DNA of 64,000 nt from Meridianimarinicoccus roseus (GTDB lineage: Bacteria > Pseudomonadota > Alphaproteobacteria > Rhodobacterales > Rhodobacteraceae): NCBI RefSeq assembly GCF_003172915.1, contig NZ_QGKU01000015.1, positions 1 through 64,000 on the forward strand, in the 5' to 3' direction. The notes below the pieces were generated by a model. That model saw only the letters and a list, made by a program, of their open reading frames with translations, was not told the DNA's origin and searched no databases. Each line of letters opens with the position of its first letter. Position 1 is the stretch's first letter. The translations under genes and the position numbers were made by a program. Shown piece after piece: positions 1 through 64,000 of this stretch.

Positions 1-1
1 G

Positions 2-1363
2 ACACTAGGGACGGCATTGATCGTTCTTGCTGCGGGGCAGGGGAGCCGGATGTTGTCGGGTCTTCCGAAGGTTCTGCACGAGGTTGGGGCGCAGCCGCTT
101 CTGGCGCATGCGCTTGGTGCCGGGGCGGCGCTTGATCCCGAGCGGGTGGTCGTGGTGACGGGCCACGGCGCGGCGCGGGTCGAAGCGGCGGTCGGCGCCA
201 TCGCGCCGGGCGCGGTCACGGTGCGCCAGGACCGGCAACTCGGGACCGGCCATGCCGTCGCGCAGGCCCGTCCGGCGCTCGCGGATTTCGGCGGCGACGC
301 GGTCGTGCTGTACGGCGACACCCCCTTCATCGCCCCGCAGACCCTGCGCCGCATGGCCGAGGCGCGCGCGGCCGGAAACGACGTGGTCGTGCTGGGGTTC
401 GAGGCGCGGGAGCCGGGCCGCTACGGTCGCCTGATCACCGATGGCGACCGGCTGGACCGGATCGTGGAATTCAAGGACGCGACCGAGACGGAGCGCGCCG
501 TGCGGCTGTGCAATTCGGGCGTCGTCATGGCGCGCGCCGCCACGCTGTTCGACCTGGTGGCGGCGGTCGGCAACGACAACGCGGCGGGCGAGTACTACCT
601 GACCGACATCGTGCAGATCGCCAATGCGCGCGGCCTGCGCTGCGGCGCGGTCACCTGCGACGAGGCCGAGACGCTGGGCATCAACACCCGCGCCGAACTG
701 GCCGGGGCCGAGGCGGTGTTCCAGGCCCGGCGCCGGGCCGAGGTGATGGCGGCGGGCGTCACGCTGGTCGCGCCGGACACCGTGTTCCTTGCCGCCGATA
801 CCGTGTTCGGCCGCGACGTGGTGGTGGAACCCAACGTGGTGTTCGGGCCCGGCGTGCGGGTGGCGGAGGGCGCGCGCATCCGGGCGTTCTCGCATCTCGA
901 AGGGGCACAGGTGGGCGCGGGCGCGGTGGCCGGCCCCTATGCCCGGCTGCGGCCCGGCACGAGGCTGGGCGCGGGCGCGCGGATCGGCAATTTCGTGGAA
1001 ACCAAGAACGCCGCGCTGGGAGACGGGGTGAAGGTCAACCACCTGTCCTATGTCGGCGATGCCGAGATCGGCGCGGGCACGAATATCGGCGCGGGCACGA
1101 TCACCTGCAACTATGACGGCGTTCTCAAGCACCGGACCGTGGTCGGGACGGAGGCCTTCATCGGCTCGAACACGATGCTGGTCGCGCCGGTCAGCGTGGG
1201 CGACCGGGCGATGACCGCGTCCGGGTCGGTCATCACCGCGGACGTGCCGGCCGAGGCGCTGGCGCTGGCACGGGCGCGCCAGCAGAACAAGCCGGGCCTG
1301 GCGGTGAAGCTGCGCGCGCGGCTGCTGGCAATCAAGGCGGGCCTGGCCCGCAAGGCGGAGTAG
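2..1363 (+). CDS. glmU: Bifunctional GlmU, GlcNAc-1-P uridyltransferase / GlcN-1-P acetyltransferase (5' partial)
   Basis: Cytoplasmic enzyme that acetylates glucosamine-1-phosphate and then uridylates it to UDP-GlcNAc, the precursor of peptidoglycan and lipid A. The N-terminal nucleotidyltransferase shows LAAGQGSRM followed by PKVLHEVG, then GDTPFI, NSGVV and EYYLTD. The C-terminal half is a left-handed beta-helix with hexapeptide repeats, including RPGTRLGAGARIGNFVE and ITCNYDG. The frame is open to the window edge and the codons just upstream read T-L-G-T-A before LIVLAAG, so I take the true start to lie a few codons outside; an internal TTG at 17 is the first start-like codon but would cut into the motif. 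About 453 residues are visible, a normal length. The stop lies 4 bases before glmS, so the two are probably one operon. Confidence 0.95.
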   Translation, partial: TLGTALIVLAAGQGSRMLSGLPKVLHEVGAQPLLAHALGAGAALDPERVVVVTGHGAARVEAAVGAIAPGAVTVRQDRQLGTGHAVAQARPALADFGGDAVVLYGDTPFIAPQTLRRMAEARAAGNDVVVLGFEAREPGRYGRLITDGDRLDRIVEFKDATETERAVRLCNSGVVMARAATLFDLVAAVGNDNAAGEYYLTDIVQIANARGLRCGAVTCDEAETLGINTRAELAGAEAVFQARRRAEVMAAGVTLVAPDTVFLAADTVFGRDVVVEPNVVFGPGVRVAEGARIRAFSHLEGAQVGAGAVAGPYARLRPGTRLGAGARIGNFVETKNAALGDGVKVNHLSYVGDAEIGAGTNIGAGTITCNYDGVLKHRTVVGTEAFIGSNTMLVAPVSVGDRAMTASGSVITADVPAEALALARARQQNKPGLAVKLRARLLAIKAGLARKAE

Positions 1364-1367
1364 GGAC

Positions 1368-3188
1368 ATGTGCGGAATCGTGGGCGTTCTGGGGCAGCAC
1401 GAAGTCGCCCCCATGCTGGTCGAGGCGCTGCGGCGCATGGAATACCGCGGCTATGACAGCGCGGGCATCGCCACGCTGCAGGACAGCCGGCTGGACCGCC
1501 GCCGCGCCGCGGGCAAGCTGGTCGAACTGTCGGACCTTCTGGTGCACGATCCGCTGCCCGGCAAGATCGGCATCGGCCACACCCGCTGGGCGACGCATGG
1601 CGCGCCCACGGTGGGCAACGCGCACCCGCACCGGGCCGGGCCGGTGGCGGTCGTGCACAACGGCATCATCGAGAACTTCCGCGACCTGCGGGCCGAACTC
1701 GCGGCGGTCGGCCTGACCTCGAGCACCGACACCGACACCGAAACCGTCGCGCTCCTGGCGCAGCACCACATGGCGCAGGGCCTCGATCCGGTCGCCGCCG
1801 CGCGGCGCACGGTGGACCGGCTCGACGGGGCGTTCGCGCTGTGCTTCCTGTTCGACGGGCATCCCGACCTGATCGTCGCGGCGCGGCGCGGCTCGCCGCT
1901 GGCGATCGGGCATGGCGAGGGCGAGATGTTCGTCGGCTCGGACGCGATCGCGCTGGCGCCGCTGACCAACCGGCTGACCTATCTCGAGGAAGGGGATTTC
2001 GCCGTGCTGACGCGCGACGGCGTCGAGATCACGGATACCGCCGGAACCCCGGTGGCGCGCGAGATGCGCACCCTCGCGCCCGACACCAGCTTCGTGGACA
2101 AGGGTGGCCACAAGTACTTCATGGCCAAGGAGATCGGCGAACAGCCGCTGGCCATCGGGGACACGCTGGCCGAATACCTGCGCGAGGGCACGCCGGGCGT
2201 GACCCTGCCCGAGGGGCTGGATTTCTCCGCCGTGTCGCGCATCACGATGGTGGCCTGCGGGACGGCCTACTACGCCTGCCTGACCGCGAAATACTGGTTC
2301 GAGCAGCTGGCCCGCCTGCCGGTCGAGGTCGATATCGCGTCCGAGTTCCGCTACCGCGAACCGCCGATGCCCGAGGGCAGCCTCGCGGTGTTCGTCAGCC
2401 AGTCGGGCGAGACGGCCGACACCCTGGCCGCGCTGCGCCATGTCGCCGGGCAGGGGGTGAAGGTCGCCTCGGTGGTGAACGTGCCCGAAAGCTCCATCGC
2501 GCGGGAAAGCGACGTGGTCCTGCCGACCCGCGCGGGGGTGGAGATCGGCGTGGCCTCCACCAAGGCGTTCACCTGCCAGTTGACCGTTCTGGCGGCGATG
2601 GCGGTGCGCGCGGCGGCCGATCGCGGCACGCTGACGGAGGACCGGATGGCGCAGGTGATGGCGGCGCTGCGCGCGGTGCCGGGCGCGGTCAACCAGGCGC
2701 TGTCGCTGGCCTCGGACATCGCGGGCATCGCGGCCGAGCTTGCCGAAGCGCAGGACGTGCTGTTCCTGGGGCGCGGCGCGCTGTTCCCGATGGCGCTGGA
2801 AGGCGCGCTGAAGCTGAAGGAAATCAGCTACATCCATGCCGAGGGCTATGCCAGCGGCGAGCTGAAGCACGGCCCCATCGCGCTGATCGATCCCAACGTG
2901 CCGGTCGTGGTGCTGGCACCGATGGACCGGCTGTTCGACAAGACCGTGTCGAACATGCAGGAGGTGATGGCGCGCGGCGGCAAGGTGCTGCTGGTCTCGG
3001 ACGGGCCGGGGCTGGAACGCGCCAGCGACGGGGTCTGGAAATGGCTGCGGATGCCGCAGGTGGACCCGGTCTTCGCGCCCATCGCCTATGCCGTGCCGGT
3101 GCAGCTTCTGGCCTATCACACGGCGGTGGCCAAGGGCACGGACGTGGACCAGCCCCGCAATCTCGCGAAATCCGTCACGGTGGAGTGA
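1368..3188 (+). CDS. glmS: Glutamine--fructose-6-phosphate aminotransferase (isomerizing)
   Basis: Makes glucosamine-6-phosphate from fructose-6-phosphate and glutamine, the entry step to amino sugars. The 606 residues begin MCGIVGVLGQ, placing the catalytic Cys at position 2 (Cys1 after Met removal), so the start is secure. The N-terminal class-II glutaminase domain contains GHTRWATHG and HNGIIENF. Two SIS sugar-isomerase domains follow, with SQSGETADTLAALR and ALKLKEISYIHAEGYASGELKHGP. The C-terminus DQPRNLAKSVTVE is the canonical GlmS ending. It follows glmU by 4 bases and the pair supplies UDP-GlcNAc. Nothing unusual. Confidence 0.97.
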   Translation: MCGIVGVLGQHEVAPMLVEALRRMEYRGYDSAGIATLQDSRLDRRRAAGKLVELSDLLVHDPLPGKIGIGHTRWATHGAPTVGNAHPHRAGPVAVVHNGIIENFRDLRAELAAVGLTSSTDTDTETVALLAQHHMAQGLDPVAAARRTVDRLDGAFALCFLFDGHPDLIVAARRGSPLAIGHGEGEMFVGSDAIALAPLTNRLTYLEEGDFAVLTRDGVEITDTAGTPVAREMRTLAPDTSFVDKGGHKYFMAKEIGEQPLAIGDTLAEYLREGTPGVTLPEGLDFSAVSRITMVACGTAYYACLTAKYWFEQLARLPVEVDIASEFRYREPPMPEGSLAVFVSQSGETADTLAALRHVAGQGVKVASVVNVPESSIARESDVVLPTRAGVEIGVASTKAFTCQLTVLAAMAVRAAADRGTLTEDRMAQVMAALRAVPGAVNQALSLASDIAGIAAELAEAQDVLFLGRGALFPMALEGALKLKEISYIHAEGYASGELKHGPIALIDPNVPVVVLAPMDRLFDKTVSNMQEVMARGGKVLLVSDGPGLERASDGVWKWLRMPQVDPVFAPIAYAVPVQLLAYHTAVAKGTDVDQPRNLAKSVTVE

Positions 3189-3204
3189 CCGGCCGGCGCC
3201 GCGC

Positions 3205-4134
3205 TCAGAACAGAGCGGGCACGGCCAGCAGCAGCACGGCGGCGGCCAGCACCTTCCAGCCCCGCCACAGCGCGTCGGCGGCGCGGTCGATCTCGGCCGG
3301 GCCGGGGCTGCGCGCGCCCCGCGGCCAGACGAAGGGAAAGTCCCGCATCCGCCCGTCATAGCTGCGCGGACCCGACAGCGCCACGCCCAGCCCCTGTGCC
3401 ATCGCCGCCTCGGGCCAGCCGGCATTCGGCGACCGGTGCAGCCCGGCATCGCGCCGCAGCGCGGCCATGTCGGGCCCGCGCCGGAACCCCGCACTCAGAA
3501 CCAGCGCACTCAGACGCGAAGGAAACCAGTTCAGAACATCATCCAAACGCGCAGCAAAAAAACCGAACTCCTCCAGCGCAGGGGTGCGATAGCCGATCAT
3601 GCTGTCGGCGGTGTTGACGATCTTGTAAAGCAGGATGCCCGGCAGCCCGGCCAGAAGGAAGAACAGCGCCGGGGCCACCACCCCGTCCGAGAAATTCTCG
3701 GCCGCGCTTTCGATCGCCGCGCGGCTGATCGCAGGCTCATCCATCGAGGCGGTGTCGCGCCCGACGATCCGCGCCACCATTCGGCGGCCTTCCTCGGGCG
3801 ACGCGCGCAACCCGCGCGCCACGTCGCGGACATGATCCACAAGGCTTTTCTGGGCCAGGAGCACCGCGCCAAGGGCAATCTCCAGCGCCCAGCCGATAAG
3901 CGGCAGATCGGCGATGGCCGTGCCAATCGCCCAAGCCCCGGCGCAGAGCCCGGCCATCACCGCCACGCCGCGCGCCCGGCGATGGGTGCCGGTATTGAAA
4001 CGCCGCTCGCAAAAGGCCACCGCCCGGCCCATCAGCACGGCGGGGTGCGGCAGGCGCGACCACAGCGCGTCCGGCTCGCCAAGGGCCGCGTCCAGCAGCA
4101 GCGCGGCCAGCAGCGCGGCGGCGTGAAGTTCCAT
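3205..4134 (-). CDS. cobD: Adenosylcobinamide-phosphate synthase (CbiB/CobD)
   Basis: Integral membrane enzyme that attaches the aminopropanol (phosphate) arm to adenosylcobyric acid in late cobalamin synthesis. The 309-residue product begins MELHAAALLAALLLDAALGEPDALWSRLPHPAVLMG in outline, with the family hallmark of an early GEP...HP segment. It has several hydrophobic helices and the conserved ENFSDGVVAPALFFLLAG and KIVNTADSMIGYR stretches. The ATG overlaps the TGA of cobC by one base (TGATG), arguing for translational coupling with the upstream gene, which makes the decarboxylated threonine arm. A TTG one codon earlier is also open but less likely. The name follows aerobic-pathway usage, where CobD equals CbiB. 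Confidence 0.92.
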   Translation of the reverse strand: MELHAAALLAALLLDAALGEPDALWSRLPHPAVLMGRAVAFCERRFNTGTHRRARGVAVMAGLCAGAWAIGTAIADLPLIGWALEIALGAVLLAQKSLVDHVRDVARGLRASPEEGRRMVARIVGRDTASMDEPAISRAAIESAAENFSDGVVAPALFFLLAGLPGILLYKIVNTADSMIGYRTPALEEFGFFAARLDDVLNWFPSRLSALVLSAGFRRGPDMAALRRDAGLHRSPNAGWPEAAMAQGLGVALSGPRSYDGRMRDFPFVWPRGARSPGPAEIDRAADALWRGWKVLAAAVLLLAVPALF

Positions 4135-5093
4135 CAAAGCCCCTCCAGTCGGGTCCAGCCGTCCGGCCCGGGCATGCCCAGCCGCAGCCAGCGCGGCGAG
4201 TAGGGAAACACCCGCGACCAGATCCGCCGACCTGCGAGTCGCTTCTGCCAGGCGGCTGCATCATCCGTGTCGTAAAGCCGGAAAAGTCGCGTGCCGCGCC
4301 CCGGTCCTGTGCCCGCAGCGGCCATGATCGCGTCAAGCCGGGCCGCGTCGATGCGCAGCCGCTCGCGGGTGCGGTCGGCCCATGTGGCATCGCGCAGCGC
4401 CGCGGCGCCGATCGCCAGAGCCGGGCCCGACACGGGCCACGGGCCGAGGCTTTCGGCCAGTCGCGCCAGCAACGCCGGATCGCCGATGGCGAAGCCCAGC
4501 CGAAGTCCGGCAAGCCCCCAAAACTTGCCGAAGCTTTTCAGCACGATGACGCCGGGCCGGTCCGCCAGCGCGATCAGGCTGGCTTCGGGGGAGATGTCGC
4601 AGAAGCTTTCGTCGATCACTGTCAGCGCCGCGCCCGTGCCGGTCAATTCTTCCGCGCGCCACGTTCGGCCGTCGGGATTGTTCGGGTTTACCGCGACCCG
4701 TGCACCGCCAGTTCCTTGCTGGGCCACGTGCCAGCCCTGCGCCGCGAAGGCGGCGGCGTGTTCGTTGTAGGTCGGGCCGGGTATCACGACCCGACCCGGC
4801 GGGCACAGCGCGGGGATGCGCGCGATCAGGGCGGAGGCGCCGGGCGCGGCCAGCAGGGCGGCGCCGCGCGGCACGAGCCAGTGCGCGCGCGCGGCCTCGG
4901 TCAGCGCATCCTGGGCAGCTCCGTCGGGCAGCGCCGTCCAGGCGTCGGGCGCAAGACATGCCAGAACGTCCGCCACCGGGTAGGGCACCGGATTGATCCC
5001 GGTGGACAGGTCCAGCCAGTCGGCCCGCGCGCCGCCATGCCGCGCCGCCGCCGCATCCAGCCCGCCGCCGTGGTCGCGTGCGCCGCCGATCAT
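4134..5093 (-). CDS. cobC: Threonine-phosphate decarboxylase (CobC-type aminotransferase fold)
   Basis: PLP enzyme of aminotransferase class I/II. In cobalamin synthesis it decarboxylates L-threonine-O-3-phosphate to the aminopropanol phosphate arm used by CobD. The 319 residues include the typical N-terminal HGG and LDLSTGINPVPYP, the NPNNPDG substrate-loop motif and LKSFGKFWGLAGLRLGF, which holds the probable PLP lysine. The ATG at 5093 is chosen because it lies two bases after the stop of the DUF1636 gene; the frame stays open further upstream but reads as low-complexity noise. The gene ends overlapping cobD. It is somewhat short for the family but complete. Confidence 0.9.
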   Translation of the reverse strand: MIGGARDHGGGLDAAAARHGGARADWLDLSTGINPVPYPVADVLACLAPDAWTALPDGAAQDALTEAARAHWLVPRGAALLAAPGASALIARIPALCPPGRVVIPGPTYNEHAAAFAAQGWHVAQQGTGGARVAVNPNNPDGRTWRAEELTGTGAALTVIDESFCDISPEASLIALADRPGVIVLKSFGKFWGLAGLRLGFAIGDPALLARLAESLGPWPVSGPALAIGAAALRDATWADRTRERLRIDAARLDAIMAAAGTGPGRGTRLFRLYDTDDAAAWQKRLAGRRIWSRVFPYSPRWLRLGMPGPDGWTRLEGL

Positions 5094-5095
5094 GG

Positions 5096-5464
5096 TCAAG
5101 TGTCGGGCAGGGGCGGGTGCCGGGTCACGAAATGGCCTTTCACCCCGGCGGGCCAGCTGCGATAGGGCACCTGCCCGGTCGCGCTGTCGGCGTGCAAAGC
5201 TGCGTAGCCGACAATCGCTTCGGCGGCGAGGGAGTGGGGTTCGAAACGGCCCAGGGTGTAAGCCAGTTTGCCGCGAGCCTGAACAGTCACGTTGCAGGCC
5301 GACGTGCAGCCCATGAGGCAACTGTGGCGCCGCACCTCGACCCCGGTCACGTCCTGAGCCGCCCGTTCGACCAGCGCAGCCAGCGACTCGCCGTCGGTCA
5401 GCGCGGTGCCCTCGGTCCAGGTGTCGCGTTTGCAGGTGTCGCATACGGTGATCCAGGTGATCAT
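5096..5464 (-). CDS. DUF1636 metal-binding protein, cobalamin-linked
   Basis: The 122-residue soluble protein starts MITWITVCDTCKRD and carries a second Cys-rich patch, HSCLMGCTSACNV, giving a CxxC ... CxxxCxxxC layout like thioredoxin-fold 2Fe-2S ferredoxins. This matches the DUF1636 family, found beside cobalamin and cobalt genes in alphaproteobacteria; its biochemical role is not established. The start at 5464 has a GGAGG about seven bases upstream. An earlier GTG at 5539 keeps the frame open but gives a low-quality extension. It is the first gene of a leftward unit DUF1636-cobC-cobD with almost no spacing, so a role in cobalt or corrinoid handling is inferred from context only. Confidence 0.85.
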   Translation of the reverse strand: MITWITVCDTCKRDTWTEGTALTDGESLAALVERAAQDVTGVEVRRHSCLMGCTSACNVTVQARGKLAYTLGRFEPHSLAAEAIVGYAALHADSATGQVPYRSWPAGVKGHFVTRHPPLPDT

Positions 5465-5531
5465 GCCCGCGTCCTCCGGCTGGTCGCGCTCACGTCCGCT
5501 CGCGGTTCTGTTAACCGGTTCGTCATCAGTC

Positions 5532-5546
5532 TTAATCACTTGTTAA
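5532..5546. promoter_or_regulatory. CtrA-type binding box (TTAA-N7-TTAA)
   Basis: TTAA at 5532-5535 and TTAA at 5543-5546 are separated by exactly seven bases, the consensus architecture of CtrA sites in alphaproteobacteria. A further half-site TTAACC is at 5511. The box sits about 62-76 bases upstream of the ATG of the receiver-like gene at 5608, and in the shared divergent region with the DUF1636-cobC-cobD unit. The match is read directly; binding is inference. Confidence 0.6.
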
Positions 5547-5607
5547 GTCTTTTTCCGCATAGATCTCGGCCACATGACTCCCGGCTTGGGATCCACTGGA
5601 TATTTGA

Positions 5608-5970
5608 ATGACTTTACTGATCGTCGAAAGCAACCCGCAACTCGCCGCTCTTTGGCGGCGTCATGTCGAACGACAAGGCAGGACTGTCCGCGTTGCGCAT
5701 GACCAGGCGGGGGCCGTGTCCGCCCTGCGCGACGGCGGCATTGCGGTTGTCATTCTCAATGTCTTGCTGACCGATGGAAGCGCTTTCGCCGTCGCCGACT
5801 ATGCAAGTTACCGTGCGCCCAACGTGCGCATTCTGTTCGTGACCGCCGCCAGCTTCTTTTCGGACGGATCGATCTTCAACCATGTCGTGAATGCCTGCGC
5901 CTATGTTCCGGTCGCCACCCCGCCCGAGGATATCGCCGCGATGGTCGAGCACTACGCCGCGCCCATCTGA
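5608..5970 (+). CDS. Single-domain response-regulator-like protein lacking the phosphoacceptor
   Basis: The 120-residue product has the CheY-like alternation: LLIVESNP at the N-terminus, AVVILNVLLTDGSAF at the acceptor strand, and ILFVTAAS at the beta-4 strand. The residue at the phosphorylation position (51) is Asn (codon AAT) instead of Asp, the acidic pair is reduced to Glu7, and the usual Lys near position 102 is Val, although Thr79 is kept. It is therefore probably not phosphorylated and may act as a pseudo-receiver or partner-binding domain. There is no output domain. A perfect TTAA-N7-TTAA box lies upstream. The 3' end overlaps the convergent hydroquinone reductase gene by 19 bases. 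Confidence 0.8.
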   Translation: MTLLIVESNPQLAALWRRHVERQGRTVRVAHDQAGAVSALRDGGIAVVILNVLLTDGSAFAVADYASYRAPNVRILFVTAASFFSDGSIFNHVVNACAYVPVATPPEDIAAMVEHYAAPI

Positions 5971-6953
5971 TCGCGCGGCTTGTCCCGCCCGTGTGGCGCA
6001 TCGAGGTCGAGCGCGGGGCCAACCGGAACGATGCGGTGCGGATTGATCGTCTCGTGGCTGTAGTGGTAGTGCCGCATGAAATGGTCGAACCGTACTGTGT
6101 CCGCGATACCCGGCACCTGATAGAGTTCGCGCGTGTAGGCCCACAGGTTCGGGTAATCCACAATCCGCCGACGGTTGCATTTGAAATGCCCGTGATACAC
6201 GGCGTCGAAGCGGATAAGCGTCGTGAACAAGCGCCAGTCCGCTTCGGTGAGAGTGTCGCCTGCCAGATAGCGGTTTTGGCCTAGCAAATCCTCCAGCCAG
6301 TCGAGGGTGTCGAACAGTGGCACCACTGCGTCCTCGTAGGCATCCTGCGTCGTGGCAAACCCGGCCTTGTAAACCCCGTTGTTCAGCGTGTCGTATACCC
6401 GTGCGTTCACCTCTTCGATCCGGCCGCGCAGCGGCTTCGGCCAGTAGTCGTCCGTGTTGCCGGTGAGGCCGTCGAAGGCGCTGTTGAACATGCGGATGAT
6501 TTCGGCGCTTTCGTTCGACACGATGGTGTTGGTCGCGGTGTCGTAGAGCACCGGAACCGTGACGCGGCCCGACACGTCCGGGTTCACGCCGGTGTAGAGG
6601 TCACGCAGGAAACGCCGCCCACCTTGCCGGTCTCCGGTAGCCCCGTCGAAATTGGTGTCGAAGGTCCAGCCGTCGCCCAGCATGTCGGGGTGCACCACCG
6701 AAACGTCGATATGCTGCTCAAGCCCTTTCAGAGTGCGGAAGATCAGCGCGCGATGCGCCCAGGGACAGGCGAAGCTGACATAGAGGTGATAGCGCCCGCT
6801 TTCCGCCTTGAACCCGTCCGCACCATCTGGCCCGGGCTCGCCATCGGCGGTCACCCAGCTGCGGAACTTCGATGTGTCGCGCTGGAACGCGCCGCCGGTT
6901 TCACTCGTGTCGTACCAGGTGTCTTTCCATTCGCCGTTGACCAGCTTGCCCAT
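5952..6953 (-). CDS. Glutathionyl-hydroquinone reductase (ECM4/YqjG-type GST)
   Basis: Xi-class glutathione transferase that reduces glutathionyl-hydroquinones, cytoplasmic. The 333 residues start MGKLVNGEWKDTWYDT and include SFACPWAHRALIFRTLKGLE, with the catalytic Cys in the family-defining CPWAHR motif. Later segments DYWPKPLRGRIEEVNARVYDTLNNGVYKAGFATTQ, DTLTEADWRLFTTLIRFDAVY and the C-terminal KCNRRRIVDYPNLWAYTRELYQ are all diagnostic; only their key parts are quoted. The start at 6953 has a strong AAGGAGG site six bases upstream. The gene separates the two cobalamin blocks and has no evident link with them. Its last codons overlap the convergent receiver-like gene. Confidence 0.92.
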   Translation of the reverse strand: MGKLVNGEWKDTWYDTSETGGAFQRDTSKFRSWVTADGEPGPDGADGFKAESGRYHLYVSFACPWAHRALIFRTLKGLEQHIDVSVVHPDMLGDGWTFDTNFDGATGDRQGGRRFLRDLYTGVNPDVSGRVTVPVLYDTATNTIVSNESAEIIRMFNSAFDGLTGNTDDYWPKPLRGRIEEVNARVYDTLNNGVYKAGFATTQDAYEDAVVPLFDTLDWLEDLLGQNRYLAGDTLTEADWRLFTTLIRFDAVYHGHFKCNRRRIVDYPNLWAYTRELYQVPGIADTVRFDHFMRHYHYSHETINPHRIVPVGPALDLDAPHGRDKPRDQMGAA

Positions 6954-7231
6954 GTCATCCTCCTTGTGTTGCGCAAGATATAGGCCGACGCGTGGCGCGA
7001 TGCCTGCCCTATGGGGGCGCATCCGCCCTGCGCCTGCGCACATCCGCGCGGGTGCCGAAAGGCGATTGCATGGGAGGGCGTGCTTGATATACCGACCGAG
7101 ACGACGCCATTCGGCCGGAGAGGTTGGCGGCGCAGCGGTCCGACCCAAGCAGGGGGATCGCGGCCGCATCGTCAGGGACGGCACGACCGGCCCGCAGCAT
7201 GCTCCGGCCATGAACCGACCGGAGCGGACAA

Positions 7232-7471
7232 ATGCGATACCTCATTGTGACACTTCCCATGCTTGGCGTGGCCGCTGCGCCCGCGCAGGCGCATCCCGGC
7301 CATCTTGCCGGTCTGGCTGGGCATGACCACTGGGTTGCGGGCGCGGCGATCGGGGCGGCCATCGCGGTTGGCATCTGGGGCGCGCTGAAGGGACGGCGCA
7401 AGACCGGCGGCGAAGCGCGGCCCAAGGCCGAGGGCAACTGCGACGATACCCGCGAGCCGCAGGAAGGTTGA
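7232..7471 (+). CDS. Small His-containing membrane protein heading the cob operon
   Basis: The 79-residue product has a signal peptide (MRYLIVTLPMLGVAAAPAQA), then HPGHLAGLAGHDHW, one hydrophobic helix (VAGAAIGAAIAVGIWGAL) and a basic, polar tail. It resembles the small HPGH proteins (possibly DUF6732) that sit next to cobaltochelatase genes in Rhodobacterales; that family assignment is from memory and tentative. The exported His cluster and its position 4 bases before cbiX suggest a part in cobalt acquisition or delivery, which is inference. About 280 bases upstream carry no gene, and I found no cobalamin riboswitch core there. Confidence 0.7.
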   Translation: MRYLIVTLPMLGVAAAPAQAHPGHLAGLAGHDHWVAGAAIGAAIAVGIWGALKGRRKTGGEARPKAEGNCDDTREPQEG

Positions 7472-7475
7472 ACCG

Positions 7476-8603
7476 ATGGAAATGCCCCAGCCCCGCACTG
7501 GCGTAATGATCTGCGGTCACGGGTCGCGCAGCCAATCCGCCGTGGACGAGTTCGCCCAACTGGCCACGAAACTGCCGGATTACCTGCCAGCGGACTGGTT
7601 GTGCGACTATGGTTATCTCGAATTCGCCAACCCGGTGATCCGCGACGGGCTGGACCGGTTGCGCGAAGCGGGGTGCGAACGGATCCTCGCGGTACCGGGC
7701 ATGCTGTTCGCGGCGATGCACGCCAAGAACGATATTCCTACGGTGCTGAACACCTATGCCGCCACACACGGGATCGAGGTGCGCTACGGCCGCGAACTTG
7801 GCGTCGATCCGAAAATGATCGCCGCCGCTGCTGCCCGGATCGAGGCTGCGCTGGCGCAGGCCGATGCCGTTGGCGGGCCGGTCGCGCGGCATGACACCTG
7901 CCTTGTCGTGATCGGGCGCGGCGCTTCGGACCCCGATGCCAATGGCAACGTATCAAAGATCGCGCGGATGCTTTGGGAGGGCATGGGCTTCGGCTGGTGC
8001 GAGGTCGGCTATTCCGGCGTGACCTTCCCGCTGGTCGAACCGTGCCTGACGCATGTGGCAAAGCTGGGCTACAAGCGGGTCGTCGTGTTCCCCTACTTCC
8101 TGTTCTCGGGCATCCTGATTGACCGGATCTACGGTTTCACCGATCGCGTGGCGGCGGCGCATCCGGATCTGGATTTTGTTAAGGCGGGGTATCTTGGCGA
8201 TCATCCCAAGGTGCTTGAGACATTCGCGGAACGGGTGACCGAACAGGTCGGCGAGGTACCGCCGCCGAACTGCGCGATGTGCAAGTACCGCACGCAGGTG
8301 CTGGGCTTCGAGGCCGAGGTCGGTGCAGTGCAGGAAAGCCACCACCACCATGTCGAAGGCCAGGGCGCCAGCGCGCCGGGATCGAACGTGGCCGATTGCG
8401 CGCTGTGCGACACATTTTGCACCGGCGAATGCCGTCTGGATGCCGCGCATGTCCATGATCATCACCCGCATGGCCACCACCACGGGGATGACCACGGGCA
8501 CAGCCACGACCACGGGCATGGCCACGGGCACCATCACCACGCCCCCTATCCCCACGCCGACCACCCGCACGGGCCGGAAAGCGCACGCAGGCGCAAGGCG
8601 TGA
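7476..8603 (+). CDS. cbiX: Sirohydrochlorin cobaltochelatase CbiX, long form with His/Cys-rich tail
   Basis: Inserts Co2+ into the early tetrapyrrole of the cobalamin pathway. The 375 residues contain a first CbiX half with the metal-binding ICGHGSRSQSAVDEF and a second half in which the equivalent His is lost (IGRGASDPDANGNVSKIARML), as in other two-domain chelatases. A NCAMCKYR motif follows. The C-terminus has an extra DCALCDTFCTGEC cluster and then about 60 residues that are nearly half histidine in HDHGHGHG patterns, a likely metal reservoir. Long-form CbiX proteins are known to carry such tails and, in some, an Fe-S centre. RBS AGGAAGG precedes the ATG. It is second in the operon. Confidence 0.93.
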   Translation: MEMPQPRTGVMICGHGSRSQSAVDEFAQLATKLPDYLPADWLCDYGYLEFANPVIRDGLDRLREAGCERILAVPGMLFAAMHAKNDIPTVLNTYAATHGIEVRYGRELGVDPKMIAAAAARIEAALAQADAVGGPVARHDTCLVVIGRGASDPDANGNVSKIARMLWEGMGFGWCEVGYSGVTFPLVEPCLTHVAKLGYKRVVVFPYFLFSGILIDRIYGFTDRVAAAHPDLDFVKAGYLGDHPKVLETFAERVTEQVGEVPPPNCAMCKYRTQVLGFEAEVGAVQESHHHHVEGQGASAPGSNVADCALCDTFCTGECRLDAAHVHDHHPHGHHHGDDHGHSHDHGHGHGHHHHAPYPHADHPHGPESARRRKA

Positions 8604-8712
8604 CGACCGGTTCGCCGCGTCTGGCCGCCGCGCGTGCGGCGCGCGCCGCAACATCCGGTGGGGATCTTCGCGAGGCCGGACCAACCGCGCCGATCGGGGG
8701 AAGCGGACTGTG

Positions 8713-9351
8713 ATGCGCCCTTATGAAAAGGATCCGGCCGCGATCTATGCGCAGAGCTTCGCCACCGTGCGGGCCGAGGCGCGGCTGGACCGGTTCGATG
8801 CGGCGATGCAGGCGGTCGCGATCAGGCTGATCCACGCCTGCGGGATGATCGACGTGGCCGACCGGCTGGCATCCTCGCCCGGCGCGGCCGAGGCGGGGCG
8901 CGCCGCGCTGGCTGCGGGGGCTCCTGTGCTGTGCGACTGCGAAATGGTCGCCGCCGGGGTGATCCGCCGCGCGCTGCCCGCCGGGAACGAGGTGATCGTG
9001 ACCCTGAACGATCAGCGCGTGCCCGCGCTGGCCGCCGATCTGGGCACCACCCGGTCCGCGGCGGCTGTGGAGTTATGGCGCGACCGGCTGGCAGGCAGCG
9101 TCGTGGCTATCGGCAATGCGCCCACCGCGCTGTTCCATCTTCTCGAAGCGATCGAGGGCGGGGCGCCGCCGCCTGCGCTGATCCTCGGTTTTCCGGTCGG
9201 CTTCGTCGGCGCGGCGGAATCCAAGGCCGAGCTGGCGGCGCGGCCGCGCGGTGCGGGCTTCATCGCTTTGCGCGGGCGGCGCGGCGGATCGGCGATGGCC
9301 TCGGCGGCGGTGAACGCGCTGGCGGCCGGCCTGCCCGGAGAGCCGCGGTGA
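8713..9351 (+). CDS. cobH: Precorrin-8X methylmutase CobH (CbiC)
   Basis: Moves the C11 methyl group to C12 to give hydrogenobyrinic (or cobyrinic) acid. The 212 residues begin MRPYEKDPAAIYAQSFATVRAEA and show RLIHACGMIDVADRL, with the likely catalytic His, then VLCDCEMVAAGV and LGFPVGFVGAAESKAEL, all typical of the family. The frame remains open upstream but without conservation; ATG 8713 (or GTG 8710) fits the normal N-terminus. The TGA overlaps the GTG of cobL by four bases (GTGA), so translation is probably coupled. Confidence 0.95.
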   Translation: MRPYEKDPAAIYAQSFATVRAEARLDRFDAAMQAVAIRLIHACGMIDVADRLASSPGAAEAGRAALAAGAPVLCDCEMVAAGVIRRALPAGNEVIVTLNDQRVPALAADLGTTRSAAAVELWRDRLAGSVVAIGNAPTALFHLLEAIEGGAPPPALILGFPVGFVGAAESKAELAARPRGAGFIALRGRRGGSAMASAAVNALAAGLPGEPR

Positions 9352-10550
9352 CCGCACCCTGGCTGGACATCATCGGGATGGGCGATGACGGGCTCGACAG
9401 CCTGCTGCCCGCCGCGCGCGCCCGGCTCAACGCCGCCGAGGTTGTCGTCGCCTCGCCGCGGCTGCACGCGCTCTGCCCCGCGCTGCCGGGCGAGCGGGTG
9501 TCCTGGCCGTCACCCTTTGACGCGCTGATCGGCCGACTGCGGGGGCTGCGCGGCCGGCCGGTTGCGGTGCTGGCGACGGGCGATCCGTTGTGGTTTTCCG
9601 TCGGTGCGCGGATCGGTCAGGAACTGGACCCGGCCGAGATCCGGTACCATCCGCAGTTGTCCGCCTTCCAGCTGGCCTGTGCGCGATTGGGCTGGCCGCT
9701 GGCCGATGTCGAGACGCTTACGGTGCATGGCCGCGCGCCGGAACGCATTCTGCCCTTCGTCGCGCCGGGCACACGGCTGCTGGTGCTGACGTCCGGGCCC
9801 GAAGCGCCGACTCAGATCGCGCGGCTGCTGACCGATCGCGGCTATGGCCCGTCCGTGCTGACAGTTCTGGCGCATCTGGGCGGGCAGTCCGAAAGCCGCA
9901 TCAGCGGGCTTGCCTCGGGCTGGCGGCGCGAGGTGCCAGCCTTCCACGTGCTTGCTGTGGAATGCGTGGGCGACAGCGGCGCGCAGATCATCAGCCGCGC
10001 GCCGGGCCTGCCGGACGACCTGTTCCACCATGACGGCAAGATCACCAAGCGCGAGGTGCGGGCGGTTACGCTGGCCAAGCTGATGCCGCAGCGCGGGGCG
10101 CTGCTGTGGGACGTGGGGGCGGGCTGCGGGTCCATCGGGATCGAGTGGATGCGCGCGGCCTGCGATGCGCGCGCCATTGGCATCGACCCGCGCGAGGACC
10201 GACGCGACATGGCGATGGAAAACGCGCTCTCACTCGGGGTGCCGGGGTTCGACATGGTGCTCGGGCGCGCGCCTGAGGCCTTTGGCGGCCTTCCCGCGCC
10301 CGACGCCGTATTCCTCGGCGGGGGTCTGTCGCACGCTGCGGCCGATGCCGCTTTGGGCGCGCTCAAGCCGCTGGGGCGTCTCGTGGCCAATGCCGTCACG
10401 CTTCAAAGCGAAGCGGTGCTGCTGGCACTGCATGACCGGCTGGGCGGCGAGTTGACCCGACTGTCGGTCGCCCGCGCGCGCCCGGTCGGCGGTATGACCG
10501 GCTGGGGCCCAATGATGCCGGTCACGCAATGGAGCCTGCTCAAGAGATGA
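9348..10550 (+). CDS. cobL: Precorrin-6Y C5,15-methyltransferase (decarboxylating) CobL, CbiE-CbiT fusion
   Basis: Methylates C5 and C15 and decarboxylates the ring-C acetate of precorrin-6Y, giving precorrin-8X. The 400 residues divide into an N-terminal tetrapyrrole methylase (CbiE-like, about 1-200; IIGMGDDGLDSL, VLATGDPLWFSVG) and a C-terminal Rossmann methyltransferase (CbiT-like, about 210-400; LLWDVGAGCGSIGIEWMR). It starts with GTG inside the stop of cobH and ends in an ATGA overlap with cobI. Its product is the substrate of the cobH enzyme encoded just upstream. Confidence 0.95.
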   Translation: MTAPWLDIIGMGDDGLDSLLPAARARLNAAEVVVASPRLHALCPALPGERVSWPSPFDALIGRLRGLRGRPVAVLATGDPLWFSVGARIGQELDPAEIRYHPQLSAFQLACARLGWPLADVETLTVHGRAPERILPFVAPGTRLLVLTSGPEAPTQIARLLTDRGYGPSVLTVLAHLGGQSESRISGLASGWRREVPAFHVLAVECVGDSGAQIISRAPGLPDDLFHHDGKITKREVRAVTLAKLMPQRGALLWDVGAGCGSIGIEWMRAACDARAIGIDPREDRRDMAMENALSLGVPGFDMVLGRAPEAFGGLPAPDAVFLGGGLSHAAADAALGALKPLGRLVANAVTLQSEAVLLALHDRLGGELTRLSVARARPVGGMTGWGPMMPVTQWSLLKR

Positions 10551-11257
10551 TCCCACAGGCAGGCACGCTGTTCGGCGTCGGGCTTGGGCCCGGCGACCCT
10601 GATCTCGTCACCCGTCGCGCCGCGCGTCTGATCGAGGGCGCGACGGTCATCGCTTATCCGGCGCTGGCGGGCGGGGACAGTCTGGCGCGGTCCATCGCGG
10701 CGGACATGATCCCACCCGGCGCGCGGGAGATCTTGATCGACCTGCCCATGACAACGGACCGTGCTCCGGCGCAGGCCGCCTATGACGCAGGTGCGGCCCG
10801 GATCGCCGAGGCGCTGGAGGCGGGGCAGGACGTGGTCACGCTGTGCGAGGGCGATCCGTTCTTCTACGGCTCCTTCATGTACCTTCACGCCCGGCTGGCT
10901 CCGCGCTTCCGGGTGCAGGTCGTGCCCGGTGTGACTTCGGTCACCGCCTGCGCTGCGCTGGCCGGTCTGCCGCTTGCCGCGCGCAACGAGGCGATGACCG
11001 TGCTGCCCGGCCCGCTGGACGATGACGCGCTGGCGGCGCGTATCCGGTCCGCCGACACGCTGGTGCTGATGAAGGTGGGCCGCCACCTGCCGCGACTGCG
11101 CGCGCTGCTGGCCCGCGAGGGGCTGCTGGACGCGGCCGTCTACGTGGAACGCGCCAGCCTGCCGTCACAGCGGGTGATGCCGCTGGCCGAAGCGCCGAAT
11201 GCGGCACCGTATTTCTCGATGATCCTCGTGACGAAAGGGGCCGATCCGTGGCTGTGA
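10547..11257 (+). CDS. cobI: Precorrin-2 C20-methyltransferase CobI (CbiL)
   Basis: SAM-dependent methylase making precorrin-3A. The 236 residues show the tetrapyrrole methylase signatures FGVGLGPGDPDLVTRRAARL at the start, CEGDPFFYGSFMYLHARL and the glycine-rich VVPGVTSVTACAALAGLPLA. The ATG at 10547 is preferred over an in-frame ATG at 10529 because it forms an ATGA overlap with cobL, matching the coupling seen in the rest of this operon. It ends ten bases into the cbiG-cobJ fusion. Confidence 0.94.
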   Translation: MIPQAGTLFGVGLGPGDPDLVTRRAARLIEGATVIAYPALAGGDSLARSIAADMIPPGAREILIDLPMTTDRAPAQAAYDAGAARIAEALEAGQDVVTLCEGDPFFYGSFMYLHARLAPRFRVQVVPGVTSVTACAALAGLPLAARNEAMTVLPGPLDDDALAARIRSADTLVLMKVGRHLPRLRALLAREGLLDAAVYVERASLPSQRVMPLAEAPNAAPYFSMILVTKGADPWL

Positions 11258-13053
11258 AACCTGTTGTGCTGTGCATCAACCGCGCCGGTGCGCGGGTCGC
11301 GCGCCGCGTTGCCGACCACCTTGGTGCGGCGCTGCATGGCCGCGTCGACCGCGTGGACGCGCCCGATGTCGCCTTCAACGACGCGCTGGACCATGTGCGC
11401 GACCTGTTCGCCGCCGGTGTGCCGGTTGTCGGGGTCTGCGCCAGTGGCATCCTTATCCGAGCGGTGGCCCCGCTGCTGTCCGACAAGCGTGCCGAACCGC
11501 CGGTGGTGGCGGTGTCCGATGACGGCGCGGTGGTGGTGCCGTTGCTGGGCGGGCATCGCGGCGCGAACCGGCTTGCGCGCGACATCGCCGGGGCGCTTGG
11601 CGGCGCGGCGGCGGTGACCACGGCGGGCGACGTGGCGCTCGGCGTGGCGCTGGACGCGCCTCCGCCCGGCTACCTTCTGGCCAACCCCGAGGACGCCAAG
11701 ACCGCCATGGCGGCCCTGCTGGCCGGCGGCGGTGCGCGCCTGATAGGCGAGGCGCTGTTCGATTTGCCGCAGAAGCCGGACGCCGAGATCGAGATCGCCG
11801 TGACCGAGGCCCCGCTGGACGGCGGCCCCGCGCGGCTGGTGTATCACCCGCGGCGGCATGTGCTTGGCGTCGGCTGCGCGCGCGGCTGTGATGCGGCCGA
11901 ACTGCGGGATCTGGCCGCGCGGGTGCTGGCGGATGCGGGCATCGCGCCGGGCGCGGTGGCGGCGGTGGCGACGCTGGATCTGAAGGCGGACGAGCCGGCG
12001 GTTAACGCGCTGGCGGCGCGGCTGGGTGTGCCGCTGCGGCTGTTCACCGCCACCGAACTTGAAGCGCTCGCCCCGCGGCTGGCCACACCGTCCGAGGTCG
12101 TCTTCGCCGAGGTCGGCTGCCATGGCGTGTCCGAAGGCGCGGCGCTCGCGGTGGCGGGGCCGGATGGTGCGCTGAGGGTCGCCAAGACCAAGACCGCCAA
12201 TGCCACCTGCGCGCTGGCCCGCGCGCCGGACGTGCTGGACGGACCGCTGCCGGGCCGCGGGCGGGGCCGGGTGGCGCTGGTGGGGATAGGTCCGGGCGAC
12301 GCGCAATGGCGCACGCCGGAAGCCAGCCGGATGGTTGCGCAGGCCGAGGAGCTTGTGGGATACGGATTGTATATCAATCTGTTGGGGGCGATCGCGGCGG
12401 GCAAGCCGCGGGCGGAGTTTCCGCTGGGCGGCGAAGAGGACCGCTGCCGCCACGCGCTGGAGGAAGCCGCCAAGGGGCGCGACATCGCGATCATCTGTTC
12501 CGGCGACGCGGGCATCTATGCCATGGGCGCGCTGGTCTATGAACTTGTGGCGCGTGGCGACGGACCGGGTGGGGTGAGCGACGCTGCCCGCCGCGTGGAG
12601 ATCGTGAGCGCGCCGGGCGTGTCCGCGCTGCAAGGCGCCGCCGCCCGCGCCGGCGCGCCGCTGGGACATGATTTCTGCGCCATTTCGCTGTCGGATCTGT
12701 TGACTCCGCGCGAGGATATTCTCAAGCGTTTACAGGCGGCTGCGGAGGGAGATTTCGTGATTGCCTTCTACAACCCGGTCAGCAAGCGCCGCCGGACCCT
12801 GCTGGCCGACGCGCGCGATATCTTGCTGAAATACCGCCCGGCGGACACGCCGGTCCTGCTTGCAAGCTCGCTTGGCCGACCCGAGGAAGCGCTGAAATAC
12901 CGCCGCCTCGATGCGCTGGAGGTGGACGAGGTGGATATGCTGACGGTTGTGCTGGTCGGGTCCAGCCAGTCGCGGCTGGTGGCCACGGGCGACGGGCCGC
13001 GCATGTTCACGCCGCGCGGCTATGCCAGGAAACTGGCCGCGCCGGACGCATAG
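11248..13053 (+). CDS. cobJ: CbiG-CobJ fusion: precorrin-5A hydrolase-like domain plus precorrin-3B C17-methyltransferase
   Basis: The 601-residue fusion has two recognisable parts. Residues about 1-330 match CbiG: the N-terminal signature GVCASGILIRAVAPLLSDK followed by VVPLLGGHRGANRLA, a middle region, and a C-terminal CbiG_C/CobE domain starting at HVLGVGCARGCDAAEL and ending near VGCHGVSEGAALAVAG. Residues about 345-601 are CobJ/CbiH, with VALVGIGPGDAQWRTPEA, CSGDAGIYAMGALVYELV and FYNPVSKRRR. CobJ contracts the ring while methylating C17; CbiG opens the delta-lactone and releases a two-carbon unit in the anaerobic route. GTG 11248 has AAAGGGG at good spacing; GTG 11254 (GTGA overlap) is an alternative. 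It is the last cob gene here. Confidence 0.9.
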   Translation: MAVKPVVLCINRAGARVARRVADHLGAALHGRVDRVDAPDVAFNDALDHVRDLFAAGVPVVGVCASGILIRAVAPLLSDKRAEPPVVAVSDDGAVVVPLLGGHRGANRLARDIAGALGGAAAVTTAGDVALGVALDAPPPGYLLANPEDAKTAMAALLAGGGARLIGEALFDLPQKPDAEIEIAVTEAPLDGGPARLVYHPRRHVLGVGCARGCDAAELRDLAARVLADAGIAPGAVAAVATLDLKADEPAVNALAARLGVPLRLFTATELEALAPRLATPSEVVFAEVGCHGVSEGAALAVAGPDGALRVAKTKTANATCALARAPDVLDGPLPGRGRGRVALVGIGPGDAQWRTPEASRMVAQAEELVGYGLYINLLGAIAAGKPRAEFPLGGEEDRCRHALEEAAKGRDIAIICSGDAGIYAMGALVYELVARGDGPGGVSDAARRVEIVSAPGVSALQGAAARAGAPLGHDFCAISLSDLLTPREDILKRLQAAAEGDFVIAFYNPVSKRRRTLLADARDILLKYRPADTPVLLASSLGRPEEALKYRRLDALEVDEVDMLTVVLVGSSQSRLVATGDGPRMFTPRGYARKLAAPDA

Positions 13054-13146
13054 CAGCCGTGCAGGAGGGCCTTTACGGGTCGGGCGCGGTGCATGCGTTC
13101 AGGGCAAGCCGCGACAAGACGAAACCAACGCAGGGACGGGAGGAGC

Positions 13147-13650
13147 ATGGCCGACATTCCTGTGCTGACGACAGCGCGGCTGACGCTCAGGGCGATGCGC
13201 GCGGCGGACTGGCCCTGCTTTCGCGCACTGATGGCCTCGCCGCGCGCGCGGCACATGGGTGGCCCATTCGATGATACCGCCGCATGGGGCATGTTCTGCG
13301 CGGATCATGCGCAATGGGATCTGTTCGGCACCGGGGCGCTGATGATCGACGACCGCGCGACCGGGGACTGTCTTGGGCAGGTCGGGGTCAATGCCGGGCC
13401 GCTGTTTCCGGAACGCGAACTGGGCTGGTTCGTCTATCCGCAGGCCGAGGCGCGCGGTATCGCTTTCGAGGCCGCCTCCGCGCTGCGGGACTGGACGCGC
13501 GATGTGCGCCGACTTGACACGCTGGTCAGCTATGTCGATCCGGACAACGCGCGCTCGGTGAGACTGGCGGAGCGGCTAGGGGCCGTGCAGGATCCGGACG
13601 CGCCGCGCCCGGACCCGGATGACCTCGTGTTCCGGCACTTCCGGCGCTAG
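13147..13650 (+). CDS. GNAT family N-acetyltransferase
   Basis: The 167-residue protein is of the RimJ/RimL-like acetyltransferase type. It opens IPVLTTARLTLRAMRAADW, carries GQVGVNAGPLFPERELGWFVYPQAEARGIAFEAA (only part quoted as key: the ELGWFVYP strand and the AEARGIAFEA acetyl-CoA loop, which replaces the commoner QGxGxA), and ends VDPDNARSVRLAERLGA, a standard GNAT helix. The ATG at 13147 has GGGAGGAG just upstream; the frame extends further but without similarity. The acceptor substrate is unknown. It is separated from the cob operon by about 90 bases. Confidence 0.85.
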   Translation: MADIPVLTTARLTLRAMRAADWPCFRALMASPRARHMGGPFDDTAAWGMFCADHAQWDLFGTGALMIDDRATGDCLGQVGVNAGPLFPERELGWFVYPQAEARGIAFEAASALRDWTRDVRRLDTLVSYVDPDNARSVRLAERLGAVQDPDAPRPDPDDLVFRHFRR

Positions 13651-13744
13651 CCGCCCCGGCGGGGGCGGCGCACCGCGGGGTGCGGCTGCGTGCGGACCGC
13701 CGCAGGTGCCCTGCATGGTCGGCAGCTTGGTGCCGATCCGCGCG

Positions 13745-14041
13745 TCAGTGCGCTTTGTGGGCAACCTCGAACGCGGCCTGCTGCTCGGCGGTCGCCTCAA
13801 GCTGGTGCTGCGCCTTCCAGTCCGCATAGGGCATCCCGTAGAACGCCGTGCGGGCGGTTTCCTTGTCCATCTCGATGCCGCGTTCGTTTGCCGCTTCCTG
13901 ATACCAGCGGCTCAGGCAGTTCCGGCAGAACCCGGCGAGGTTCATCATGTCGATGTTCTGCACGTCGGCCCGCTCGGCAAGATGGTCGCGCAGGCGGCGG
14001 AAAGCGGCGGCTTCGAGTTCGGTCCGGGTCTGGTCGTCCAT
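13745..14041 (-). CDS. DUF1244 family protein
   Basis: The 98-residue soluble protein carries the family core NIDMMNLAGFCRNCLSRWYQEAA and the following GIEMDKETARTAFYGMPYADWKAQHQ region, which I recognise as DUF1244, a small family widespread in alphaproteobacteria with no assigned function. The two Cys in CRNC could bind metal or form a disulfide. GGAGG lies just upstream of the ATG. It converges with the GNAT gene, with a GC-rich hairpin (13650-13669) between them, and is divergent from the MFS carrier. Confidence 0.88.
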   Translation of the reverse strand: MDDQTRTELEAAAFRRLRDHLAERADVQNIDMMNLAGFCRNCLSRWYQEAANERGIEMDKETARTAFYGMPYADWKAQHQLEATAEQQAAFEVAHKAH

Positions 14042-14140
14042 GGCGTGTCCCTCCTGTCAGTGTCGCTCCTTGATATATGGTCTGCGCCGGGCCGCGAACA
14101 GGGGGCTTGCGGGCGGGCGGGCCAGTGTGCAGAAGGCGGC

Positions 14141-15298
14141 ATGTCCGTGCTTTCTGCCCTTTCCCTCGCCCGTGTCCCGGCCCGAGCGTTCTTCGCGCTG
14201 GGCATCTTCTGGGGCTGTTTCGCCGCGCAGGTGCCGGTTCTGAAGGCCGGGCTTGCGGTGTCGGACGGGCGCTTCGGCACGTTGCTGCTGGGGTCGGCCT
14301 GCGGGCTGATGACGGCGATGTGGCTGGCGCCGCGCGCCGACCGCCTGCTGGGCGCGCGCGGGATGCAAGCGGCGCTGGTCGCGCTGGCGGCGGCGATGCT
14401 GCTGCCGGGGGCTGCGCCCGCACCGCTGGCCTTCTTCGCGGCGATGCTGGTGATGGGCACCTGTTCCGGCCTGCTGGACGTTCTGATGAACGCGCGGGTG
14501 AGCGAGCTGGAGGAGGTCAGCGGCCGGTCGCTGATGAACGCGAGCCACGGCAGTTTTTCGCTGGGCTATGCAGCCGGGGCGCTGGCCACCGGGCTGGCGC
14601 GCGAGGCGGGGCTTGGGCCGCTGACGATCTTCGGCGTGGGCGCGCTGGTGCTGGCCTGCATCGCGGCGAGCCTGCGCATGGCGCCGCTTGCATCGGTGCC
14701 GGACCCCGGAGCGTCGGCCGCGCCTTCGCCGCTGTGGCCGGTCGCGCTGTGCGGTGCGGTGACGCTGGTCGCCTTCATGTCGGAGGCGACGGTGGAGGCC
14801 TGGTCGGCGCTGCATGTCGAGCGCACGCTGGGCGGCAGCGCGGCGGAGGGCGCGCTTGGCCCTGCGATGTTGGGGCTGACCATGGCGGTGGGCCGCTTCT
14901 CGGGTCAGCTTGTGGCCGAGCGTCTGCGCGAATGGCAGGTCATCATTGCCGCCGCCTGCCTGTCCGCTTCGGGCGCGCTGGTCGTGGCCGCGGCCCCGAA
15001 TCCGGCGGTCGCCTATCTGGGGTTCGGCGTGCTGGGGCTGGGCGTGTCGGTGATCGCGCCGATGGGCCTTGCGCTGGCGGGTCGGCTGGTCGCGCCGCAC
15101 CAGCGGACGCAGGTCATCTCGCGGGTGGCGGTGATCGGTTTTGCGGGGCTGTTCTTCGCGCCCGCGCTGATGGGTCATACGAGCGAGGCGTTTGGCCTGC
15201 GCGCGGCTTTCGCGTCGGTGGCGGGCCTGTTGCTGACCGCCGTGCCGCTGGCGCTGGTGCTGCGCGGTCTGCAACGAGCGGGACGCGCCGCCGCCTGA
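14141..15298 (+). CDS. MFS transporter
   Basis: The 385-residue integral membrane protein has about twelve hydrophobic helices in two sets of six. RVPARAFFALGIFWGCFAAQVPVLKAGL is helix 1 (key residues GxFxG-like), WLAPRADRLLGARG holds the inter-helix 2-3 basic loop, and helix 4-5 shows GLLDVLMNARVSELEE and SLMNASHGSFSLGYAAGAL, resembling the fucose/GntP-like and YbjJ-type MFS carriers. The substrate cannot be told from sequence. The ATG at 14141 matches the natural start of helix 1; the frame is open much further upstream only because of GC bias. Confidence 0.85.
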   Translation: MSVLSALSLARVPARAFFALGIFWGCFAAQVPVLKAGLAVSDGRFGTLLLGSACGLMTAMWLAPRADRLLGARGMQAALVALAAAMLLPGAAPAPLAFFAAMLVMGTCSGLLDVLMNARVSELEEVSGRSLMNASHGSFSLGYAAGALATGLAREAGLGPLTIFGVGALVLACIAASLRMAPLASVPDPGASAAPSPLWPVALCGAVTLVAFMSEATVEAWSALHVERTLGGSAAEGALGPAMLGLTMAVGRFSGQLVAERLREWQVIIAAACLSASGALVVAAAPNPAVAYLGFGVLGLGVSVIAPMGLALAGRLVAPHQRTQVISRVAVIGFAGLFFAPALMGHTSEAFGLRAAFASVAGLLLTAVPLALVLRGLQRAGRAAA

Positions 15299-15496
15299 TG
15301 GCAGGGCGGCCCACACTGTCGAACGCGTGTCACATCTTTGCGGGACAAGGTGTGAAACCGGGATCCGAGGTGGACGCAGAGGCAAAAATGGGCCAAACCC
15401 CGCAGCAGTATGTTATCGCTATCGGCGGAGCGCATGGCACGCGGGGCAGGGGTCCCCGCCGCCGGTCCGACCGAACAGGCAGTCAAGGAGACTTCC

Positions 15497-16942
15497 ATGC
15501 ACCGGAACAGAAGCATCAAGATCGTGGCCACGCTGGGCCCGGCATCCGACGATTACGAGATGATCAGCGCGCTGTTCGAGGCGGGCGCGGACGTATTCCG
15601 CCTGAACATGAGCCACGGGGACCATTCCGAGATCGCCGCGCGCCATGCCATCATCCGCAAGATCGAGAAGGACTACGGCCGTCCAATCGCCATCCTGGCC
15701 GACCTTCAGGGGCCAAAACTGCGCTGCGGCGTGTTCGCCAGCGGGACCGAGACGCTGAAGGTGGGGCAGGCGTTCCGCTTCGACCTCGACCCGGCGGAGG
15801 GTGACGCGACCCGCGTGAACCTGCCTCATCCCGAGATTTTTGCGGCGCTGGAGCCGGGTGCGACGCTTCTGGTCAACGATGGCAAGATCCGGGTCAAGGT
15901 CGACAAGTGCGGTCCCGATTTCGCGGATTGCAAGGTGATCGCGGGCGGCGAGATTTCCAACCGCAAGGGCGTGAACGTGCCCGACGTGGTGCTGCCGTTG
16001 GCGGCGCTTTCGGACAAGGACCGGCGCGACCTTGAATTCGTGTGCGAGCTTGGCGTGGACTGGCTGGCGCTGTCTTTCGTGCAGCGCGTGGCCGACGTGA
16101 CCGAGGCGCGGGATCTGGCGCAGGGGCGCGCGGCGATCCTGTCGAAGATCGAGAAGCCGGCCGCCGTGGCCGCCTTCGACGAGATCCTGGGCGCGTCGGA
16201 CGGCATCATGGTGGCGCGTGGCGATCTGGGCGTGGAACTGCCGGTGCAGAACGTGCCGCCGATCCAGAAGCAGCTGATCCGCAAGTGCCGTAAGGCCGCC
16301 AAGCCGGTGATCGTGGCGACGCAGATGCTGGAAAGCATGATCGACAGCCCGATGCCGACCCGCGCCGAGGTGTCGGATGTCGCGACAGCGATCTACGAGG
16401 GGGCTGATGCGATCATGCTGTCGGCCGAATCGGCGGCGGGGTCGTTCCCGGTCGAGGCGGTTAAGACGATGAACAATGTGGCCGAGGAAGTGGAACGCGA
16501 CCCGAACTACCGCAACATCATCGAATCCTCGCGCGAGGTGGAGCGGACCTCCATCGCTGACGGCATCGTCGCCGCCACGCGGGAGCTGGCCGAGGCGTCG
16601 GGCGTGAAGGCGATCTGCTGCTTCACCCATTCGGGCACGACCGCGTCGCTGGTCGCGCGGGAGCGGCCCGCGGTGCCGATCATCGCGCTGACGCCGTTCA
16701 CCCGCACCGCGCGGCGTCTCAGCCTGTCCTGGGGCGTGAACTGCGCAGTGACCGAGGAGGTAGAGCGTTTCAAGATGGCGGTGGTCAGCGCGGCGCGTGC
16801 CGCCCGCGCGATGGACATTGCCGGCCCCGAGGATTTCATCGTGGTCACCGCGGGCGTGCCCTTCAACACGTCGGGCACGACGAACATCCTGCGCGTCGCG
16901 CCCTGCGAGGAACGGTTGATCTTCAGCGCGGAACCAGCCTGA
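15497..16942 (+). CDS. pyk: Pyruvate kinase
   Basis: Glycolytic enzyme making pyruvate and ATP from phosphoenolpyruvate. The 481 residues begin MHRNRSIKIVATLGPASDD and show VFRLNMSHGDH, ILADLQGPKLRCG, VARGDLGVELPVQNVP and ATQMLESMIDSPMPTRAEVSD, i.e. all core motifs. The C-terminal regulatory domain contains FTHSGTTASLVARERPAVPI. AAGGAG is seven bases before the ATG. Upstream 15299-15496 holds no gene. Downstream lies a convergent HupE-type gene and a shared hairpin at 16961-16988. Confidence 0.96.
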   Translation: MHRNRSIKIVATLGPASDDYEMISALFEAGADVFRLNMSHGDHSEIAARHAIIRKIEKDYGRPIAILADLQGPKLRCGVFASGTETLKVGQAFRFDLDPAEGDATRVNLPHPEIFAALEPGATLLVNDGKIRVKVDKCGPDFADCKVIAGGEISNRKGVNVPDVVLPLAALSDKDRRDLEFVCELGVDWLALSFVQRVADVTEARDLAQGRAAILSKIEKPAAVAAFDEILGASDGIMVARGDLGVELPVQNVPPIQKQLIRKCRKAAKPVIVATQMLESMIDSPMPTRAEVSDVATAIYEGADAIMLSAESAAGSFPVEAVKTMNNVAEEVERDPNYRNIIESSREVERTSIADGIVAATRELAEASGVKAICCFTHSGTTASLVARERPAVPIIALTPFTRTARRLSLSWGVNCAVTEEVERFKMAVVSAARAARAMDIAGPEDFIVVTAGVPFNTSGTTNILRVAPCEERLIFSAEPA

Positions 16943-16960
16943 ACCGCGCGGGCGTTGATC

Positions 16961-16988
16961 GTCGGCTGACGGGGCCGCGTCAGCCGAC
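16961..16988. terminator. Hairpin between convergent pyk and hupE-like genes
   Basis: GTCGGCTGAC at 16961-16970 pairs perfectly with GTCAGCCGAC at 16979-16988 across an eight-base loop. It lies after pyk and overlaps the last codons of the convergent minus-strand gene. It lacks a T-run on either side, so it may be a weak or Rho-aided terminator. Confidence 0.45.
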
Positions 16989-17621
16989 GGGGCCCGCAAG
17001 TACCAGCGCCAGCATGAGCAGCGCCAACGCGGCCAGCCAGCTTGCCGCGATGCGAAGGCCGATGTCCACCGGTCCCCGTGGCAGCCGTTCGAACGCCATG
17101 TCCGCAGCACCGCAGAGTGGCAGCAGCACGATATGCGCCCCCGCAAGCGCACCCAGCCCGGTGCCGAGCATCGCGGCCGCCGGGCCGGGATCAGGCAGGC
17201 AGGCCGCGCCCATGCCCAGTCCGATCATCGGCAGCAGCCCAAGCGCGAGCGGCGTTGCGCGGTCGCCGGTCAGTGCGGACAACGCTCCGGCCAGCGCCGC
17301 AAGCGCCAGCAGGGCGGGTTCGGTCGGCACCACAGCGGTCAGTGGACGGGCCGCCAGCAGCCCCGCAGCCAGCCCTGCCAGATAAAGCGGCGCCCCTTGC
17401 GTCACACGGTGCGGCAGATCGCGGCCGATCAGCAGCCCGAGCGCGACCGCCAGCATCCCGATCGCAGGTTCGGCCAGCGGCACCGCGAACCCGGCATATA
17501 CCCCGTCGAGCCCCGGCACAGGTGCGTGCGCCGCTGCAGGCCCAGCCCCGGCCAAGAGGGCAAGCCCGAGGAGTGCGCTTGCCGTCTGCCTGCCCCCGGA
17601 AGGCCGGTCGCGGTCAGGCAA
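16980..17621 (-). CDS. HupE/UreJ-like membrane protein
   Basis: The 213-residue product has a probable signal peptide ending GPAAAHA, followed by PVPGLDGVYAGFAVPLAEPAIGML and about six hydrophobic helices. The layout echoes the HupE/UreJ family, whose mature N-terminus starts with a His soon after cleavage, but the LDH metal motif of true HupE is absent (LAEPAIG), so it may be a partner subunit or diverged paralogue. The apparent start is a TTG overlapping the stop of the upstream hupE gene by eight bases; no ATG is available before the signal peptide. The assignment is moderate and rests on context. Confidence 0.65.
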   Translation of the reverse strand: MPDRDRPSGGRQTASALLGLALLAGAGPAAAHAPVPGLDGVYAGFAVPLAEPAIGMLAVALGLLIGRDLPHRVTQGAPLYLAGLAAGLLAARPLTAVVPTEPALLALAALAGALSALTGDRATPLALGLLPMIGLGMGAACLPDPGPAAAMLGTGLGALAGAHIVLLPLCGAADMAFERLPRGPVDIGLRIAASWLAALALLMLALVLAGPVG

Positions 17622-18207
17622 GTCCGAACAGGAAGGCGGCGCCCGTCGCGGCGACCAGCCCGCCGCCGACCCGCACGGCGACGCGCCCGCCCGGCCAGCG
17701 CGTCAGCATCCCCAGCGTGATACCGGCGAGGTGCAGCGCGCCGGTTGCGATGACGAAGCCCAGCGAATAGCCGATCGGGCCAGCCGCTTCGGGCAGTTCG
17801 GTGCCGTGGGCATGACCGTGGAACACCGCGAAGGCGCCCACCAGTGCTGCGGCCACCCAGAGCGGCGGGCGCAGCGCCAGTGCCACCATCGCGCCGAGGA
17901 CGATGGCGGAGGCGGCGATCCCTGCCTCGACGGCGGGCAGCGGCACGCCCAGCACCCCAAGCGCGCCGCCCATCGCCATCACCAGCGGAAACACCACCGG
18001 CAGCAACCACAATGCAGGCGCGCCCAGGAACGCACCCCAAAGACCGACCGCGACCATCGCGACCACGTGATCCAGCCCAAGCACGGGGTGCAACAGGCCG
18101 GAAACGAACCCGCTGTCGCCTGCAAGTTCACTATGGGCGAGAGCTGGGGCGGCGAGTGCGGTCAGGGCAAGGGCGCAAAGCGGCGCTGCGAGGGTCGTGC
18201 GGGTCAT
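17614..18207 (-). CDS. hupE: HupE/UreJ family protein, probable Ni/Co permease
   Basis: The 197-residue membrane protein has a cleavable signal (ending APALA) and the mature N-terminus HSELAG. The family hallmark HPVLGLDHVVAMVAVGLWGA is present, as is a second His-rich helix AFAVFHGHAHGTELPEA. HupE proteins mediate nickel or cobalt uptake; cobalt would fit the cobalamin genes 5 kb away, but no hydrogenase or urease genes are in the window, so the metal is inferred. About five to six further helices are visible. It is coupled to the downstream HupE-like gene by overlap. Confidence 0.85.
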   Translation of the reverse strand: MTRTTLAAPLCALALTALAAPALAHSELAGDSGFVSGLLHPVLGLDHVVAMVAVGLWGAFLGAPALWLLPVVFPLVMAMGGALGVLGVPLPAVEAGIAASAIVLGAMVALALRPPLWVAAALVGAFAVFHGHAHGTELPEAAGPIGYSLGFVIATGALHLAGITLGMLTRWPGGRVAVRVGGGLVAATGAAFLFGLA

Positions 18208-18335
18208 GGTGAATGCGGGTCCTTCTGGCTGATGCTGTGCCGGGCAGCGAGGGCGCCGGGATCGGGTAAAGCCTAGCGGAGCGCGCGGGATCGGCCCAGT
18301 CCGAAAGCGGCGCGCGGGCCCGGAAAACTTGATGG

Positions 18336-18364
18336 TTGCACGCGTCCTTCCGCCCGGCTATACG
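18336..18364 (+). promoter_or_regulatory. Candidate sigma-70 promoter for rpmI-rplT
   Basis: TTGCAC at 18336-18341 and TATACG at 18359-18364 are separated by 17 bases and stand about 80 bases upstream of the rpmI ATG. This is the best -35/-10 pair in the gap between hupE and rpmI. The rest of 18208-18335 shows nothing clear. Confidence 0.4.
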
Positions 18365-18444
18365 GCGCGCTCAATCGACCGCGCGACCGGCCACGAGTGG
18401 CATGCCGAGTCGCGTGAAAACCGCCCGTTCGAAAGGAGCAGGAA

Positions 18445-18645
18445 ATGCCCAAGATGAAAACGAAGTCGAGCGCGAAAAAGCGCTTCAAGGTGACGGCCTC
18501 GGGCCGCGTCGTGGCTGGCCAGGCTGGCAAGCGTCACGGCATGATCAAACGGACGACGAAGTTCATCCGCACGGCGCGCGGGACCACGATCCTGTCGAAG
18601 CCGGACGAGAAGATCGTCAAGTCCTACATGCCCTACGCCCGCTAA
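18445..18645 (+). CDS. rpmI: 50S ribosomal protein L35
   Basis: The 66-residue basic protein [20 protein letters not shown]... is an unmistakable L35, with the RHG and IRTARGTT segments in place and the C-terminus [19 protein letters not shown] precedes the ATG. It is followed after 12 bases by rplT, the usual pair; infC is not next to it here. Expression is probably driven by the promoter noted just upstream. Confidence 0.97.
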
Positions 18646-18657
18646 GGAGGTTCACCC

Positions 18658-19023
18658 ATGTCGCGCACCAAAGGGGGCACGGTCACCCACGCCCGTCACA
18701 AGAAGATCACCGATTCCGCGAAGGGCTATTACGGCCGTCGCAAGAACACGTTCAAGGTCGCCGCGCAGGCGGTGGACAAGGCGAACCAATACGCCACCCG
18801 CGACCGCAAGACCCGCAAGCGCAATTTCCGCGCGCTGTGGATCCAGCGGATCAACGCCGGCGTCCGCGAGTTCGACGTGACGATGACCTATTCGCGTTTC
18901 ATTAACGGCCTGACGCTGGCCGGGATCGAAGTGGACCGCAAGGTTCTGGCCGATCTCGCCGTGAATGAGCCCGCCGCGTTCAACGCGATCGTCGAAAAGG
19001 CCCGTGCCGCACTTCCGGCCTGA
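18658..19023 (+). CDS. rplT: 50S ribosomal protein L20
   Basis: The 121-residue RNA-binding protein has the canonical N-terminus [17 protein letters not shown], the [16 protein letters not shown] helix and the C-terminal [13 protein letters not shown]20 binds 23S rRNA early in 50S assembly. TAAGGAGG lies between rpmI and rplT at good spacing. A strong stem-loop terminator follows 20 bases after the stop. Confidence 0.97.
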
Positions 19024-19040
19024 GCTTTTCGCGGAATTTG

Positions 19041-19077
19041 AAAAACCGCCGCCCGGAGCGATCCGGGCGGCGGTTTG
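19041..19077 (+). terminator. Rho-independent terminator of rpmI-rplT
   Basis: AACCGCCGCCCGGA (19044-19057) pairs with TCCGGGCGGCGGTT (19062-19075) around GCGA, giving a 14-bp stem preceded by an A-run and followed by a short T-run. Its position just after rplT supports the call. Confidence 0.85.
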
Positions 19078-19194
19078 CGTTTGTGAAGCGGGCGATCCGG
19101 ATGCGGGGGACAGTGATCCTGAAAAGGTGCCGCTCGGCAGTATCACGGAGCGTTGGGCGGAATGACGCGAGCCGAGAACCGCCCGAGGTGGAGC

Positions 19195-19914
19195 GCCAGG
19201 CATCCCGCCCCCGCCAAGCCATTGAGTCCAAGCGTGAAACGGCTTTTCTTTGCGTATTGCGTGGCTGGGCGACGCGGCTGCGTTGGCCCTGATCAATCCG
19301 CACGATCCTGTCCGTCAGCCCAAGCGGGGCGATGACCTTTTCGCCAAGCAGATCGACGAACGGCTTGCCTTCGTGCATCGCCATGGCGTCCCGCAGAAGT
19401 CCGCTCCCGAATTTCGAACGGGTGTGGCGACGCCTTAAACGGATCGCCTTGCCTGCGAGGTGCCGCACCCACGCCACCAGATCGGCGCGTAAATATCTCA
19501 TACGGGCCCTCGGGACCCTGGTTCAGCAGGGCTTTTCATAGGGGCATGTAAATGTTCGGAAGGCCGCAGGTGTGCAACGTCAAGCTTTCGGGTGTGATCC
19601 AGCCCGGAACATCGGCCAATTCGCCGGAGCGGTCGCGCAGGAGCGCACGTGGATCGACTTTGCCTTCCTACGTCAACAGGCACCGCAGGATGGCCGTGAA
19701 CACCTTGCTGACCGACCCGATCTGGAAGATCAGGTCGTCGTAAGGCATTCCGCCACCCGTGCGCCCAACGCGATGACTGTGGCGGCCAGTCGCGAAGGAT
19801 AACACCGTCGGCGGTACGCGAGTGGCCTTCGTAAGCCAGCATCACGGCTAGCAGGCGGTCGGTCGTCTGATCGGCGCCCATGGTAACCCGCATGGTTGAG
19901 TCACATCGGAGCAC
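19195..19914 (-). pseudogene. Degenerate class C beta-lactamase-like serine hydrolase
   Basis: No intact frame spans this stretch, but fragments of one serine hydrolase can be read in order on the minus strand in different frames. First comes MPYDDLIFQIGSVSKVFTAIL, with the SxxK active-site motif SVSK (about 19690-19755). Then comes PRALLRDRSGELADVPGWIT with a following LTLHTCGLPNIY (about 19560-19660). Then come FGSGLLRDAMAMHEGKPF and EKVIAPLGLTDRI (about 19300-19410), and finally traces such as GGGGMPGAP. These match the order expected in the beta-lactamase/esterase family. Several frameshifts, stops and apparent deletions, including the YxN region, mean it is non-functional. This pseudogene explains most of the 978-base gap between rplT and the GST gene. 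Confidence 0.75.
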
Positions 19915-20001
19915 GATAGTCAGCGACTTAAGGTGCGCCGAGTTGCCCGAGCGACCTGGGGCAGCTAGCCGCGTGGGGAAGAAAGCGCGCGACGGGCCGG
20001 G

Positions 20002-20703
20002 TCAGTCGCGGGCCGGTGTGTTCCAACCCTTCTGCACGGCGGGGCGAGCCTCGAACCGTTCGATATAGGCCTGCACATTGGGCAGATTGCGGATGCCGGT
20101 CACTTCGCCTGCTTTGTAGAACTTTTCGATCGTGGCGAGCCACGGGGCCAGCGCGATATCGGCGATGGAAAACTCGCCAGCGATCCAGTCGCGCCCGTCC
20201 AGCCGCTTCTCGATAACCGACAGCAGGCGGCGCGCCTCGGTGATGTAGCGGTCACGCGGGCGTGGGTCTTCGATCTCGGAACCCTTGAAGGCGTGGAAAA
20301 AGCCCAACTGTCCGAACATCGGACCGACGCCGCCCATCTGGAACATCAGCCATTGCAACACTTCGTACTTCTGCGCCGGGGTCTCGCCCATCAGCTTGCC
20401 GGTCTTCTCGGCGAGGTAGACGAGGATCGCGCCGCTCTCGAACAGCGGCAGCGGCGCTCCGTCCGGCCCGTCGGGGTCGATGATCGCGGGGATCTTGTTG
20501 TTCGGATTCAGCGACAGAAAGGCGTCGGACTTCACGTCGGCGTCCGACAGCGTGACCTTGTGCGCTTCGTAGGGCAAACCAAGCTCCTCCAGCGCGATTG
20601 AGATCTTCACGCCGTTGGGCGTGGGGTAGGAATATAGCTGGATGCGGTCGGGGTGCTGCGCGGGCCAGCGCGCGGTGATCGGGAAGGGGCTGAGGTCGGT
20701 CAT
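20002..20703 (-). CDS. Nu-class glutathione S-transferase (YfcG/YghU-like)
   Basis: The 233-residue cytosolic protein shows IQLYSYPTPNGVKISIALEE, with the Thr-Pro-Asn motif that replaces the catalytic Cys in YfcG-type disulfide-bond oxidoreductases. It continues NPNNKIPAIIDPDGPDG, LFESGAILVYLAEKTGKL and a C-terminal all-helical domain with LQWLMFQMGGVGPMFGQ. These closely parallel E. coli YfcG. The start at 20703 gives a normal N-terminus; upstream codons are open but unrelated. It is monocistronic, between a pseudogene and rpsU. Confidence 0.9.
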   Translation of the reverse strand: MTDLSPFPITARWPAQHPDRIQLYSYPTPNGVKISIALEELGLPYEAHKVTLSDADVKSDAFLSLNPNNKIPAIIDPDGPDGAPLPLFESGAILVYLAEKTGKLMGETPAQKYEVLQWLMFQMGGVGPMFGQLGFFHAFKGSEIEDPRPRDRYITEARRLLSVIEKRLDGRDWIAGEFSIADIALAPWLATIEKFYKAGEVTGIRNLPNVQAYIERFEARPAVQKGWNTPARD

Positions 20704-20823
20704 GGATACTCCGGCGAATTTGAGTGATTGCTCATACCTAGGCCGGACCTTGTGCCGCCGAAACCCCCTCACCTGTGCGCGGATCGTGATGGCCGTGTTC
20801 GGGGATGCGCGCAACATCGCGTC

Positions 20824-20845
20824 ACTGTGACTGTGACTGTGACTG
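20824..20845. repeat. Short hexanucleotide tandem repeat (ACTGTG x3.7)
   Basis: ACTGTG is repeated three and two-thirds times without error in the gap between the GST gene and the rpsU terminator. It is non-coding, and its length is small enough to be chance slippage. Confidence 0.6.
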
Positions 20846-20854
20846 CCGGGCAGC

Positions 20855-20886
20855 AAAAAACCCCCGGACTGTTGCCGCGGGGGTTT
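20855..20886 (-). terminator. Rho-independent terminator of rpsU
   Basis: On the minus strand AAACCCCCG (20886-20878) pairs with CGGGGGTTT (20866-20858), and the T-run continues to 20855. This is a textbook terminator about 40 bases after the rpsU stop. Confidence 0.88.
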
Positions 20887-20928
20887 CGTGTAGGACGACA
20901 CGTGCCGTCGGTCTGCGATGCCGATGCT

Positions 20929-21135
20929 TCAGAGAAGCCCTTCGCGCTGCGCCTTCTTGCGTGCGAGCTTGCGGGCACGGCGAATCGCCTCCGCCTTCTC
21001 GCGCGCCTTCTTCTCGGACGGCTTCTCGAAATGCTGCTTGAGCTTCATTTCCCGAAACACGCCTTCGCGCTGGAGCTTTTTCTTCAACGCACGAAGCGCC
21101 TGATCGACATTATTGTCGCGGACACTGACCTGCAT
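20929..21135 (-). CDS. rpsU: 30S ribosomal protein S21
   Basis: The 68-residue, very basic protein begins [20 protein letters not shown] and continues with the S21 signature [21 protein letters not shown]. The C-terminal half is a run of Arg/Lys/Ala helix. It is complete and of normal alphaproteobacterial length. An AGGTGGTGA sequence precedes the ATG. It has its own promoter candidate and terminator, so it appears monocistronic. Confidence 0.97.
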
Positions 21136-21187
21136 GTGGTGTCACCACCTTTCTAGGTTAAAGTTGCATGTAATTGCAGGAAGTGGC

Positions 21188-21216
21188 GACATAGCAAAGC
21201 CCCGCTAGTTTGTCCA
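21188..21216 (-). promoter_or_regulatory. Candidate sigma-70 promoter for rpsU
   Basis: Reading the minus strand, TGGACA (21216-21211) and TATGTC (21193-21188) are 17 bases apart and would start transcription about 45 bases before the rpsU ATG. Confidence 0.4.
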
Positions 21217-21246
21217 GACGGATGCCGAACCATGACAGGAGAGACG

Positions 21247-21951
21247 ATGACCGATGCACCTTCTTCGCCCGATGGCGTGACCGCCCGGTTACTGGAGGCG
21301 ATCACGCCGCATGTTCCCTTTGATGGCTGGTCGCAGAAGGCTTTCCGCATGGCCGTTGCCGACGCGGGGGTCGAGATGGCGGTGGCCGATGCCGTCTGCC
21401 CGCGCGGGGCGGTAGACCTTGCGGTCGCCTATCACCGGGCGGGCGACGCCGAGATGGTGCGCCGCATCCATGCCGCCGAAATGGGTGAGATGCGGTTCCG
21501 TGACCGCGTGGCCGCCGCCGTGCGGTTCCGGCTGGAGGCCGTGGAGGACAAGGAACTGGTGCGACGCGGCAGCACGCTATTCGCGCTGCCGATGTATGCC
21601 GGAGACGGCGCGCGGCTGGTCTGGGGCACGGTGGACAGGATCTGGGACACGCTGGGCGACACGGCGCGTGATTATAACTGGTACACCAAACGCGCGACCC
21701 TGGCCGGGGTCTATTCGGCCACGGTGCTCTACTGGCTGGGCGACGACAGCGACGACAACGCGCGCACTTGGGCATTCCTCGACCGGCGCGTCGACGACGT
21801 TATGCGGATCGAGAAGGCGAAGTCGCAGGCCCGCGAGAACGCCCTGCTGAAGCCGCTGGTCTCGGGGGCCGAACAGGCGCTGGCCTGGGTCAAGGCCCCG
21901 GACCGGGGACCGCGCACCGATATGCCGGGATCGTGGCAGGGGCCGCGTTGA
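21247..21951 (+). CDS. COQ9 family ubiquinone biosynthesis protein
   Basis: The 234-residue protein matches alphaproteobacterial COQ9, a lipid-binding TetR-fold protein that presents quinone intermediates to the COQ7 hydroxylase. Visible are TARLLEAITPHVPFDGWSQKA, the core WDTLGDTARDYNWYTKRATLAGVYSATVLYWLGDDS (key residues W, D, NWYTKR and LYW) and TWAFLDRRVDDVMRIEK. ATG 21247 is chosen over ATG 21232 because AGGAGA stands seven bases upstream. It is divergent from rpsU. Confidence 0.92.
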   Translation: MTDAPSSPDGVTARLLEAITPHVPFDGWSQKAFRMAVADAGVEMAVADAVCPRGAVDLAVAYHRAGDAEMVRRIHAAEMGEMRFRDRVAAAVRFRLEAVEDKELVRRGSTLFALPMYAGDGARLVWGTVDRIWDTLGDTARDYNWYTKRATLAGVYSATVLYWLGDDSDDNARTWAFLDRRVDDVMRIEKAKSQARENALLKPLVSGAEQALAWVKAPDRGPRTDMPGSWQGPR

Positions 21952-22036
21952 CTTCTTCCGACCTGCCGCATTTGACCCGCGCAGACCCAGCGGTTAACCT
22001 TTATCAAGTATGATTTTTTTCAAGGGAGAATGCCAG

Positions 22037-23356
22037 GTGAAAAGGTTTTGGGTCGGCTGCGTCGCCGCGGGACTTGTCGGCGGCGCTCTTGCGGCCGGGC
22101 AGGCCGGAGCGGCATCCATCTTTCAGGTGACGACGACGCAGGCCGTCACGCAGGATATCCTGACGCTGAGGGGCCATCCCGGATACAGGGACCCGAACCC
22201 GTTCCTTGCCGATCCCTACATCTTCTTCGACGAACATGTTCGCATCCTGACCCAGGAGGCCGATGTGTGGGACCCGTCCCAGATACCGACGTCGCCGACG
22301 CAGATTCCGTTCCCCGGCGACTACAACGTCATAAGTTCCGCCGATGTGACGGGTACCTGGACATTCAATGCCGACTTCCTGACTGGTATCGACACGGGGC
22401 GCATCGCGACGGATCAGGACGACGCACAGTTCCTCGGGCGCACTGCGGCGGTATCCAGCTTCCGTGCCCGGGCGAACGGAACAGATGTCGGCAGCGGCGT
22501 GACGATCAGCACGGCTGTTTACGCTCTGAACGACCTCGTGGTCGGCGTCGGGGGAGAGCGGCTTGACGTCATCGGGATCGTCGCGGAAGAAGCGCCGCAG
22601 GCTCATATCGAAACGGATGGGATCATCCTGTTCCTTGGCGGCGCCGACAACTGGTTCGAAACCGCGGCGGGTAGCATACCGAATTTCAACGACATCGTCG
22701 TCTCTGCCATCGAGAACAGGGAGGTTCTCAGCGACTCGAACGGCGACGAGCTTTTCGAGTCGCTGATATCGAACGACGCCGGTGCCTATCCGCTTCGTTT
22801 CTCCGGGTTCGGGGCCGCAGATGGTTCGAGTGAGCAGTCGCCGCTGCTGCCCGACTCCGTGTCCGCAGGACCGGGGAGTTCACCTGCCTTTAGCTTCGAC
22901 GTGGCGTCCGCCGGGACGAACTTAGTCTTCATCGATCCCGAGATCGCGGTCGGCTACACTTACGAACTGGTCGGCGGCGGCACGGTAGCTGCGTTCCAAG
23001 CGCCTACGCTTGGGGCCGTGAACGATCCGGACGGCTACACGCTGGTTCTGCCGGATGGAACGACCTTCAATGTTCTGCCCGGAGACATGGTCGATTTCGT
23101 CGCCGAAGGATACGGCAACGTCACCACGTTCGACATCATCGGCATCAGCGAGGCCCTGATGATCGATCCGCTCGACGCCACGACGTTTGTCGCCGGGTTC
23201 CTGTTCAACGGTACCGGAGCAGGGTCAAACATGCTCCAGACCGCAATTGTCGTGGATACGGACGCGGCGGTGCCTCTGCCACCTGCCGTAGCGCTGTTGT
23301 TGGCCGGTCTGGGCGGGCTGGGACTGGTATCGCGGCGCGGTCGGCGCGCCGCGTGA
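22037..23356 (+). CDS. Exported protein with VPLPA-type C-terminal sorting signal
   Basis: The 439-residue product has a signal peptide (VKRFWVGCVAAGLVGGALAA, cleaved near AGA-AS), a long beta-rich region low in Cys with Asp/Gly-rich loops, and a C-terminal tripartite tag: VPLPPAVALLLAGLGGLGLV followed by SRRGRRAA. This is the PEP-CTERM-like VPLPA signal of roseobacters, thought to be handled by an exosortase. No exosortase is in the window, and no enzymatic domain is recognised. GTG 22037 has GGGAGA seven bases upstream; the ATG at 22010 lacks an RBS. It overlaps the next gene by four bases (GTGA). Confidence 0.8.
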   Translation: MKRFWVGCVAAGLVGGALAAGQAGAASIFQVTTTQAVTQDILTLRGHPGYRDPNPFLADPYIFFDEHVRILTQEADVWDPSQIPTSPTQIPFPGDYNVISSADVTGTWTFNADFLTGIDTGRIATDQDDAQFLGRTAAVSSFRARANGTDVGSGVTISTAVYALNDLVVGVGGERLDVIGIVAEEAPQAHIETDGIILFLGGADNWFETAAGSIPNFNDIVVSAIENREVLSDSNGDELFESLISNDAGAYPLRFSGFGAADGSSEQSPLLPDSVSAGPGSSPAFSFDVASAGTNLVFIDPEIAVGYTYELVGGGTVAAFQAPTLGAVNDPDGYTLVLPDGTTFNVLPGDMVDFVAEGYGNVTTFDIIGISEALMIDPLDATTFVAGFLFNGTGAGSNMLQTAIVVDTDAAVPLPPAVALLLAGLGGLGLVSRRGRRAA

Positions 23357-23952
23357 TCCGGCGCTGCATCGGCCGGGCGGCGCTTCCGGTGGCCGTTGCC
23401 GTTGCCGTGGCGGCGACGACCCCCGCATCCCCGGCACAGGCGCAGCAGCATGAGACCCGGCCCTATGTCGTCGAAGGACCGGGCCGTGCCTCCTGCGCAG
23501 ATTTCGTGGCCTGGGCTCCGGGCGGTGAAGAAAGGCGGCTCGGGGCGGCATGGCTGACCGGATACATGACGGCCCATCACCGCTTGATGCCGGGCGTGTT
23601 CGATCTGACCGCGTGGCAGACGCCCGCCCTGCTTATGGGTTTGATGGAGCAGTATTGCACGTCGAACCCGGACGCGATCGTGGAGCGGGGCGCGCAGGAA
23701 CTGGTCGCCTATCTCACCCCACGGGCGCTGACCGAAGAGGCCGAACTGGTCGCGGTGCGCAACGGCAGTGCCGTCGTGCTGGTGTATCGGCCCGTGCTGA
23801 CGCAGGTCCGCGACGGTTTGGTGGGGGCCGGGTTCGCCGCTGCGTCTGACGAGGCCGGGCTGATCGCGGCTCTGACCGCCTACCAGACAGCGCAGGGGCT
23901 GGAGCCGACGGGCCTGCCGGACCAGGCAACGCTGGCGCGGCTGCTGAAGTAA
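23353..23952 (+). CDS. Exported protein with C-terminal peptidoglycan-binding-like motif
   Basis: The 199-residue product starts with GTG inside the stop of the VPLPA gene. It has a signal peptide ending SPAQAQQ and a middle region with Cys in ASCADFVAW and MEQYCTSNPDAIVERGAQEL, an HdeA/Rap-like pattern that could form one disulfide. The C-terminal LIAALTAYQTAQGLEPTGLPDQATLARLLK looks like one PG_binding_1 repeat (key residues AYQ, GL, TG and TLARL). It is probably periplasmic. The coupling with the VPLPA gene suggests a joint envelope role, which is inference. Confidence 0.75.
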   Translation: MIRRCIGRAALPVAVAVAVAATTPASPAQAQQHETRPYVVEGPGRASCADFVAWAPGGEERRLGAAWLTGYMTAHHRLMPGVFDLTAWQTPALLMGLMEQYCTSNPDAIVERGAQELVAYLTPRALTEEAELVAVRNGSAVVLVYRPVLTQVRDGLVGAGFAAASDEAGLIAALTAYQTAQGLEPTGLPDQATLARLLK

Positions 23953-23991
23953 CGGCTTGCGCCGACTTCCCCGACGCGGTGTTATGACGGC

Positions 23992-24978
23992 ATGGACAAG
24001 ATGATGCGCGCAGTCGAAATATCGCAGCCCGGCGGGCCGGAGGTGCTGGTCCCGGTGGAGCGCCCCGTGCCGGTGCCGGGCGCCGATGACATCCTGATCC
24101 GGGTCGCCTTCGCCGGGGTGAACCGCCCCGATGCACTGCAGCGCGCCGGGGCGTACAAGGCGCCGCCGGGCGCGTCCGACCTGCCCGGTCTGGAAGCCGC
24201 GGGCGAGGTCGTGGCCGTGGGCGCGGCGGTCAGCCGCTTTTCGGTTGGCGACAGGGTCTGTGCGCTGCTGCCCGGCGGCGGCTATGCCGAGTATGTCACC
24301 ACGCCCGCCGCCCATGCCCTCCCGATCCCCGAAGGTCTGGATTTGCGCGCGGCAGCCTGCCTGCCAGAAACGTGCTTCACCGTCTGGTCCAATGTCGTGA
24401 TGCGCGGCGGGCTGACCGGAGGCGAACGGTTCCTCGTGCATGGCGGATCGTCGGGCATCGGCACGACGGCGATCCAGATCGCCGCCGCACTTGGCGCGCG
24501 CGTCTTCGCCACCGCCGGCAGCGCCGAGAAATGCGCGGTCTGCGAGAAACTGGGTGCGGAGCGGGCCATCAACTACCGAGAAGCCGATTTCGTGGAGGTG
24601 CTGCGCGCCGAGGGCGGGGCGGACGTGATCCTCGACATGGTCGGAGGCAGCTATATCGCGCGCAACGTCAAGGCACTGGCCGATGATGGGCGGCTGGTGC
24701 AGATCGCCTTCCTGGAAAGTCCCAAGGCGGAATTGAACTTCGCGCAGGTCATGCTGCGCCGTCTGACGATCACCGGATCGACCCTGCGCCCGCAATCGGA
24801 TGCCGCCAAGGCCCGCATCGCGCAGGCGCTGGAGGCAGAGGTCTGGCCGATGGTGAAAGCGGGTCGCCTTGAACCGGTGATAGACAGCGCCTTTCCGCTG
24901 GAGCGCGCAGCCGACGCCCATGCGCTGATGGAATCGAGCCGCCATATCGGCAAGATCGTGCTGGACGTGGCCCCCTGA
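23992..24978 (+). CDS. NAD(P)H quinone oxidoreductase, PIG3/Qor-like MDR
   Basis: Zinc-independent member of the medium-chain dehydrogenase family. The 328 residues show an N-terminal GroES-like part (MRAVEISQPGGPEVL, FAGVNRPDALQRAGAY), then the NADPH-binding VHGGSSGIGTTAIQIAAALGA and ANYRE-like INYREADFVEVL, and IAFLESPKAELNFAQVMLRRLTITGSTLR, diagnostic of the TP53I3/PIG3 group. The physiological quinone or aldehyde substrate is unknown. The ATG at 23992 is the first in frame; a second ATG follows three codons later. Confidence 0.92.
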   Translation: MDKMMRAVEISQPGGPEVLVPVERPVPVPGADDILIRVAFAGVNRPDALQRAGAYKAPPGASDLPGLEAAGEVVAVGAAVSRFSVGDRVCALLPGGGYAEYVTTPAAHALPIPEGLDLRAAACLPETCFTVWSNVVMRGGLTGGERFLVHGGSSGIGTTAIQIAAALGARVFATAGSAEKCAVCEKLGAERAINYREADFVEVLRAEGGADVILDMVGGSYIARNVKALADDGRLVQIAFLESPKAELNFAQVMLRRLTITGSTLRPQSDAAKARIAQALEAEVWPMVKAGRLEPVIDSAFPLERAADAHALMESSRHIGKIVLDVAP

Positions 24979-25147
24979 CACGGGGTCTGGGCCGGGGCCA
25001 CGCATGGCCCTGCTCCCGGTCGCAACCGACCTGACTTGATACAACTTTTACGTGTTAAGGGTGCTTTCGCTAATGTGTTTCGCGCCCGGGCCGTTGCTGT
25101 AGTGTGCAGGGCAACAGTCGGTTTGGTCAGCATGAAAGGCACACGGC

Positions 25148-25570
25148 ATGTCCCCATTGCGCGCAGCGAAGACCCGCCCCGACGCCGCCCGGTTGTCCGC
25201 CACGCTGGACCAGGGCTGGGATGATGTGTCTGAAGGTGGCGGTGCGGTCGCCATTGTGGTTCTGGGCTTCGCTTTTCTGGCGGGCTTTACGTTGGTCGCG
25301 CTTCTGTTCGGGCTGAGTGCCGTGGCCGCGCTGTTGCTGGGATGGGCCGGATCGCTGAGCTGCGTGGTGCTTGCCGTGCTTTACGGCGCGTGGCGCGAAT
25401 ATCGGGCGGCGCAGGTTTCCTGGCCGCGCACGCGCGATGGCCACGTCGCGGTCTGGGACGCCGACCTGAGCGCGGAGCGGCGCCACACCGCCACGATCAT
25501 CGACTGGGATGAGGACGCCATCATCGACGCTGTGCCGGTGCGCGAACACACCGGCAGCGGACGCAACTAG
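25148..25570 (+). CDS. Hypothetical two-helix membrane protein
   Basis: The 140-residue product has a polar N-terminus, two adjacent hydrophobic helices (AVAIVVLGFAFLAGFTLVAL and LSAVAALLLGWAGSLSCVVLAV) and a cytoplasmic tail with WPRTRDGHVAVWDADLSAERRHT and an acidic IIDWDEDAIIDAVPV end. I do not recognise the family. Third-position GC and codon choice agree with neighbours, which supports a real gene. The 169 bases before it contain no other gene. Confidence 0.6.
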   Translation: MSPLRAAKTRPDAARLSATLDQGWDDVSEGGGAVAIVVLGFAFLAGFTLVALLFGLSAVAALLLGWAGSLSCVVLAVLYGAWREYRAAQVSWPRTRDGHVAVWDADLSAERRHTATIIDWDEDAIIDAVPVREHTGSGRN

Positions 25571-25591
25571 ACGGCCGGCCCGCCGCCAAGA

Positions 25592-26521
25592 TCAATCCGA
25601 ATGCGTCAGAGCGAGGAACACGTCCTCCAAATCAGGTTCCTCGGTCGCGACGTCCCGCAGCGAAATACCAGCATCGCGCACCGCCTCCAGAATGGCGCCG
25701 GGCGTGATGTCGCTGCGGTTGAAATCAAAGGCGATCTTTCCGCCCGGCCGCTGGGTGACCTTCACGCCGCCGATCTGCGGCAGGGCGGCAGGTTCGTCTT
25801 CGGGGGTTATCACCAGCGTCTTGGCGTCGAGCCGCCCGAGCAGCGCCGAGGTCGTATCGCGCACGATCATATCGCCGTGGTTGATGATGGCGATCTCGTC
25901 GCACATCTGCTCGGCCTCTTCGAGGTAGTGGGTGGTCAGGATGATCGTCATCCCTTCGTCGTTCAGCTTGCGCACGTTCCGCCACAGCATCTGACGTAGC
26001 TCGATGTCCACACCGGCGGTCGGTTCGTCCAGCACAAGTATCTGCGGGCGATGCACCAGCGCCTTGCCGAGCAGCAGCCGCCGCCGCATCCCGCCCGACA
26101 GCGAACGGGCATAAGCGTCTGCCTTGTCGGCAAGGCCTATCATCTCGAGGATCTCGTCGGTGCGCCGTTCCGCTTTGGGCACGCCGTAAAGCCCCGCCTG
26201 CACCTCCAGCGCGCCACGGGGCGAGAAGAACGGGTCGAGGTTCAGTTCCTGCGGCATCACTCCGATCGCGGCGCGCGACTGGCGCGGGTTCACATCCTGG
26301 TCGAAGCCCCAGATCCGCACCTTGCCGCCGGTCTTCACCACGAGGCCGGCAAGAATGTTGATCAGTGTGGATTTGCCCGCACCGTTCGGGCCGAGCAGGC
26401 CGAAAATGGAGCCCGCGGGAATCGACAGGTCGATGCCCTTGAGCGCCTCTTTCGGTGCGGACTTGCCGTGCCCGGCATAGGTCTTGCGCACGCCTTCGAG
26501 TTCGATCGCGTTCTGTGACAT
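25592..26521 (-). CDS. ABC-2 type transporter ATP-binding protein
   Basis: The 309-residue ATPase carries Walker [10 protein letters not shown], the signature [19 protein letters not shown], Walker [13 protein letters not shown] and the H-loop [14 protein letters not shown]. It also has a C-terminal extension (about 225-309) typical of the YadG/CcmA-like drug and polysaccharide exporters. The N-terminus [31 protein letters not shown] is normal. No permease gene lies beside it; downstream, on the opposite strand, is the two-helix protein, so the membrane partner must lie elsewhere or be unrecognised. Confidence 0.9.
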
Positions 26522-26659
26522 CTTGGCCCTCGTGCTTGCTGCGCGCCCCCGGCGGGCTTGCCGCGACGCAGCGGTTCAGTATTGTGTGCCCGATCTAAGC
26601 CGCCGCGGGCGCGGCGGCAACCGGACTGCCGGACAGCGAGCCATCAGGAAAGGATGCCA

Positions 26660-26851
26660 ATGCCCATCGCCCCCCCCGAGACCGAGATCGTCGATGCCTG
26701 GCGCGTGGCCTGTGACGGCGGCGAAGGCGCGCTGGGTCATCCGCGCGTCTGGTACACCATTCCGCGCGGCACCGGCTGGGTGGAATGCCAGTACTGCGAC
26801 AAGAAGATTGTGCATCGCAGCTTCGCCGACAAGGTGGACCCGGACGCTTAG
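26660..26851 (+). CDS. CHCC-type zinc-finger protein (NDUFS6-like)
   Basis: The 63-residue protein has [26 protein letters not shown] then [13 protein letters not shown]: one Cys, the His of GHPRV and a CxxC make up the Cys-His-Cys-Cys zinc site of zf-CHCC proteins, related to the NDUFS6 accessory subunit of complex I. In alphaproteobacteria this small protein accompanies complex I, though the nuo genes are not here. AGGAAAGG precedes ATG 26660 by about six bases; ATG 26654 is also possible. A terminator follows. Confidence 0.9.
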
Positions 26852-26873
26852 ACACAGCCCGGCGCATGGAACG

Positions 26874-26906
26874 GAAAAGCCCCGGCAAAAAATGGCGGGG
26901 CTTTTC
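26874..26906. terminator. Bidirectional stem-loop terminator
   Basis: GAAAAGCCCCG (26874-26884) pairs with CGGGGCTTTTC (26896-26906) around an A-rich loop. T-runs on both strands make it work for the CHCC gene and for the converging VPLPA pseudogene. Confidence 0.85.
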
Positions 26907-26923
26907 ATCGTCAAGGAAGGTGA

Positions 26924-27610
26924 TCAGGTCCGGCGGCGCACGCGGAGCAACGAGCAAGCCGAAACCGGCCAGTGTGGTCGCCAGCAGTGGCAGTGCAGCG
27001 GGCACGGGGATCGGGGCCGTCGGTATCGCGTTCCCCGAGAGGCTGGACGCGGCGAGCAGGTTGGTCTTGTCCTTCCCGAAGACTTCGAACTTGAACGCTT
27101 AGCTGCCGGGCAGGTCCGGATCGGCCGAGAAGCCGAAACCGAGATTGCCGAATGCATGGTCTCCATAGATTGTAAGGCCGTTCGGGCCACTGACGGCACC
27201 GATGAACGGGTTGATCGACTGGAAGGTGACCCCTGCGGTCGGGTCGAGATCGAAGGACAGCAGGTGGTCGAAACCCGAAATTGAAAGTCCGCTGCTGCCG
27301 GTGGGGTCCAGGGTGACCGACCAATCGAAGTTGAATACGGACCGGTTCGCCGGGTTCGTGGTCAGCGTCGGCGATTCAAAGGTGCAGGTGTCGATGCCGT
27401 CTTAGTTGAACACGTTCGCCGCAGGATACCGCTGCTTGCAGCGCAGGCCGACCTCGATAGTGTTGCGTGTCTCGCCGTTGAAGCTGCCGTTGGCATTGCC
27501 CGATCCAAAGATAACGTCGGGAATGACATTGCCTGTGCCGTTGACCGGCGCGGCCAGCGTTGCCGTTGCGCCAACCAACGTGGCGACGGGCGCGAATGAA
27601 AAAAACTCAT
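26924..27610 (-). pseudogene. Broken VPLPA-type exported protein
   Basis: One minus-strand frame reads as a secreted VPLPA protein but is damaged at four points. The start ATG at 27610 leads into a T7 tract; one more T would give a signal peptide beginning MSFFSFAPVATLVGA. An in-frame TAA stands at 27402-27404 in the context ANVFN-stop-DGIDTCTFES. A second TAA stands at 27099-27101 (DPDLPGS-stop-AFKFEVFGKD). After PIPVPAALPLLATTLAGFGLL a one-base shift is needed to reach the basic end RVRRRT and its stop at 26924. All pieces are collinear and otherwise well preserved (GTGNVIPDVIFGSGNANGSF, NPFIGAVSGPNGLTIYGDHA), so decay is recent. It fills most of the 935-base gap before polA. Confidence 0.8.
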
Positions 27611-27786
27611 GATGCCTCTCTGGAGCTATGCAAAGTGCTGAAGGGCGCACCGGTATCACCACCCGGTCAATGCGGGTGGGGCAGTTGGAAATATTTTGCC
27701 CGGATGCCGCGGCTCCGCTGCGTCGTGTGCTGGACCCCGTACGCGCAGCGGGATACCTGTCGGCCTAAAGCGCAAGGGGGCGGACC

Positions 27787-30573
27787 ATGGCATTCGGCAA
27801 GGGGCATCATCTTCATCTGATCGACGGGTCGGCCTTCATCTTCCGGGCCTACCACGCCCTGCCTCCATTGACGCGCAAGTCCGACGGGTTGCCGGTGGGC
27901 GCCGTGTCGGGCTTTTGCAACATGCTGCTGCGCTACATCGAAGAGAATACCGGGCCGGATGCGCCGACGCATGCCGCGGTGATCTTCGACAAGGGAAGCC
28001 ATACCTTCCGCAACGACCTGTATGACAAGTACAAGGGCAACCGGCCCGAGATGCCGGAGGATCTGCGCCCGCAGATCCCCCTGACGCGGGAGGCGACCCG
28101 CGCATTCAACGTCGCCTGCGAGGAGATGGAGGGCTTCGAGGCCGACGACATCATCGCCACGCTGGCGCGGCAGGCGCGCGAGGCGGGCGGCAGGGTCACG
28201 ATCATCAGTTCTGACAAGGACCTGATGCAGCTGGTCGGCGGCGGTGTGGAGATGCTGGATGCCATGAAAAACCTGCGCATCGACGCCGAAGGGGTGGAGG
28301 CCAAGTTCGGCGTAGGCCCGGACCGGGTGATCGATGTACAGGCGCTTGCCGGCGACAGCGTGGACAACGTGCCGGGCGCGCCGGGAATAGGGCTGAAGAC
28401 CGCTGCGCTCTTGATCAACGAATACGGCGATCTTGAGACGCTGCTGGAGCGCGCGGGCGAGATCAAGCAGCCCAAGCGGCGCCAAACGCTGATCGACAAT
28501 GCCGACCAGATCCGTCTGTCCAAACGGCTGGTCACGCTGGACTGCGACACGCCGCTGACCTTCACGCTCGACGATCTGGAAGTGCGCGATCCGGACCCGG
28601 AGACGCTGCTGAAGTTCCTGACCGAGATGGAGTTCCGCACCATCACCAAGCGCGTGAGCGAACGGATGGGCGTCGCCCCGCCCGCAGTGCCCGAACCCGC
28701 CGCGCCCGAAACGGTGGCAGATGACATCCCGTTCGATCCGGAGGCCTACGAGGTCGTGCGCGACGCGGAGGCGCTTTCGGTCTGGATCGACCGGATCATG
28801 GAGCGGGGCTGGGTCGCGCTGGATACCGAAACGACCGGGCTTGACGATATGCGGGTGGATCTTGTGGGTATCAGCCTTGCGGTAGAATTGGGCCGGGCCT
28901 GCTATATCCCGCTGCGCCACAAGGCCGCCGACCGCGACGACCTGTTCGGATCCGATGCGCTGGCCGAGGGGCAGATGGATCCGGACACCTGCATCGCCAT
29001 GCTCAAGCCGGTGTTCGAGGATCCGTCGATCCTGAAGATCGGCCAGAACATGAAATACGATGCCAAGGTGCTGGCACGGCAGGGGATCGATGTGGCACCG
29101 ATCGACGACACGATGCTGATTTCCTATGCCCAGCACGCGGGTCTGCACGGGCACGGCATGGACACGCTGAGCGAACGGTATCTCGATCACACGCCGATCC
29201 CGATCAAGCCGCTGCTGGGCACCGGCAAGTCAGCCATCACATTCGACCGCGTACCGATCGAAAAGGCCGCGCCCTATGCGGCCGAGGATGCCGACATCAC
29301 GCTGCGGCTATGGCATTCGCTCAAGCCGAACCTGCACCGTGCGAAGGTCACGACCGTTTACGAGACGATGGAACGCCCGCTGGTGCCGGTGCTGTCGGCG
29401 ATGGAACGCGCGGGCATCAAGGTGGACCGCGACACGCTGAGCCGCATGTCCGCCGCATTCGCGCAGAAGATGGCTGGGCTGGAGGCCGAGATTCACGAAC
29501 TGGCGGGCGAAAGCTTCAACGTCGGCAGCCCCAAGCAGCTGGGCGAGATCCTGTTCGACAAGATGGGTCTTGAGGGCGGGAAGAAGGGCAAGACCGGCGC
29601 CTATGCCACCGGTGCAGACGTGCTGGAGGATCTGGCGACCGAACACGACCTTCCGGCGCGCGTGCTCGACTGGCGGCAACTCAGCAAGCTGAAATCCACC
29701 TATACGGACGCGCTTCAGGACCACATCAACCCCGATACCGGGCGGGTACATACCAGTTACATGATCGCCGGTGCGGCGACGGGGCGGCTCGCATCGACAG
29801 ATCCGAACCTGCAGAACATCCCGATCCGGTCCGAAGAGGGGCGGCGTATACGGCAGGCCTTCGTGGCCGAGGAAGGCAAGGTGCTTCTGGCACTCGACTA
29901 TAGCCAGATCGAGCTTCGCATCCTGGCCCATATCGCCGGGATCGACGCGCTGAAGGAGGCCTTCCGCGACGGGCAGGACATTCACGCCGCCACCGCGTCC
30001 GAGATGTTCGGCGTGCCGTTGGACCAGATGACGCCGGATGTGCGCCGACAGGCCAAGGCGATCAACTTCGGGGTGATCTACGGCATTTCGGGCTTCGGGC
30101 TGGCGCGGAACCTGCGCATTCCGCGGGCCGAGGCGCAGGGTTTCATCGACCGGTATTTCGAACGCTTCCCGGGCATCAAGGATTACATGGCTGACACCAC
30201 CGCCTTCGCCAAGGAACACGGCTTCGTGCAGACGCTTTTCGGGCGAAAGATCCACACGCCCGAGATTTCGGCCAGCGGGCCGCGCGCCGGGTTCGCAAAG
30301 CGCGCCGCGATCAATGCGCCGATTCAGGGCACGGCGGCCGACGTGATCCGCCGCGCGATGATCCGTATGCCGGACGCGATCGCGGACCTGCCTGCCACGA
30401 TGCTTCTCCAGGTCCATGACGAATTGCTGTTCGAGGTGGAGGAAGGCGCCGTCGATGCCGTGACCGAGCGCGTTCGCGAGATCATGGAAGGCGCGGCCAT
30501 GCCGGCGGTAGACTTGACCGTGCCGCTGACCGTGGATGCCGGTTCCGGTGCGAACTGGAGCGAAGCGCACTGA
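27787..30573 (+). CDS. polA: DNA polymerase I
   Basis: The 928-residue repair and Okazaki-processing polymerase has all three domains. The 5'-3' exonuclease (1 to about 300) begins HHLHLIDGSAFIFRAYHAL and contains GFEADDIIATLA and LAGDSVDNVPGAPGIG. The 3'-5' proofreading domain (about 320-520) keeps DTETTGLDD near residue 346 and YAAEDADITLRLW, so it looks active. The polymerase domain has motif A LALDYSQIELRILAHIAG (near 700), motif B QAKAINFGVIYGISGFG (near 755) and motif C LLQVHDELLFEVEE (near 875). The ATG follows a GGGGG stretch. It is the only gene of its unit. Confidence 0.97.
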   Translation: MAFGKGHHLHLIDGSAFIFRAYHALPPLTRKSDGLPVGAVSGFCNMLLRYIEENTGPDAPTHAAVIFDKGSHTFRNDLYDKYKGNRPEMPEDLRPQIPLTREATRAFNVACEEMEGFEADDIIATLARQAREAGGRVTIISSDKDLMQLVGGGVEMLDAMKNLRIDAEGVEAKFGVGPDRVIDVQALAGDSVDNVPGAPGIGLKTAALLINEYGDLETLLERAGEIKQPKRRQTLIDNADQIRLSKRLVTLDCDTPLTFTLDDLEVRDPDPETLLKFLTEMEFRTITKRVSERMGVAPPAVPEPAAPETVADDIPFDPEAYEVVRDAEALSVWIDRIMERGWVALDTETTGLDDMRVDLVGISLAVELGRACYIPLRHKAADRDDLFGSDALAEGQMDPDTCIAMLKPVFEDPSILKIGQNMKYDAKVLARQGIDVAPIDDTMLISYAQHAGLHGHGMDTLSERYLDHTPIPIKPLLGTGKSAITFDRVPIEKAAPYAAEDADITLRLWHSLKPNLHRAKVTTVYETMERPLVPVLSAMERAGIKVDRDTLSRMSAAFAQKMAGLEAEIHELAGESFNVGSPKQLGEILFDKMGLEGGKKGKTGAYATGADVLEDLATEHDLPARVLDWRQLSKLKSTYTDALQDHINPDTGRVHTSYMIAGAATGRLASTDPNLQNIPIRSEEGRRIRQAFVAEEGKVLLALDYSQIELRILAHIAGIDALKEAFRDGQDIHAATASEMFGVPLDQMTPDVRRQAKAINFGVIYGISGFGLARNLRIPRAEAQGFIDRYFERFPGIKDYMADTTAFAKEHGFVQTLFGRKIHTPEISASGPRAGFAKRAAINAPIQGTAADVIRRAMIRMPDAIADLPATMLLQVHDELLFEVEEGAVDAVTERVREIMEGAAMPAVDLTVPLTVDAGSGANWSEAH

Positions 30574-30653
30574 CGCAGCGACAGCTCGTACTTTGGTTTC
30601 GTCTTTCTCCGTGGTAACCTCGGTTAAGGAAACCTTGAGAACGGGATGTAGTC

Positions 30654-31376
30654 ATGTTTGTGAGAAGCCTTTTTGCCCTGGTCCTGCTGGCCGCGGGTCC
30701 TGCGTCGGCGCTGAGCCTGATACCGGGGGAAACCCTGTCGTCGTCGGACTATTTCGACTTGGGAGAGGTGGCCGACGGCGATCCGGCCTTCTTCGGGACT
30801 GTGCTCGATGTCGTGACCCGCTCCGCGACCGAAGTTCGGGACGGTGTCGTCGGTCCGGGGCCAGTGATCCCCGGACTCTACGATGTTACCGGCACGATCA
30901 TGGTCACGGTCCATCGGTCCGCCACGGGCCGCACCGTGTTCGCCTATGATTTCTCGTCCATCGACAACAGCGGGGCCGGGATCAATGGCGCACGGGTGTT
31001 CACCGTCTCGGGCTTCGCCGGGTATACGATCGACCTTGGATGGAACTTCGACTCCTTTCCCTATGTCCCGGCGATTTCACGCTCGGCCGATGGGGATACC
31101 GTGACGGTGGAATACTTCGACCCGCGCGACACCCAAGTCAGCCTCGAGACGATCCTGCTTGCGACCGATGCGCCGACCTTCTCGTTTGGCGGATCGGGCA
31201 CCGTTGGGATCGAGATCGATAGTTTCGGGACGACCGTCCGGTCATTGTCGGAGCTTCCCGCACCGTCTGCCGTGCCGCTTCCGGCGGCTGGACTGCTTCT
31301 GGCCGGAGCCTTGGGGCTTGCCGGGTTCTCCCGGCGTGTGGCCCGTGCGGGTGCGGCAGCGTGTCCGCCATCTTGA
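30654..31376 (+). CDS. Exported protein with VPLPA-type C-terminal sorting signal
   Basis: The 240-residue product has a signal peptide (MFVRSLFALVLLAAGPASA), a beta-rich middle without a domain I recognise, and a C-terminal tag SAVPLPAAGLLLAGALGLAGFSRRVARAG, i.e. VPLPA, hydrophobic helix and basic cluster, extended by a few residues. It is presumably delivered to the envelope or outside and processed by an exosortase encoded elsewhere. It shares only the tag architecture with the 22037-23356 protein. It stands alone after polA, with a short gap of 80 bases. Confidence 0.8.
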   Translation: MFVRSLFALVLLAAGPASALSLIPGETLSSSDYFDLGEVADGDPAFFGTVLDVVTRSATEVRDGVVGPGPVIPGLYDVTGTIMVTVHRSATGRTVFAYDFSSIDNSGAGINGARVFTVSGFAGYTIDLGWNFDSFPYVPAISRSADGDTVTVEYFDPRDTQVSLETILLATDAPTFSFGGSGTVGIEIDSFGTTVRSLSELPAPSAVPLPAAGLLLAGALGLAGFSRRVARAGAAACPPS

Positions 31377-31456
31377 AGCGCGGGGCAGGGTGCTTACGTC
31401 TGACAGGCTGCGCAGGTCAGCGCGGCCCGTTCCTTGCCCTAACCAGAGACGTCGAC

Positions 31457-31534
31457 ATGTTGTTGCACCTGATCCACACCGTCGCGATTGCCGTTCTGGC
31501 CGCCGCCCTCTTCGTCCTGCCGCTGTCGGCCTGA
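31457..31534 (+). CDS. Possible 25-residue hydrophobic peptide upstream of the CDF gene
   Basis: An ATG-to-TGA frame encodes MLLHLIHTVAIAV then LAAALFVLPLSA, a single hydrophobic helix with two His. It lies in the 224-base gap between the VPLPA gene and the CDF exporter. No convincing RBS is seen (AGAGACG is upstream), so it may be chance; a metal-responsive leader peptide is only a possibility. Confidence 0.2.
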   Translation: MLLHLIHTVAIAVLAAALFVLPLSA

Positions 31535-31600
31535 TCCGTACGACCCACGCGCCGCTACGCCGACTTGACGCAAGCGGCGCGATCGCGTTGGTGTATGTGC

Positions 31601-32542
31601 ATGTCGCGCGGACACGGGCACCATCATCATAAAGGCCATTCGCACCACCTGCACCTGCTGGAAAACGGCGGGGACCGTCGGGTGGCTTGGGCGGTGGCGG
31701 CGAACGTACTGCTGACAGCGGGACAGATTGCCGGTGGGATCGTGTCCGGATCAATCGCGCTGATTGCCGATGCGATCCACAACCTCAGCGATGCGATGAC
31801 GCTGGTGATCGCGTTGGTGGCGCGGCGCATCGCACGGCGGCCCAGCGATGCCACGATGACCTTCGGCTACGGCCGCGCCGAAACGGTGGCCGCGCTGGTG
31901 AATTACACCACGCTGATTCTGATCTCGCTCTACCTCGCCTACGAGGCGGTCTGGCGGCTTCTTGATCCTACGCAAATCACCGGCTGGATCGTGATCGCTG
32001 TCGCCGGTCTGGCGCTGGCCGTGGACGTGCTGACGGCGATGTTGACCTACAGCATGTCAAAGGACAGCCTGAATATCCGCGCGGCCTTCCTGCACAACAT
32101 GGCCGATGCCGGCACCTCGGTCGCGGTGATCCTGGGCGGTGTGCTGGTCATGCTGTTCGACTGGCGGCTGGTCGATCCGCTGCTGACGCTGGGCATTTCG
32201 GGCTACATCCTTTGGCACGCGCTGACCGATATCGGCCCGGTGATCCGCATCCTTATGCTGGGGGTGCCGCCCGGGGTGGACCCGCACGAGGTTGCCCGCG
32301 CCGTGCGCGGCGTGGCGGGCGTGGCCGGTGTACACAACATCTACCTTTGGCAGATCGACGAGCGTCGGTTCACGCTTCAGGCGCATCTCGTGCTGCACGG
32401 AGCGACCGACGAGGCCGAGGCGCGCCGCGCCGTGCGTGCGCTCCTGGCCCGCGAGTTCCGGCTGGGGCAAGTCACACTGGAGACCGAACGCGCGGAAGCC
32501 GGATGTGCAAACCCCGCGCTGATCGGCAGCGGGGCGGGTTGA
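31601..32542 (+). CDS. Cation diffusion facilitator (zinc/cobalt/cadmium exporter)
   Basis: The 313-residue inner-membrane antiporter opens with a His-rich segment (GHGHHHHKGHSHHLHLL) and has six transmembrane helices. The transport site is visible as HNLSD in helix 2 and HNMAD in helix 5, the HxxxD pairs common in Zn/Cd-type CDF proteins. A cytoplasmic C-terminal domain holds VAGVHNIYLWQIDERRFTLQAHLVL. ATG 31601 or the ATG two codons earlier are both plausible; the frame is open to a TTG at 31565. The metal is inferred from the family. It is followed by the usp gene. Confidence 0.9.
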   Translation: MSRGHGHHHHKGHSHHLHLLENGGDRRVAWAVAANVLLTAGQIAGGIVSGSIALIADAIHNLSDAMTLVIALVARRIARRPSDATMTFGYGRAETVAALVNYTTLILISLYLAYEAVWRLLDPTQITGWIVIAVAGLALAVDVLTAMLTYSMSKDSLNIRAAFLHNMADAGTSVAVILGGVLVMLFDWRLVDPLLTLGISGYILWHALTDIGPVIRILMLGVPPGVDPHEVARAVRGVAGVAGVHNIYLWQIDERRFTLQAHLVLHGATDEAEARRAVRALLAREFRLGQVTLETERAEAGCANPALIGSGAG

Positions 32543-32639
32543 CACCGTTCGGCCGCCATGGCTTGCCCGCCCCGCGCCATGCCCTGTCCATTCGGCCAAG
32601 TCCGCCGATCACGCGCCATGCAATGAAAGGAGCCCAACC

Positions 32640-33059
32640 ATGCCCGGCACCGTCAAGACGATCCTGTGTCCCGTGAACCTGCGCCACGCGGCGGACACCA
32701 CGGGCGCCTACGCCACCGCCCTTGCCGAGGCGGCGATGCATGACGCGGACCTGTGGGTCGTCACCGTCGCCCCCGAGATGGAGCGCAACCTGAACATTTA
32801 CGACAGCGAGAAATACTGGGGCCAGAAGCTGCGCGAGTTTCTTGCCGCGAACCCACCCGGCGCCGTGCGGGTCCAGACCCGCGTGCTCAAAGGCGCGGCG
32901 CATCGGCAGATCGTGAAGTTTGCGTTGAAGTCTGACATCGACCTGATCGTAATGTCTTCGGCCAACCCGCGCATCTCGGACTACCTGCTGGGCACCACGG
33001 CCAGCCATGTCGTCTCGCACGCGCCCTGTTCCGTCTACGTGGTGCGTGAACCGGACTGA
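32640..33059 (+). CDS. Universal stress protein (UspA family)
   Basis: The 139-residue cytosolic protein has the Usp alpha/beta fold: KTILCPVNLRHAADTTGAYATAL at the start, DLWVVTVAPEM, and the C-terminal DLIVMSSANPRISDYLLGTTASHVVSHAPCSVYVV. In the last, the nucleotide-loop pattern G-2x-G-9x-G(S/T) is degraded: SSANPRISDYLLGTTA has only the final GT. ATP binding is therefore doubtful. AAAGGAGC precedes the ATG. It probably shares a transcript with the CDF gene, 97 bases upstream. Confidence 0.88.
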   Translation: MPGTVKTILCPVNLRHAADTTGAYATALAEAAMHDADLWVVTVAPEMERNLNIYDSEKYWGQKLREFLAANPPGAVRVQTRVLKGAAHRQIVKFALKSDIDLIVMSSANPRISDYLLGTTASHVVSHAPCSVYVVREPD

Positions 33060-33093
33060 CGCCGCTGGCGGCACTGACTGGCCGCGCGCGCCG

Positions 33094-33327
33094 TCACTTG
33101 CCGGAAGTGGCCGTCAACCGCGCGACCATCCGGCGCGCCAGCGGTGCCACCACGATTACCGCCGGGAAGGCCACGGCCCAGCTGGAAATCCACGATGCCA
33201 TCCAGACACCCACGAAATCGGGATCGAGCGGCACGGTGCGCAGGGTCGAGATGCCCGAGACGAGAAAGGACATCATCCCGCTCAGCAGCAGGCTGAACAG
33301 AAGGTTGGAATAGCGGGGATTGATCAT
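33094..33327 (-). CDS. DUF2798 small membrane protein
   Basis: The 77-residue protein has two hydrophobic helices, LLFSLLLSGMMSFLVSGISTL and WISSWAVAFPAVIVVAPLA, ending in RRMVARLTA. This matches the DUF2798 pattern, whose function is unknown. It is convergent with usp and upstream of the hemolysin-III-like gene by 90 bases in the reverse direction. There are no catalytic-looking residues. Confidence 0.82.
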   Translation of the reverse strand: MINPRYSNLLFSLLLSGMMSFLVSGISTLRTVPLDPDFVGVWMASWISSWAVAFPAVIVVAPLARRMVARLTATSGK

Positions 33328-33417
33328 GGGAGTCTAACACCTTTGGTCTGCGCCGCCCCTTTAGACCGCCCTGCCGGGCTTTGCCCAGCCCCAACGGCCT
33401 GTGTCAGGCGCGGCGGA

Positions 33418-34122
33418 TCACAGCACGGGCACCGCCGTTCCGAGCGCGGTGTCCGACAGGTGCAACGTGACTGCGACGAAGAACAGCACACTGGCCAGCA
33501 GTACGAACCCATGCCAGATCGCTGTGTGGAAGGGCAGGTTCTCCCACAGGAAAAACGCGGTGCCGATCGTGTAGATCACGCCCCCAGCGACGATCAGCGC
33601 CAGCACCGCGGGCGAGAGGGTGGCAAAAAGCGACCAGCCCAGCACGAGCCCGGCCCAGCCCATGCCGAGATAGAGCGCGAATCCCGGCCAACGCGCGCGA
33701 CCGAGCGCGAAGACATGCAGCCCGCATCCCGCCACCGCCGCGCCCCAGAGCCCGGCAACAAGCCCTCCGCCGGCGCCACCCGAAAGCAGCGCGAAGGGCG
33801 TGTAGGTTCCAGCAATCTTCAGGTAAATCGCCGAATGGTCGAGTCGCAGAAGCCACGGCTTCCAGTCTGGGCGCGGCATGTGGTGATACAGCGCCGAGCA
33901 GACCAGCATGGCGATCAGCGTCGCGCCGTAGATTCCGGTCGCCAGCAGTGCGGTGACGTTGCCGTGCCACTGCGCCGCAAGCGTCACCAGCACTGGCACC
34001 GCCACCAGAGCGGCGGCGAGCCCGACAAGGTGGACGGCGGCATCGCCTAGAGTCTCGGCGCGGCTGGGCACGGACGGAACGGGTGCCGCTTGCGAGTCCT
34101 GCGGGAAGAAGCTGTGTGTCAT
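33418..34122 (-). CDS. Hemolysin III / PAQR family membrane protein
   Basis: The 234-residue seven-helix protein shows the family metal-site residues: SALYHHMPRPDWKPWLLRLDHSAIYLKIAGTYTPF (Ser, His and the LDHSAIY motif) and near the end NLPFHTAIWHGFVLLASVLFFVAV, giving the HxxxH pair. Members are called hemolysin III, YqfA or TrhA; in bacteria they affect membrane lipid homeostasis rather than lysis. The N-terminal 25 residues are a polar extension. It stands between DUF2798 and DUF1285 genes. Confidence 0.88.
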   Translation of the reverse strand: MTHSFFPQDSQAAPVPSVPSRAETLGDAAVHLVGLAAALVAVPVLVTLAAQWHGNVTALLATGIYGATLIAMLVCSALYHHMPRPDWKPWLLRLDHSAIYLKIAGTYTPFALLSGGAGGGLVAGLWGAAVAGCGLHVFALGRARWPGFALYLGMGWAGLVLGWSLFATLSPAVLALIVAGGVIYTIGTAFFLWENLPFHTAIWHGFVLLASVLFFVAVTLHLSDTALGTAVPVL

Positions 34123-34166
34123 TCGCCGATGATAGGCGTTTTGTGCCGGATTCGAAACCGGGGGCG

Positions 34167-34781
34167 TCAGTCGGCGGGAAGCTCGGCCGCCGGGATGATC
34201 GGGAAGAACGTTCCTGCGGATCGGACGCCGAACCAGTCCATGCCATCATGCGGGGCGGTCTCGCCCATCTCGACCAGCCGGTAGAAGCTCTTGCGGTCGA
34301 TAAGCGCCTCCAGCCCGGCGCGCACCATGACATAGGGCGACGGCTCGCCGCTTTCCGGGTCGCGCACCACGCGGATCGGGTGGTCAGGTCCGGCATCCAC
34401 CGTGTCGCCGACCTGTGTCGTGAAGACCAGCACCTGCCCGCCATCCCGCGTCTGCGCACTGATGTCGATGGCGACGAACGGTGCGTCCTGCACGCGGATG
34501 CCCACTTTCTCGACCGGGGTCACGAGGAAATATCGCCCGTCCTCCAGTTTCAGAATGGATGAAAAAAGCCGCACCAGCGCCGGGCGGCCAATCGGCGTGC
34601 CCATGTAGAACCATGTCCCGTCGCGGCGGATTTCCATATCTATGTCGCCGCAGAATGGCGGGTTCCACAGGTGCACCGGCGGCGGGCCCTTCTTCGTTGC
34701 GGCCCGGGCGGAGGCGACAAGGTCGTCTGGAGAGGGTTTCACGATGTTTTGTGCTGCCACGTCTTTTGCAAATTTTGCCAT
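34167..34781 (-). CDS. DUF1285 family protein
   Basis: The 204-residue soluble protein carries PPVHLWNPPFCGDIDMEIRRDGTWFYMGTPIGR followed by LVRLFSSILKLEDGRYFLVTPVEKVGI, matching DUF1285, a two-subdomain fold of unknown function seen in proteobacteria. A start at 34781 gives MAKFAKDVAAQN; the frame is open far upstream by GC bias. It is divergent from the MoxR gene with only 57 bases between them. In Rhodobacterales it recurs beside this MoxR/DUF58 module, so a shared role is possible. Confidence 0.88.
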   Translation of the reverse strand: MAKFAKDVAAQNIVKPSPDDLVASARAATKKGPPPVHLWNPPFCGDIDMEIRRDGTWFYMGTPIGRPALVRLFSSILKLEDGRYFLVTPVEKVGIRVQDAPFVAIDISAQTRDGGQVLVFTTQVGDTVDAGPDHPIRVVRDPESGEPSPYVMVRAGLEALIDRKSFYRLVEMGETAPHDGMDWFGVRSAGTFFPIIPAAELPAD

Positions 34782-34838
34782 TTGAGTCGTGCGGGATATG
34801 TGCCTTGATGAGGATATAAGGGCAGCGGAGAATTTGTC

Positions 34839-35846
34839 ATGGCCGAAGACAGCGACCTCGTGAGAGAAATCGAAGCACTGGGCGAACAGCTTGCGGCCGC
34901 GAAACAGAGCATCACGCAGCGCTTCATCGGTCAGGAACGGGTTGTTGATCTGACCCTCGCGGCCCTCCTTTGCGGCGGCCATGGTCTGTTGATCGGCCTG
35001 CCTGGGCTGGGCAAGACCCGCCTGATTGAAACTCTGAGCACCGTGATGGGGATCAACAGTGCCCGGATTCAGTTCACACCCGACCTGATGCCTGCCGACA
35101 TTCTCGGCTCCGAGGTTCTGGAAACGGGCGAGGATGGACGGCGCAGCTTCCGCTTCATCCAAGGTCCGGTCTTCACTCAGCTTCTGATGGCGGACGAGAT
35201 CAACCGCGCCAGCCCGCGCACCCAGTCCGCGCTTCTGCAGGCGATGCAGGAGAAATCGGTGACCATCGCCGGTCAACCCCATGCTCTTGATCCGCCGTTT
35301 CATGTTCTGGCGACGCAGAACCCGATCGAACAGGAAGGCACATATCCGCTCCCCGAGGCTCAGCTTGACCGGTTCCTCGTACAGATCGATGTTCTGAATC
35401 CGGACCGCGACACCGAACGCGACATCCTTCTGGCCACCACCGGGGTGGAGGAAGCGGTTTCGCACCAGGTTTTCGACGGACCGAGCCTGCTGGCGGCCCA
35501 GCTTTTATTGCGCCGGATGCCGGTGGGCGAGGCGGTTGTGGAAACCATCCTCGATCTTGTCCGCGCCTGCCGCCCCGAGGATTCGGCGGCGCCAGCACTC
35601 GTGCGGGAGTCGGTGGCTTGGGGGCCGGGACCGCGCGCGGCGCAGGCTCTGATGCTGACGGTGCGCGCACAGGCGCTGCTGGAGGGGCGTCTGGTGCCCA
35701 CCGCCGAGGATGTGGCGCGTATGGCCGTGCCGGTCTTGGTCCACCGGATGCAGTTGACCTTCGCCGCGCGCGCGCGCGGCGAAGGACTGCGGCCCTTGAT
35801 TGAACAGATTGCCGCGCACACGACCCGGACCGAGGCGGCGGCGTGA
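34839..35846 (+). CDS. MoxR-type AAA+ ATPase
   Basis: The 335-residue ATPase has Walker A IGLPGLGKTRLIETL, Walker B LLMADEINRASPRTQSALLQAMQEK, a sensor-1 Asn in LATQNPIEQEGTYPLPEAQLDRF and the MoxR-specific insert. MoxR proteins act as chaperone-like ATPases with VWA partners, which fits the next three genes. It ends in a GTGA overlap with the DUF58 gene. The N-terminal 40 residues form a helix rich in Glu/Gln/Lys. Confidence 0.93.
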   Translation: MAEDSDLVREIEALGEQLAAAKQSITQRFIGQERVVDLTLAALLCGGHGLLIGLPGLGKTRLIETLSTVMGINSARIQFTPDLMPADILGSEVLETGEDGRRSFRFIQGPVFTQLLMADEINRASPRTQSALLQAMQEKSVTIAGQPHALDPPFHVLATQNPIEQEGTYPLPEAQLDRFLVQIDVLNPDRDTERDILLATTGVEEAVSHQVFDGPSLLAAQLLLRRMPVGEAVVETILDLVRACRPEDSAAPALVRESVAWGPGPRAAQALMLTVRAQALLEGRLVPTAEDVARMAVPVLVHRMQLTFAARARGEGLRPLIEQIAAHTTRTEAAA

Positions 35847-36736
35847 GCCCCACGCCAAGCTCCTTTGACCGTGGCACCCTGCGCGCGGGCGGCGAGGCGC
35901 TGGCTGCGCCGCTTCCGGCGCTGCTGGCGGATGCCGAACACCTCGCTTCCACCATGCTGTTGGGCGAACACGGGCGCCGCCGCCCCGGCATGGGCGAAGA
36001 GTTCTGGCAGTATCGCCCCGCCATGGCCAGTGACGAGGCGCGGCTGATCGACTGGCGCCGCTCGGCCCGGTCGGACACGCATTTCATCCGCGAAAAGGAA
36101 TGGCAGGCTGCGCAGACCGTGTCGATCTGGGTCGATGGCGCGCAGTCGATGGACTTCGCCAGCCCCGGACTGCCGTCCAAGGCGGATCGCGGTCGTCTGC
36201 TGTCTATGGCGGTGGCGATCCTTCTGCTGCGCGGCGGTGAACGGGTCGGACTGACAGGCCAGACCGTGCCGCCCCGGCGTGGCGACGTGCAATTGCTGCG
36301 CATCGCACAGGGCCTGCTGACCGACAATGCCGCGCGCGAGGATTTCGGCGCGCCCGACATTCGTGGCATCGTGCCGAAGTCCCGCGCGTTGTTCGTATCC
36401 GACTTCATGGGTCCGCTGGTCGAGGTCGAACAGGCCCTGACCGAAGCGGCCGATATGGGCGTGAAGGGCGCGCTGCTGCAGGTGCTCGATCCGGCCGAAG
36501 AGGCGTTTCCCTTCGACGGGCGCACCGTTTTCGAAAGCATGGGCGGCGGCCTGCGTCACGAGACGCTGGAAGCGGGCGGGCTTCGACGCCGCTACCTTGA
36601 CCGGTTGGCGGAACGGAAGGCGCGGCTCGACGATCTTGCGCGGCTGACCGGCTGGCAGGTGCTGTGCCATCACACCGGCAGCGGGGCGCAAGCTGCGCTG
36701 CTGTGGCTCTACGGCGCGCTGGAGCGGCGGCGCTGA
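35843..36736 (+). CDS. DUF58 domain protein (MoxR partner)
   Basis: The 297-residue protein begins with GTG inside the MoxR stop. It contains the DUF58 core: GRRRPGMGEEFWQYRPAMASDEARLIDWRRSARSD, then KEWQAAQTVSIWVDGAQSMDF. At the VWA metal-site position VDGAQSM replaces the usual D-S-S-x-S, so metal binding is doubtful. RALFVSDFMGPLVEVEQAL follows. No transmembrane helices are obvious. The stop overlaps the ATG of the next gene by one base, so the module is translationally coupled. Confidence 0.9.
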   Translation: MSPTPSSFDRGTLRAGGEALAAPLPALLADAEHLASTMLLGEHGRRRPGMGEEFWQYRPAMASDEARLIDWRRSARSDTHFIREKEWQAAQTVSIWVDGAQSMDFASPGLPSKADRGRLLSMAVAILLLRGGERVGLTGQTVPPRRGDVQLLRIAQGLLTDNAAREDFGAPDIRGIVPKSRALFVSDFMGPLVEVEQALTEAADMGVKGALLQVLDPAEEAFPFDGRTVFESMGGGLRHETLEAGGLRRRYLDRLAERKARLDDLARLTGWQVLCHHTGSGAQAALLWLYGALERRR

Positions 36737-39582
36737 TGCTCTCGCTTGGGGCCATAGGGTTCACCGCGCCGTGGCTGCTGCTGGCGTTGTCGGCGCTTCC
36801 GGTGCTCTGGCTTCTGTTGCGCGTGGTTCCGCCCGCTCCGACGCGGCGGCGCTTCCCGGGCGTCGCGCTGCTGCTAGGCCTGCGCGACGACGAGACGCAA
36901 AGCGACAAGACGCCGTGGTGGCTGCTGTTGCTGCGGATGGTGGCGGTTGCGGCGCTGATCCTCGCCTTCGCTGGTCCGGTGCTGAACCCGCAGCCGCGTG
37001 AAGGCGGGCGCGGCCCGCTTCTGGTGATGCTGGACGCGACATGGGCCGATGCCGCCGACTGGTCCGCACGGATGGCGCGGGTGGAAAAGGCGGTGGAGGA
37101 TGCCGGGCGCGCGGGTCGTCCTGTCGCGGTTCTCGCCAGCACCGATCTGCCGCCCGGTCCTCCGGTCTTCCGTGGCGCGGACAGCGTTCTGCCCGGCCTT
37201 GCCAGCCTAGCGCCCGCACCCTGGGCTCCCGACCCCGGCGCGTTGGAGAACTGGGCGACCGGGCTGGAAGGCGACTTTGCGACGTTCTGGGTGTCCGACG
37301 GGCTGGCGCGGGGCAGCCGCGCGGCACTTCTTGACGCGCTCGAGGCGCGGGGCGAGGTGCGGGTGTTCGAAAGCCCCGGCGCCGCGCTGGCATTGCGGCC
37401 CCCGGTTTTCGAAGATGGCGCGATCGCGCTGACCGCGCTGCGTACCCGCGGCGACGCGGCGCGGACGGTGACGCTGGCGGCGCGCGGGCTGGACCCTGCC
37501 GGGGTGGAGCGCGTGCTGGCCAGCGCCGAAGCCGAATTCGCGGCGGGCGAGACGGAAGCCGAACTGTCACTGTCGCTGCCGCCCGAGATGCGCAACCGCG
37601 TCACGCGGTTCGAGATGGCGGGCGTGGCCTCCGCTGGAGCGGTGAGCCTGACGGACGATGCGCTGAGACGCCGCGAGGTCGCTCTGATCGCCGGGCGCGA
37701 GGAACGCGAGGGGCTTCAGCTGCTGTCACCTTTGCACTACCTCGAACAGGCGCTCGCGCCCACGGCGGACCTGCTGCGCGGGTCGCTGGACGATGTGCTG
37801 CGCGCACGGCCGGATGTGATCGTTCTGGCCGATGTGGCGCGGGTGGCCGAGCCGGCCGAACTGCTGTCATGGATCGAGGAGGGCGGCCTGCTCCTGCGCT
37901 TCGCTGGCCCGCGCCTTGCCGCCGCCGACACCGGAGTGGGCGAGGATGATCCGCTGCTTCCGGTGCGTCTGCGGGCGGGCGGTCGCAGCGTCGGCGGAGC
38001 CATGAGTTGGGGCGCCCCGAAGGCCTTGGAACCCTTCGCCGAGGACAGCCCCTTCTACGGCCTGCCGCTTAGCAACGACGTTCAGGTCACTGCACAGGTT
38101 CTGGCCCAGCCGGATCCGGAACTGGCTGCACGCACCATAGCCGAACTGACCGACGGCACCCCGCTGGTCACGCGGATGCGCGTGGGCGAAGGCCAGATCG
38201 TGCTGTTCCACGTCACCGCCAATGCGGAATGGTCCAGCCTGCCGCTGTCGGGTCTCTTTGTGCAGATGCTTGAACGGCTCGCCGTGTCCTCGCGCGCGGC
38301 GCAGCCCGATGCCGCCGATCTCGAGGGCACCGTCTGGCAGGCGGTCGAAACGATGGACGGCTTCGGCCGCGTCGCACCGGCAGGCACGTTGCCTGGCGTG
38401 CCGGGCACCCGCATCGCCTCCGGCGCGCCCGGCCCGGACATGCCGCCCGGCCTCTATGTCGGCGGCGAGCGGCGGCTCGCGGTCAATGTGACCGGTCCGG
38501 ACACGGTGCTTGCGTCGGCTCAATGGCCGGACCGCATCCCGGTCGAAGGGCTGGGCGTGTCACGCGAAACGCCTTTGGGCGGCATCCTGCTGTCGCTTGC
38601 GCTGCTGCTGGTCGTGGCTGACATCCTTGGCGTGCTCGGCCTGTCAGGCAAGCTGCCGCGCCCGCCGCGCGGCCGCCGCACCCGCCCCGGGCGCGCCGTC
38701 GCCGGCATCGTCGCGCTCGCGCTGTCCGCCGGGCTTGCGGCGTGGTCGGGTGGTCCTGTTCTTGCGCAGGGGGCGGGTCAGCCCGGCGCTGACGCGGCGC
38801 AGCCCGGCGATGCGGAACAGGTCGACGAGCAGTATGCCGTCGCCGCCACGTCCGAGGTCGTGCTCGCTCATGTCATCACCGGCAACGCGCGGCTGGATGA
38901 AATCGCGCTGGCCGGGCTCGACGGGCTGTCGCAGGTGCTGTTCTCGCGCACCTCCATCGAACCGGCCGCGCCGCGCGGGGTGAACCTCGAAACCGACGAG
39001 TTGTCCTTCTTCCCTTTCCTCTATTGGCCGATCACCACCGATCAGCCGATTCCGTCGGATGAGGCCTATGCCCGGCTGAATCGCTACCTGCGCAGCGGCG
39101 GCATGATCCTGTTCGATACGCGCGACGCGGATCTGGGCGGCCTCGGCGCGCAGACGCCTAACGGGCGCAAGCTGCAGCAGTTGGCCCGCCCCCTCGATAT
39201 CCCGCCGCTGGAGCCTGTGCCCGAAGACCACGTCCTGACGCGCACATTCTATTTGTTGCAGGACTTCCCCGGTCGTCACACAAGCCGTGAGGTCTGGGTC
39301 GAGGCCGCTCCGCCGGACGCCGAACAGGTGGACGGCATGCCGTTCCGCAATCTCAACGACGGGGTGACGCCCGTGGTGATCGGCGGCAACGACTGGTCCG
39401 CAGCCTGGGCCAGCGACAATCGGGGTGGGGCCATGTTTCCCATCGGTCGGGGCTATGCCGGCGACCGCCAGCGCGAGCTTGCCTTCCGCTTCGGCGTCAA
39501 CCTGATCATGCACGTGCTGACCGGCAACTACAAATCCGATCAGGTACACGTGCCGGCGCTTCTGGACCGACTGGGGAACTGA
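36736..39582 (+). CDS. BatA-like N-terminal / DUF4159 membrane protein
   Basis: The 948-residue protein begins MLSLGAIGFTAPWLLLALSALPVLWLLLRVVPP, the BatA/aerotolerance-type double helix anchor, and then has a periplasmic VWA-like region with a degenerate metal site (LVMLDATWADAADW). A central part resembles the GATase-1-like fold (ARPDVIVLADVARVAEPAELLSWIEEGGLLLRF; key residues are the VIVLADV strand and the EGG turn). A transmembrane segment lies at about 615-635, and the C-terminal DUF4159 domain includes QVLFSRTSIEPAAPRGV, FFPFLYWPI and LRSGGMILFDTRD. It starts on the DUF58 stop and ends on the ATG of the next gene. Confidence 0.88.
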   Translation: MLSLGAIGFTAPWLLLALSALPVLWLLLRVVPPAPTRRRFPGVALLLGLRDDETQSDKTPWWLLLLRMVAVAALILAFAGPVLNPQPREGGRGPLLVMLDATWADAADWSARMARVEKAVEDAGRAGRPVAVLASTDLPPGPPVFRGADSVLPGLASLAPAPWAPDPGALENWATGLEGDFATFWVSDGLARGSRAALLDALEARGEVRVFESPGAALALRPPVFEDGAIALTALRTRGDAARTVTLAARGLDPAGVERVLASAEAEFAAGETEAELSLSLPPEMRNRVTRFEMAGVASAGAVSLTDDALRRREVALIAGREEREGLQLLSPLHYLEQALAPTADLLRGSLDDVLRARPDVIVLADVARVAEPAELLSWIEEGGLLLRFAGPRLAAADTGVGEDDPLLPVRLRAGGRSVGGAMSWGAPKALEPFAEDSPFYGLPLSNDVQVTAQVLAQPDPELAARTIAELTDGTPLVTRMRVGEGQIVLFHVTANAEWSSLPLSGLFVQMLERLAVSSRAAQPDAADLEGTVWQAVETMDGFGRVAPAGTLPGVPGTRIASGAPGPDMPPGLYVGGERRLAVNVTGPDTVLASAQWPDRIPVEGLGVSRETPLGGILLSLALLLVVADILGVLGLSGKLPRPPRGRRTRPGRAVAGIVALALSAGLAAWSGGPVLAQGAGQPGADAAQPGDAEQVDEQYAVAATSEVVLAHVITGNARLDEIALAGLDGLSQVLFSRTSIEPAAPRGVNLETDELSFFPFLYWPITTDQPIPSDEAYARLNRYLRSGGMILFDTRDADLGGLGAQTPNGRKLQQLARPLDIPPLEPVPEDHVLTRTFYLLQDFPGRHTSREVWVEAAPPDAEQVDGMPFRNLNDGVTPVVIGGNDWSAAWASDNRGGAMFPIGRGYAGDRQRELAFRFGVNLIMHVLTGNYKSDQVHVPALLDRLGN

Positions 39583-41669
39583 TGACCCGCGACATCCTCT
39601 ATGCCCCGCTTATCGATCCGATTCTTCTTACCATTCTTGCGGCGCTGATGGTCTTGGCCACCGGCTTCGCGCTGTGGCGCGGGCTGTCGGGCTGGTGGCT
39701 GCGCGCGTTGGCCGCTGCGGTGGTTCTGGCCGCGCTCGCCAACCCGTCGCTGCAAAGCGAGGAACGGGACGCGCTTTCCGACATCGTGATCCTGGTGGTC
39801 GACGAAAGCGCGAGCCAGCGTATTGCGGGCCGCCCGGACCAGACGGAGACCGCGATCGCCGCGCTGGAAACCGAGGTCGCGCAATTGTCCAACACCGAGT
39901 TGCGCGTCGTTTCGCTGGGCGATGCTCCGGACAACGCCGGGACGCTGGGCATGGAGGCGCTTGGCCGCGCGCTGGCAGATGTGCCGCGCGCCCGCGTCGC
40001 CGGCATGATCCTGCTTTCGGACGGCCAGTTGCACGATATCGCCGCCGCGCCGGACCTGCCCGCGCCGCTGCACCTTCTGCTGACCGGCCGCTCCGGCGAC
40101 TGGGACCGACGCCTGCTGGTGAAAAGCGCCCCGGCTTACGCGATCCTCGGAGAACCGGTCACGCTGACGCTGCGGTTGGAGGATCAGGGCGACGTGCCGA
40201 CCGCGCAGGGCGGCACCGCCCGTTTGCAATACTCCGTGGACGGGGCTGAGCCGCGCGAGGTCGAGGTGCCGGTAGGGCGCGACCTGCAATTGCCGGTGGA
40301 TCTGCCGCATGGTGGGATTAACGTGATCCAGTTCACCGTTCCGGTCGCCGAGGGAGAGCTGACCGACCGCAACAATTCGGCCGTGGTGCGCATCAACGGT
40401 GTGCGCGACAGGCTGCGCGTGCTGCTGGTCTCGGGCGAGCCGCATGCCGGCGAGCGGACCTGGCGCAACCTTCTCAAATCTGACAGCAGCGTGGACCTGG
40501 TGCATTTCACCATCCTGCGCCCGCCGGAGAAGCAGGACGGCGTGCCGGTGACGGAACTGTCACTGATCGCCTTTCCCACGCGCGAGTTGTTCCTGGAAAA
40601 GATCGACGAGTTCGACCTGATCATCTTTGACCGCTACAAGCGGCGCGGCATCCTGCCGGGGATCTACCTCGACAACATAAGGCAATACGTGGAAGGCGGT
40701 GGTGCGGTGCTGGTCGCGGCAGGCCCGGACTTCGCGTCGGCGGCCAGCCTCTACCGCTCTCCGCTGGCGCAGGTCATGCCGGGCGAGCCGACGGCACAGG
40801 TGATCGATCGGGGCTACCGGCCCGCTATCACCGATCTCGGGCGAAAGCATCCTGTTACGGCCGGGCTGGACACCGAGTACGCGGCGGGCGCGCCAGATGG
40901 CGAATGGGGCCGCTGGTTTCGCCTGATCGACGTGACCGCGACCGACACCGCCGAAGTGGTCATGTCCGGTCCCGACGAGCGTCCGCTGCTGCTGCTGGAT
41001 AGGATCGGAGACGGGCGCGTGGCTCTGCTGGCGTCGGACCAGGCGTGGCTCTGGAACCGTGGCTTCGAAGGCGGCGGCCCGCAGCTCGAACTGCTGCGCC
41101 GCCTTGCCCACTGGATGATGAAGGAACCGGAACTGGAGGAAGAGGCGCTGACCGCCACCAGCGATGGGCAGTCCATGACGATCACCCGCCGCACGCTGGG
41201 TGAGGGGGCGGGCGACTTCACCGTGACCGCGCCGGACGGCACCGAAACCGTCGTGACCCCTCTTGAGGTCGCGCCGGGCCGCTTCGAAGCGCGGCTGGAC
41301 GGGCTGGAAGTCGGGCTTTACCGCATCGCTGACGGTGACCGGACGACCGTGGCGGCGCTTGGCCCGTCCGCACCGAAGGAATTCGAACAGACCATCGCCA
41401 GCGGCGATGCGCTCGAGCCGGTGATCGCACCTACGGGTGGCGGCATCCGGCGCGTCGAGGACGGCACGCCGGACCTGCGCCAGGTGCGCGAGGGCCGTCC
41501 CGCCGCCGGGCGCGGCTGGATCGGTGTGACCCCTCGCGGCGCCTATCAGACCGCTAATGTCACGGTGACGCCGCTGTTGCCCGGCTGGGCGTGGCTGCTG
41601 CTGGTCGGTGCGCTGATCGTGGGCGCATGGCTTTGGGAGGGACGGCGGCGCGTGTCGTCTGCGGCCTGA
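39582..41669 (+). CDS. VWA-like / GATase1-like membrane protein
   Basis: The 695-residue protein is anchored by two N-terminal helices (DPILLTILAALMVLATGFAL and LRALAAAVVLAALANPSL) and one C-terminal helix (GWAWLLLVGALIVGAWLW). After the anchor, IVILVVDESASQRI offers an intact DxSxS metal-site motif, with MILLSDGQLHDI as a second VWA strand. Later, VLLVSGEPHAGERTWRNLLKSD and FDLIIFDRYKRRGILPGIYLDNIRQYVEGGGAVLVAAG resemble a class-I glutamine-amidotransferase-like fold without catalytic Cys. It is the fourth gene of the MoxR module and likely its extracytoplasmic effector; the substrate is unknown. Confidence 0.85.
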   Translation: MTRDILYAPLIDPILLTILAALMVLATGFALWRGLSGWWLRALAAAVVLAALANPSLQSEERDALSDIVILVVDESASQRIAGRPDQTETAIAALETEVAQLSNTELRVVSLGDAPDNAGTLGMEALGRALADVPRARVAGMILLSDGQLHDIAAAPDLPAPLHLLLTGRSGDWDRRLLVKSAPAYAILGEPVTLTLRLEDQGDVPTAQGGTARLQYSVDGAEPREVEVPVGRDLQLPVDLPHGGINVIQFTVPVAEGELTDRNNSAVVRINGVRDRLRVLLVSGEPHAGERTWRNLLKSDSSVDLVHFTILRPPEKQDGVPVTELSLIAFPTRELFLEKIDEFDLIIFDRYKRRGILPGIYLDNIRQYVEGGGAVLVAAGPDFASAASLYRSPLAQVMPGEPTAQVIDRGYRPAITDLGRKHPVTAGLDTEYAAGAPDGEWGRWFRLIDVTATDTAEVVMSGPDERPLLLLDRIGDGRVALLASDQAWLWNRGFEGGGPQLELLRRLAHWMMKEPELEEEALTATSDGQSMTITRRTLGEGAGDFTVTAPDGTETVVTPLEVAPGRFEARLDGLEVGLYRIADGDRTTVAALGPSAPKEFEQTIASGDALEPVIAPTGGGIRRVEDGTPDLRQVREGRPAAGRGWIGVTPRGAYQTANVTVTPLLPGWAWLLLVGALIVGAWLWEGRRRVSSAA

Positions 41670-41751
41670 ACGCTTATGCCCGGTCGCCGGACCAGTCGTC
41701 GGCGCGGATCGCCTGGCCTTTCCGGAACGCGCTCCCGATTGTGGTGATCGG

Positions 41752-42129
41752 TCAGTCGGTCAGGTGAAGCACATGCATGGCTTCGCCCCAGCCATCGACG
41801 TTGCATCGGGCGCGGATCGTCACCTCTGCCGTACCGTCGGGAATATCGATCCCACCAAGCGCGCGGGTGAAGGGCTGTTCGTTGACATGCGGATGGAAGA
41901 GTTCGCGAAACCCGAGCCTTGATCCGTCCGGGCCCAGCACTTCCCAGCCATCGGCGTAGTGGTCCCAGCCGGTGTCCGGGTGGCGTAGCGTGACCGCGAT
42001 GCGCCATGCGCTGCCGTCACGCGCAGCGGTGGCATCGACGATCTGTGGCCCGTCCGCATGCGCGGCGGCGGCCAGCAGACCGGCCAGCATGGCGACTGCG
42101 GGGACGAGGGCAGGGCGATGGCTCTTCAT
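41752..42129 (-). CDS. Small exported protein, thiol-disulfide-like unknown
   Basis: The 125-residue product has a signal peptide (LVPAVAMLAGLLAAAAHA) and a mature domain AWRIAVTLRHPDTGWDHYADGWEVLGPDG, then ELFHPHVNEQPFTRAL and RARCNVDGWGEAMHVLHL. It reads as a single beta-sandwich domain with one Cys and several His, and I do not recognise a named family. ATG 42129 is used; an earlier ATG at 42141 also works and neither has an obvious RBS. It converges with the MoxR module. Confidence 0.7.
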   Translation of the reverse strand: MKSHRPALVPAVAMLAGLLAAAAHADGPQIVDATAARDGSAWRIAVTLRHPDTGWDHYADGWEVLGPDGSRLGFRELFHPHVNEQPFTRALGGIDIPDGTAEVTIRARCNVDGWGEAMHVLHLTD

Positions 42130-42181
42130 GCGATGAACCATGCCGCGCGCGGGTTGGCCGGGCCAGACACGATCGCGTCAG

Positions 42182-42880
42182 TCAGGGGTGGGATTTCATC
42201 AGCGTCGCCCGCGTCGCCGAGGCGAATTCCCGGCGCCACAACACCGCCACGGTGATCGCCGTCGCCGCCAGCAGCGGCACAGCCCCAAGCAGCCAGGCCA
42301 GCGCGCCAAGCGCGAAATAGACCGACCGCAGCCCGCGGTTGAAGGCCCGCGCCGCAGTGATGTTCAAATCTGCGGCCTGTTCCACACGGTGCAGCGCGAT
42401 CGGGTCGTCCTCGTCATTGGGCACGGAAGCCATCACGACGGAACAGTAGCCGAACACCCGGTGCGACCAGACGAATTTCAGGAAAGCGTTGGCCACAAGG
42501 AACAGCACGAGGATCAGTTTCACCTCCCAGACGACCTGCGGGGTTTGGTCCAGCGTCAATTCCGAGGCCACGTCGGACAATTGTTCGACGTTGGCGATCA
42601 GTGCCAGCCCGCCGCCAAGCGCGATCATCGAGGTGGAGGCGAAGAAGGCCGTTCCTTGCCGCAGCGACGTGACGATCATCGCGTCGTAGACCCGCGGCTG
42701 GCGGCTGATGGTGTGCCGCATCCATTCGCGCCGATATCCCGCCATGAGCACCGACACCGAAGGTCGGCGTGTGCCGGTGCGTTCGATCAGAGCTGTCATT
42801 CCGACCCACGCCGCCAGCAGCAGCGCGACGGCGATCACGTCGAGAGCGGTCAGAAGGCTGGGCAGCGCGGTGATATCCAT
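42182..42880 (-). CDS. DUF599 family membrane protein
   Basis: The 232-residue protein has four to five helices and the DUF599 features WMRHTISRQPRVYDAMIVTSLRQGTAFFASTSM and LKFVWSHRVFGYCSVVMASVPN, with the later AADLNITAARAFNRGLRSVYFALGALAWL. The family is common in Rhodobacterales and its function is unknown. It sits between the small exported protein and the divergent glcDEF operon. Confidence 0.87.
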   Translation of the reverse strand: MDITALPSLLTALDVIAVALLLAAWVGMTALIERTGTRRPSVSVLMAGYRREWMRHTISRQPRVYDAMIVTSLRQGTAFFASTSMIALGGGLALIANVEQLSDVASELTLDQTPQVVWEVKLILVLFLVANAFLKFVWSHRVFGYCSVVMASVPNDEDDPIALHRVEQAADLNITAARAFNRGLRSVYFALGALAWLLGAVPLLAATAITVAVLWRREFASATRATLMKSHP

Positions 42881-42924
42881 AAGCGCGTGAATAACCCGGT
42901 AAATGGAGGCTTGCCATAGGTCAA

Positions 42925-42949
42925 AATTGGTTATATCAAATTACCAATT
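42925..42949. promoter_or_regulatory. GntR/FadR-type inverted repeat upstream of glcD
   Basis: AATTGGT at 42925-42931 and ACCAATT at 42943-42949 form a perfect inverted repeat with 11 bases between. Inside it, TTGGT-TAT-ATCAA gives a tighter TGGT-N3-ATCA pseudo-palindrome. Both are in the style of FadR-subfamily operators (PdhR, LldR, GlcC). The repeat ends 13 bases before the glcD ATG and overlaps the RBS region, so it could repress or activate glcDEF in response to glycolate. Confidence 0.55.
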
Positions 42950-42962
42950 GGGAGGGGTGGCG

Positions 42963-44402
42963 ATGCAGATGCCGAAACCGAACGATCTAGTGATCGCGGG
43001 CAAGTCCGCTTTGGTCGCGTCCCTGCGCGCTGCCCTTCCGGGCGACGCCGTGATCGACGATATTGCCGAAACCCGTGCCTATGAATGCGACGGACTGGCA
43101 GCCTATACCTGCCCGCCGCTGGCGGTGGTGCTGCCGCGCACCACCGAAGAGGTGTCGGCCGTGCTTCGGATCTGTCATGCTGCTGGGGTGCCGGTCGTCC
43201 CGCGCGGGTCGGGAACGTCGCTTGCGGGCGGCGCCCTGCCCACCGCCGACAGTATCGTTCTGGGCGTGGCGCGGCTCAACGACGTTTTGGAAACGGACTA
43301 TGACAACCGCTTCATCCGGGTGCAGTCGGGCCGTACGAACCTGAGCGTGACGCAGGCGGTGGAGGAACGCGGTTTCTTCTACGCGCCAGACCCGTCCTCG
43401 CAACTGGCCTGCGCCATCGCGGGCAACATCGCGATGAATTCGGGCGGGGCGCATTGCCTGAAATACGGTGTGACCACCAACAACCTGCTGGGCGTCACGA
43501 TGGTCCTTATGGACGGTGAGGTGATCGAACTGGGCGGGCCGTTCTGCGATCCGGGCGGGCTTGACCTGCTTGGGCTGGTCTGCGGCTCCGAAGGTCAGCT
43601 GGGTGTGGTGACCGAGGCGACGCTGCGCATTCTGCCCAAGCCAGAGGGCGCGCGCCCCGTGCTGATGGGCTTCGACAGCGCCGAAGTGGCGGGGGCCTGT
43701 GTTGCGGACATCATCAAGGCGGGCGTGCTGCCCGTCGCGATCGAATTCATGGACCGACCTTGCATCACCGCGTGCGAGAATTTCACCGGCGCCGGCTACC
43801 CGATCTGCGAAGCGCTGTTGATCGTGGAGGTCGAGGGCTCGGAGGCCGAGATAGATCACCAGTTGGGGCTGATCATGGCCATCGCCGCGCAGCACGACCC
43901 GGTGGAGATGCGCGAAAGCCGGTCGGCCGAGGAAAGCGCCGCGATCTGGCATGGTCGCAAGTCGGCCTTCGGCGCGATGGGGCAGATGGGTGACTATATT
44001 TGCCTCGATGGCACGATCCCGGTCAGCGCGCTGCCGCATGTCCTGCGACGGATCGGCGAATTGGCGCAGGAATACGGGCTTGGCGTGGCCAATGTGTTCC
44101 ATGCCGGGGACGGCAACATGCACCCGCTGATCCTGTTCGACGCGAACAAGGAGGGCGATCTGGCGCTGGCGGAGGGCATGGGCGAGGATATCTTGCGTCT
44201 GTGTGTGGAGGTCGGGGGATGCCTGACCGGAGAGCATGGCGTTGGCGTGGAGAAGCGTGAACTGATGAGCACGCAGTTCGCCCCGTCCGATCTGGAGGCG
44301 CAGATGCAGGTCAAGGACGTTTTTGATCCGGGCTGGCTGCTGAATCCATCCAAGGTGTTTCCTCTGTCGGTCAGTGCGGCGCGCCGGGACCGGGCAGCAT
44401 GA
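42963..44402 (+). CDS. glcD: Glycolate oxidase subunit GlcD (FAD-linked)
   Basis: Catalytic flavoprotein subunit that oxidises glycolate to glyoxylate. The 479 residues show YECDGLAAYTCPPLAVVLP, the FAD-binding PCMH domain with VPRGSGTSLAGGALP and GNIAMNSGGAHCLKYGVTTNN, and the C-terminal FAD-oxidase domain with NVFHAGDGNMHPLILFD and LTGEHGVGVEKREL. ATG 42963 follows GGGAGGGG, while an earlier in-frame start at 42903 lies inside the operator and lacks an RBS. It is the first gene of glcDEF. Confidence 0.95.
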   Translation: MQMPKPNDLVIAGKSALVASLRAALPGDAVIDDIAETRAYECDGLAAYTCPPLAVVLPRTTEEVSAVLRICHAAGVPVVPRGSGTSLAGGALPTADSIVLGVARLNDVLETDYDNRFIRVQSGRTNLSVTQAVEERGFFYAPDPSSQLACAIAGNIAMNSGGAHCLKYGVTTNNLLGVTMVLMDGEVIELGGPFCDPGGLDLLGLVCGSEGQLGVVTEATLRILPKPEGARPVLMGFDSAEVAGACVADIIKAGVLPVAIEFMDRPCITACENFTGAGYPICEALLIVEVEGSEAEIDHQLGLIMAIAAQHDPVEMRESRSAEESAAIWHGRKSAFGAMGQMGDYICLDGTIPVSALPHVLRRIGELAQEYGLGVANVFHAGDGNMHPLILFDANKEGDLALAEGMGEDILRLCVEVGGCLTGEHGVGVEKRELMSTQFAPSDLEAQMQVKDVFDPGWLLNPSKVFPLSVSAARRDRAA

Positions 44403-44484
44403 CCAGGTGGCCGGACGGGCCGGTAGCCTGCCCTCCCTCCGGAACCCGTGCCGGAACTTTCGACCAGAAGATCAGGGGGCCGCG

Positions 44485-45651
44485 ATGGCCGATGTGAAAC
44501 TGCGCGCCGATCCGGCGGCAGACCTGCGACCGATGGACGAGGCGGCGCTTGCCGCGGCCGTGGCGCAGGCCGAAGGGCCGCTGCGGATAATCGGCGGCGG
44601 CACGCGCCCTGTGGGTCGGCCCGTGGCCGGGCAAGTCCTGTCCACCGCCGGGCTGTCGGGCATCCGGCTGTACGAGCCGGGGGCGCTGACGCTGGTGGCC
44701 GGTGCAGGGACACCGCTGGCCGAGGTCGAAGCCGCGCTCGCGGGTGAGCATCAGCGCCTGCCGTTCGAACCGATGGACCACCGCGCGCTTCTGGGAACGG
44801 ACGGCGCGCCGACCCTGGGCGGGATGGTGGCGGCCAATGCCTCCGGACCGGTGCGCATGTTGCGCGGGGCCTGCCGGGACAGCCTGATCGGGGTGCGCTT
44901 CGTGGACGGCACCGGGCGCGCGGTGTCCAATGGCGGTCGGGTGATGAAGAACGTTACGGGATACGATCTCGTGAAGCTGATGGCGGGCAGTTGGGGCACG
45001 CTCGGTGTGCTGACCGAGGTTTCGTTCAAGCTGCTGCCATGCCCCGAAACGGTCGCCGTGCTGCGGTGCGGTGGCCTTGACGACGCGGCCGCCATACGCG
45101 CGCTCACCGCCGCGCTTGCCACCCCGTTCGAGGTGACCGGAGCGGCGCATCTGCAACTGGGCGCGGATGGTGCGCCCGTGACCATGATCCGGATAGAAGG
45201 GTTCGAGCAGTCGGTGTCCTACCGTGCGGGGCAACTTCGCGCGGCGCTGGCCGAATTCGGTTCCTTTGAATTGGAAGCGGACCCCGCGCGCGCTGCTGCG
45301 GACTGGGCCGATCTGCGCGACGTGCGCGGCTTCGCGGGCGCGCCCGGCGATGTGTGGCATCTGTCCACCGTGCCGGGCGATGCGCCGGGGCTGGTGGCGC
45401 GGCTGCCGGGCGCCCGCGCGCAATACGACTGGGGCGGCGGCAGGGTCTGGCTGCTGGTGCCCGAGGGGGAAGACGTGCGCGCGAAGATCGGCCCTTTCAA
45501 GGGACATGCGACCCTGGTGCGGGCATCCGAGGCCACGCGCACGCGGATCCCCTCGTTCCCGCCCGAACCCGCTCCCGTCGCGCGGCTGAGCGCGGACCTG
45601 CGCCACCGCTTCGACCCGCGCGGCATCCTGAACCCCGGCCTGATGGACTGA
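44485..45651 (+). CDS. glcE: Glycolate oxidase subunit GlcE (FAD-binding)
   Basis: The 388-residue second flavoprotein subunit has a short PCMH domain: PLRIIGGGTRPVGRP, LVAGAGTPLAEVEAALAGE and LGGMVAANASGPVRMLRGACRDSLIGVRFVDG (key residues the GGG, AGAGT and AANASGP turns). It then has VMKNVTGYDLVKLMAGSWGTLG. The C-terminus RFDPRGILNPGLMD is typical. GAAGATCAGGGGG precedes the ATG. It lies 82 bases after glcD and 9 bases before glcF. Confidence 0.94.
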   Translation: MADVKLRADPAADLRPMDEAALAAAVAQAEGPLRIIGGGTRPVGRPVAGQVLSTAGLSGIRLYEPGALTLVAGAGTPLAEVEAALAGEHQRLPFEPMDHRALLGTDGAPTLGGMVAANASGPVRMLRGACRDSLIGVRFVDGTGRAVSNGGRVMKNVTGYDLVKLMAGSWGTLGVLTEVSFKLLPCPETVAVLRCGGLDDAAAIRALTAALATPFEVTGAAHLQLGADGAPVTMIRIEGFEQSVSYRAGQLRAALAEFGSFELEADPARAAADWADLRDVRGFAGAPGDVWHLSTVPGDAPGLVARLPGARAQYDWGGGRVWLLVPEGEDVRAKIGPFKGHATLVRASEATRTRIPSFPPEPAPVARLSADLRHRFDPRGILNPGLMD

Positions 45652-45660
45652 GACGCACCC

Positions 45661-46953
45661 ATGCAAACCAATTTCACCGCGGCCCAACTGGCCGATCCTG
45701 GCATCGCGCGGGCGAACGAGGTTCTGCGCGCCTGCGTGCATTGCGGCTTCTGCACGGCGACCTGCCCGACCTATCAGGTGTTGGGCGACGAGTTGGACAG
45801 CCCGCGCGGGCGCATCTACCTGATCAAGGAAATGCTGGAAAGCGGCAGGCCCGCCGACGCGAAGACGGTCAAGCATATCGACCGCTGCCTGTCCTGCCTC
45901 GCCTGCATGACGACATGCCCTTCGGGCGTACACTACATGCACCTTGTGGATGAGGCCCGCGCCTATATCGAAAAGACCTATACGCGGCCTTGGCACGACC
46001 GCGCGCTGCGCTGGGTGCTGGCGCGCGTCCTGCCCTACCCGATGCGGTTCCGCGTGGCGCTGCTGGGTGCCAAGATCGCGCGTCCGTTCCGGGGGCTGCT
46101 GCCGGATCCGCGTCTGCGGGCGATGTTGGACATGGCCCCCAAGCACGTGCCGCCGGTCAGCCGCAACGACGACCCGCAGACCTTCCCGGCGCAGGGGCGG
46201 CGCGTCGCGCGGGTCGCGCTGATGACCGGCTGTGCGCAACGCGCCCTGAACACCGAAATCAACGATGCCACGATCCGGGTGCTGACCCGCGCCGGAGTGG
46301 AAGTCGTGATCGTGCGCGGCATGGGCTGCTGTGGCGCTCTGGTGCATCACATGGGCAAGGAGCACGACAGCCACGCGGCCGCCAAACGCAACATCCGCGC
46401 CTGGATGGCTGAAGCCCGGACCGGCGGGCTGGATGCGATCATCATCAACACCTCGGGCTGCGGCACGACGGTGAAGGATTACGGCCACATGCTGCGCAAC
46501 GATAAGTTGGCCGACGATGCCGCAACAGTGTCCGCGTTGGCCCGCGACGTGACCGAGTTCCTCGCCACGCTTGAACTTTCGGGCATGTCGGCCCCGGCAC
46601 CGCTGAAGGTCGGATACCATGCCGCCTGTTCGCTGCAGCATGGGCAGAAAATCAAGACTGCGCCAAAGGACCTGCTGAAACGCGCGGGTTTCACCGTTGT
46701 CGAACCCAAGGATCCGCATCTGTGCTGTGGATCGGCCGGAACCTACAACCTGCTACAGCCCGAGATCAGCGGCAAGTTGCGCGAGCGCAAGGTTGCGACG
46801 CTTGAGGCCACGGCGCCGGACGTGATCGCGGCCGGCAATATCGGCTGCATGATGCAGATCGGATCGGGCACCGAAGTGCCCGTTATTCACACCGTTCAGC
46901 TTATCGATTGGGCGACCGGCGGTCCGCGCCCGGAAGGTGTTAAGGTAAACTGA
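45661..46953 (+). CDS. glcF: Glycolate oxidase iron-sulfur subunit GlcF
   Basis: The 430-residue electron-transfer subunit has two 4Fe-4S ferredoxin motifs, CVHCGFCTATCPTY and CLSCLACMTTCPSGVHY, followed by two CCG domains: GCAQRALNTEIN with GMGCCGALVHHMG, and YHAACSLQHGQ with HLCCGSAGTYNLL. It passes electrons from GlcDE to the membrane quinone pool. It is complete, of usual length, and ends the glc operon; no glcC or glcG is adjacent. Confidence 0.95.
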   Translation: MQTNFTAAQLADPGIARANEVLRACVHCGFCTATCPTYQVLGDELDSPRGRIYLIKEMLESGRPADAKTVKHIDRCLSCLACMTTCPSGVHYMHLVDEARAYIEKTYTRPWHDRALRWVLARVLPYPMRFRVALLGAKIARPFRGLLPDPRLRAMLDMAPKHVPPVSRNDDPQTFPAQGRRVARVALMTGCAQRALNTEINDATIRVLTRAGVEVVIVRGMGCCGALVHHMGKEHDSHAAAKRNIRAWMAEARTGGLDAIIINTSGCGTTVKDYGHMLRNDKLADDAATVSALARDVTEFLATLELSGMSAPAPLKVGYHAACSLQHGQKIKTAPKDLLKRAGFTVVEPKDPHLCCGSAGTYNLLQPEISGKLRERKVATLEATAPDVIAAGNIGCMMQIGSGTEVPVIHTVQLIDWATGGPRPEGVKVN

Positions 46954-46999
46954 ACAGGGGCCGAGGACAGCCGCCTTTTACTGTGCCATAACTTACGGG

Positions 47000-47803
47000 A
47001 TGAGACCCGGAATCGCCTTTTTGCGCGCCCGCATTGCCGGGCTTGTCATGGCACTGCTGTGCGCGGGTCTGCCTGCTTTTGCGACGCCGCGCGCCATGGC
47101 GAGCGCCGATGAGCAGGCCGAATGGACAGCGGTGGGGCGGCTGAATATCACGGGGCAGGGTTTCTGCACCGGAACGCTTGTCGCGCCGGACCTGGTGCTG
47201 ACCGCAGCCCATTGCCTGATGGACCGCCGCACGGGGCGCACCGTTTCCGCCGACAAGGTGCATTTCCTGCCGGGGTTCCGGATCGGCACCTATGCTGCGC
47301 ACGGGCGCGGGGCCCGGCTGGTGGTCATGCCGGGCTACGTGCCGGGGCGCAAGCTGGTGGCGCGCGACGTGGGCCTTGTGCAGTTGTCCCGCCCTATGCC
47401 GTCCGAGATCGCGCCGATCCCGCTGGTTCGGGGCGGGATCGATCCCGCAGCGCATTTCTCGTTGCTGTCTTACGGGCTGGACCGGGCTCAGATCCTTTCG
47501 GCACAGCATGGATGCCGTCTGGACAAACGGCAGGGATCTGTGGTGCTGACCACCTGCGAAGGCATTCCCGGCGTGTCGGGCGCACCGCTGCTGCAGCGGA
47601 TCGGCGGGCAGTGGGTCGCGGTCGCCGTCGCTTCGTCGATCGTGGCGGAACGGCGCGTGCCGCTGCCCGTGGGTGCGGTCCTCGCGGTGGAAGCGCCGGT
47701 TCACGAGATCGGGCGCCTCGCGCGCAGCATGGGCGGCGAAGCACTGCCCGTGGAAGCGGCGCTGCCGGTCATGGCGATCGGAGGTCGCCCCGCCGCCCCT
47801 TGA
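47000..47803 (+). CDS. Exported trypsin-like serine protease
   Basis: The 267-residue product has a signal peptide (IAGLVMALLCAGLPAFA), then an S1/V8-like protease domain. The triad is visible: His71 in VLTAAHC, Asp123 in ARDVGLVQL and Ser193 in GVSGAP. The usual GDSG is GVSG, as in several bacterial V8-like proteases. Cys pairs CTGTL/AAHC and GCRL/TTCEG fit the conserved disulfides. It is probably periplasmic or secreted. It follows glcF by 46 bases, but is functionally unrelated as far as can be seen. Confidence 0.88.
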   Translation: MRPGIAFLRARIAGLVMALLCAGLPAFATPRAMASADEQAEWTAVGRLNITGQGFCTGTLVAPDLVLTAAHCLMDRRTGRTVSADKVHFLPGFRIGTYAAHGRGARLVVMPGYVPGRKLVARDVGLVQLSRPMPSEIAPIPLVRGGIDPAAHFSLLSYGLDRAQILSAQHGCRLDKRQGSVVLTTCEGIPGVSGAPLLQRIGGQWVAVAVASSIVAERRVPLPVGAVLAVEAPVHEIGRLARSMGGEALPVEAALPVMAIGGRPAAP

Positions 47804-47920
47804 TTCCCGGCGTGCATTTCCCACATGCCTCCTACCGGGTCGCCTGACGGGGCCCGGCTTTTCCCAGGCGGCTGTCCAGTCCGGAAGCCGCGTCTGTTAT
47901 CGCTCAATGGAGGATGACCC

Positions 47921-48391
47921 ATGCGTAATTTCGATCTTGCCCCGCTCTATCGTGCCACGGTCGGGTTCGACCAGGTTGCCGACCTTATGGACCGCGTTCT
48001 GGCCTCGGACGTGCAGACCCCCAGCTATCCCCCCTATAACATCGAGAAGACGGCTGATGACGGCTGGCGGATATCGATTGCCGTCGCCGGCTTCGGTGAG
48101 GACGAACTGACCGTCGAGGTTCGGGAACACGCCTTGATCGTGACCGGCCGCAAGGCGCCCGAAACCGGGCAGCGCGTCTACCTGCACCGCGGCATCGCCA
48201 CGCGCGCTTTCGAGCGCCGCTTCCACCTCGCTGACCACGTGCGCGTCACCGCCGCAAGCCACGCGGACGGGATGCTGCACATTGACCTCGTGCGCGAGGT
48301 GCCCGAAGCCCTGAAGCCGCGCCGCATCGCGATCAGCGGCGGCACTGGCAACACGGTAGACGTGGACACCAGCGAAACCCGTACCGTCTGA
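47921..48391 (+). CDS. Small heat shock protein (Hsp20/IbpA)
   Basis: The 156-residue alpha-crystallin chaperone begins MRNFDLAPLYRATVGFDQVADLMDRV, as in class-A rhizobial and rhodobacterial IbpA. It has PPYNIEKTADDGWRISIAVAGF, LIVTGRK and the crystallin motif GIATRAFERRFHLADHV, while the C-terminus carries RRIAI, the I-x-I/V anchor. GGAGGATG precedes the ATG. In 47804-47920 no clear ROSE element or sigma-32 promoter could be assigned. A strong terminator follows. Confidence 0.93.
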   Translation: MRNFDLAPLYRATVGFDQVADLMDRVLASDVQTPSYPPYNIEKTADDGWRISIAVAGFGEDELTVEVREHALIVTGRKAPETGQRVYLHRGIATRAFERRFHLADHVRVTAASHADGMLHIDLVREVPEALKPRRIAISGGTGNTVDVDTSETRTV

Positions 48392-48418
48392 CGCGGCCGT
48401 CAGACAGGCACGACATTG

Positions 48419-48446
48419 ACCCGCGCAGGCGACTGCGCGGGTTTTT
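48419..48446 (+). terminator. Rho-independent terminator of the hsp20 gene
   Basis: ACCCGCGCA (48419-48427) pairs with TGCGCGGGT (48434-48442), followed by TTTT. The hairpin lies 27 bases after the stop. Confidence 0.88.
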
Positions 48447-48528
48447 GCGTGCGCGGTACGCCCATTGGTTGCAGGAGCGCTGGCAAGCTTTCATAGCGGT
48501 ATCACCCTGATCGAGGACGGAGACCGCC

Positions 48529-49917
48529 ATGCTAGGCATCGTCATTTCGCTATTTCTTCTGATGTATCTCGCCTACCGCGGGGTCAGCGTGCTGATCCTC
48601 GCGCCGGTGCTGTCGCTTCTGGCAGCGGCGCTGTCGGGCGGCGCCCCGTTGCTGGCCACCTATACCCAGATCTTCATGGAGGCCCTTGGCGGCTACGTCA
48701 TCAAGTTTTTCCCGCTGTTCCTGCTGGGCGCGATCTTCGGCAAGCTGATGGAGGTGTCGGGCAGCGCCCGTATCATCGCTGAATGGATCGTTTCGCGAGT
48801 CGGGCAGGGGCAGGCCGCGCTGGCGGTCGTGTTGGCCTGCGCCGTACTGACCTATGGTGGCGTTTCGTTGTTCGTGGTGGCCTTCGCGGTGTATCCCATC
48901 GCGGCGTCGCTGTTTGCGCGGGCGGGCAACCCCAAGCGGTTCATCCCGGCGGCCATTGCGCTCGGATCGTTCACCTTCACCATGACGGCGCTGCCCGGCA
49001 CGCCCGCGATCCAGAACGCCATTCCCGCGCCCTTTTTCGGGACCGATGCCTTTGCCGCGCCGCTTCTGGGCCTTGTTGCGGCAGCGATCATGTTCACAGG
49101 CGGCACGGCCTGGCTGAACCTGCGGATCCGCCGGGCGATGGCCGCCGGTGATGGCTATGGAGAGGACGACGACTACGCCCACGCCCCTGACCTGCCTGCG
49201 GCGATGCCGCCCACAGCCGTGTTGCTGGCCTTCCTGCCGATCGTCGTTGTCATCGGACTTAACTTCGCGCTTTCGCGTTTCGTGCTTCCCGCGCTCGACA
49301 CCTCGTATCTTGCGACGGCCGAATACGGCGAGGTCACCCTGGACGACGTGCGGGGCATCTGGTCCATCATTGCGGCGCTGTTCGCGGCCAATGTCGTGCT
49401 GGTGGCGGTCAACTGGCGCGCCTTCGATGGCAAGCTGAACCGAACGCTGACCGATGGCGTCACCGGGTCGTTCCTGCCGATCTTCAACACCGCGTCCGAA
49501 GTCGGATACGGCACGGTGATCGCCAGCCTTGCCGCCTTCGCCACGATCCGTGATGCGGTCACCGGCATCATGCCGGACACGCCGCTGGTGTCGCTGGCCA
49601 TTGCCGTGAACGTGCTGGCGGGGATCACCGGATCGGCCTCGGGCGGGTTGTCGATCGCGCTGGAATCTCTGGGCAGCACCTATGTCACGCTGGCCGAGCA
49701 GGCCGATCTGAACCCTGAACTGCTGCACCGGGTCGCCGCCATCGCATCGGGCGGGTTCGACTGCCTGCCGCATAACGGCGCGGTCATCACGCTGCTGGCG
49801 ATCACCGGGCTGACGCACCGCAAGAGCTATCCCGACCTGTTCGTCGTCGCGGTGCTGATCCCGGTCGTGGCGCTGATCTCGGTGATCGTGCTGGGCAGCC
49901 TGTTCGGCGCGGTATGA
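48529..49917 (+). CDS. GntP family permease
   Basis: The 462-residue transporter has about twelve helices and the family segments GGYVIKFFPLFLLGAIFGKLMEVSGSA, VLACAVLTYGGVSLFVVAFAVYPIA, ALPGTPAIQNAIP and ITGSASGGLSIALESL. GntP proteins carry gluconate and other hydroxy acids; this branch resembles those for short hydroxy acids such as hydroxybutyrate, but the substrate is not determinable. There is a polar 40-residue loop near residues 205-230 (YGEDDDYAHAPDLP). It is monocistronic and convergent with the phytase-like gene. Confidence 0.9.
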   Translation: MLGIVISLFLLMYLAYRGVSVLILAPVLSLLAAALSGGAPLLATYTQIFMEALGGYVIKFFPLFLLGAIFGKLMEVSGSARIIAEWIVSRVGQGQAALAVVLACAVLTYGGVSLFVVAFAVYPIAASLFARAGNPKRFIPAAIALGSFTFTMTALPGTPAIQNAIPAPFFGTDAFAAPLLGLVAAAIMFTGGTAWLNLRIRRAMAAGDGYGEDDDYAHAPDLPAAMPPTAVLLAFLPIVVVIGLNFALSRFVLPALDTSYLATAEYGEVTLDDVRGIWSIIAALFAANVVLVAVNWRAFDGKLNRTLTDGVTGSFLPIFNTASEVGYGTVIASLAAFATIRDAVTGIMPDTPLVSLAIAVNVLAGITGSASGGLSIALESLGSTYVTLAEQADLNPELLHRVAAIASGGFDCLPHNGAVITLLAITGLTHRKSYPDLFVVAVLIPVVALISVIVLGSLFGAV

Positions 49918-49923
49918 TTTCAT

Positions 49924-49957
49924 GAAAAAGCCCCCGCCGGTGGTACCCGGCGGGGGC
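49924..49957 (-). terminator. Stem-loop terminator between gntP-like and phytase-like genes
   Basis: GCCCCCGCCGG (49930-49940) pairs with CCGGCGGGGGC (49947-49957). The A-run at 49924-49929 becomes a T-run on the minus strand, so it mainly serves the minus-strand phytase-like gene. Confidence 0.85.
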
Positions 49958-49986
49958 CATTCACTGGCTGGTGCGCGATGCGCGGG

Positions 49987-52152
49987 TCAGCCGTCGACGC
50001 TGCCGATGCTGAAGAACATCGTTTCGCCGGAATGGTCGTCCACGCCGTCATTGTCGGTGGAGATCCATGCGGTACCATCGGGCATGATGGCAAGGCCTTC
50101 GACCTTGTCGAGCACGTACCCCCCGGTCGAGGTCAGATCGCCCAGCAGGTCACGGACTTCTTCCTTTTCGACCACGGGCAGGGTGCCGCCAAGGTCTGCA
50201 GGCTGCATCTGGTCGGCGGCGACGCGATAGACCTTCTTGGTGACAGCCGCGGTGCCGTGCTGGTTGTCGCGTTCCACGATGTAGAAGAACCCGTCGTGAT
50301 AGGTGATCTCGGACAGGCCGACCCAGCCGGTCGCCGGTTCCGCCTTGGGGTAATGAACCGCGCCCCATTCGCCGCTCTCGATGTTGTAGGAGACGAGCTT
50401 TACGTGGTTCTTGGGATCGTCCCCCCATTCGCGCTGCACGGCCATCCACAGCGTGCCATCGACCAGCGTGACGCCTTCGAAGCCGAAGCGGCGTTCGACG
50501 GCCATCAGTTCGGCGGGCAGGCCGATCTCGTCCTCGATGCTGCCATCCGGGCCGATATGGTAAAGCGCGTGCGGAACCACGCGGTCGGTGCGCCCTTCCG
50601 AGGCGACCCAAAACCCGCCTTCGCCGTCCAGCGCGATGCCCTCCATGTCCAACTTTTGCGCCGGGGCCCCTTCGCGGGTGACCGGGATCGCGTTGACGAT
50701 GCGCGCCGGGGTGTGTGCCGGATCGATCACGAAGATCGTCGGCTGCATCCCGTAGAAGCTGTCGTTGACGGCGTAGATCATGCCGTCCGCGCCTGCAACC
50801 ATGCCGGAATTCGCGCCCCAGCCGGTCAGCGTGTCCATGCCTTCGCTTGTCAGGTGCGGATAGGCGGCGGGTGCATCCTGGTATTCGAAGATCATGACAT
50901 GCGCACGCGCTGCACCGTCCTCGATGCCGTCGAATTCATTCGCGGTGGCCAGCAGGTTGCGCTGCGGGATCGCGATGGCGCCTTCCGGCGAGATCCCCGA
51001 CGGCAGAAGCTGGTGCAGGCGCGGCGCGGCCGGGTCGGTCACGTCGTAGACGCCGATCACGGACGCACGTTCGGCCAGCAGGAACACGAAGGGCGTCCCG
51101 CCGAATGTGGCCGCTTCCATGCCTTCGGGCTCCACGCCCTTGTTGCCGGAGCGTTCTTCCGGATAGTGGCCGATCTGGATCACGGCATGTTCGAAGTCGG
51201 TGCCGCTTTCGTAGACGACGCTGCCGTCCTGCGAGAAGATGGTCCAGCCGCGCGACCCGCCTTTCCAGTCGCCTTCGTTGGCGATGGCGAAATGCGTGTC
51301 ATCGATCCACTGCAGCCCGTCGGGTTCGCGCAGCACGCCCTCTGCGCTTTCGTCGAAGATCAGCGCGCCTTCCTCCTGCGTGTCGATCCCGTCAAGATCG
51401 ACCGATCCTGCCGAAAAATGCGACAGCACGGTGCCATCCGAAGACAGAACGACGATGTGGTTGTTTTCCTGCAGCGTGACCGCGATCTCGCCTTCGGCGT
51501 TCACGTCCACGAATTCGGGTTCCGGGTCTTCCGGCGCGGTGTCGGCAAGGCCGGTCACATCGGCGCGGATGATGCCGTCGCAGTCCATCGCGCCATCGGT
51601 CAGCGGGATGATTGCGACGAAACCGGCCGGCATCTGTGGCAGGCCGCCATCGCCGAGATCCTCGTCACGCTCGTTTTCGATCGCGACGGTGATGAAGCTG
51701 CCGTCGGGCGCGATCGCAGTGCTGTCGGGCTGGCCGCCCAGGTCGCAGGAGGCCACTTCGCTGCGCGACGCGATGTCGATGGCGGCAAGGCGCCCGGACG
51801 GCGCGGTATAGCTTTCCGACGTGTTGACGCCAACGAAGGCGGTCGTGTTGCCCAGAACGGACACGGCGGTCGGTTCACCGGACACGTCCACGTTGCCCAT
51901 TGGCTGCGGGTCGGCGGGATCGGTGATGTCGATCATTCCGATCACGCCCAGCGGGCTGTCGGAATAGACCAGCGTCATGCCGTCGGCGGTGGCCGAGATG
52001 ATCTCGGGCGAGGTCGTGCGCGACGTGTCCTCGCCCTCGGCCATGTTCTGCACGACGGGGAAGGATGCGATGCGGTTGAAGTGCATCTCCTGCGCGGCGG
52101 CTGCACCGGCGGTGAGCGCGAGCACGGAGGTGAAACAGGCAAGGCGGTTCAT
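49987..52152 (-). CDS. Exported esterase-like / phytase-like beta-propeller protein
   Basis: The 721-residue protein has a signal peptide (MNRLACFTSVLALTAGAAAA) and a mature region of two beta-propeller-like parts. Residues about 25-420 form a YVTN/choice-of-anchor-like propeller (SPEIISATADGMTLVYSDSPLGVIGMID), and residues about 440-721 match the esterase-like phytase family (ANSGMVAGADGMIYAVNDS, KLDMEGIALDGEGGFWVASEG, VEGLAIMPDGTAWISTDND). The latter have Asp/Glu loops suited to Ca2+. It may be a periplasmic phosphatase. CAGGAG precedes the ATG. It is highly acidic, as expected for a marine secreted protein. Confidence 0.88.
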   Translation of the reverse strand: MNRLACFTSVLALTAGAAAAQEMHFNRIASFPVVQNMAEGEDTSRTTSPEIISATADGMTLVYSDSPLGVIGMIDITDPADPQPMGNVDVSGEPTAVSVLGNTTAFVGVNTSESYTAPSGRLAAIDIASRSEVASCDLGGQPDSTAIAPDGSFITVAIENERDEDLGDGGLPQMPAGFVAIIPLTDGAMDCDGIIRADVTGLADTAPEDPEPEFVDVNAEGEIAVTLQENNHIVVLSSDGTVLSHFSAGSVDLDGIDTQEEGALIFDESAEGVLREPDGLQWIDDTHFAIANEGDWKGGSRGWTIFSQDGSVVYESGTDFEHAVIQIGHYPEERSGNKGVEPEGMEAATFGGTPFVFLLAERASVIGVYDVTDPAAPRLHQLLPSGISPEGAIAIPQRNLLATANEFDGIEDGAARAHVMIFEYQDAPAAYPHLTSEGMDTLTGWGANSGMVAGADGMIYAVNDSFYGMQPTIFVIDPAHTPARIVNAIPVTREGAPAQKLDMEGIALDGEGGFWVASEGRTDRVVPHALYHIGPDGSIEDEIGLPAELMAVERRFGFEGVTLVDGTLWMAVQREWGDDPKNHVKLVSYNIESGEWGAVHYPKAEPATGWVGLSEITYHDGFFYIVERDNQHGTAAVTKKVYRVAADQMQPADLGGTLPVVEKEEVRDLLGDLTSTGGYVLDKVEGLAIMPDGTAWISTDNDGVDDHSGETMFFSIGSVDG

Positions 52153-52312
52153 TCGAGGCTCCTGTTGAACAAGCGCCTGATAGCTGCGCGCGGCACAAGA
52201 CAAGCGTGCAACGATTTCGTGACGCTTTGATGAATTCGGGGTTGTTCGGGCGGGTTGCAGCGCGCGGCCTGTCGGCGCAGCATCGCGCGGCACGAACAGG
52301 GGAACCGACGCA

Positions 52313-53110
52313 ATGGAACTGGACGACGCCTACGACAACAGCGGCCATATCGCGGACGCCGCCGCCTATCCCGACGCCTGGGCCGAGGCGGCGGCGGACT
52401 GGCGCGGGGTGGAGTCGGCGGTGGGACGCGCGCGGCTGAACCTGCCCTATGGCAAAGCCGCGCGCGAGCGGTTCGACCTGTTCTATCCGGCCGGGAGGCC
52501 AGCCGGGCTCGCAGTCTTCGTGCATGGCGGCTACTGGCTGCGTTTCGGGCGCGAGGACTGGTCGCATTTCGCAGCCGGGTGTACCGCCGCTGGCTGGGCC
52601 TGCGCGCTGCCGTCCTATACGTTGGCGCCCGAGGCAAGTATTCCCGCGATCACGGCGCAGATCGGCCGAGCGGTGGCAGCGGCGGCGGCGCAGGTCGCAG
52701 GGCCGGTCGTGCTGGCGGGCCATTCGGCGGGCGGGCACCTGGTGGCGCGCATGGCAATGGCGGATGCGCCGCTCGATCAGGCGGTGGCGGAGCGGCTGCG
52801 CCGGGTCGTGCCGATCTCGCCCCTGTCGGACCTGCGCCCGCTGCTGCGCACTTCGATGAACGCGAAACTTGGGCTCGATCCTTCGGCTGCGGCGGCGGAA
52901 AGCCCGGTGCTGGGCCGCCCGCGCGCCGGGATCGTGGCGACGGTCTGGGTCGGCGGCGATGAACGGCCTGCCTTCCTCGACCAGGCGCGCTGGCTGGGCA
53001 CGGCCTGGGGTTGTCCGGTGCGCATCGCCGAAGGGCGCCACCACTTCGATGTGATCGATGCGCTGCGCATGCCCGGCAGCGCGCTACTGGGCGACCTGCT
53101 GGGGGGCTGA
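52313..53110 (+). CDS. Alpha/beta hydrolase, kynurenine formamidase-like
   Basis: The 265-residue hydrolase has the HGGYW oxyanion motif at 71-75 and the nucleophile Ser138 in GHSAGGH, with late Asp and His in the stretch WVGGDERPAFLDQARW and GRHHFDVIDAL. This layout is that of BNA7/arylformamidase-type esterases (HGGxW family). No other kynurenine-pathway genes are near, so the substrate is open. The ATG at 52313 is accepted because the N-terminal YDNSGHIADAAAYPDAWAEAA is typical. It converges with the P1 peptidase gene. Confidence 0.87.
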   Translation: MELDDAYDNSGHIADAAAYPDAWAEAAADWRGVESAVGRARLNLPYGKAARERFDLFYPAGRPAGLAVFVHGGYWLRFGREDWSHFAAGCTAAGWACALPSYTLAPEASIPAITAQIGRAVAAAAAQVAGPVVLAGHSAGGHLVARMAMADAPLDQAVAERLRRVVPISPLSDLRPLLRTSMNAKLGLDPSAAAAESPVLGRPRAGIVATVWVGGDERPAFLDQARWLGTAWGCPVRIAEGRHHFDVIDALRMPGSALLGDLLGG

Positions 53111-53115
53111 GTGAC

Positions 53116-54111
53116 CTAGCCGCCGTGCAGTTCCTGCCAGCAAGGTTTCGGGTCGCCCGGTGCGGGGCAGGCATGGAAGACCGCGCGCGCGATGGCCCGC
53201 GCAAGGCAGATCGCTGCCGCGTGGCCAAGCTGGAATGGGGTCTCCAGCGGGTCGGGCAGCGGTTGCGCGCCGGTCGCCGCTGCGAACACGAGATCGCCGT
53301 CCAGCAGGCTGTGCGCCGGTACCAGAGCACGGGCCAGCCCGTCATGCGCTGCGACCGCAAGCCGGGTCGCCTGCGCCTGGTCGAGCGTGGCATCGGTAGC
53401 GACGATGGCGATGGTGGTGGCCTGCCCCGGGCCTGCGGCAAGGCGCGGCAGTGCGGGCGGCGGAGGGGCCGGGCAGGGCCCGCGCGCACCAAATTCGCCG
53501 TCCATCTCGAACGGGGCGGCCCAGAAATGCGGTCCCGTGGCCACCGTCGCCGACCCCAGCGCGTTGACGGCCACCAGCGCCCCAACCGTGATCGGCCCGG
53601 CGCGCAGCGATGCCGACCCGAGCCCACCCTTGAGCGTGCCGGTCATCGCACCCGCGCCTGCCCCCGCGCTGCCAAGCGCGAAATCCGGTCCGGCCGCGTC
53701 CAGCGCTGCTGCGCCGAGCGCGCGATAGGGATTTTCATCCCAGTTCTTGGCGCCCCCGTTCAGAAGGTCGAACAGGATCGCGCCGGGTACGATGGGTACC
53801 CTCTGGTCACCCACCGCGAAGCCGCGTCCGCGCGCGCGCAGCCCCGCCCGCACGCCGTCTGCCGCCGCAAGCCCGAAAGCCGACCCGCCCGACAGGACCA
53901 GCGCATCGGCCTGCGTGACCAGCTTGTCGGGGGCCAAGAGGTCCGTCTCCACGCTGCCAGGCGCTCCGCCCATCACGTGCACGGCCGCGGTGAAGGGTGC
54001 CTGCGCCGTCAACACGGTCACACCCGACTTCAGCCCCGCCTCGTCCGCGTTGCCGACCGCGAGGCCGGGCACGTCGGTGATCAGGTTTCGGGGCCCGGTG
54101 GTGATCTGCAT
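53116..54111 (-). CDS. P1 family (DmpA/NylC-type) N-terminal nucleophile peptidase
   Basis: The 331-residue protein is of the S58 family, which matures by self-cleavage. It shows ITDVPGLAVGNADEAGLKSGVTVL, LVLSGGSAFGLAAADGV, VPIVPGAILFDL, KGGLGSASLRAG, VGALVAVNALGSA and TTIAIVATDATLDQAQATRLAVAAHDGLARA (key parts). The expected nucleophile is Thr232; the residue before it is Ala where many homologues have Asn, so self-processing should be checked. The start at 54111 gives MQITTGPRNLITDVPGL, the family N-terminus; the frame is open further upstream. Substrates could be D-amino-acid peptides or amides. Confidence 0.88.
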   Translation of the reverse strand: MQITTGPRNLITDVPGLAVGNADEAGLKSGVTVLTAQAPFTAAVHVMGGAPGSVETDLLAPDKLVTQADALVLSGGSAFGLAAADGVRAGLRARGRGFAVGDQRVPIVPGAILFDLLNGGAKNWDENPYRALGAAALDAAGPDFALGSAGAGAGAMTGTLKGGLGSASLRAGPITVGALVAVNALGSATVATGPHFWAAPFEMDGEFGARGPCPAPPPPALPRLAAGPGQATTIAIVATDATLDQAQATRLAVAAHDGLARALVPAHSLLDGDLVFAAATGAQPLPDPLETPFQLGHAAAICLARAIARAVFHACPAPGDPKPCWQELHGG

Positions 54112-54216
54112 GGCGCGCAGCCTGCGGGCGCGCGCCGCGACGGTCAAGCCCGCACGCGAAGGGCCTTTCGCCGCCGCGGTCCACGCCCTACATCTGATTG
54201 GTGAAAGGACCTGCGC

Positions 54217-54480
54217 ATGGCGTTTCTGCGGCTGATGATTCTCATGCTGATCCCGCTGGCTGTGATCTATGCCAGCCTGCTGGCGTTCCTGTGCGCACGG
54301 CATGGCGAACGGCTGTCCGAGGAGTATCAGCCCGGCGCAAGCGCGCGCGAACGGCAGGCGTTTGTGAAGGCCGGCGTTCGGGCCTATGCTATGCGCATCC
54401 GCGGGCGGCTTGCGGCGGCGGTATTCGGTGTTCCGCTGGCGGGTCTTGCCGTCCATATCTACATGACGAATACGATGTGA
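54217..54480 (+). CDS. Small two-helix membrane protein, unknown
   Basis: The 87-residue product has an N-terminal helix (MAFLRLMILMLIPLAVIYASLLAFL), a central polar stretch GERLSEEYQPGASARERQAFVKAGVRAYAMR and a second helix (GRLAAAVFGVPLAGLAVHIYM). The family is not recognised. It lies 4 bases upstream of the DUF1523 gene, and similar small proteins precede DUF1523 in Rhodobacterales, so the two are likely co-expressed. Confidence 0.75.
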   Translation: MAFLRLMILMLIPLAVIYASLLAFLCARHGERLSEEYQPGASARERQAFVKAGVRAYAMRIRGRLAAAVFGVPLAGLAVHIYMTNTM

Positions 54481-54484
54481 GGGC

Positions 54485-55162
54485 ATGATGGCCTATTTGA
54501 AATGGATTTTCTGGGCCCTCGTGGTTCTGATCGTGGGCGGTTTCCTGCATTACACGCTGCCGCGCCACCAGACGCTGCGCATCGTGGAAAGCGAAGTGCG
54601 CCGGGTCGAACTGGCCAACAGCAACGGGCTGTTCTGGGGATCGGCCGAACCGGCCGACGCGACCACCGGAAGCCGTGACGTGAAGTTCATCTCGGCGGTG
54701 TATGAAGGCGGCAAGCCTCTGGTGCTGCGCAACGAGGATACCGGCTGGGGCTGGCCGCCCTATTTCAAGTTCAATTCCAGCGACGTGCAGGCGCGTGCGG
54801 CGGACCTGATCTCGGCCACGGGCAACCCGCAATGGGTGTCGGTGGAATTCTACGGCTGGCGCAGCCAGCTTTTCTCGATCTACCCCAACGTGCTGAAGCT
54901 GACCGCCGTGGACGGGCCTGATCACCGGGTGATCCCGTGGTTCAAGATGATCGTGCTGGGCGGCCTTGTCGTTTTGATCGTGCTGGTGCGGGTCATGCTG
55001 AAGCGGTTCTGGCGCAATCGGGTGGACCCCGTCGTTGCCCGCGTGGCCGAGGGGTTCGAGGACGCGGACGAGGCGATGGACGGCGCGGTGGACGGCGCGC
55101 GCAACCGCTTCCGCGGGCGACGCCAGAAATTCCGTGAATGGTGGATCGAAACCTTCGGCTGA
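54485..55162 (+). CDS. DUF1523 family membrane protein
   Basis: The 225-residue protein has an N-terminal helix (KWIFWALVVLIVGGFLHYTLP), a periplasmic domain RHQTLRIVESEVRRVELANSNG with WGWPPYFKFNSSDVQA and VSVEFYGWRSQLFSIYPNVLKL, and a second helix (KMIVLGGLVVLIVLVRVML) followed by a charged tail. This is the DUF1523 pattern, of unknown function and nearly confined to Rhodobacterales. It begins with two adjacent ATG codons. It shares a transcript with the small protein before it. Confidence 0.9.
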   Translation: MMAYLKWIFWALVVLIVGGFLHYTLPRHQTLRIVESEVRRVELANSNGLFWGSAEPADATTGSRDVKFISAVYEGGKPLVLRNEDTGWGWPPYFKFNSSDVQARAADLISATGNPQWVSVEFYGWRSQLFSIYPNVLKLTAVDGPDHRVIPWFKMIVLGGLVVLIVLVRVMLKRFWRNRVDPVVARVAEGFEDADEAMDGAVDGARNRFRGRRQKFREWWIETFG

Positions 55163-55272
55163 CACCTTCGAACAGCCGACTGGCGGAAACCCGCCGCGAG
55201 TTTCCGCTCTGGTGGCGGATCTGGCCCGGACCGGGCAGGATGTCGGCCTGAAATCTGACCGAAAGGCCCGTC

Positions 55273-55617
55273 ATGCCATTGACTACGCTTGTCCGACACG
55301 CAGTGCTGGCATCCGCCGCCGCGCTTGCCCTTGCCGCCGGGCTGCCCGCGATGGGCGCGGGGCCCGAGGGCTGCCCGCCCGGACTGGCCAAGAAGGCGGT
55401 GCCTTGCGCCCCGCCGGGGCAGGTGCGCAAGGCGCTGCGCGTCGGTGACCGTCTACCGCCGGACGGCATCCGCCTTGACGATCCGGCGCGCCTTGGCCTG
55501 CCGCGGCTCGGGAACGGCGAAAGCTATTACCGGATCGGCGACACGGTGTTCCGGATCGACCGAGAGACGCGCGAAATCCTTGAACTTCTTGAAGCGGTGG
55601 GCGCGATCCTGAACTGA
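55273..55617 (+). CDS. Small exported protein, RcnB-like
   Basis: The 114-residue product has a signal peptide (AVLASAAALALAAGLPAMGA), then GCPPGLAKKAVPCAPPGQVRK, a repeated CPPG/CAPPG turn seen in several exported alphaproteobacterial proteins, and a C-terminal NGESYYRIGDTVFRIDRETREILELLEAVGAILN. The YYRIGDTVFRID strand is RcnB-like. Function is unknown. It has its own terminator. Confidence 0.78.
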   Translation: MPLTTLVRHAVLASAAALALAAGLPAMGAGPEGCPPGLAKKAVPCAPPGQVRKALRVGDRLPPDGIRLDDPARLGLPRLGNGESYYRIGDTVFRIDRETREILELLEAVGAILN

Positions 55618-55640
55618 CGGCGGTCACCCTGCACCATGCG

Positions 55641-55678
55641 AAAAGGGCGGACCGCGATGTGCGGGCCGCCCTTTTTTC
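55641..55678 (+). terminator. Rho-independent terminator of the RcnB-like gene
   Basis: AAAAGGGCGG (55641-55650) pairs with CCGCCCTTTT (55666-55675), and T residues follow. It also marks the border with the minus-strand ABC locus. Confidence 0.88.
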
Positions 55679-55702
55679 TTGCCGTCTGGCCGTGCGCCGG
55701 TT

Positions 55703-56881
55703 TTAGCCCGGCGACATGCCGCGCAGTTTCTCGGACCGGCGGCGCAGCAGCTCCAGTGTCGTCAGCAACGCAATGGACAAGCATACCAGGATCGTCGCCA
55801 CCGCGAGGATGGTCGGGCTGATCTGTTCGCGCAGGCCAATGAACATCTGCCATGGCAGCGTTTTCTGGCTGGCCGAGCCGACAAACAGCACCACGACAAC
55901 CTCGTCGAAGGACGTGATGAAGGCGAAAAGCCCGCCCGAGATCACGCCGGGCAGGATCAGCGGCATCTGTACCCGGAAGAAGGTCGTCACCGGGTTCGCA
56001 CCCATGTTCGCCGCCGCCCGCGTGAGCGACCGGTCAAAGCCCACCAGCGTTGCGGTGACAGTGATGATGACGAAGGGGATGCCAAGCGCGGCATGGGCCA
56101 GTACGACGCCCAGATAGGTGCCCTGCAACCCGATCCGGCTGTAGAAGAAATACATCCCTGCGGCCGAGATGATCAGCGGCACGATCATCGGCGAGATCAG
56201 GATCGCCATGATCGCCTGTCGGAAAGGGACGTGTTCCGAACTCAGCCCGATAGCGGCGAGAGTGCCGAAAGATACCGCCAGAAGCGTTGCCACTGGCGCA
56301 ATCGTCAGCGAGTTGCGCAGCGCGGCCTGCCAGTCGCCGCTCTGGAAGAAGTCTTCGTAGTGCTGCATCGAGTAGCCTGCCGGATCGAGACGCAGCATTT
56401 CCGGCGTGAAGGTGAAGAAGTTCTCGGCGTTGAAGCTGAGCGGCATCACCACCACGATCGGCGCGATCAGGAAGAAGAAGATCATCCCGCAGATGACCCG
56501 GAAGGCGTAGTGCCACAGCACTTCGCCCGCAGTCAGGTAGGGCGGCAGTCCGGCGCGATAGCGGCCATCGGCCAGCCACAGCGGGAACCAGCCGAAGAAA
56601 GCCCCGAAGGCGGTCCCGACGATCAGGCCCATCACGCCGCCGACCATAAGGCCGATCAGCGCGAAGACGGCTGCAATGCCCCAACGCGTGGCGCGGCGTG
56701 GCAATTCAAGGGTCATCAGCCCATAGGCCAGCCCGGCCATCAGCGCGCCGCCCAGCAGTATGCCCAGAAGGCCTGAACCCTGTGCGGTGCCGACGAACAG
56801 CCCGGCAAAGGCTCCGGCGGCGGCCGACACGGGGCCGACGAAGGAAAAGGGCTGCTTTTTCAGCGGTAGAACGGTCGGCAT
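55703..56881 (-). CDS. ABC transporter permease, PotC-like
   Basis: The 392-residue inner-membrane permease of the spermidine/putrescine class has an unusual N-terminal extension. Residues 1-120 add about four extra hydrophobic stretches (AGLFVGTAQGSGLLGILLGGALMAG, WGIAAVFALIGLMVGGVMGLIVG) before the normal core, which begins VICGMIFFFLIAPIVVVMPLSF. The EAA loop is TRAAANMGANPVTTFFRVQMPLILPGV. It is the last gene of the importer unit, 5 bases after the PotB-like gene. The substrate is inferred from the linked creatinase. Confidence 0.9.
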   Translation of the reverse strand: MPTVLPLKKQPFSFVGPVSAAAGAFAGLFVGTAQGSGLLGILLGGALMAGLAYGLMTLELPRRATRWGIAAVFALIGLMVGGVMGLIVGTAFGAFFGWFPLWLADGRYRAGLPPYLTAGEVLWHYAFRVICGMIFFFLIAPIVVVMPLSFNAENFFTFTPEMLRLDPAGYSMQHYEDFFQSGDWQAALRNSLTIAPVATLLAVSFGTLAAIGLSSEHVPFRQAIMAILISPMIVPLIISAAGMYFFYSRIGLQGTYLGVVLAHAALGIPFVIITVTATLVGFDRSLTRAAANMGANPVTTFFRVQMPLILPGVISGGLFAFITSFDEVVVVLFVGSASQKTLPWQMFIGLREQISPTILAVATILVCLSIALLTTLELLRRRSEKLRGMSPG

Positions 56882-56886
56882 GTGAA

Positions 56887-58620
56887 TCAGCCCCCCAGTT
56901 TGACGTTGTCGATGCCGACGATGCGGTCATAGGCCCAGTAGAGGATCAGCACCGCTCCCAGCAGGATCGTGCCAAGCGCGGCGGCAAGGCCCCAGTTGAG
57001 CGAACTGGATATGTGATAGGCGATCCGGTTGGAGATGAACGTGCCGGATGTGCCGCCCACGATCTCGGGCGTGATGTAGTAGCCGATGGCAAGAATGAAC
57101 ACGAGGATCGATCCTGCGCCGATCCCCGGCACGGATTGCGGGAAATAGACCCGCCAGAATGCAGTGAACGGCGTTGCCCCCAGCGATTTTGCCGCGCGCA
57201 GATAGGACGGCTGGATTGTCTGCATCACGGAATAGAGTGGCAGGATCATGAAGGGCAGCAGGATGTGCGTCATCGCCACGATGGTACCGAACTGGTTGTT
57301 GATCATGATCAGACGGCTTTCGTCTGCGACCACGCCCAGCCAGACGAGCACGTCATTGATCACGCCCTGCTGTTGCAGCATCACCTTCCACGCGCTTGTG
57401 CGTACCAGCAGCGATGTCCAGAATGGCAGCAGTACGAGGATCATCAGCAGGTTGGCGGAACGCATCGGCAGGTTCGCCAGAAGCCACGCCACCGGATATC
57501 CCAGAAGGATGCAGCTGATCGTTATGACCATCGACATGAACAGCGTGCGCTTGAACAGCAGACCGTAAATCTGCTGGTCCTCGGGCTGGCTGACGATGCC
57601 GTCGGCGCCCAGCTTCATGTCAACGGCGGTCAGGAAGTAGCCTGACGTGTAGGACGGTGAATAGACCTTGATTGTCGCCCAGTTGTCGAGGTTGCCCCAT
57701 TCGTCGTCCGCCTCGAGGAACTGCGCCTTGCGCGTCATCGTCTCGAAGTCCGGCGCGGCCGCGTGAGCGGTCTGCAGCGCATCCGCCATTGGCCCGTCAT
57801 AGGCCGCGATATCGGCGGCGGAAGCGGCCATGAGGTCTTCATAGAGCATGGTCGAAACCAACGTCCACGGCTCGTCCTCGTCGGCGGTTTCCTCTTCCTC
57901 GGTACGCATAAAGGCCGCGTAGTGGGTGTAGGCCTGCGCTGTCTTGGGCAGAAGATCCTCGATGCCGGGTGCAAGGCGGAAGCGCGGGGCGGGCGTGTCG
58001 CGCGGGTCTATCCGGTCGGCATCGCGGCTTTCGCGCCATTCGGCCGCGTCTTCCAGGTAGCCCGGATGTGCCATCAGCGCGGCCCATGGTTCGGCTTCGT
58101 CCCAGCGTTCGTCCAAGTCCTCGAACTGGTCGAGGTAGAGGTCGCCGAAGTCGCCGACGTCGCGCCCGACGCGCCGGAACATCGACGACATGCCGGTCTG
58201 CTCATAGTTCAGGCGGCTGCCGAGGCGCGTGTGGTTCTTGTATTCCGACGCAAGGAACAGGTCGTAATACAGCGCGTCGAAAGTGGCGTCGTCCGGCAGC
58301 GTGTTGCTGGTCGCCTCCCAGTCGCTCAACTCGGCCACAGTGCGCGGCAGCGTTTCCGACACGATCTGATTTTCTACCGACCGGAACAGCATGTCCACGA
58401 TCGGTGCGATGAAGGTCACGAGAACGAAGATCAGCAGCGGTGCGATCAGCGCCAGCGCCCGAAGTTTCTGTGCCCGCAGCGCCCGGTTCAGGCTGGCCTT
58501 GAGTGGCGTGCCGTCGGCGGCAAGAACCGGCCCCGTGGCGCCGCTGTCCTGCGCCTGTCCTGAAGCGTCGTCCGGTGCCCGGCCCGATGCCCCCGCATTG
58601 GTCTGTGTCGCGTCGGCCAT
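56887..58620 (-). CDS. ABC transporter permease, PotB-like, with large periplasmic insert
   Basis: The 577-residue permease is twice the usual 280. Residues 1-50 are a polar Ala/Gly/Asp-rich cytoplasmic tail. The first helix LIAPLLIFVLVTFIAPIVDMLF is followed by about 260 acidic residues (about 77-335) with no hydrophobic helix (for example YYDLFLASEYKNHTRLGSRL and RTEEEETADEDEPW). The core then resumes with LFMSMVITISCILLGYPVAWLLA, and the EAA loop LRAAKSLGATPFTAFWRVYFPQSVPG is intact. The insert must lie in the periplasm, facing the binding protein. It is second of the two permeases after the binding-protein gene. Confidence 0.9.
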   Translation of the reverse strand: MADATQTNAGASGRAPDDASGQAQDSGATGPVLAADGTPLKASLNRALRAQKLRALALIAPLLIFVLVTFIAPIVDMLFRSVENQIVSETLPRTVAELSDWEATSNTLPDDATFDALYYDLFLASEYKNHTRLGSRLNYEQTGMSSMFRRVGRDVGDFGDLYLDQFEDLDERWDEAEPWAALMAHPGYLEDAAEWRESRDADRIDPRDTPAPRFRLAPGIEDLLPKTAQAYTHYAAFMRTEEEETADEDEPWTLVSTMLYEDLMAASAADIAAYDGPMADALQTAHAAAPDFETMTRKAQFLEADDEWGNLDNWATIKVYSPSYTSGYFLTAVDMKLGADGIVSQPEDQQIYGLLFKRTLFMSMVITISCILLGYPVAWLLANLPMRSANLLMILVLLPFWTSLLVRTSAWKVMLQQQGVINDVLVWLGVVADESRLIMINNQFGTIVAMTHILLPFMILPLYSVMQTIQPSYLRAAKSLGATPFTAFWRVYFPQSVPGIGAGSILVFILAIGYYITPEIVGGTSGTFISNRIAYHISSSLNWGLAAALGTILLGAVLILYWAYDRIVGIDNVKLGG

Positions 58621-58669
58621 GTCATCCCCGTTCGGTTCTTCTTGTTCGGTGTGTCCCAGCGGGACGGTG

Positions 58670-58693
58670 AAAAGGGGCCTTGGGGCCCCTTTT
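58670..58693 (-). terminator. Intercistronic hairpin between binding-protein and permease genes
   Basis: AAAAGGGGCC (58670-58679) pairs with GGCCCCTTTT (58684-58693) across a four-base loop. On the minus strand a T-run follows. Located between the binding-protein gene and the permeases, it probably attenuates or stabilises the message so that the binding protein is made in excess. Confidence 0.75.
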
Positions 58694-58704
58694 CGTGCGC
58701 GATG

Positions 58705-59811
58705 TTACTGAACCAGCCAGGACTGGAACTTCGCGTCAATGTCATCGCGGTAGTCTGCCCAGAACTCGTAGTTGTAGAGCAGGGTGTTCTTCGCGTTATC
58801 CGGATCGGTCGGCATGTGCGGCGCCATGGCGATCCCCAGATCGGCGTGCTCGCCGACCAGCGGCGCCGATGACTGGCGTGCCGGACCGTAAGAGATGTAC
58901 TTGGCCTGATCCGCAAGGCGCTGGGTGTCAGTGGCGAAGAACAGGAAGTCCTTCACGCGGGCCAGTTCCTCGTCGCTCAGTCCTTCGGGGATGATCCACC
59001 CGTCCAGATCGAACACCTGCATGTCCCAGAGCATCCCGACCGGCTGGTTCTGTTCCACGATCACGCTGAACAGGCGGCCGTTGTAGGTGGACCCCATCAC
59101 GACTTCGCCGTCCGCCAGAAGCTGCGGTGTGTCCGCACCGGCCGACCACCAGATCACGTCGTCCTTGATGGTGTCGAGCTTGGCCAGCGCTTGGTCCTGC
59201 CCTTCGGGCGTCGCCAGCACGTCGTAGATTTCATCCTTGGCCACGCCGTCGCAATACAGCGCCCATTCCATGTTGTTAATGGGGCGCTTTTCAAGTGCGC
59301 GCTTGCCCGGATAGGCTTCCAGGTCGAACACGGCGCAGACGTCGGTCGGCGGCGTGTCGCCCACCATGTCGGTACGATAGCCGAAGGTCGTGGAGTAGAC
59401 GATCTGCGGAATGAAGCAGTCGGACACGATCAGGTCGCCGAAATCGTCCTCGGCAGAGGTGCCGTCGGGCGCCTCGGCCAGAAGATCGTCCGGGTCGTAT
59501 TCCATCGCCAAGCCTTCGTCGCACAGGCGGATGGCGTCTGCGGCCACAACGTCCACGAGGTCCCAGGTGATGTTGCCGGCCTCGTTCATCGCGCGCAGCT
59601 TGGCCACCGCCTCGTTCGAGGATTCGTCCCAGGTCACCGTGACCTCGGGGTGCATTTCGACGTAGGGCTTGGAATAGGCCTCCTGCTGGCTGCGCTGGTA
59701 GGCGCCGCCCCAGGAGACGATCGTCATCTCATTGGACATTTCCTGCGCCACTGCCGGGCTGAACGCCACAGCGAGCGCCGTGCTTGCCAAGAAAGCGGAG
59801 GTGAGTTTCAT
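58705..59811 (-). CDS. ABC transporter periplasmic substrate-binding protein, PotD/PotF-like
   Basis: The 368-residue protein has a signal peptide (MKLTSAFLASTALAVAFSPAVA) and the polyamine-type fold: EMTIVSWGGAYQRSQQEAYSKPYVE, NITWDLVDVVAADAIRLCDEG, IVYSTTFGYRTDM, WWSAGADTPQLLADGEVVMGSTYNGRLFSV and FATDTQRLADQAKYISYGPARQSS. There are three Cys in the mature part. The many acidic residues suit a cationic ligand. With the linked creatinase, creatine or a related guanidino compound is my favoured ligand (inference). It lies between the ATPase and the permeases. Confidence 0.92.
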   Translation of the reverse strand: MKLTSAFLASTALAVAFSPAVAQEMSNEMTIVSWGGAYQRSQQEAYSKPYVEMHPEVTVTWDESSNEAVAKLRAMNEAGNITWDLVDVVAADAIRLCDEGLAMEYDPDDLLAEAPDGTSAEDDFGDLIVSDCFIPQIVYSTTFGYRTDMVGDTPPTDVCAVFDLEAYPGKRALEKRPINNMEWALYCDGVAKDEIYDVLATPEGQDQALAKLDTIKDDVIWWSAGADTPQLLADGEVVMGSTYNGRLFSVIVEQNQPVGMLWDMQVFDLDGWIIPEGLSDEELARVKDFLFFATDTQRLADQAKYISYGPARQSSAPLVGEHADLGIAMAPHMPTDPDNAKNTLLYNYEFWADYRDDIDAKFQSWLVQ

Positions 59812-59943
59812 ATTTCAGTCTTCCCCTGTTTTCCCGTGTTTGTTTGGGACCGGCGTGTCGGGCCACGGGTCGAACCGGGTCCGCCGGAAGTCCGGGCGGA
59901 TGCGCCTCAGGCGGTGCAACCGCGTCGGTCGTGTCTAGGGCGG

Positions 59944-61044
59944 TCAGGCGTCGAGCGCGCGACAGTCTTCGGGCAACCACCCGATCTCGATCTGCTGGCC
60001 CGGCTTGAGCCTGACCTGGTCCGGCGCGTTCCGGGTCTTGACGACGAAATCGTCATTGCCCGCCACGCGCAGCCGTGTCCTGAAGATATCGCCCATGTAG
60101 ATGAATTCCAGAACTTCCGCCTTCAGCGTATGGGCGTCGGGGCTCAGGCGGTCCTTGTTGTACTCGACCCGTTCGGGGCGGATTGACACTTTCGTGCGCT
60201 CGCCCGGCTTGGAAACGTTCACCGGCTTGCAGTCGATGATGTCGCCGCTGTCGAGCTGCACATGGGCAAGACCGTCCGTGATGTTCTTGACCACGCCTTC
60301 CAGCGTGTTGTTTTCGCCGATGAACTGCGCAACGAAGCTGTTCTGTGGGCTTTCGTAAAGCTCGTCCGGCGGGGCAAGCTGCTGGATGCGGCCGTCGTCG
60401 AACACGGCGACACGGTCGGACATCGTCAACGCCTCGGTCTGGTCATGGGTCACGTAGACCACTGTGATGCCCAGTTCGTGGGCCAGGCGCGTGATCTCGA
60501 ACTGCAGCGTTTCGCGCAACTGCTTGTCGAGCGCGCCGAGCGGTTCGTCCATCAGCACCAGTTCGGGTTCGAACACCAGCGCGCGCGCCAGCGCGATGCG
60601 CTGCTGCTGTCCGCCCGAAAGCTGCGCCGGGCGGCGGCCGCCGAAGGCTCCCATCTGCACCATGTCGAGCGCGCGCTTGATCTTCGCTTCGCGGTCCGAC
60701 TTGCCGATCTTGCGCACTTCCAGCGGGAAGGACAGGTTTTCCGCAACCGTCATGTGCGGGAACAGGGCGTAGTTCTGGAAGACCATGCCGATGCCGCGCT
60801 TGTGCGGCGGGATGTTGTTGATCGGTTTTCCGTCCAACAGGATCTCGCCGTGGGTGGCCGTCTCGAACCCGGCGAGCATCATCAGGCAGGTCGTCTTGCC
60901 GGACCCGGACGGCCCGAGCATCGTCAGAAATTCGCCCTTAGGCATCGCGAGGTTCAGGTCTTTGACGACCAGGGTTTCACCATCATAGCTTTTTTGCACG
61001 CGCTCGAACGCCACGAACGCGTCTGTCGATTGGTCATAGGCCAC
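59944..61044 (-). CDS. ABC transporter ATP-binding protein, PotA-like
   Basis: The 366-residue ATPase has Walker A LGPSGSGKTT, Q-loop VFQNYALFPHMTVAEN, signature LSGGQQQRIALARALVFEPELVLMDEPLGALD (only the LSGGQQQ and DEP parts are key), H-loop YVTHDQTEAL and a C-terminal TOBE_2 domain (about 285-366) ending PGQQIEIGWLPEDCRALDA. GGGGAG precedes the ATG. It is the first importer gene, 193 bases downstream of creatinase on the same strand; the gap contains two inverted repeats. Confidence 0.94.
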   Translation of the reverse strand: MAYDQSTDAFVAFERVQKSYDGETLVVKDLNLAMPKGEFLTMLGPSGSGKTTCLMMLAGFETATHGEILLDGKPINNIPPHKRGIGMVFQNYALFPHMTVAENLSFPLEVRKIGKSDREAKIKRALDMVQMGAFGGRRPAQLSGGQQQRIALARALVFEPELVLMDEPLGALDKQLRETLQFEITRLAHELGITVVYVTHDQTEALTMSDRVAVFDDGRIQQLAPPDELYESPQNSFVAQFIGENNTLEGVVKNITDGLAHVQLDSGDIIDCKPVNVSKPGERTKVSIRPERVEYNKDRLSPDAHTLKAEVLEFIYMGDIFRTRLRVAGNDDFVVKTRNAPDQVRLKPGQQIEIGWLPEDCRALDA

Positions 61045-61152
61045 GAAGGGCTCCCCGTTGCTGTGCGTTTATTGTTGGTCTTATGAAAACCCCTGCGTCC
61101 CGTGGGCGCAACCGGTTAGCGACCATTTTCAGCCAAAACCGCCCTAGGGGAT

Positions 61153-61171
61153 GCAAATGAACGGTATTTGC
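61153..61171. promoter_or_regulatory. Inverted repeat upstream of the importer genes
   Basis: GCAAAT at 61153-61158 and ATTTGC at 61166-61171 are separated by seven bases and lie about 110 bases before the potA-like start. The spacing suits a dimeric repressor; the regulator is unknown. Confidence 0.4.
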
Positions 61172-61179
61172 GCAATGAA

Positions 61180-61226
61180 CCCCGGATTTCGCCAGTCGTG
61201 GAACACCGTTAAAGGCGAATCCGGGG
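61180..61226 (-). terminator. Hairpin after the creatinase gene
   Basis: CCCCGGATTTCGCC (61180-61193) pairs with GGCGAATCCGGGG (61214-61226), 13 bp with one bulged base and a 20-base loop, 11 bases after the creatinase stop. There is no T-run, so it may be a partial terminator or an mRNA stabiliser between creatinase and the importer. Confidence 0.5.
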
Positions 61227-61237
61227 CCGAATCGTCG

Positions 61238-62458
61238 TCAGACCGCAACGATGTTGTGCGACGGGCCGTAGGGGAAGCCGGTGATGTTCTCGGCCCCGTC
61301 TTCAGTGACGATCAGGATGTCATGTTCGCGGTAACCGCCCGCGCCGGGCGTTCCCTCGGGAACCCACAGCATCGGTTCCATCGACACGACCATGCCCGGC
61401 TCCAGCGCGGTGTCGATATCCTCGCGAAGTTCCAGCCCTGCCTCACGGCCGTAATAGTGCGACAGCACCCCGAACGAATGGCCGTATCCGAAGGACCGGT
61501 ACTGCAGAAGCCCCATGTCGGTCAGCGCGGCGTTCAGCTCCGCGCAGATGCCCGCGCAGGTCATGCCGGGGCGGATCAGAGACAGGCCCAATTCGTGGAT
61601 GGCGACATTCGCCTCCCAGACCTTGCACGAGGCAGCGTCTGGTTCGCCCAGGAACAACGTGCGTTCCAGTGCCGTGTAATAGCCCGAGATCATCGGGAAG
61701 GTGTTCAGGCTCAGGATGTCGCCGCCTTGCAGCGCGCGGGTCGTCACCGGGTTGTGTGCGCCATCGGTGTTCAGTCCAGACTGGAACCAGACCCAGCTGT
61801 CGCGCAGTTCGCTGTCGGGATGGGCGCGCGCGATTTCGGCCTCCATCGCGTCGCGACCGGCCATCGCCACGTCGATCTCGCGGGTGCCTTCGCGGATCGC
61901 CTCGCGCACTGCGGCGCCGCCGAGGTCGGCAATGCGCGCGCCCTCGCGGATCAGCGCGATTTCCACGTTCGACTTGCGCATCCGGATCGCCATCGTCGCA
62001 TCGGCGATATCCACGGTTTCGGGAGCGCCAAGGAAATCTGCCAGTTTGCCGGCTTGCAGCAGCGTCAGGTGATCGCCTTCGATCCCGATTCGCCGCACCC
62101 CGCCCGAAAGGTCACGGACAGCGCGCCAGTAGTTGTCGCGCGCCCAGTCAGTGTAGATCACGTTGTCGCCCACCGATCGGCGCCACGGCTGGCCCGCGTC
62201 GATATTCGCGCTGACCGTGGTGCAGGCGTCCTGCGTGACGACACAGCCATAGGGCCGACCGAAGCTGCAATAGAGGAACCCGCTGAAATACGCGATGTTG
62301 TGCATGGAGGTGAGCAGGACAACGGGAATGTCCCGTGCAGCCATCGCGGCGCGCAGGGCGGCAAGGCGGCGGTCGTATTCCGTGCGGGGGAACGGAAGCG
62401 GGCCCTTCTCGCCGTTGTGGCAGGTGAAGGTCGCGGGGCGGATAAGGGTGTTTGTCAT
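61238..62458 (-). CDS. Creatinase (creatine amidinohydrolase)
   Basis: Hydrolyses creatine to sarcosine and urea; a metal-independent member of the M24 pita-bread fold. The 406 residues align throughout with Pseudomonas creatinase as I remember it: HNIAYFSGFLYCSFGRPYG, SANIDAGQPWRRSVGDN, IYTDWARDNYW, GLNTDGAHNPVTT with the catalytic His (235 here, 232 in P. putida), LSLNTFPMISGYYTALERTLF, YGHSFGVLSHYYGREAGLE and VVSMEPMLWVPEGTPGAGGYREHDILIV (key parts). The N-terminal domain is also present. ATG 62458 gives the normal N-terminus; the frame is open upstream. It is followed on the same strand by a four-gene ABC importer, suggesting uptake and use of creatine as nitrogen and carbon source. Confidence 0.9.
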   Translation of the reverse strand: MTNTLIRPATFTCHNGEKGPLPFPRTEYDRRLAALRAAMAARDIPVVLLTSMHNIAYFSGFLYCSFGRPYGCVVTQDACTTVSANIDAGQPWRRSVGDNVIYTDWARDNYWRAVRDLSGGVRRIGIEGDHLTLLQAGKLADFLGAPETVDIADATMAIRMRKSNVEIALIREGARIADLGGAAVREAIREGTREIDVAMAGRDAMEAEIARAHPDSELRDSWVWFQSGLNTDGAHNPVTTRALQGGDILSLNTFPMISGYYTALERTLFLGEPDAASCKVWEANVAIHELGLSLIRPGMTCAGICAELNAALTDMGLLQYRSFGYGHSFGVLSHYYGREAGLELREDIDTALEPGMVVSMEPMLWVPEGTPGAGGYREHDILIVTEDGAENITGFPYGPSHNIVAV

Positions 62459-62596
62459 GGCGATTGTCCCGAAACAGGCCGGGCTGCGACGCCCGGACAG
62501 GGCGTCCCGGCGTGCAGGACTACGGAAGCCGCGCGGTGCGCGGAACCACGACGCCATCGTGGCTGACAGCAGCGTTAGAACCGGCCCGCGCGCCGG

Positions 62597-63361
62597 TCAA
62601 GCGCCTTGCGCGGGCTCTGGCAGCCGGACGCGTGCATCGCCCGCTTCAAGGTCGCCTTGTGCCCGATCGAAGCGCAGATAGGCGATGCCGGCCCCGCCCG
62701 ATTGGGTATAGAGCGTCCCGGCCGGCTTTCCTTCCGAGGTGATCGCCGTGCCCACCGGCGCGCTGCCGTCCACCGCCACACGCGCGAGCCCTTTGCGCAA
62801 TTCCGTCTTGTGCTTCATCCTCGCGGTGACTTCCTGCCCGACATAGCAGCCCTTGCGGAAATCGACGCCGTTCAGCCGTTCGAACCCGGCCTCCAGAATG
62901 AAGGTCGCGTCCGGCAGCAGCTCGATCCCGGTTTCCGGGATCATGTGCAGCACGCGCAGCGCGTCCCAGTCCGCGGGAGCGATGTCGCCGGTCTGCATGG
63001 AACCATAGGCGCGCCAGCCAAGCGCCTGGTGCCGTGGATCGGCGAACGCGCCGTCGGGCGCGTCGCCCGTCCCGCGCGAAACCTTCAGATCGGTCTGCGC
63101 GATCGTCACATCGGCGCGCAGCTTGTACATCGACAGGCGCTTGAACAGCCCCGCTGCGAGCGGTTCGGCCACGTCCAGCAGGATCGCGTCCGCGCCATCG
63201 GGCACCAGAAAGAAATCGGCCAGCAGCTTGCCCTGCGGGGTCAGCATCGCGGCATAGACCGCGCCTTCGTTCAGGCGGCGCACGTCGTTGGTGACAAGGC
63301 CCTGCAGGAACTGTATCCGGTCGGGCCCGGCAATGCGGAAGATGCGGCGGGATCGGGTCAT
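62597..63361 (-). CDS. ygfZ: Folate-binding Fe-S maturation protein YgfZ
   Basis: The 254-residue GcvT-like protein helps Fe-S enzyme maturation with tetrahydrofolate. It begins with a GcvT-type IFRIAGPDRIQFLQGLVTNDV and contains TPQGKLLADFFLV and the diagnostic KGCYVGQEVTARMKHK with the reactive Cys. The C-terminal barrel includes SEGKPAGTLYTQSGGAGIAYLRFD. The ATG at 63361 fits family starts; the frame is open upstream. It lies between creatinase and the phosphatase gene on the same strand. Confidence 0.94.
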   Translation of the reverse strand: MTRSRRIFRIAGPDRIQFLQGLVTNDVRRLNEGAVYAAMLTPQGKLLADFFLVPDGADAILLDVAEPLAAGLFKRLSMYKLRADVTIAQTDLKVSRGTGDAPDGAFADPRHQALGWRAYGSMQTGDIAPADWDALRVLHMIPETGIELLPDATFILEAGFERLNGVDFRKGCYVGQEVTARMKHKTELRKGLARVAVDGSAPVGTAITSEGKPAGTLYTQSGGAGIAYLRFDRAQGDLEAGDARVRLPEPAQGA

Positions 63362-63417
63362 CGCGGGTCCTTTTCCTTTCGGGTCGATATAGGCACGCGG
63401 ACGGTGCCGCGACAGGG

Positions 63418-64000
63418 TCAGGCGCGCTTCGCGTCCCAGCTTTCCGTCAGCGCCACGTGGTCGTACCGCGTTTCCAGCCAGGTTTCGAAGGACATCGGCT
63501 GCGTTTCCGTTTCCGCTTCGTAGACGTCGAAGACATGATCCAGCACGCCCGTGTCGGTGGAGGCGAGATGCATGTATTTCCAATGAAGTTGCCGACGCGC
63601 CAGTGCCACCGGCACGCCTTCGATCACCGCAAGATACAGCGCCGATGCGAAGCCGGCCCGATCCGCCCCCGACTTGCAATGCAGCACGAACGGCTTTTCC
63701 ACCGTCCGCATCAGCGCGATCAGTTCGAGGATGTTTTCGCGGGGGACCAGCTTGCGCGCGCTCAGCGTGATGTTGTGCAGATGCAGGCCCAGCCGTGCAC
63801 ATGCCTCCTGTTCGAACAGATAGGGGCTTTGCTGCACCGCGCCGCGCAGGTTGATGACGCTGCGGATCCCCATGCGGTGATAACGTTTCAGCCTGCGTGG
63901 CGACGGCTGGTTCGACCGCCACACTCCCGGCGCGATCTCGAACAGGTTCCACCACACGATCCGCAGGAATGCGTGGTCCAGCAACTGGAAATGCCACCAC
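63418..64000 (-). CDS. Dual-specificity / tyrosine phosphatase family protein (5' partial)
   Basis: At least 193 residues are visible. The catalytic loop is HCKSGADRAGFASALYLAV (HCxxGxxR), preceded by EIAPGVWRSNQPSPRRLKRYHRMGIRSVINLRG, the DSP/SIW14-like substrate face (key residues W, RS-QP and INLRG). The only start-like codon near the edge is a TTG at 63984, but the frame remains open to the end of the window and reads WWHFQLLDHAFLRIVWWN, which continues family-like sequence, so the start lies outside. The late part MHLASTDTGVLDHVFDVYE is typical of the Rhodobacterales group. Confidence 0.88.
   Translation of the reverse strand, partial: WWHFQLLDHAFLRIVWWNLFEIAPGVWRSNQPSPRRLKRYHRMGIRSVINLRGAVQQSPYLFEQEACARLGLHLHNITLSARKLVPRENILELIALMRTVEKPFVLHCKSGADRAGFASALYLAVIEGVPVALARRQLHWKYMHLASTDTGVLDHVFDVYEAETETQPMSFETWLETRYDHVALTESWDAKRA

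Follow-up and report, generated by a model that had tools for sequence, protein, structure and literature searches.

The window (the whole stretch of 64,000 nucleotides that was analysed) carries a creatinase gene and, behind it on the same strand, the four genes of an ABC transporter, and it seems on balance probable that the latter takes up small zwitterions as substrates for M24 hydrolases. Its likely cargo at this locus is creatine, which would be held in a site made by Arg246 and an acidic residue and passed on to the creatinase. All five genes lie on the minus strand and follow one another in transcription as creatinase, PotA-like ATPase, binding protein, permease and permease, an arrangement proposed in a sequence-only reading of the window and confirmed by the gene calls and their coordinates:

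61238..62458, minus strand: creatinase (creatine amidinohydrolase), 406 amino acids; 61% identity to 1chm over 397 residues
59944..61044, minus strand: PotA-like ABC ATPase with a TOBE_2 domain, 366 amino acids, GTG start; TIGR01187 at 373.8 bits (cut-off 355.6)
58705..59811, minus strand: periplasmic binding protein (SBP_bac_8), 368 amino acids, nearest to GABA/opine-binding proteins; PF13416 at 190.6 bits, best Foldseek match 8jv1 (E 3.5e-32)
59074..59076, minus strand: codon for Arg246, in the NGR motif of the binding protein; this Arg is present in all 16 creatinase-linked and all 40 unlinked proteins compared and aligns with a PotF-type Asp
59002..59004, minus strand: codon of Asp270 of the binding protein, putative acidic partner residue, invariant in 56 of 56 proteins
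56887..58620, minus strand: PotB-like permease, 577 amino acids, its permease domain (PF00528 at residues 374-567) preceded by a long insert; PotB model at 166.3 bits, below its cut-off of 348
57586..58353, minus strand: some 255 inserted residues (approximately 90-345) of the PotB-like permease, from the homologue alignment
55703..56881, minus strand: PotC-like permease, 392 amino acids, with about 125 extra N-terminal residues (PF00528 at residues 203-382); PotC model at 146.2 bits, below its cut-off of 326, matching from residue 132

The gaps between the genes, from the creatinase to the last permease, are 193, 132, 84 and 5 bp, and co-transcription of the creatinase with the transporter genes is possible. 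No terminator-like site was found in the 193-bp gap by a simple scan, which itself tells little (9 sites in the region compared to 5.5 in shuffled sequences). Upstream of the creatinase on the same strand, positions 62597-63984 encode a YgfZ/CAF17-like protein and a tyrosine-phosphatase-like protein.

The first gene is securely predicted to encode a creatinase (EC 3.5.3.3), set well apart from prolidases and ectoine hydrolase. It matched the solved creatinases 7yto, 1chm and 1kp0 with E values of 7e-159 to 3e-149 (5e-157 for 1chm), compared to 7e-25 or weaker for the next solved relatives, which are prolidases, and 2e-15 for the ectoine hydrolase DoeA. It is identical to the P. putida creatinase 1chm at 242 of 397 aligned residues, has Pro at position 252 as does the Pseudomonas enzyme, and keeps all nine of the residues that we take to form the Pseudomonas active site (Phe62, Arg64, His232, Tyr258, Glu262, His324, Arg335, Glu358 and His376). 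The catalytic His and the GAHNPVTT, ERTLF and SMEPM stretches, on which the enzyme had been named a creatinase from sequence, are all present with the GAHNP His aligning with Pseudomonas His232, and this alignment and the overall identity bear the assignment out. Among its NCBIfam hits there was no creatinase model, the best being other M24 enzymes far below their cut-offs. It is thus like the P. putida and Alcaligenes-type creatinases (1chm, 1kp0, 7yto) in identity and active-site residues but differs in its surroundings, as it adjoins an ABC importer whereas the neighbour described for the P. putida NBRC 14164 creatinase, in the available portion of the source, is an MFS gene (PMC8864220).

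A bacterial genome collection yielded at least 592 confirmed creatinase loci, and of the best 80 (numbered here with the prefix L) 15 contained all four transporter genes, at 49-90% identity (L006, L008, L009, L010, L011, L012, L014, L017, L019, L023, L024, L026, L028, L039 and L078), including loci from Sulfitobacter, Ruegeria, Aliiroseovarius and one SAR116 bacterium. The transporter was absent from the other 65, of which 21 span less than 15 kb. The creatinase gene lies upstream of the ATPase gene in the window, L006, L019 and L023, is parted from it by an aminotransferase gene in L010, L011 and L014, comes after the last permease in L008, L009, L012 and L017, and is divergent in L039 and L078. 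Within the family, 209 of 248 genomes have the binding protein (at E 1e-60) and 165 a creatinase (at E 1e-80), and the two lie no more than 6.1 kb apart in at least 15 of the 248 and 12.4 kb apart in one more; the figure of 15 is a lower bound, with positions listed for the creatinase in 149 of the 165 genomes and for the binding protein in 146 of the 209, and a separate count from 28 hand-picked pairs gave the same 15 genomes. The linkage is therefore not a peculiarity of one genome, which the sequence-only reading had named as an outcome that would count against it. Random placement in independent 4 Mb genomes would give an expected 0.34 such cases among the 112 genomes with both genes, although this overstates the strength of the linkage because the genomes are related. 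With the binding protein counted at 60% identity or more (137 genomes), and ignoring kinship, 112 of the 248 genomes have both proteins, 25 the binding protein only, 53 the creatinase only and 58 neither (odds ratio 4.9).

When linkage was mapped onto a tree of the binding proteins (55 rows, L039 left out) 8 changes were needed, at least 7 of them being forced by well supported branches, and on a quick tree of the creatinases (81 rows) 7 were needed with at least 3 forced, so that linkage has been repeatedly gained or lost. The window's creatinase is sister to that of L006 (support 99), but the binding proteins of these two loci do not group as sisters.

A structure model of the binding protein, built from 15 homologues (mean pLDDT 85.6), had as its best solved match 8jv1, which is titled SAR11 PotD in complex with GABA, followed by the opine-binding MotA and AgtB, Atu4243 with GABA and the iGABASnFR sensors. 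A profile search (9 hits) ranked the same GABA/opine set, and no NCBIfam family, polyamine models included, was assigned to the protein. Three residues, Arg246 (in the NGR motif), Asp268 and Asp270, do not vary among the 16 creatinase-linked and 40 unlinked proteins, and five solved relatives have Arg opposite Arg246 and Asp or Glu opposite Asp270. In GABA binders that Arg holds the GABA carboxylate. By best fold and sequence match, and by its Arg and acidic site residue with their roles taken from general background, the protein belongs to the GABA/opine type; it shares the fold, the NGR Arg and the downstream acidic residue with the GABA-binding proteins SAR11 PotD (8jv1), Atu4243 (4euo, 4eq7) and the iGABASnFR scaffold (6dgv, 9d57) but differs from them in its partner enzymes and is 22-37% identical to them in the Foldseek list. 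Judged from its residues, the site would suit a small zwitterion, and creatine, GABA and ectoine are all zwitterions. None of the tabulated alignment columns separates creatinase-linked from other binding proteins, and a search at E 0.001 found only one binding protein of this type in the window's genome. A creatine-specific clade of binding proteins was considered and rejected, as the linked proteins are scattered on the tree, with the forced changes given above, and the nearest relatives of the window's protein are unlinked (86% to that of L087). Locus L089 (G002:C23:54933-57273) has two tandem binding-protein genes of this type, 82% and 71% identical to that of the window.

The importer encoded by the four transporter genes would thus have a periplasmic protein binding a small zwitterion, in which, going by the solved relatives, Arg246 would hold the carboxylate and an acidic residue such as Asp270 the positive end. 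Creatine would enter at the window locus, the adjacent creatinase would split it into sarcosine and urea, and sarcosine oxidase and urease encoded elsewhere in the genome would finish the breakdown. The window's genome encodes two sarcosine oxidase alpha subunits of the SoxA type (1553.8 and 1260.3 bits, cut-off 1164), a urease alpha subunit and a creatininase-family protein, so that the breakdown products of creatine have an outlet.

Creatinase is one of several partners of this transporter. Forty loci without creatinase linkage (L085-L124), hand-picked among the 137 genomes with a binding protein of at least 60% identity and mostly of high identity, contained a DoeA-like M24 hydrolase in 21 cases; 18 have an acetylornithine-deacetylase-like M20 enzyme, 9 a class-III aminotransferase and 7 a separate PotF-type protein. 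Across the 137 genomes, a DoeA-like enzyme lies within 10 kb of the binding-protein gene in 39 (from 91 rows of a longer list, most rows below 60% identity being left out), a creatinase within 6.1 kb in at least 15, both in 3 and either in 51. The DoeA-like partner is the commoner, and a transporter specific to creatinase, as the sequence-only reading could be understood to propose, is not upheld. A second M24 enzyme occurs in 8 of the 15 creatinase-linked loci, and a DoeA-like enzyme in four of them (L010, L011, L019 and L078). A third kind of M24 enzyme together with a EutA-like protein (142.9 bits, cut-off 318) is encoded upstream of the transporter in L008 (2311-4169), L009, L012, L017 and L019. 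A small DUF1330 gene lies near the binding-protein and permease genes in nine loci (L008, at 6698-6988, L014, L091, L099, L100, L105, L108, L116 and L120) and is absent from the window's 84-bp gap. SoxA is among the recurrent neighbours within 5 kb in 7 of the 65 creatinase loci without this transporter, and no recurrent transporter was recognised by eye among the listed neighbours of those 65.

An importer for omega-amino acids in general, GABA among them, with the creatinase adjacent for reasons besides a shared substrate, would fit the structural ranking headed by SAR11 PotD with GABA and continued by Atu4243 and the iGABASnFR sensors, and also the class-III aminotransferase near 9 of the 40 unlinked loci. 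We consider it unlikely, as the creatinase linkage recurs on both trees and the commonest recurrent enzyme partners are M24 hydrolases (21 of the 40).

Rather improbable too, in our judgement, is an importer of ectoine or another cyclic amidine with the DoeA-like M24 enzyme as its ancestral partner, to which creatinase was added by chance or for a minor second substrate. The 39 of 137 genomes with a DoeA-like enzyme within 10 kb, usually accompanied by the M20 enzyme (18 of 40 loci), speak for it. These enzymes match solved DoeA with an E value of 4e-155, and their scores against the ectoine hydrolase model, which has a cut-off of 613, are 542-621 bits in 19 of the 20 genomes inspected and 722 bits in the other one. 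The cut-off is passed in only 3 of the 20, however, and missed in 17, leaving the substrate of most of these enzymes unsure, and the single DoeA-like enzyme of the window's genome is encoded on another contig than the transporter. Furthermore, in the available text of a transporter mutant screen in R. pomeroyi, in which PotFGHI was validated for polyamines and UehABC for ectoine, this known ectoine system is a different transporter, and its main text as available never uses the word “creatine” (PMC10130141). Ectoine hydrolase DoeA (6twk, 6twj) has the M24 fold in common with creatinase, and a relative of DoeA accompanies this importer more often than any other partner, but DoeA belongs to another enzyme branch (30% identity) and is not in the window. 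The DoeA-like gene of the window's genome (G000:C19:49921-51078; L125, L132) is not near the transporter and has as neighbours an M20 gene and, in divergent orientation, a dehydratase-like gene.

The annotation had first suggested a polyamine importer, and the sequence-only reading likewise took the system as a polyamine-type carrier of small cations, a premise we have dropped since the binding protein groups with GABA/opine binders and matches no NCBIfam polyamine model. The Pot layout of ATPase, binding protein and two permeases together is present, and the TIGR01187 cut-off for the PotA subfamily is passed, but this is the only Pot model to be so, the equivalog cut-offs being missed for PotA (PRK09452, 353.4 bits compared to 482), PotB and PotC. 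The system therefore resembles PotFGHI and PotABCD in subunit layout and ATPase subfamily, and differs from them in the site and fold ranking of the binding protein and in permeases that score far below the PotB and PotC cut-offs and have extra segments. Six PotF-type proteins encoded in the loci compared carry, opposite Arg246, an Asp (in a weak profile alignment; probability 22%, E 0.00095) that is presumably PotF Asp247. In PotF that Asp holds an amine of putrescine, and all 56 proteins of the window's type have Arg at this place. Despite the four-subunit Pot layout, the PotA subfamily match and a closest solved relative deposited as a spermidine/putrescine-binding protein, an importer of polyamines as annotated is highly improbable and was set aside, as polyamine-bound structures appear only from rank 35 of the fold search (E 7e-16 compared to 3.5e-32), Arg replaces the PotF-type Asp in that weak alignment, and a separate PotF-type protein lies near the transporter in 7 of 40 unlinked loci. 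One source, in its available part, assigns SAR11 PotD to polyamine transport, possibly meaning another protein than 8jv1 (PMC8437039). The label “spermidine/putrescine transporter” in marine gene surveys should be equated with polyamine uptake only with caution.

The insert of the PotB-like permease (57586-58353) is kept in 5 of 5 aligned homologues, is far less conserved than the remainder and is predicted to be helical; a structure model of it was discarded (pLDDT 51.0). The extra N-terminal residues of the PotC-like permease (55703-56881) are hydrophobic and lie ahead of the PotC match.

Returning to creatine, the linkage and the site make it the likely cargo at the window locus. Against this stand the 25 of 137 binding-protein genomes that lack a creatinase, the majority of the best 80 creatinase loci that lack this transporter (65, 21 of them under 15 kb), the greater frequency of the DoeA-like partner with no column to separate the binding proteins, and the name spermidine/putrescine-binding protein given by the depositors to the closest solved relative. 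Creatine as sole cargo of the whole transporter family was rejected on the first of these grounds, and the importer probably carries more than creatine, as loci with a DoeA-like M24 enzyme have the same tabulated residues. Of the original interpretation, the creatinase and its linkage beyond this genome have stood, while the polyamine premise and a transporter dedicated to creatinase have not.

It had also been remarked that no bacterial creatine importer was known, which is outdated, since the MFS protein CreT of Corynebacterium glutamicum ATCC 14067 is reported, in the accessible portion of the paper, to be required for growth on creatine nitrogen (PMC8864220). CreT and the window's transporter are alike in proposed creatine uptake and in the nearness of their genes to creatine-metabolism genes, but CreT is a single MFS protein and the window encodes a four-gene ABC importer without the MFS fold. 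No ABC importer of creatine was found in the open-access literature, which is no proof of absence, subscription papers lying outside this scope. Enrichment of creatine genes has been reported for SAR11 of the Red Sea (PMC3686209) and for sponge microbiomes (PMC6742649), and the available parts of these two papers do not mention this transporter with them.

Creatine use by marine bacteria has been reported, and Roseobacter denitrificans OCh114 uses creatine nitrogen without a CreT homologue, for which reason its uptake route is stated to be unknown in the text available (PMC8864220), leaving room for another one. The recurrence of the creatinase-importer pairing in other bacteria makes it a good candidate for, and a predicted, creatine uptake route. 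Creatine and ectoine are alike in being zwitterions whose cationic group is guanidinium or amidinium, as creatinase and DoeA are in being M24 hydrolases, suggesting to us the more tentative idea, possible but short of probable, that one importer family with a fixed zwitterion site may be an exchangeable front end for M24 amidine and guanidine hydrolases (creatinase, the DoeA-like enzymes and the third M24 enzyme with its EutA-like neighbour), so that the enzyme, not the transporter, would be swapped for a new nitrogen-rich osmolyte; the window would then represent the variant for creatine, and might provide the route of uptake that is missing in marine bacteria lacking CreT.
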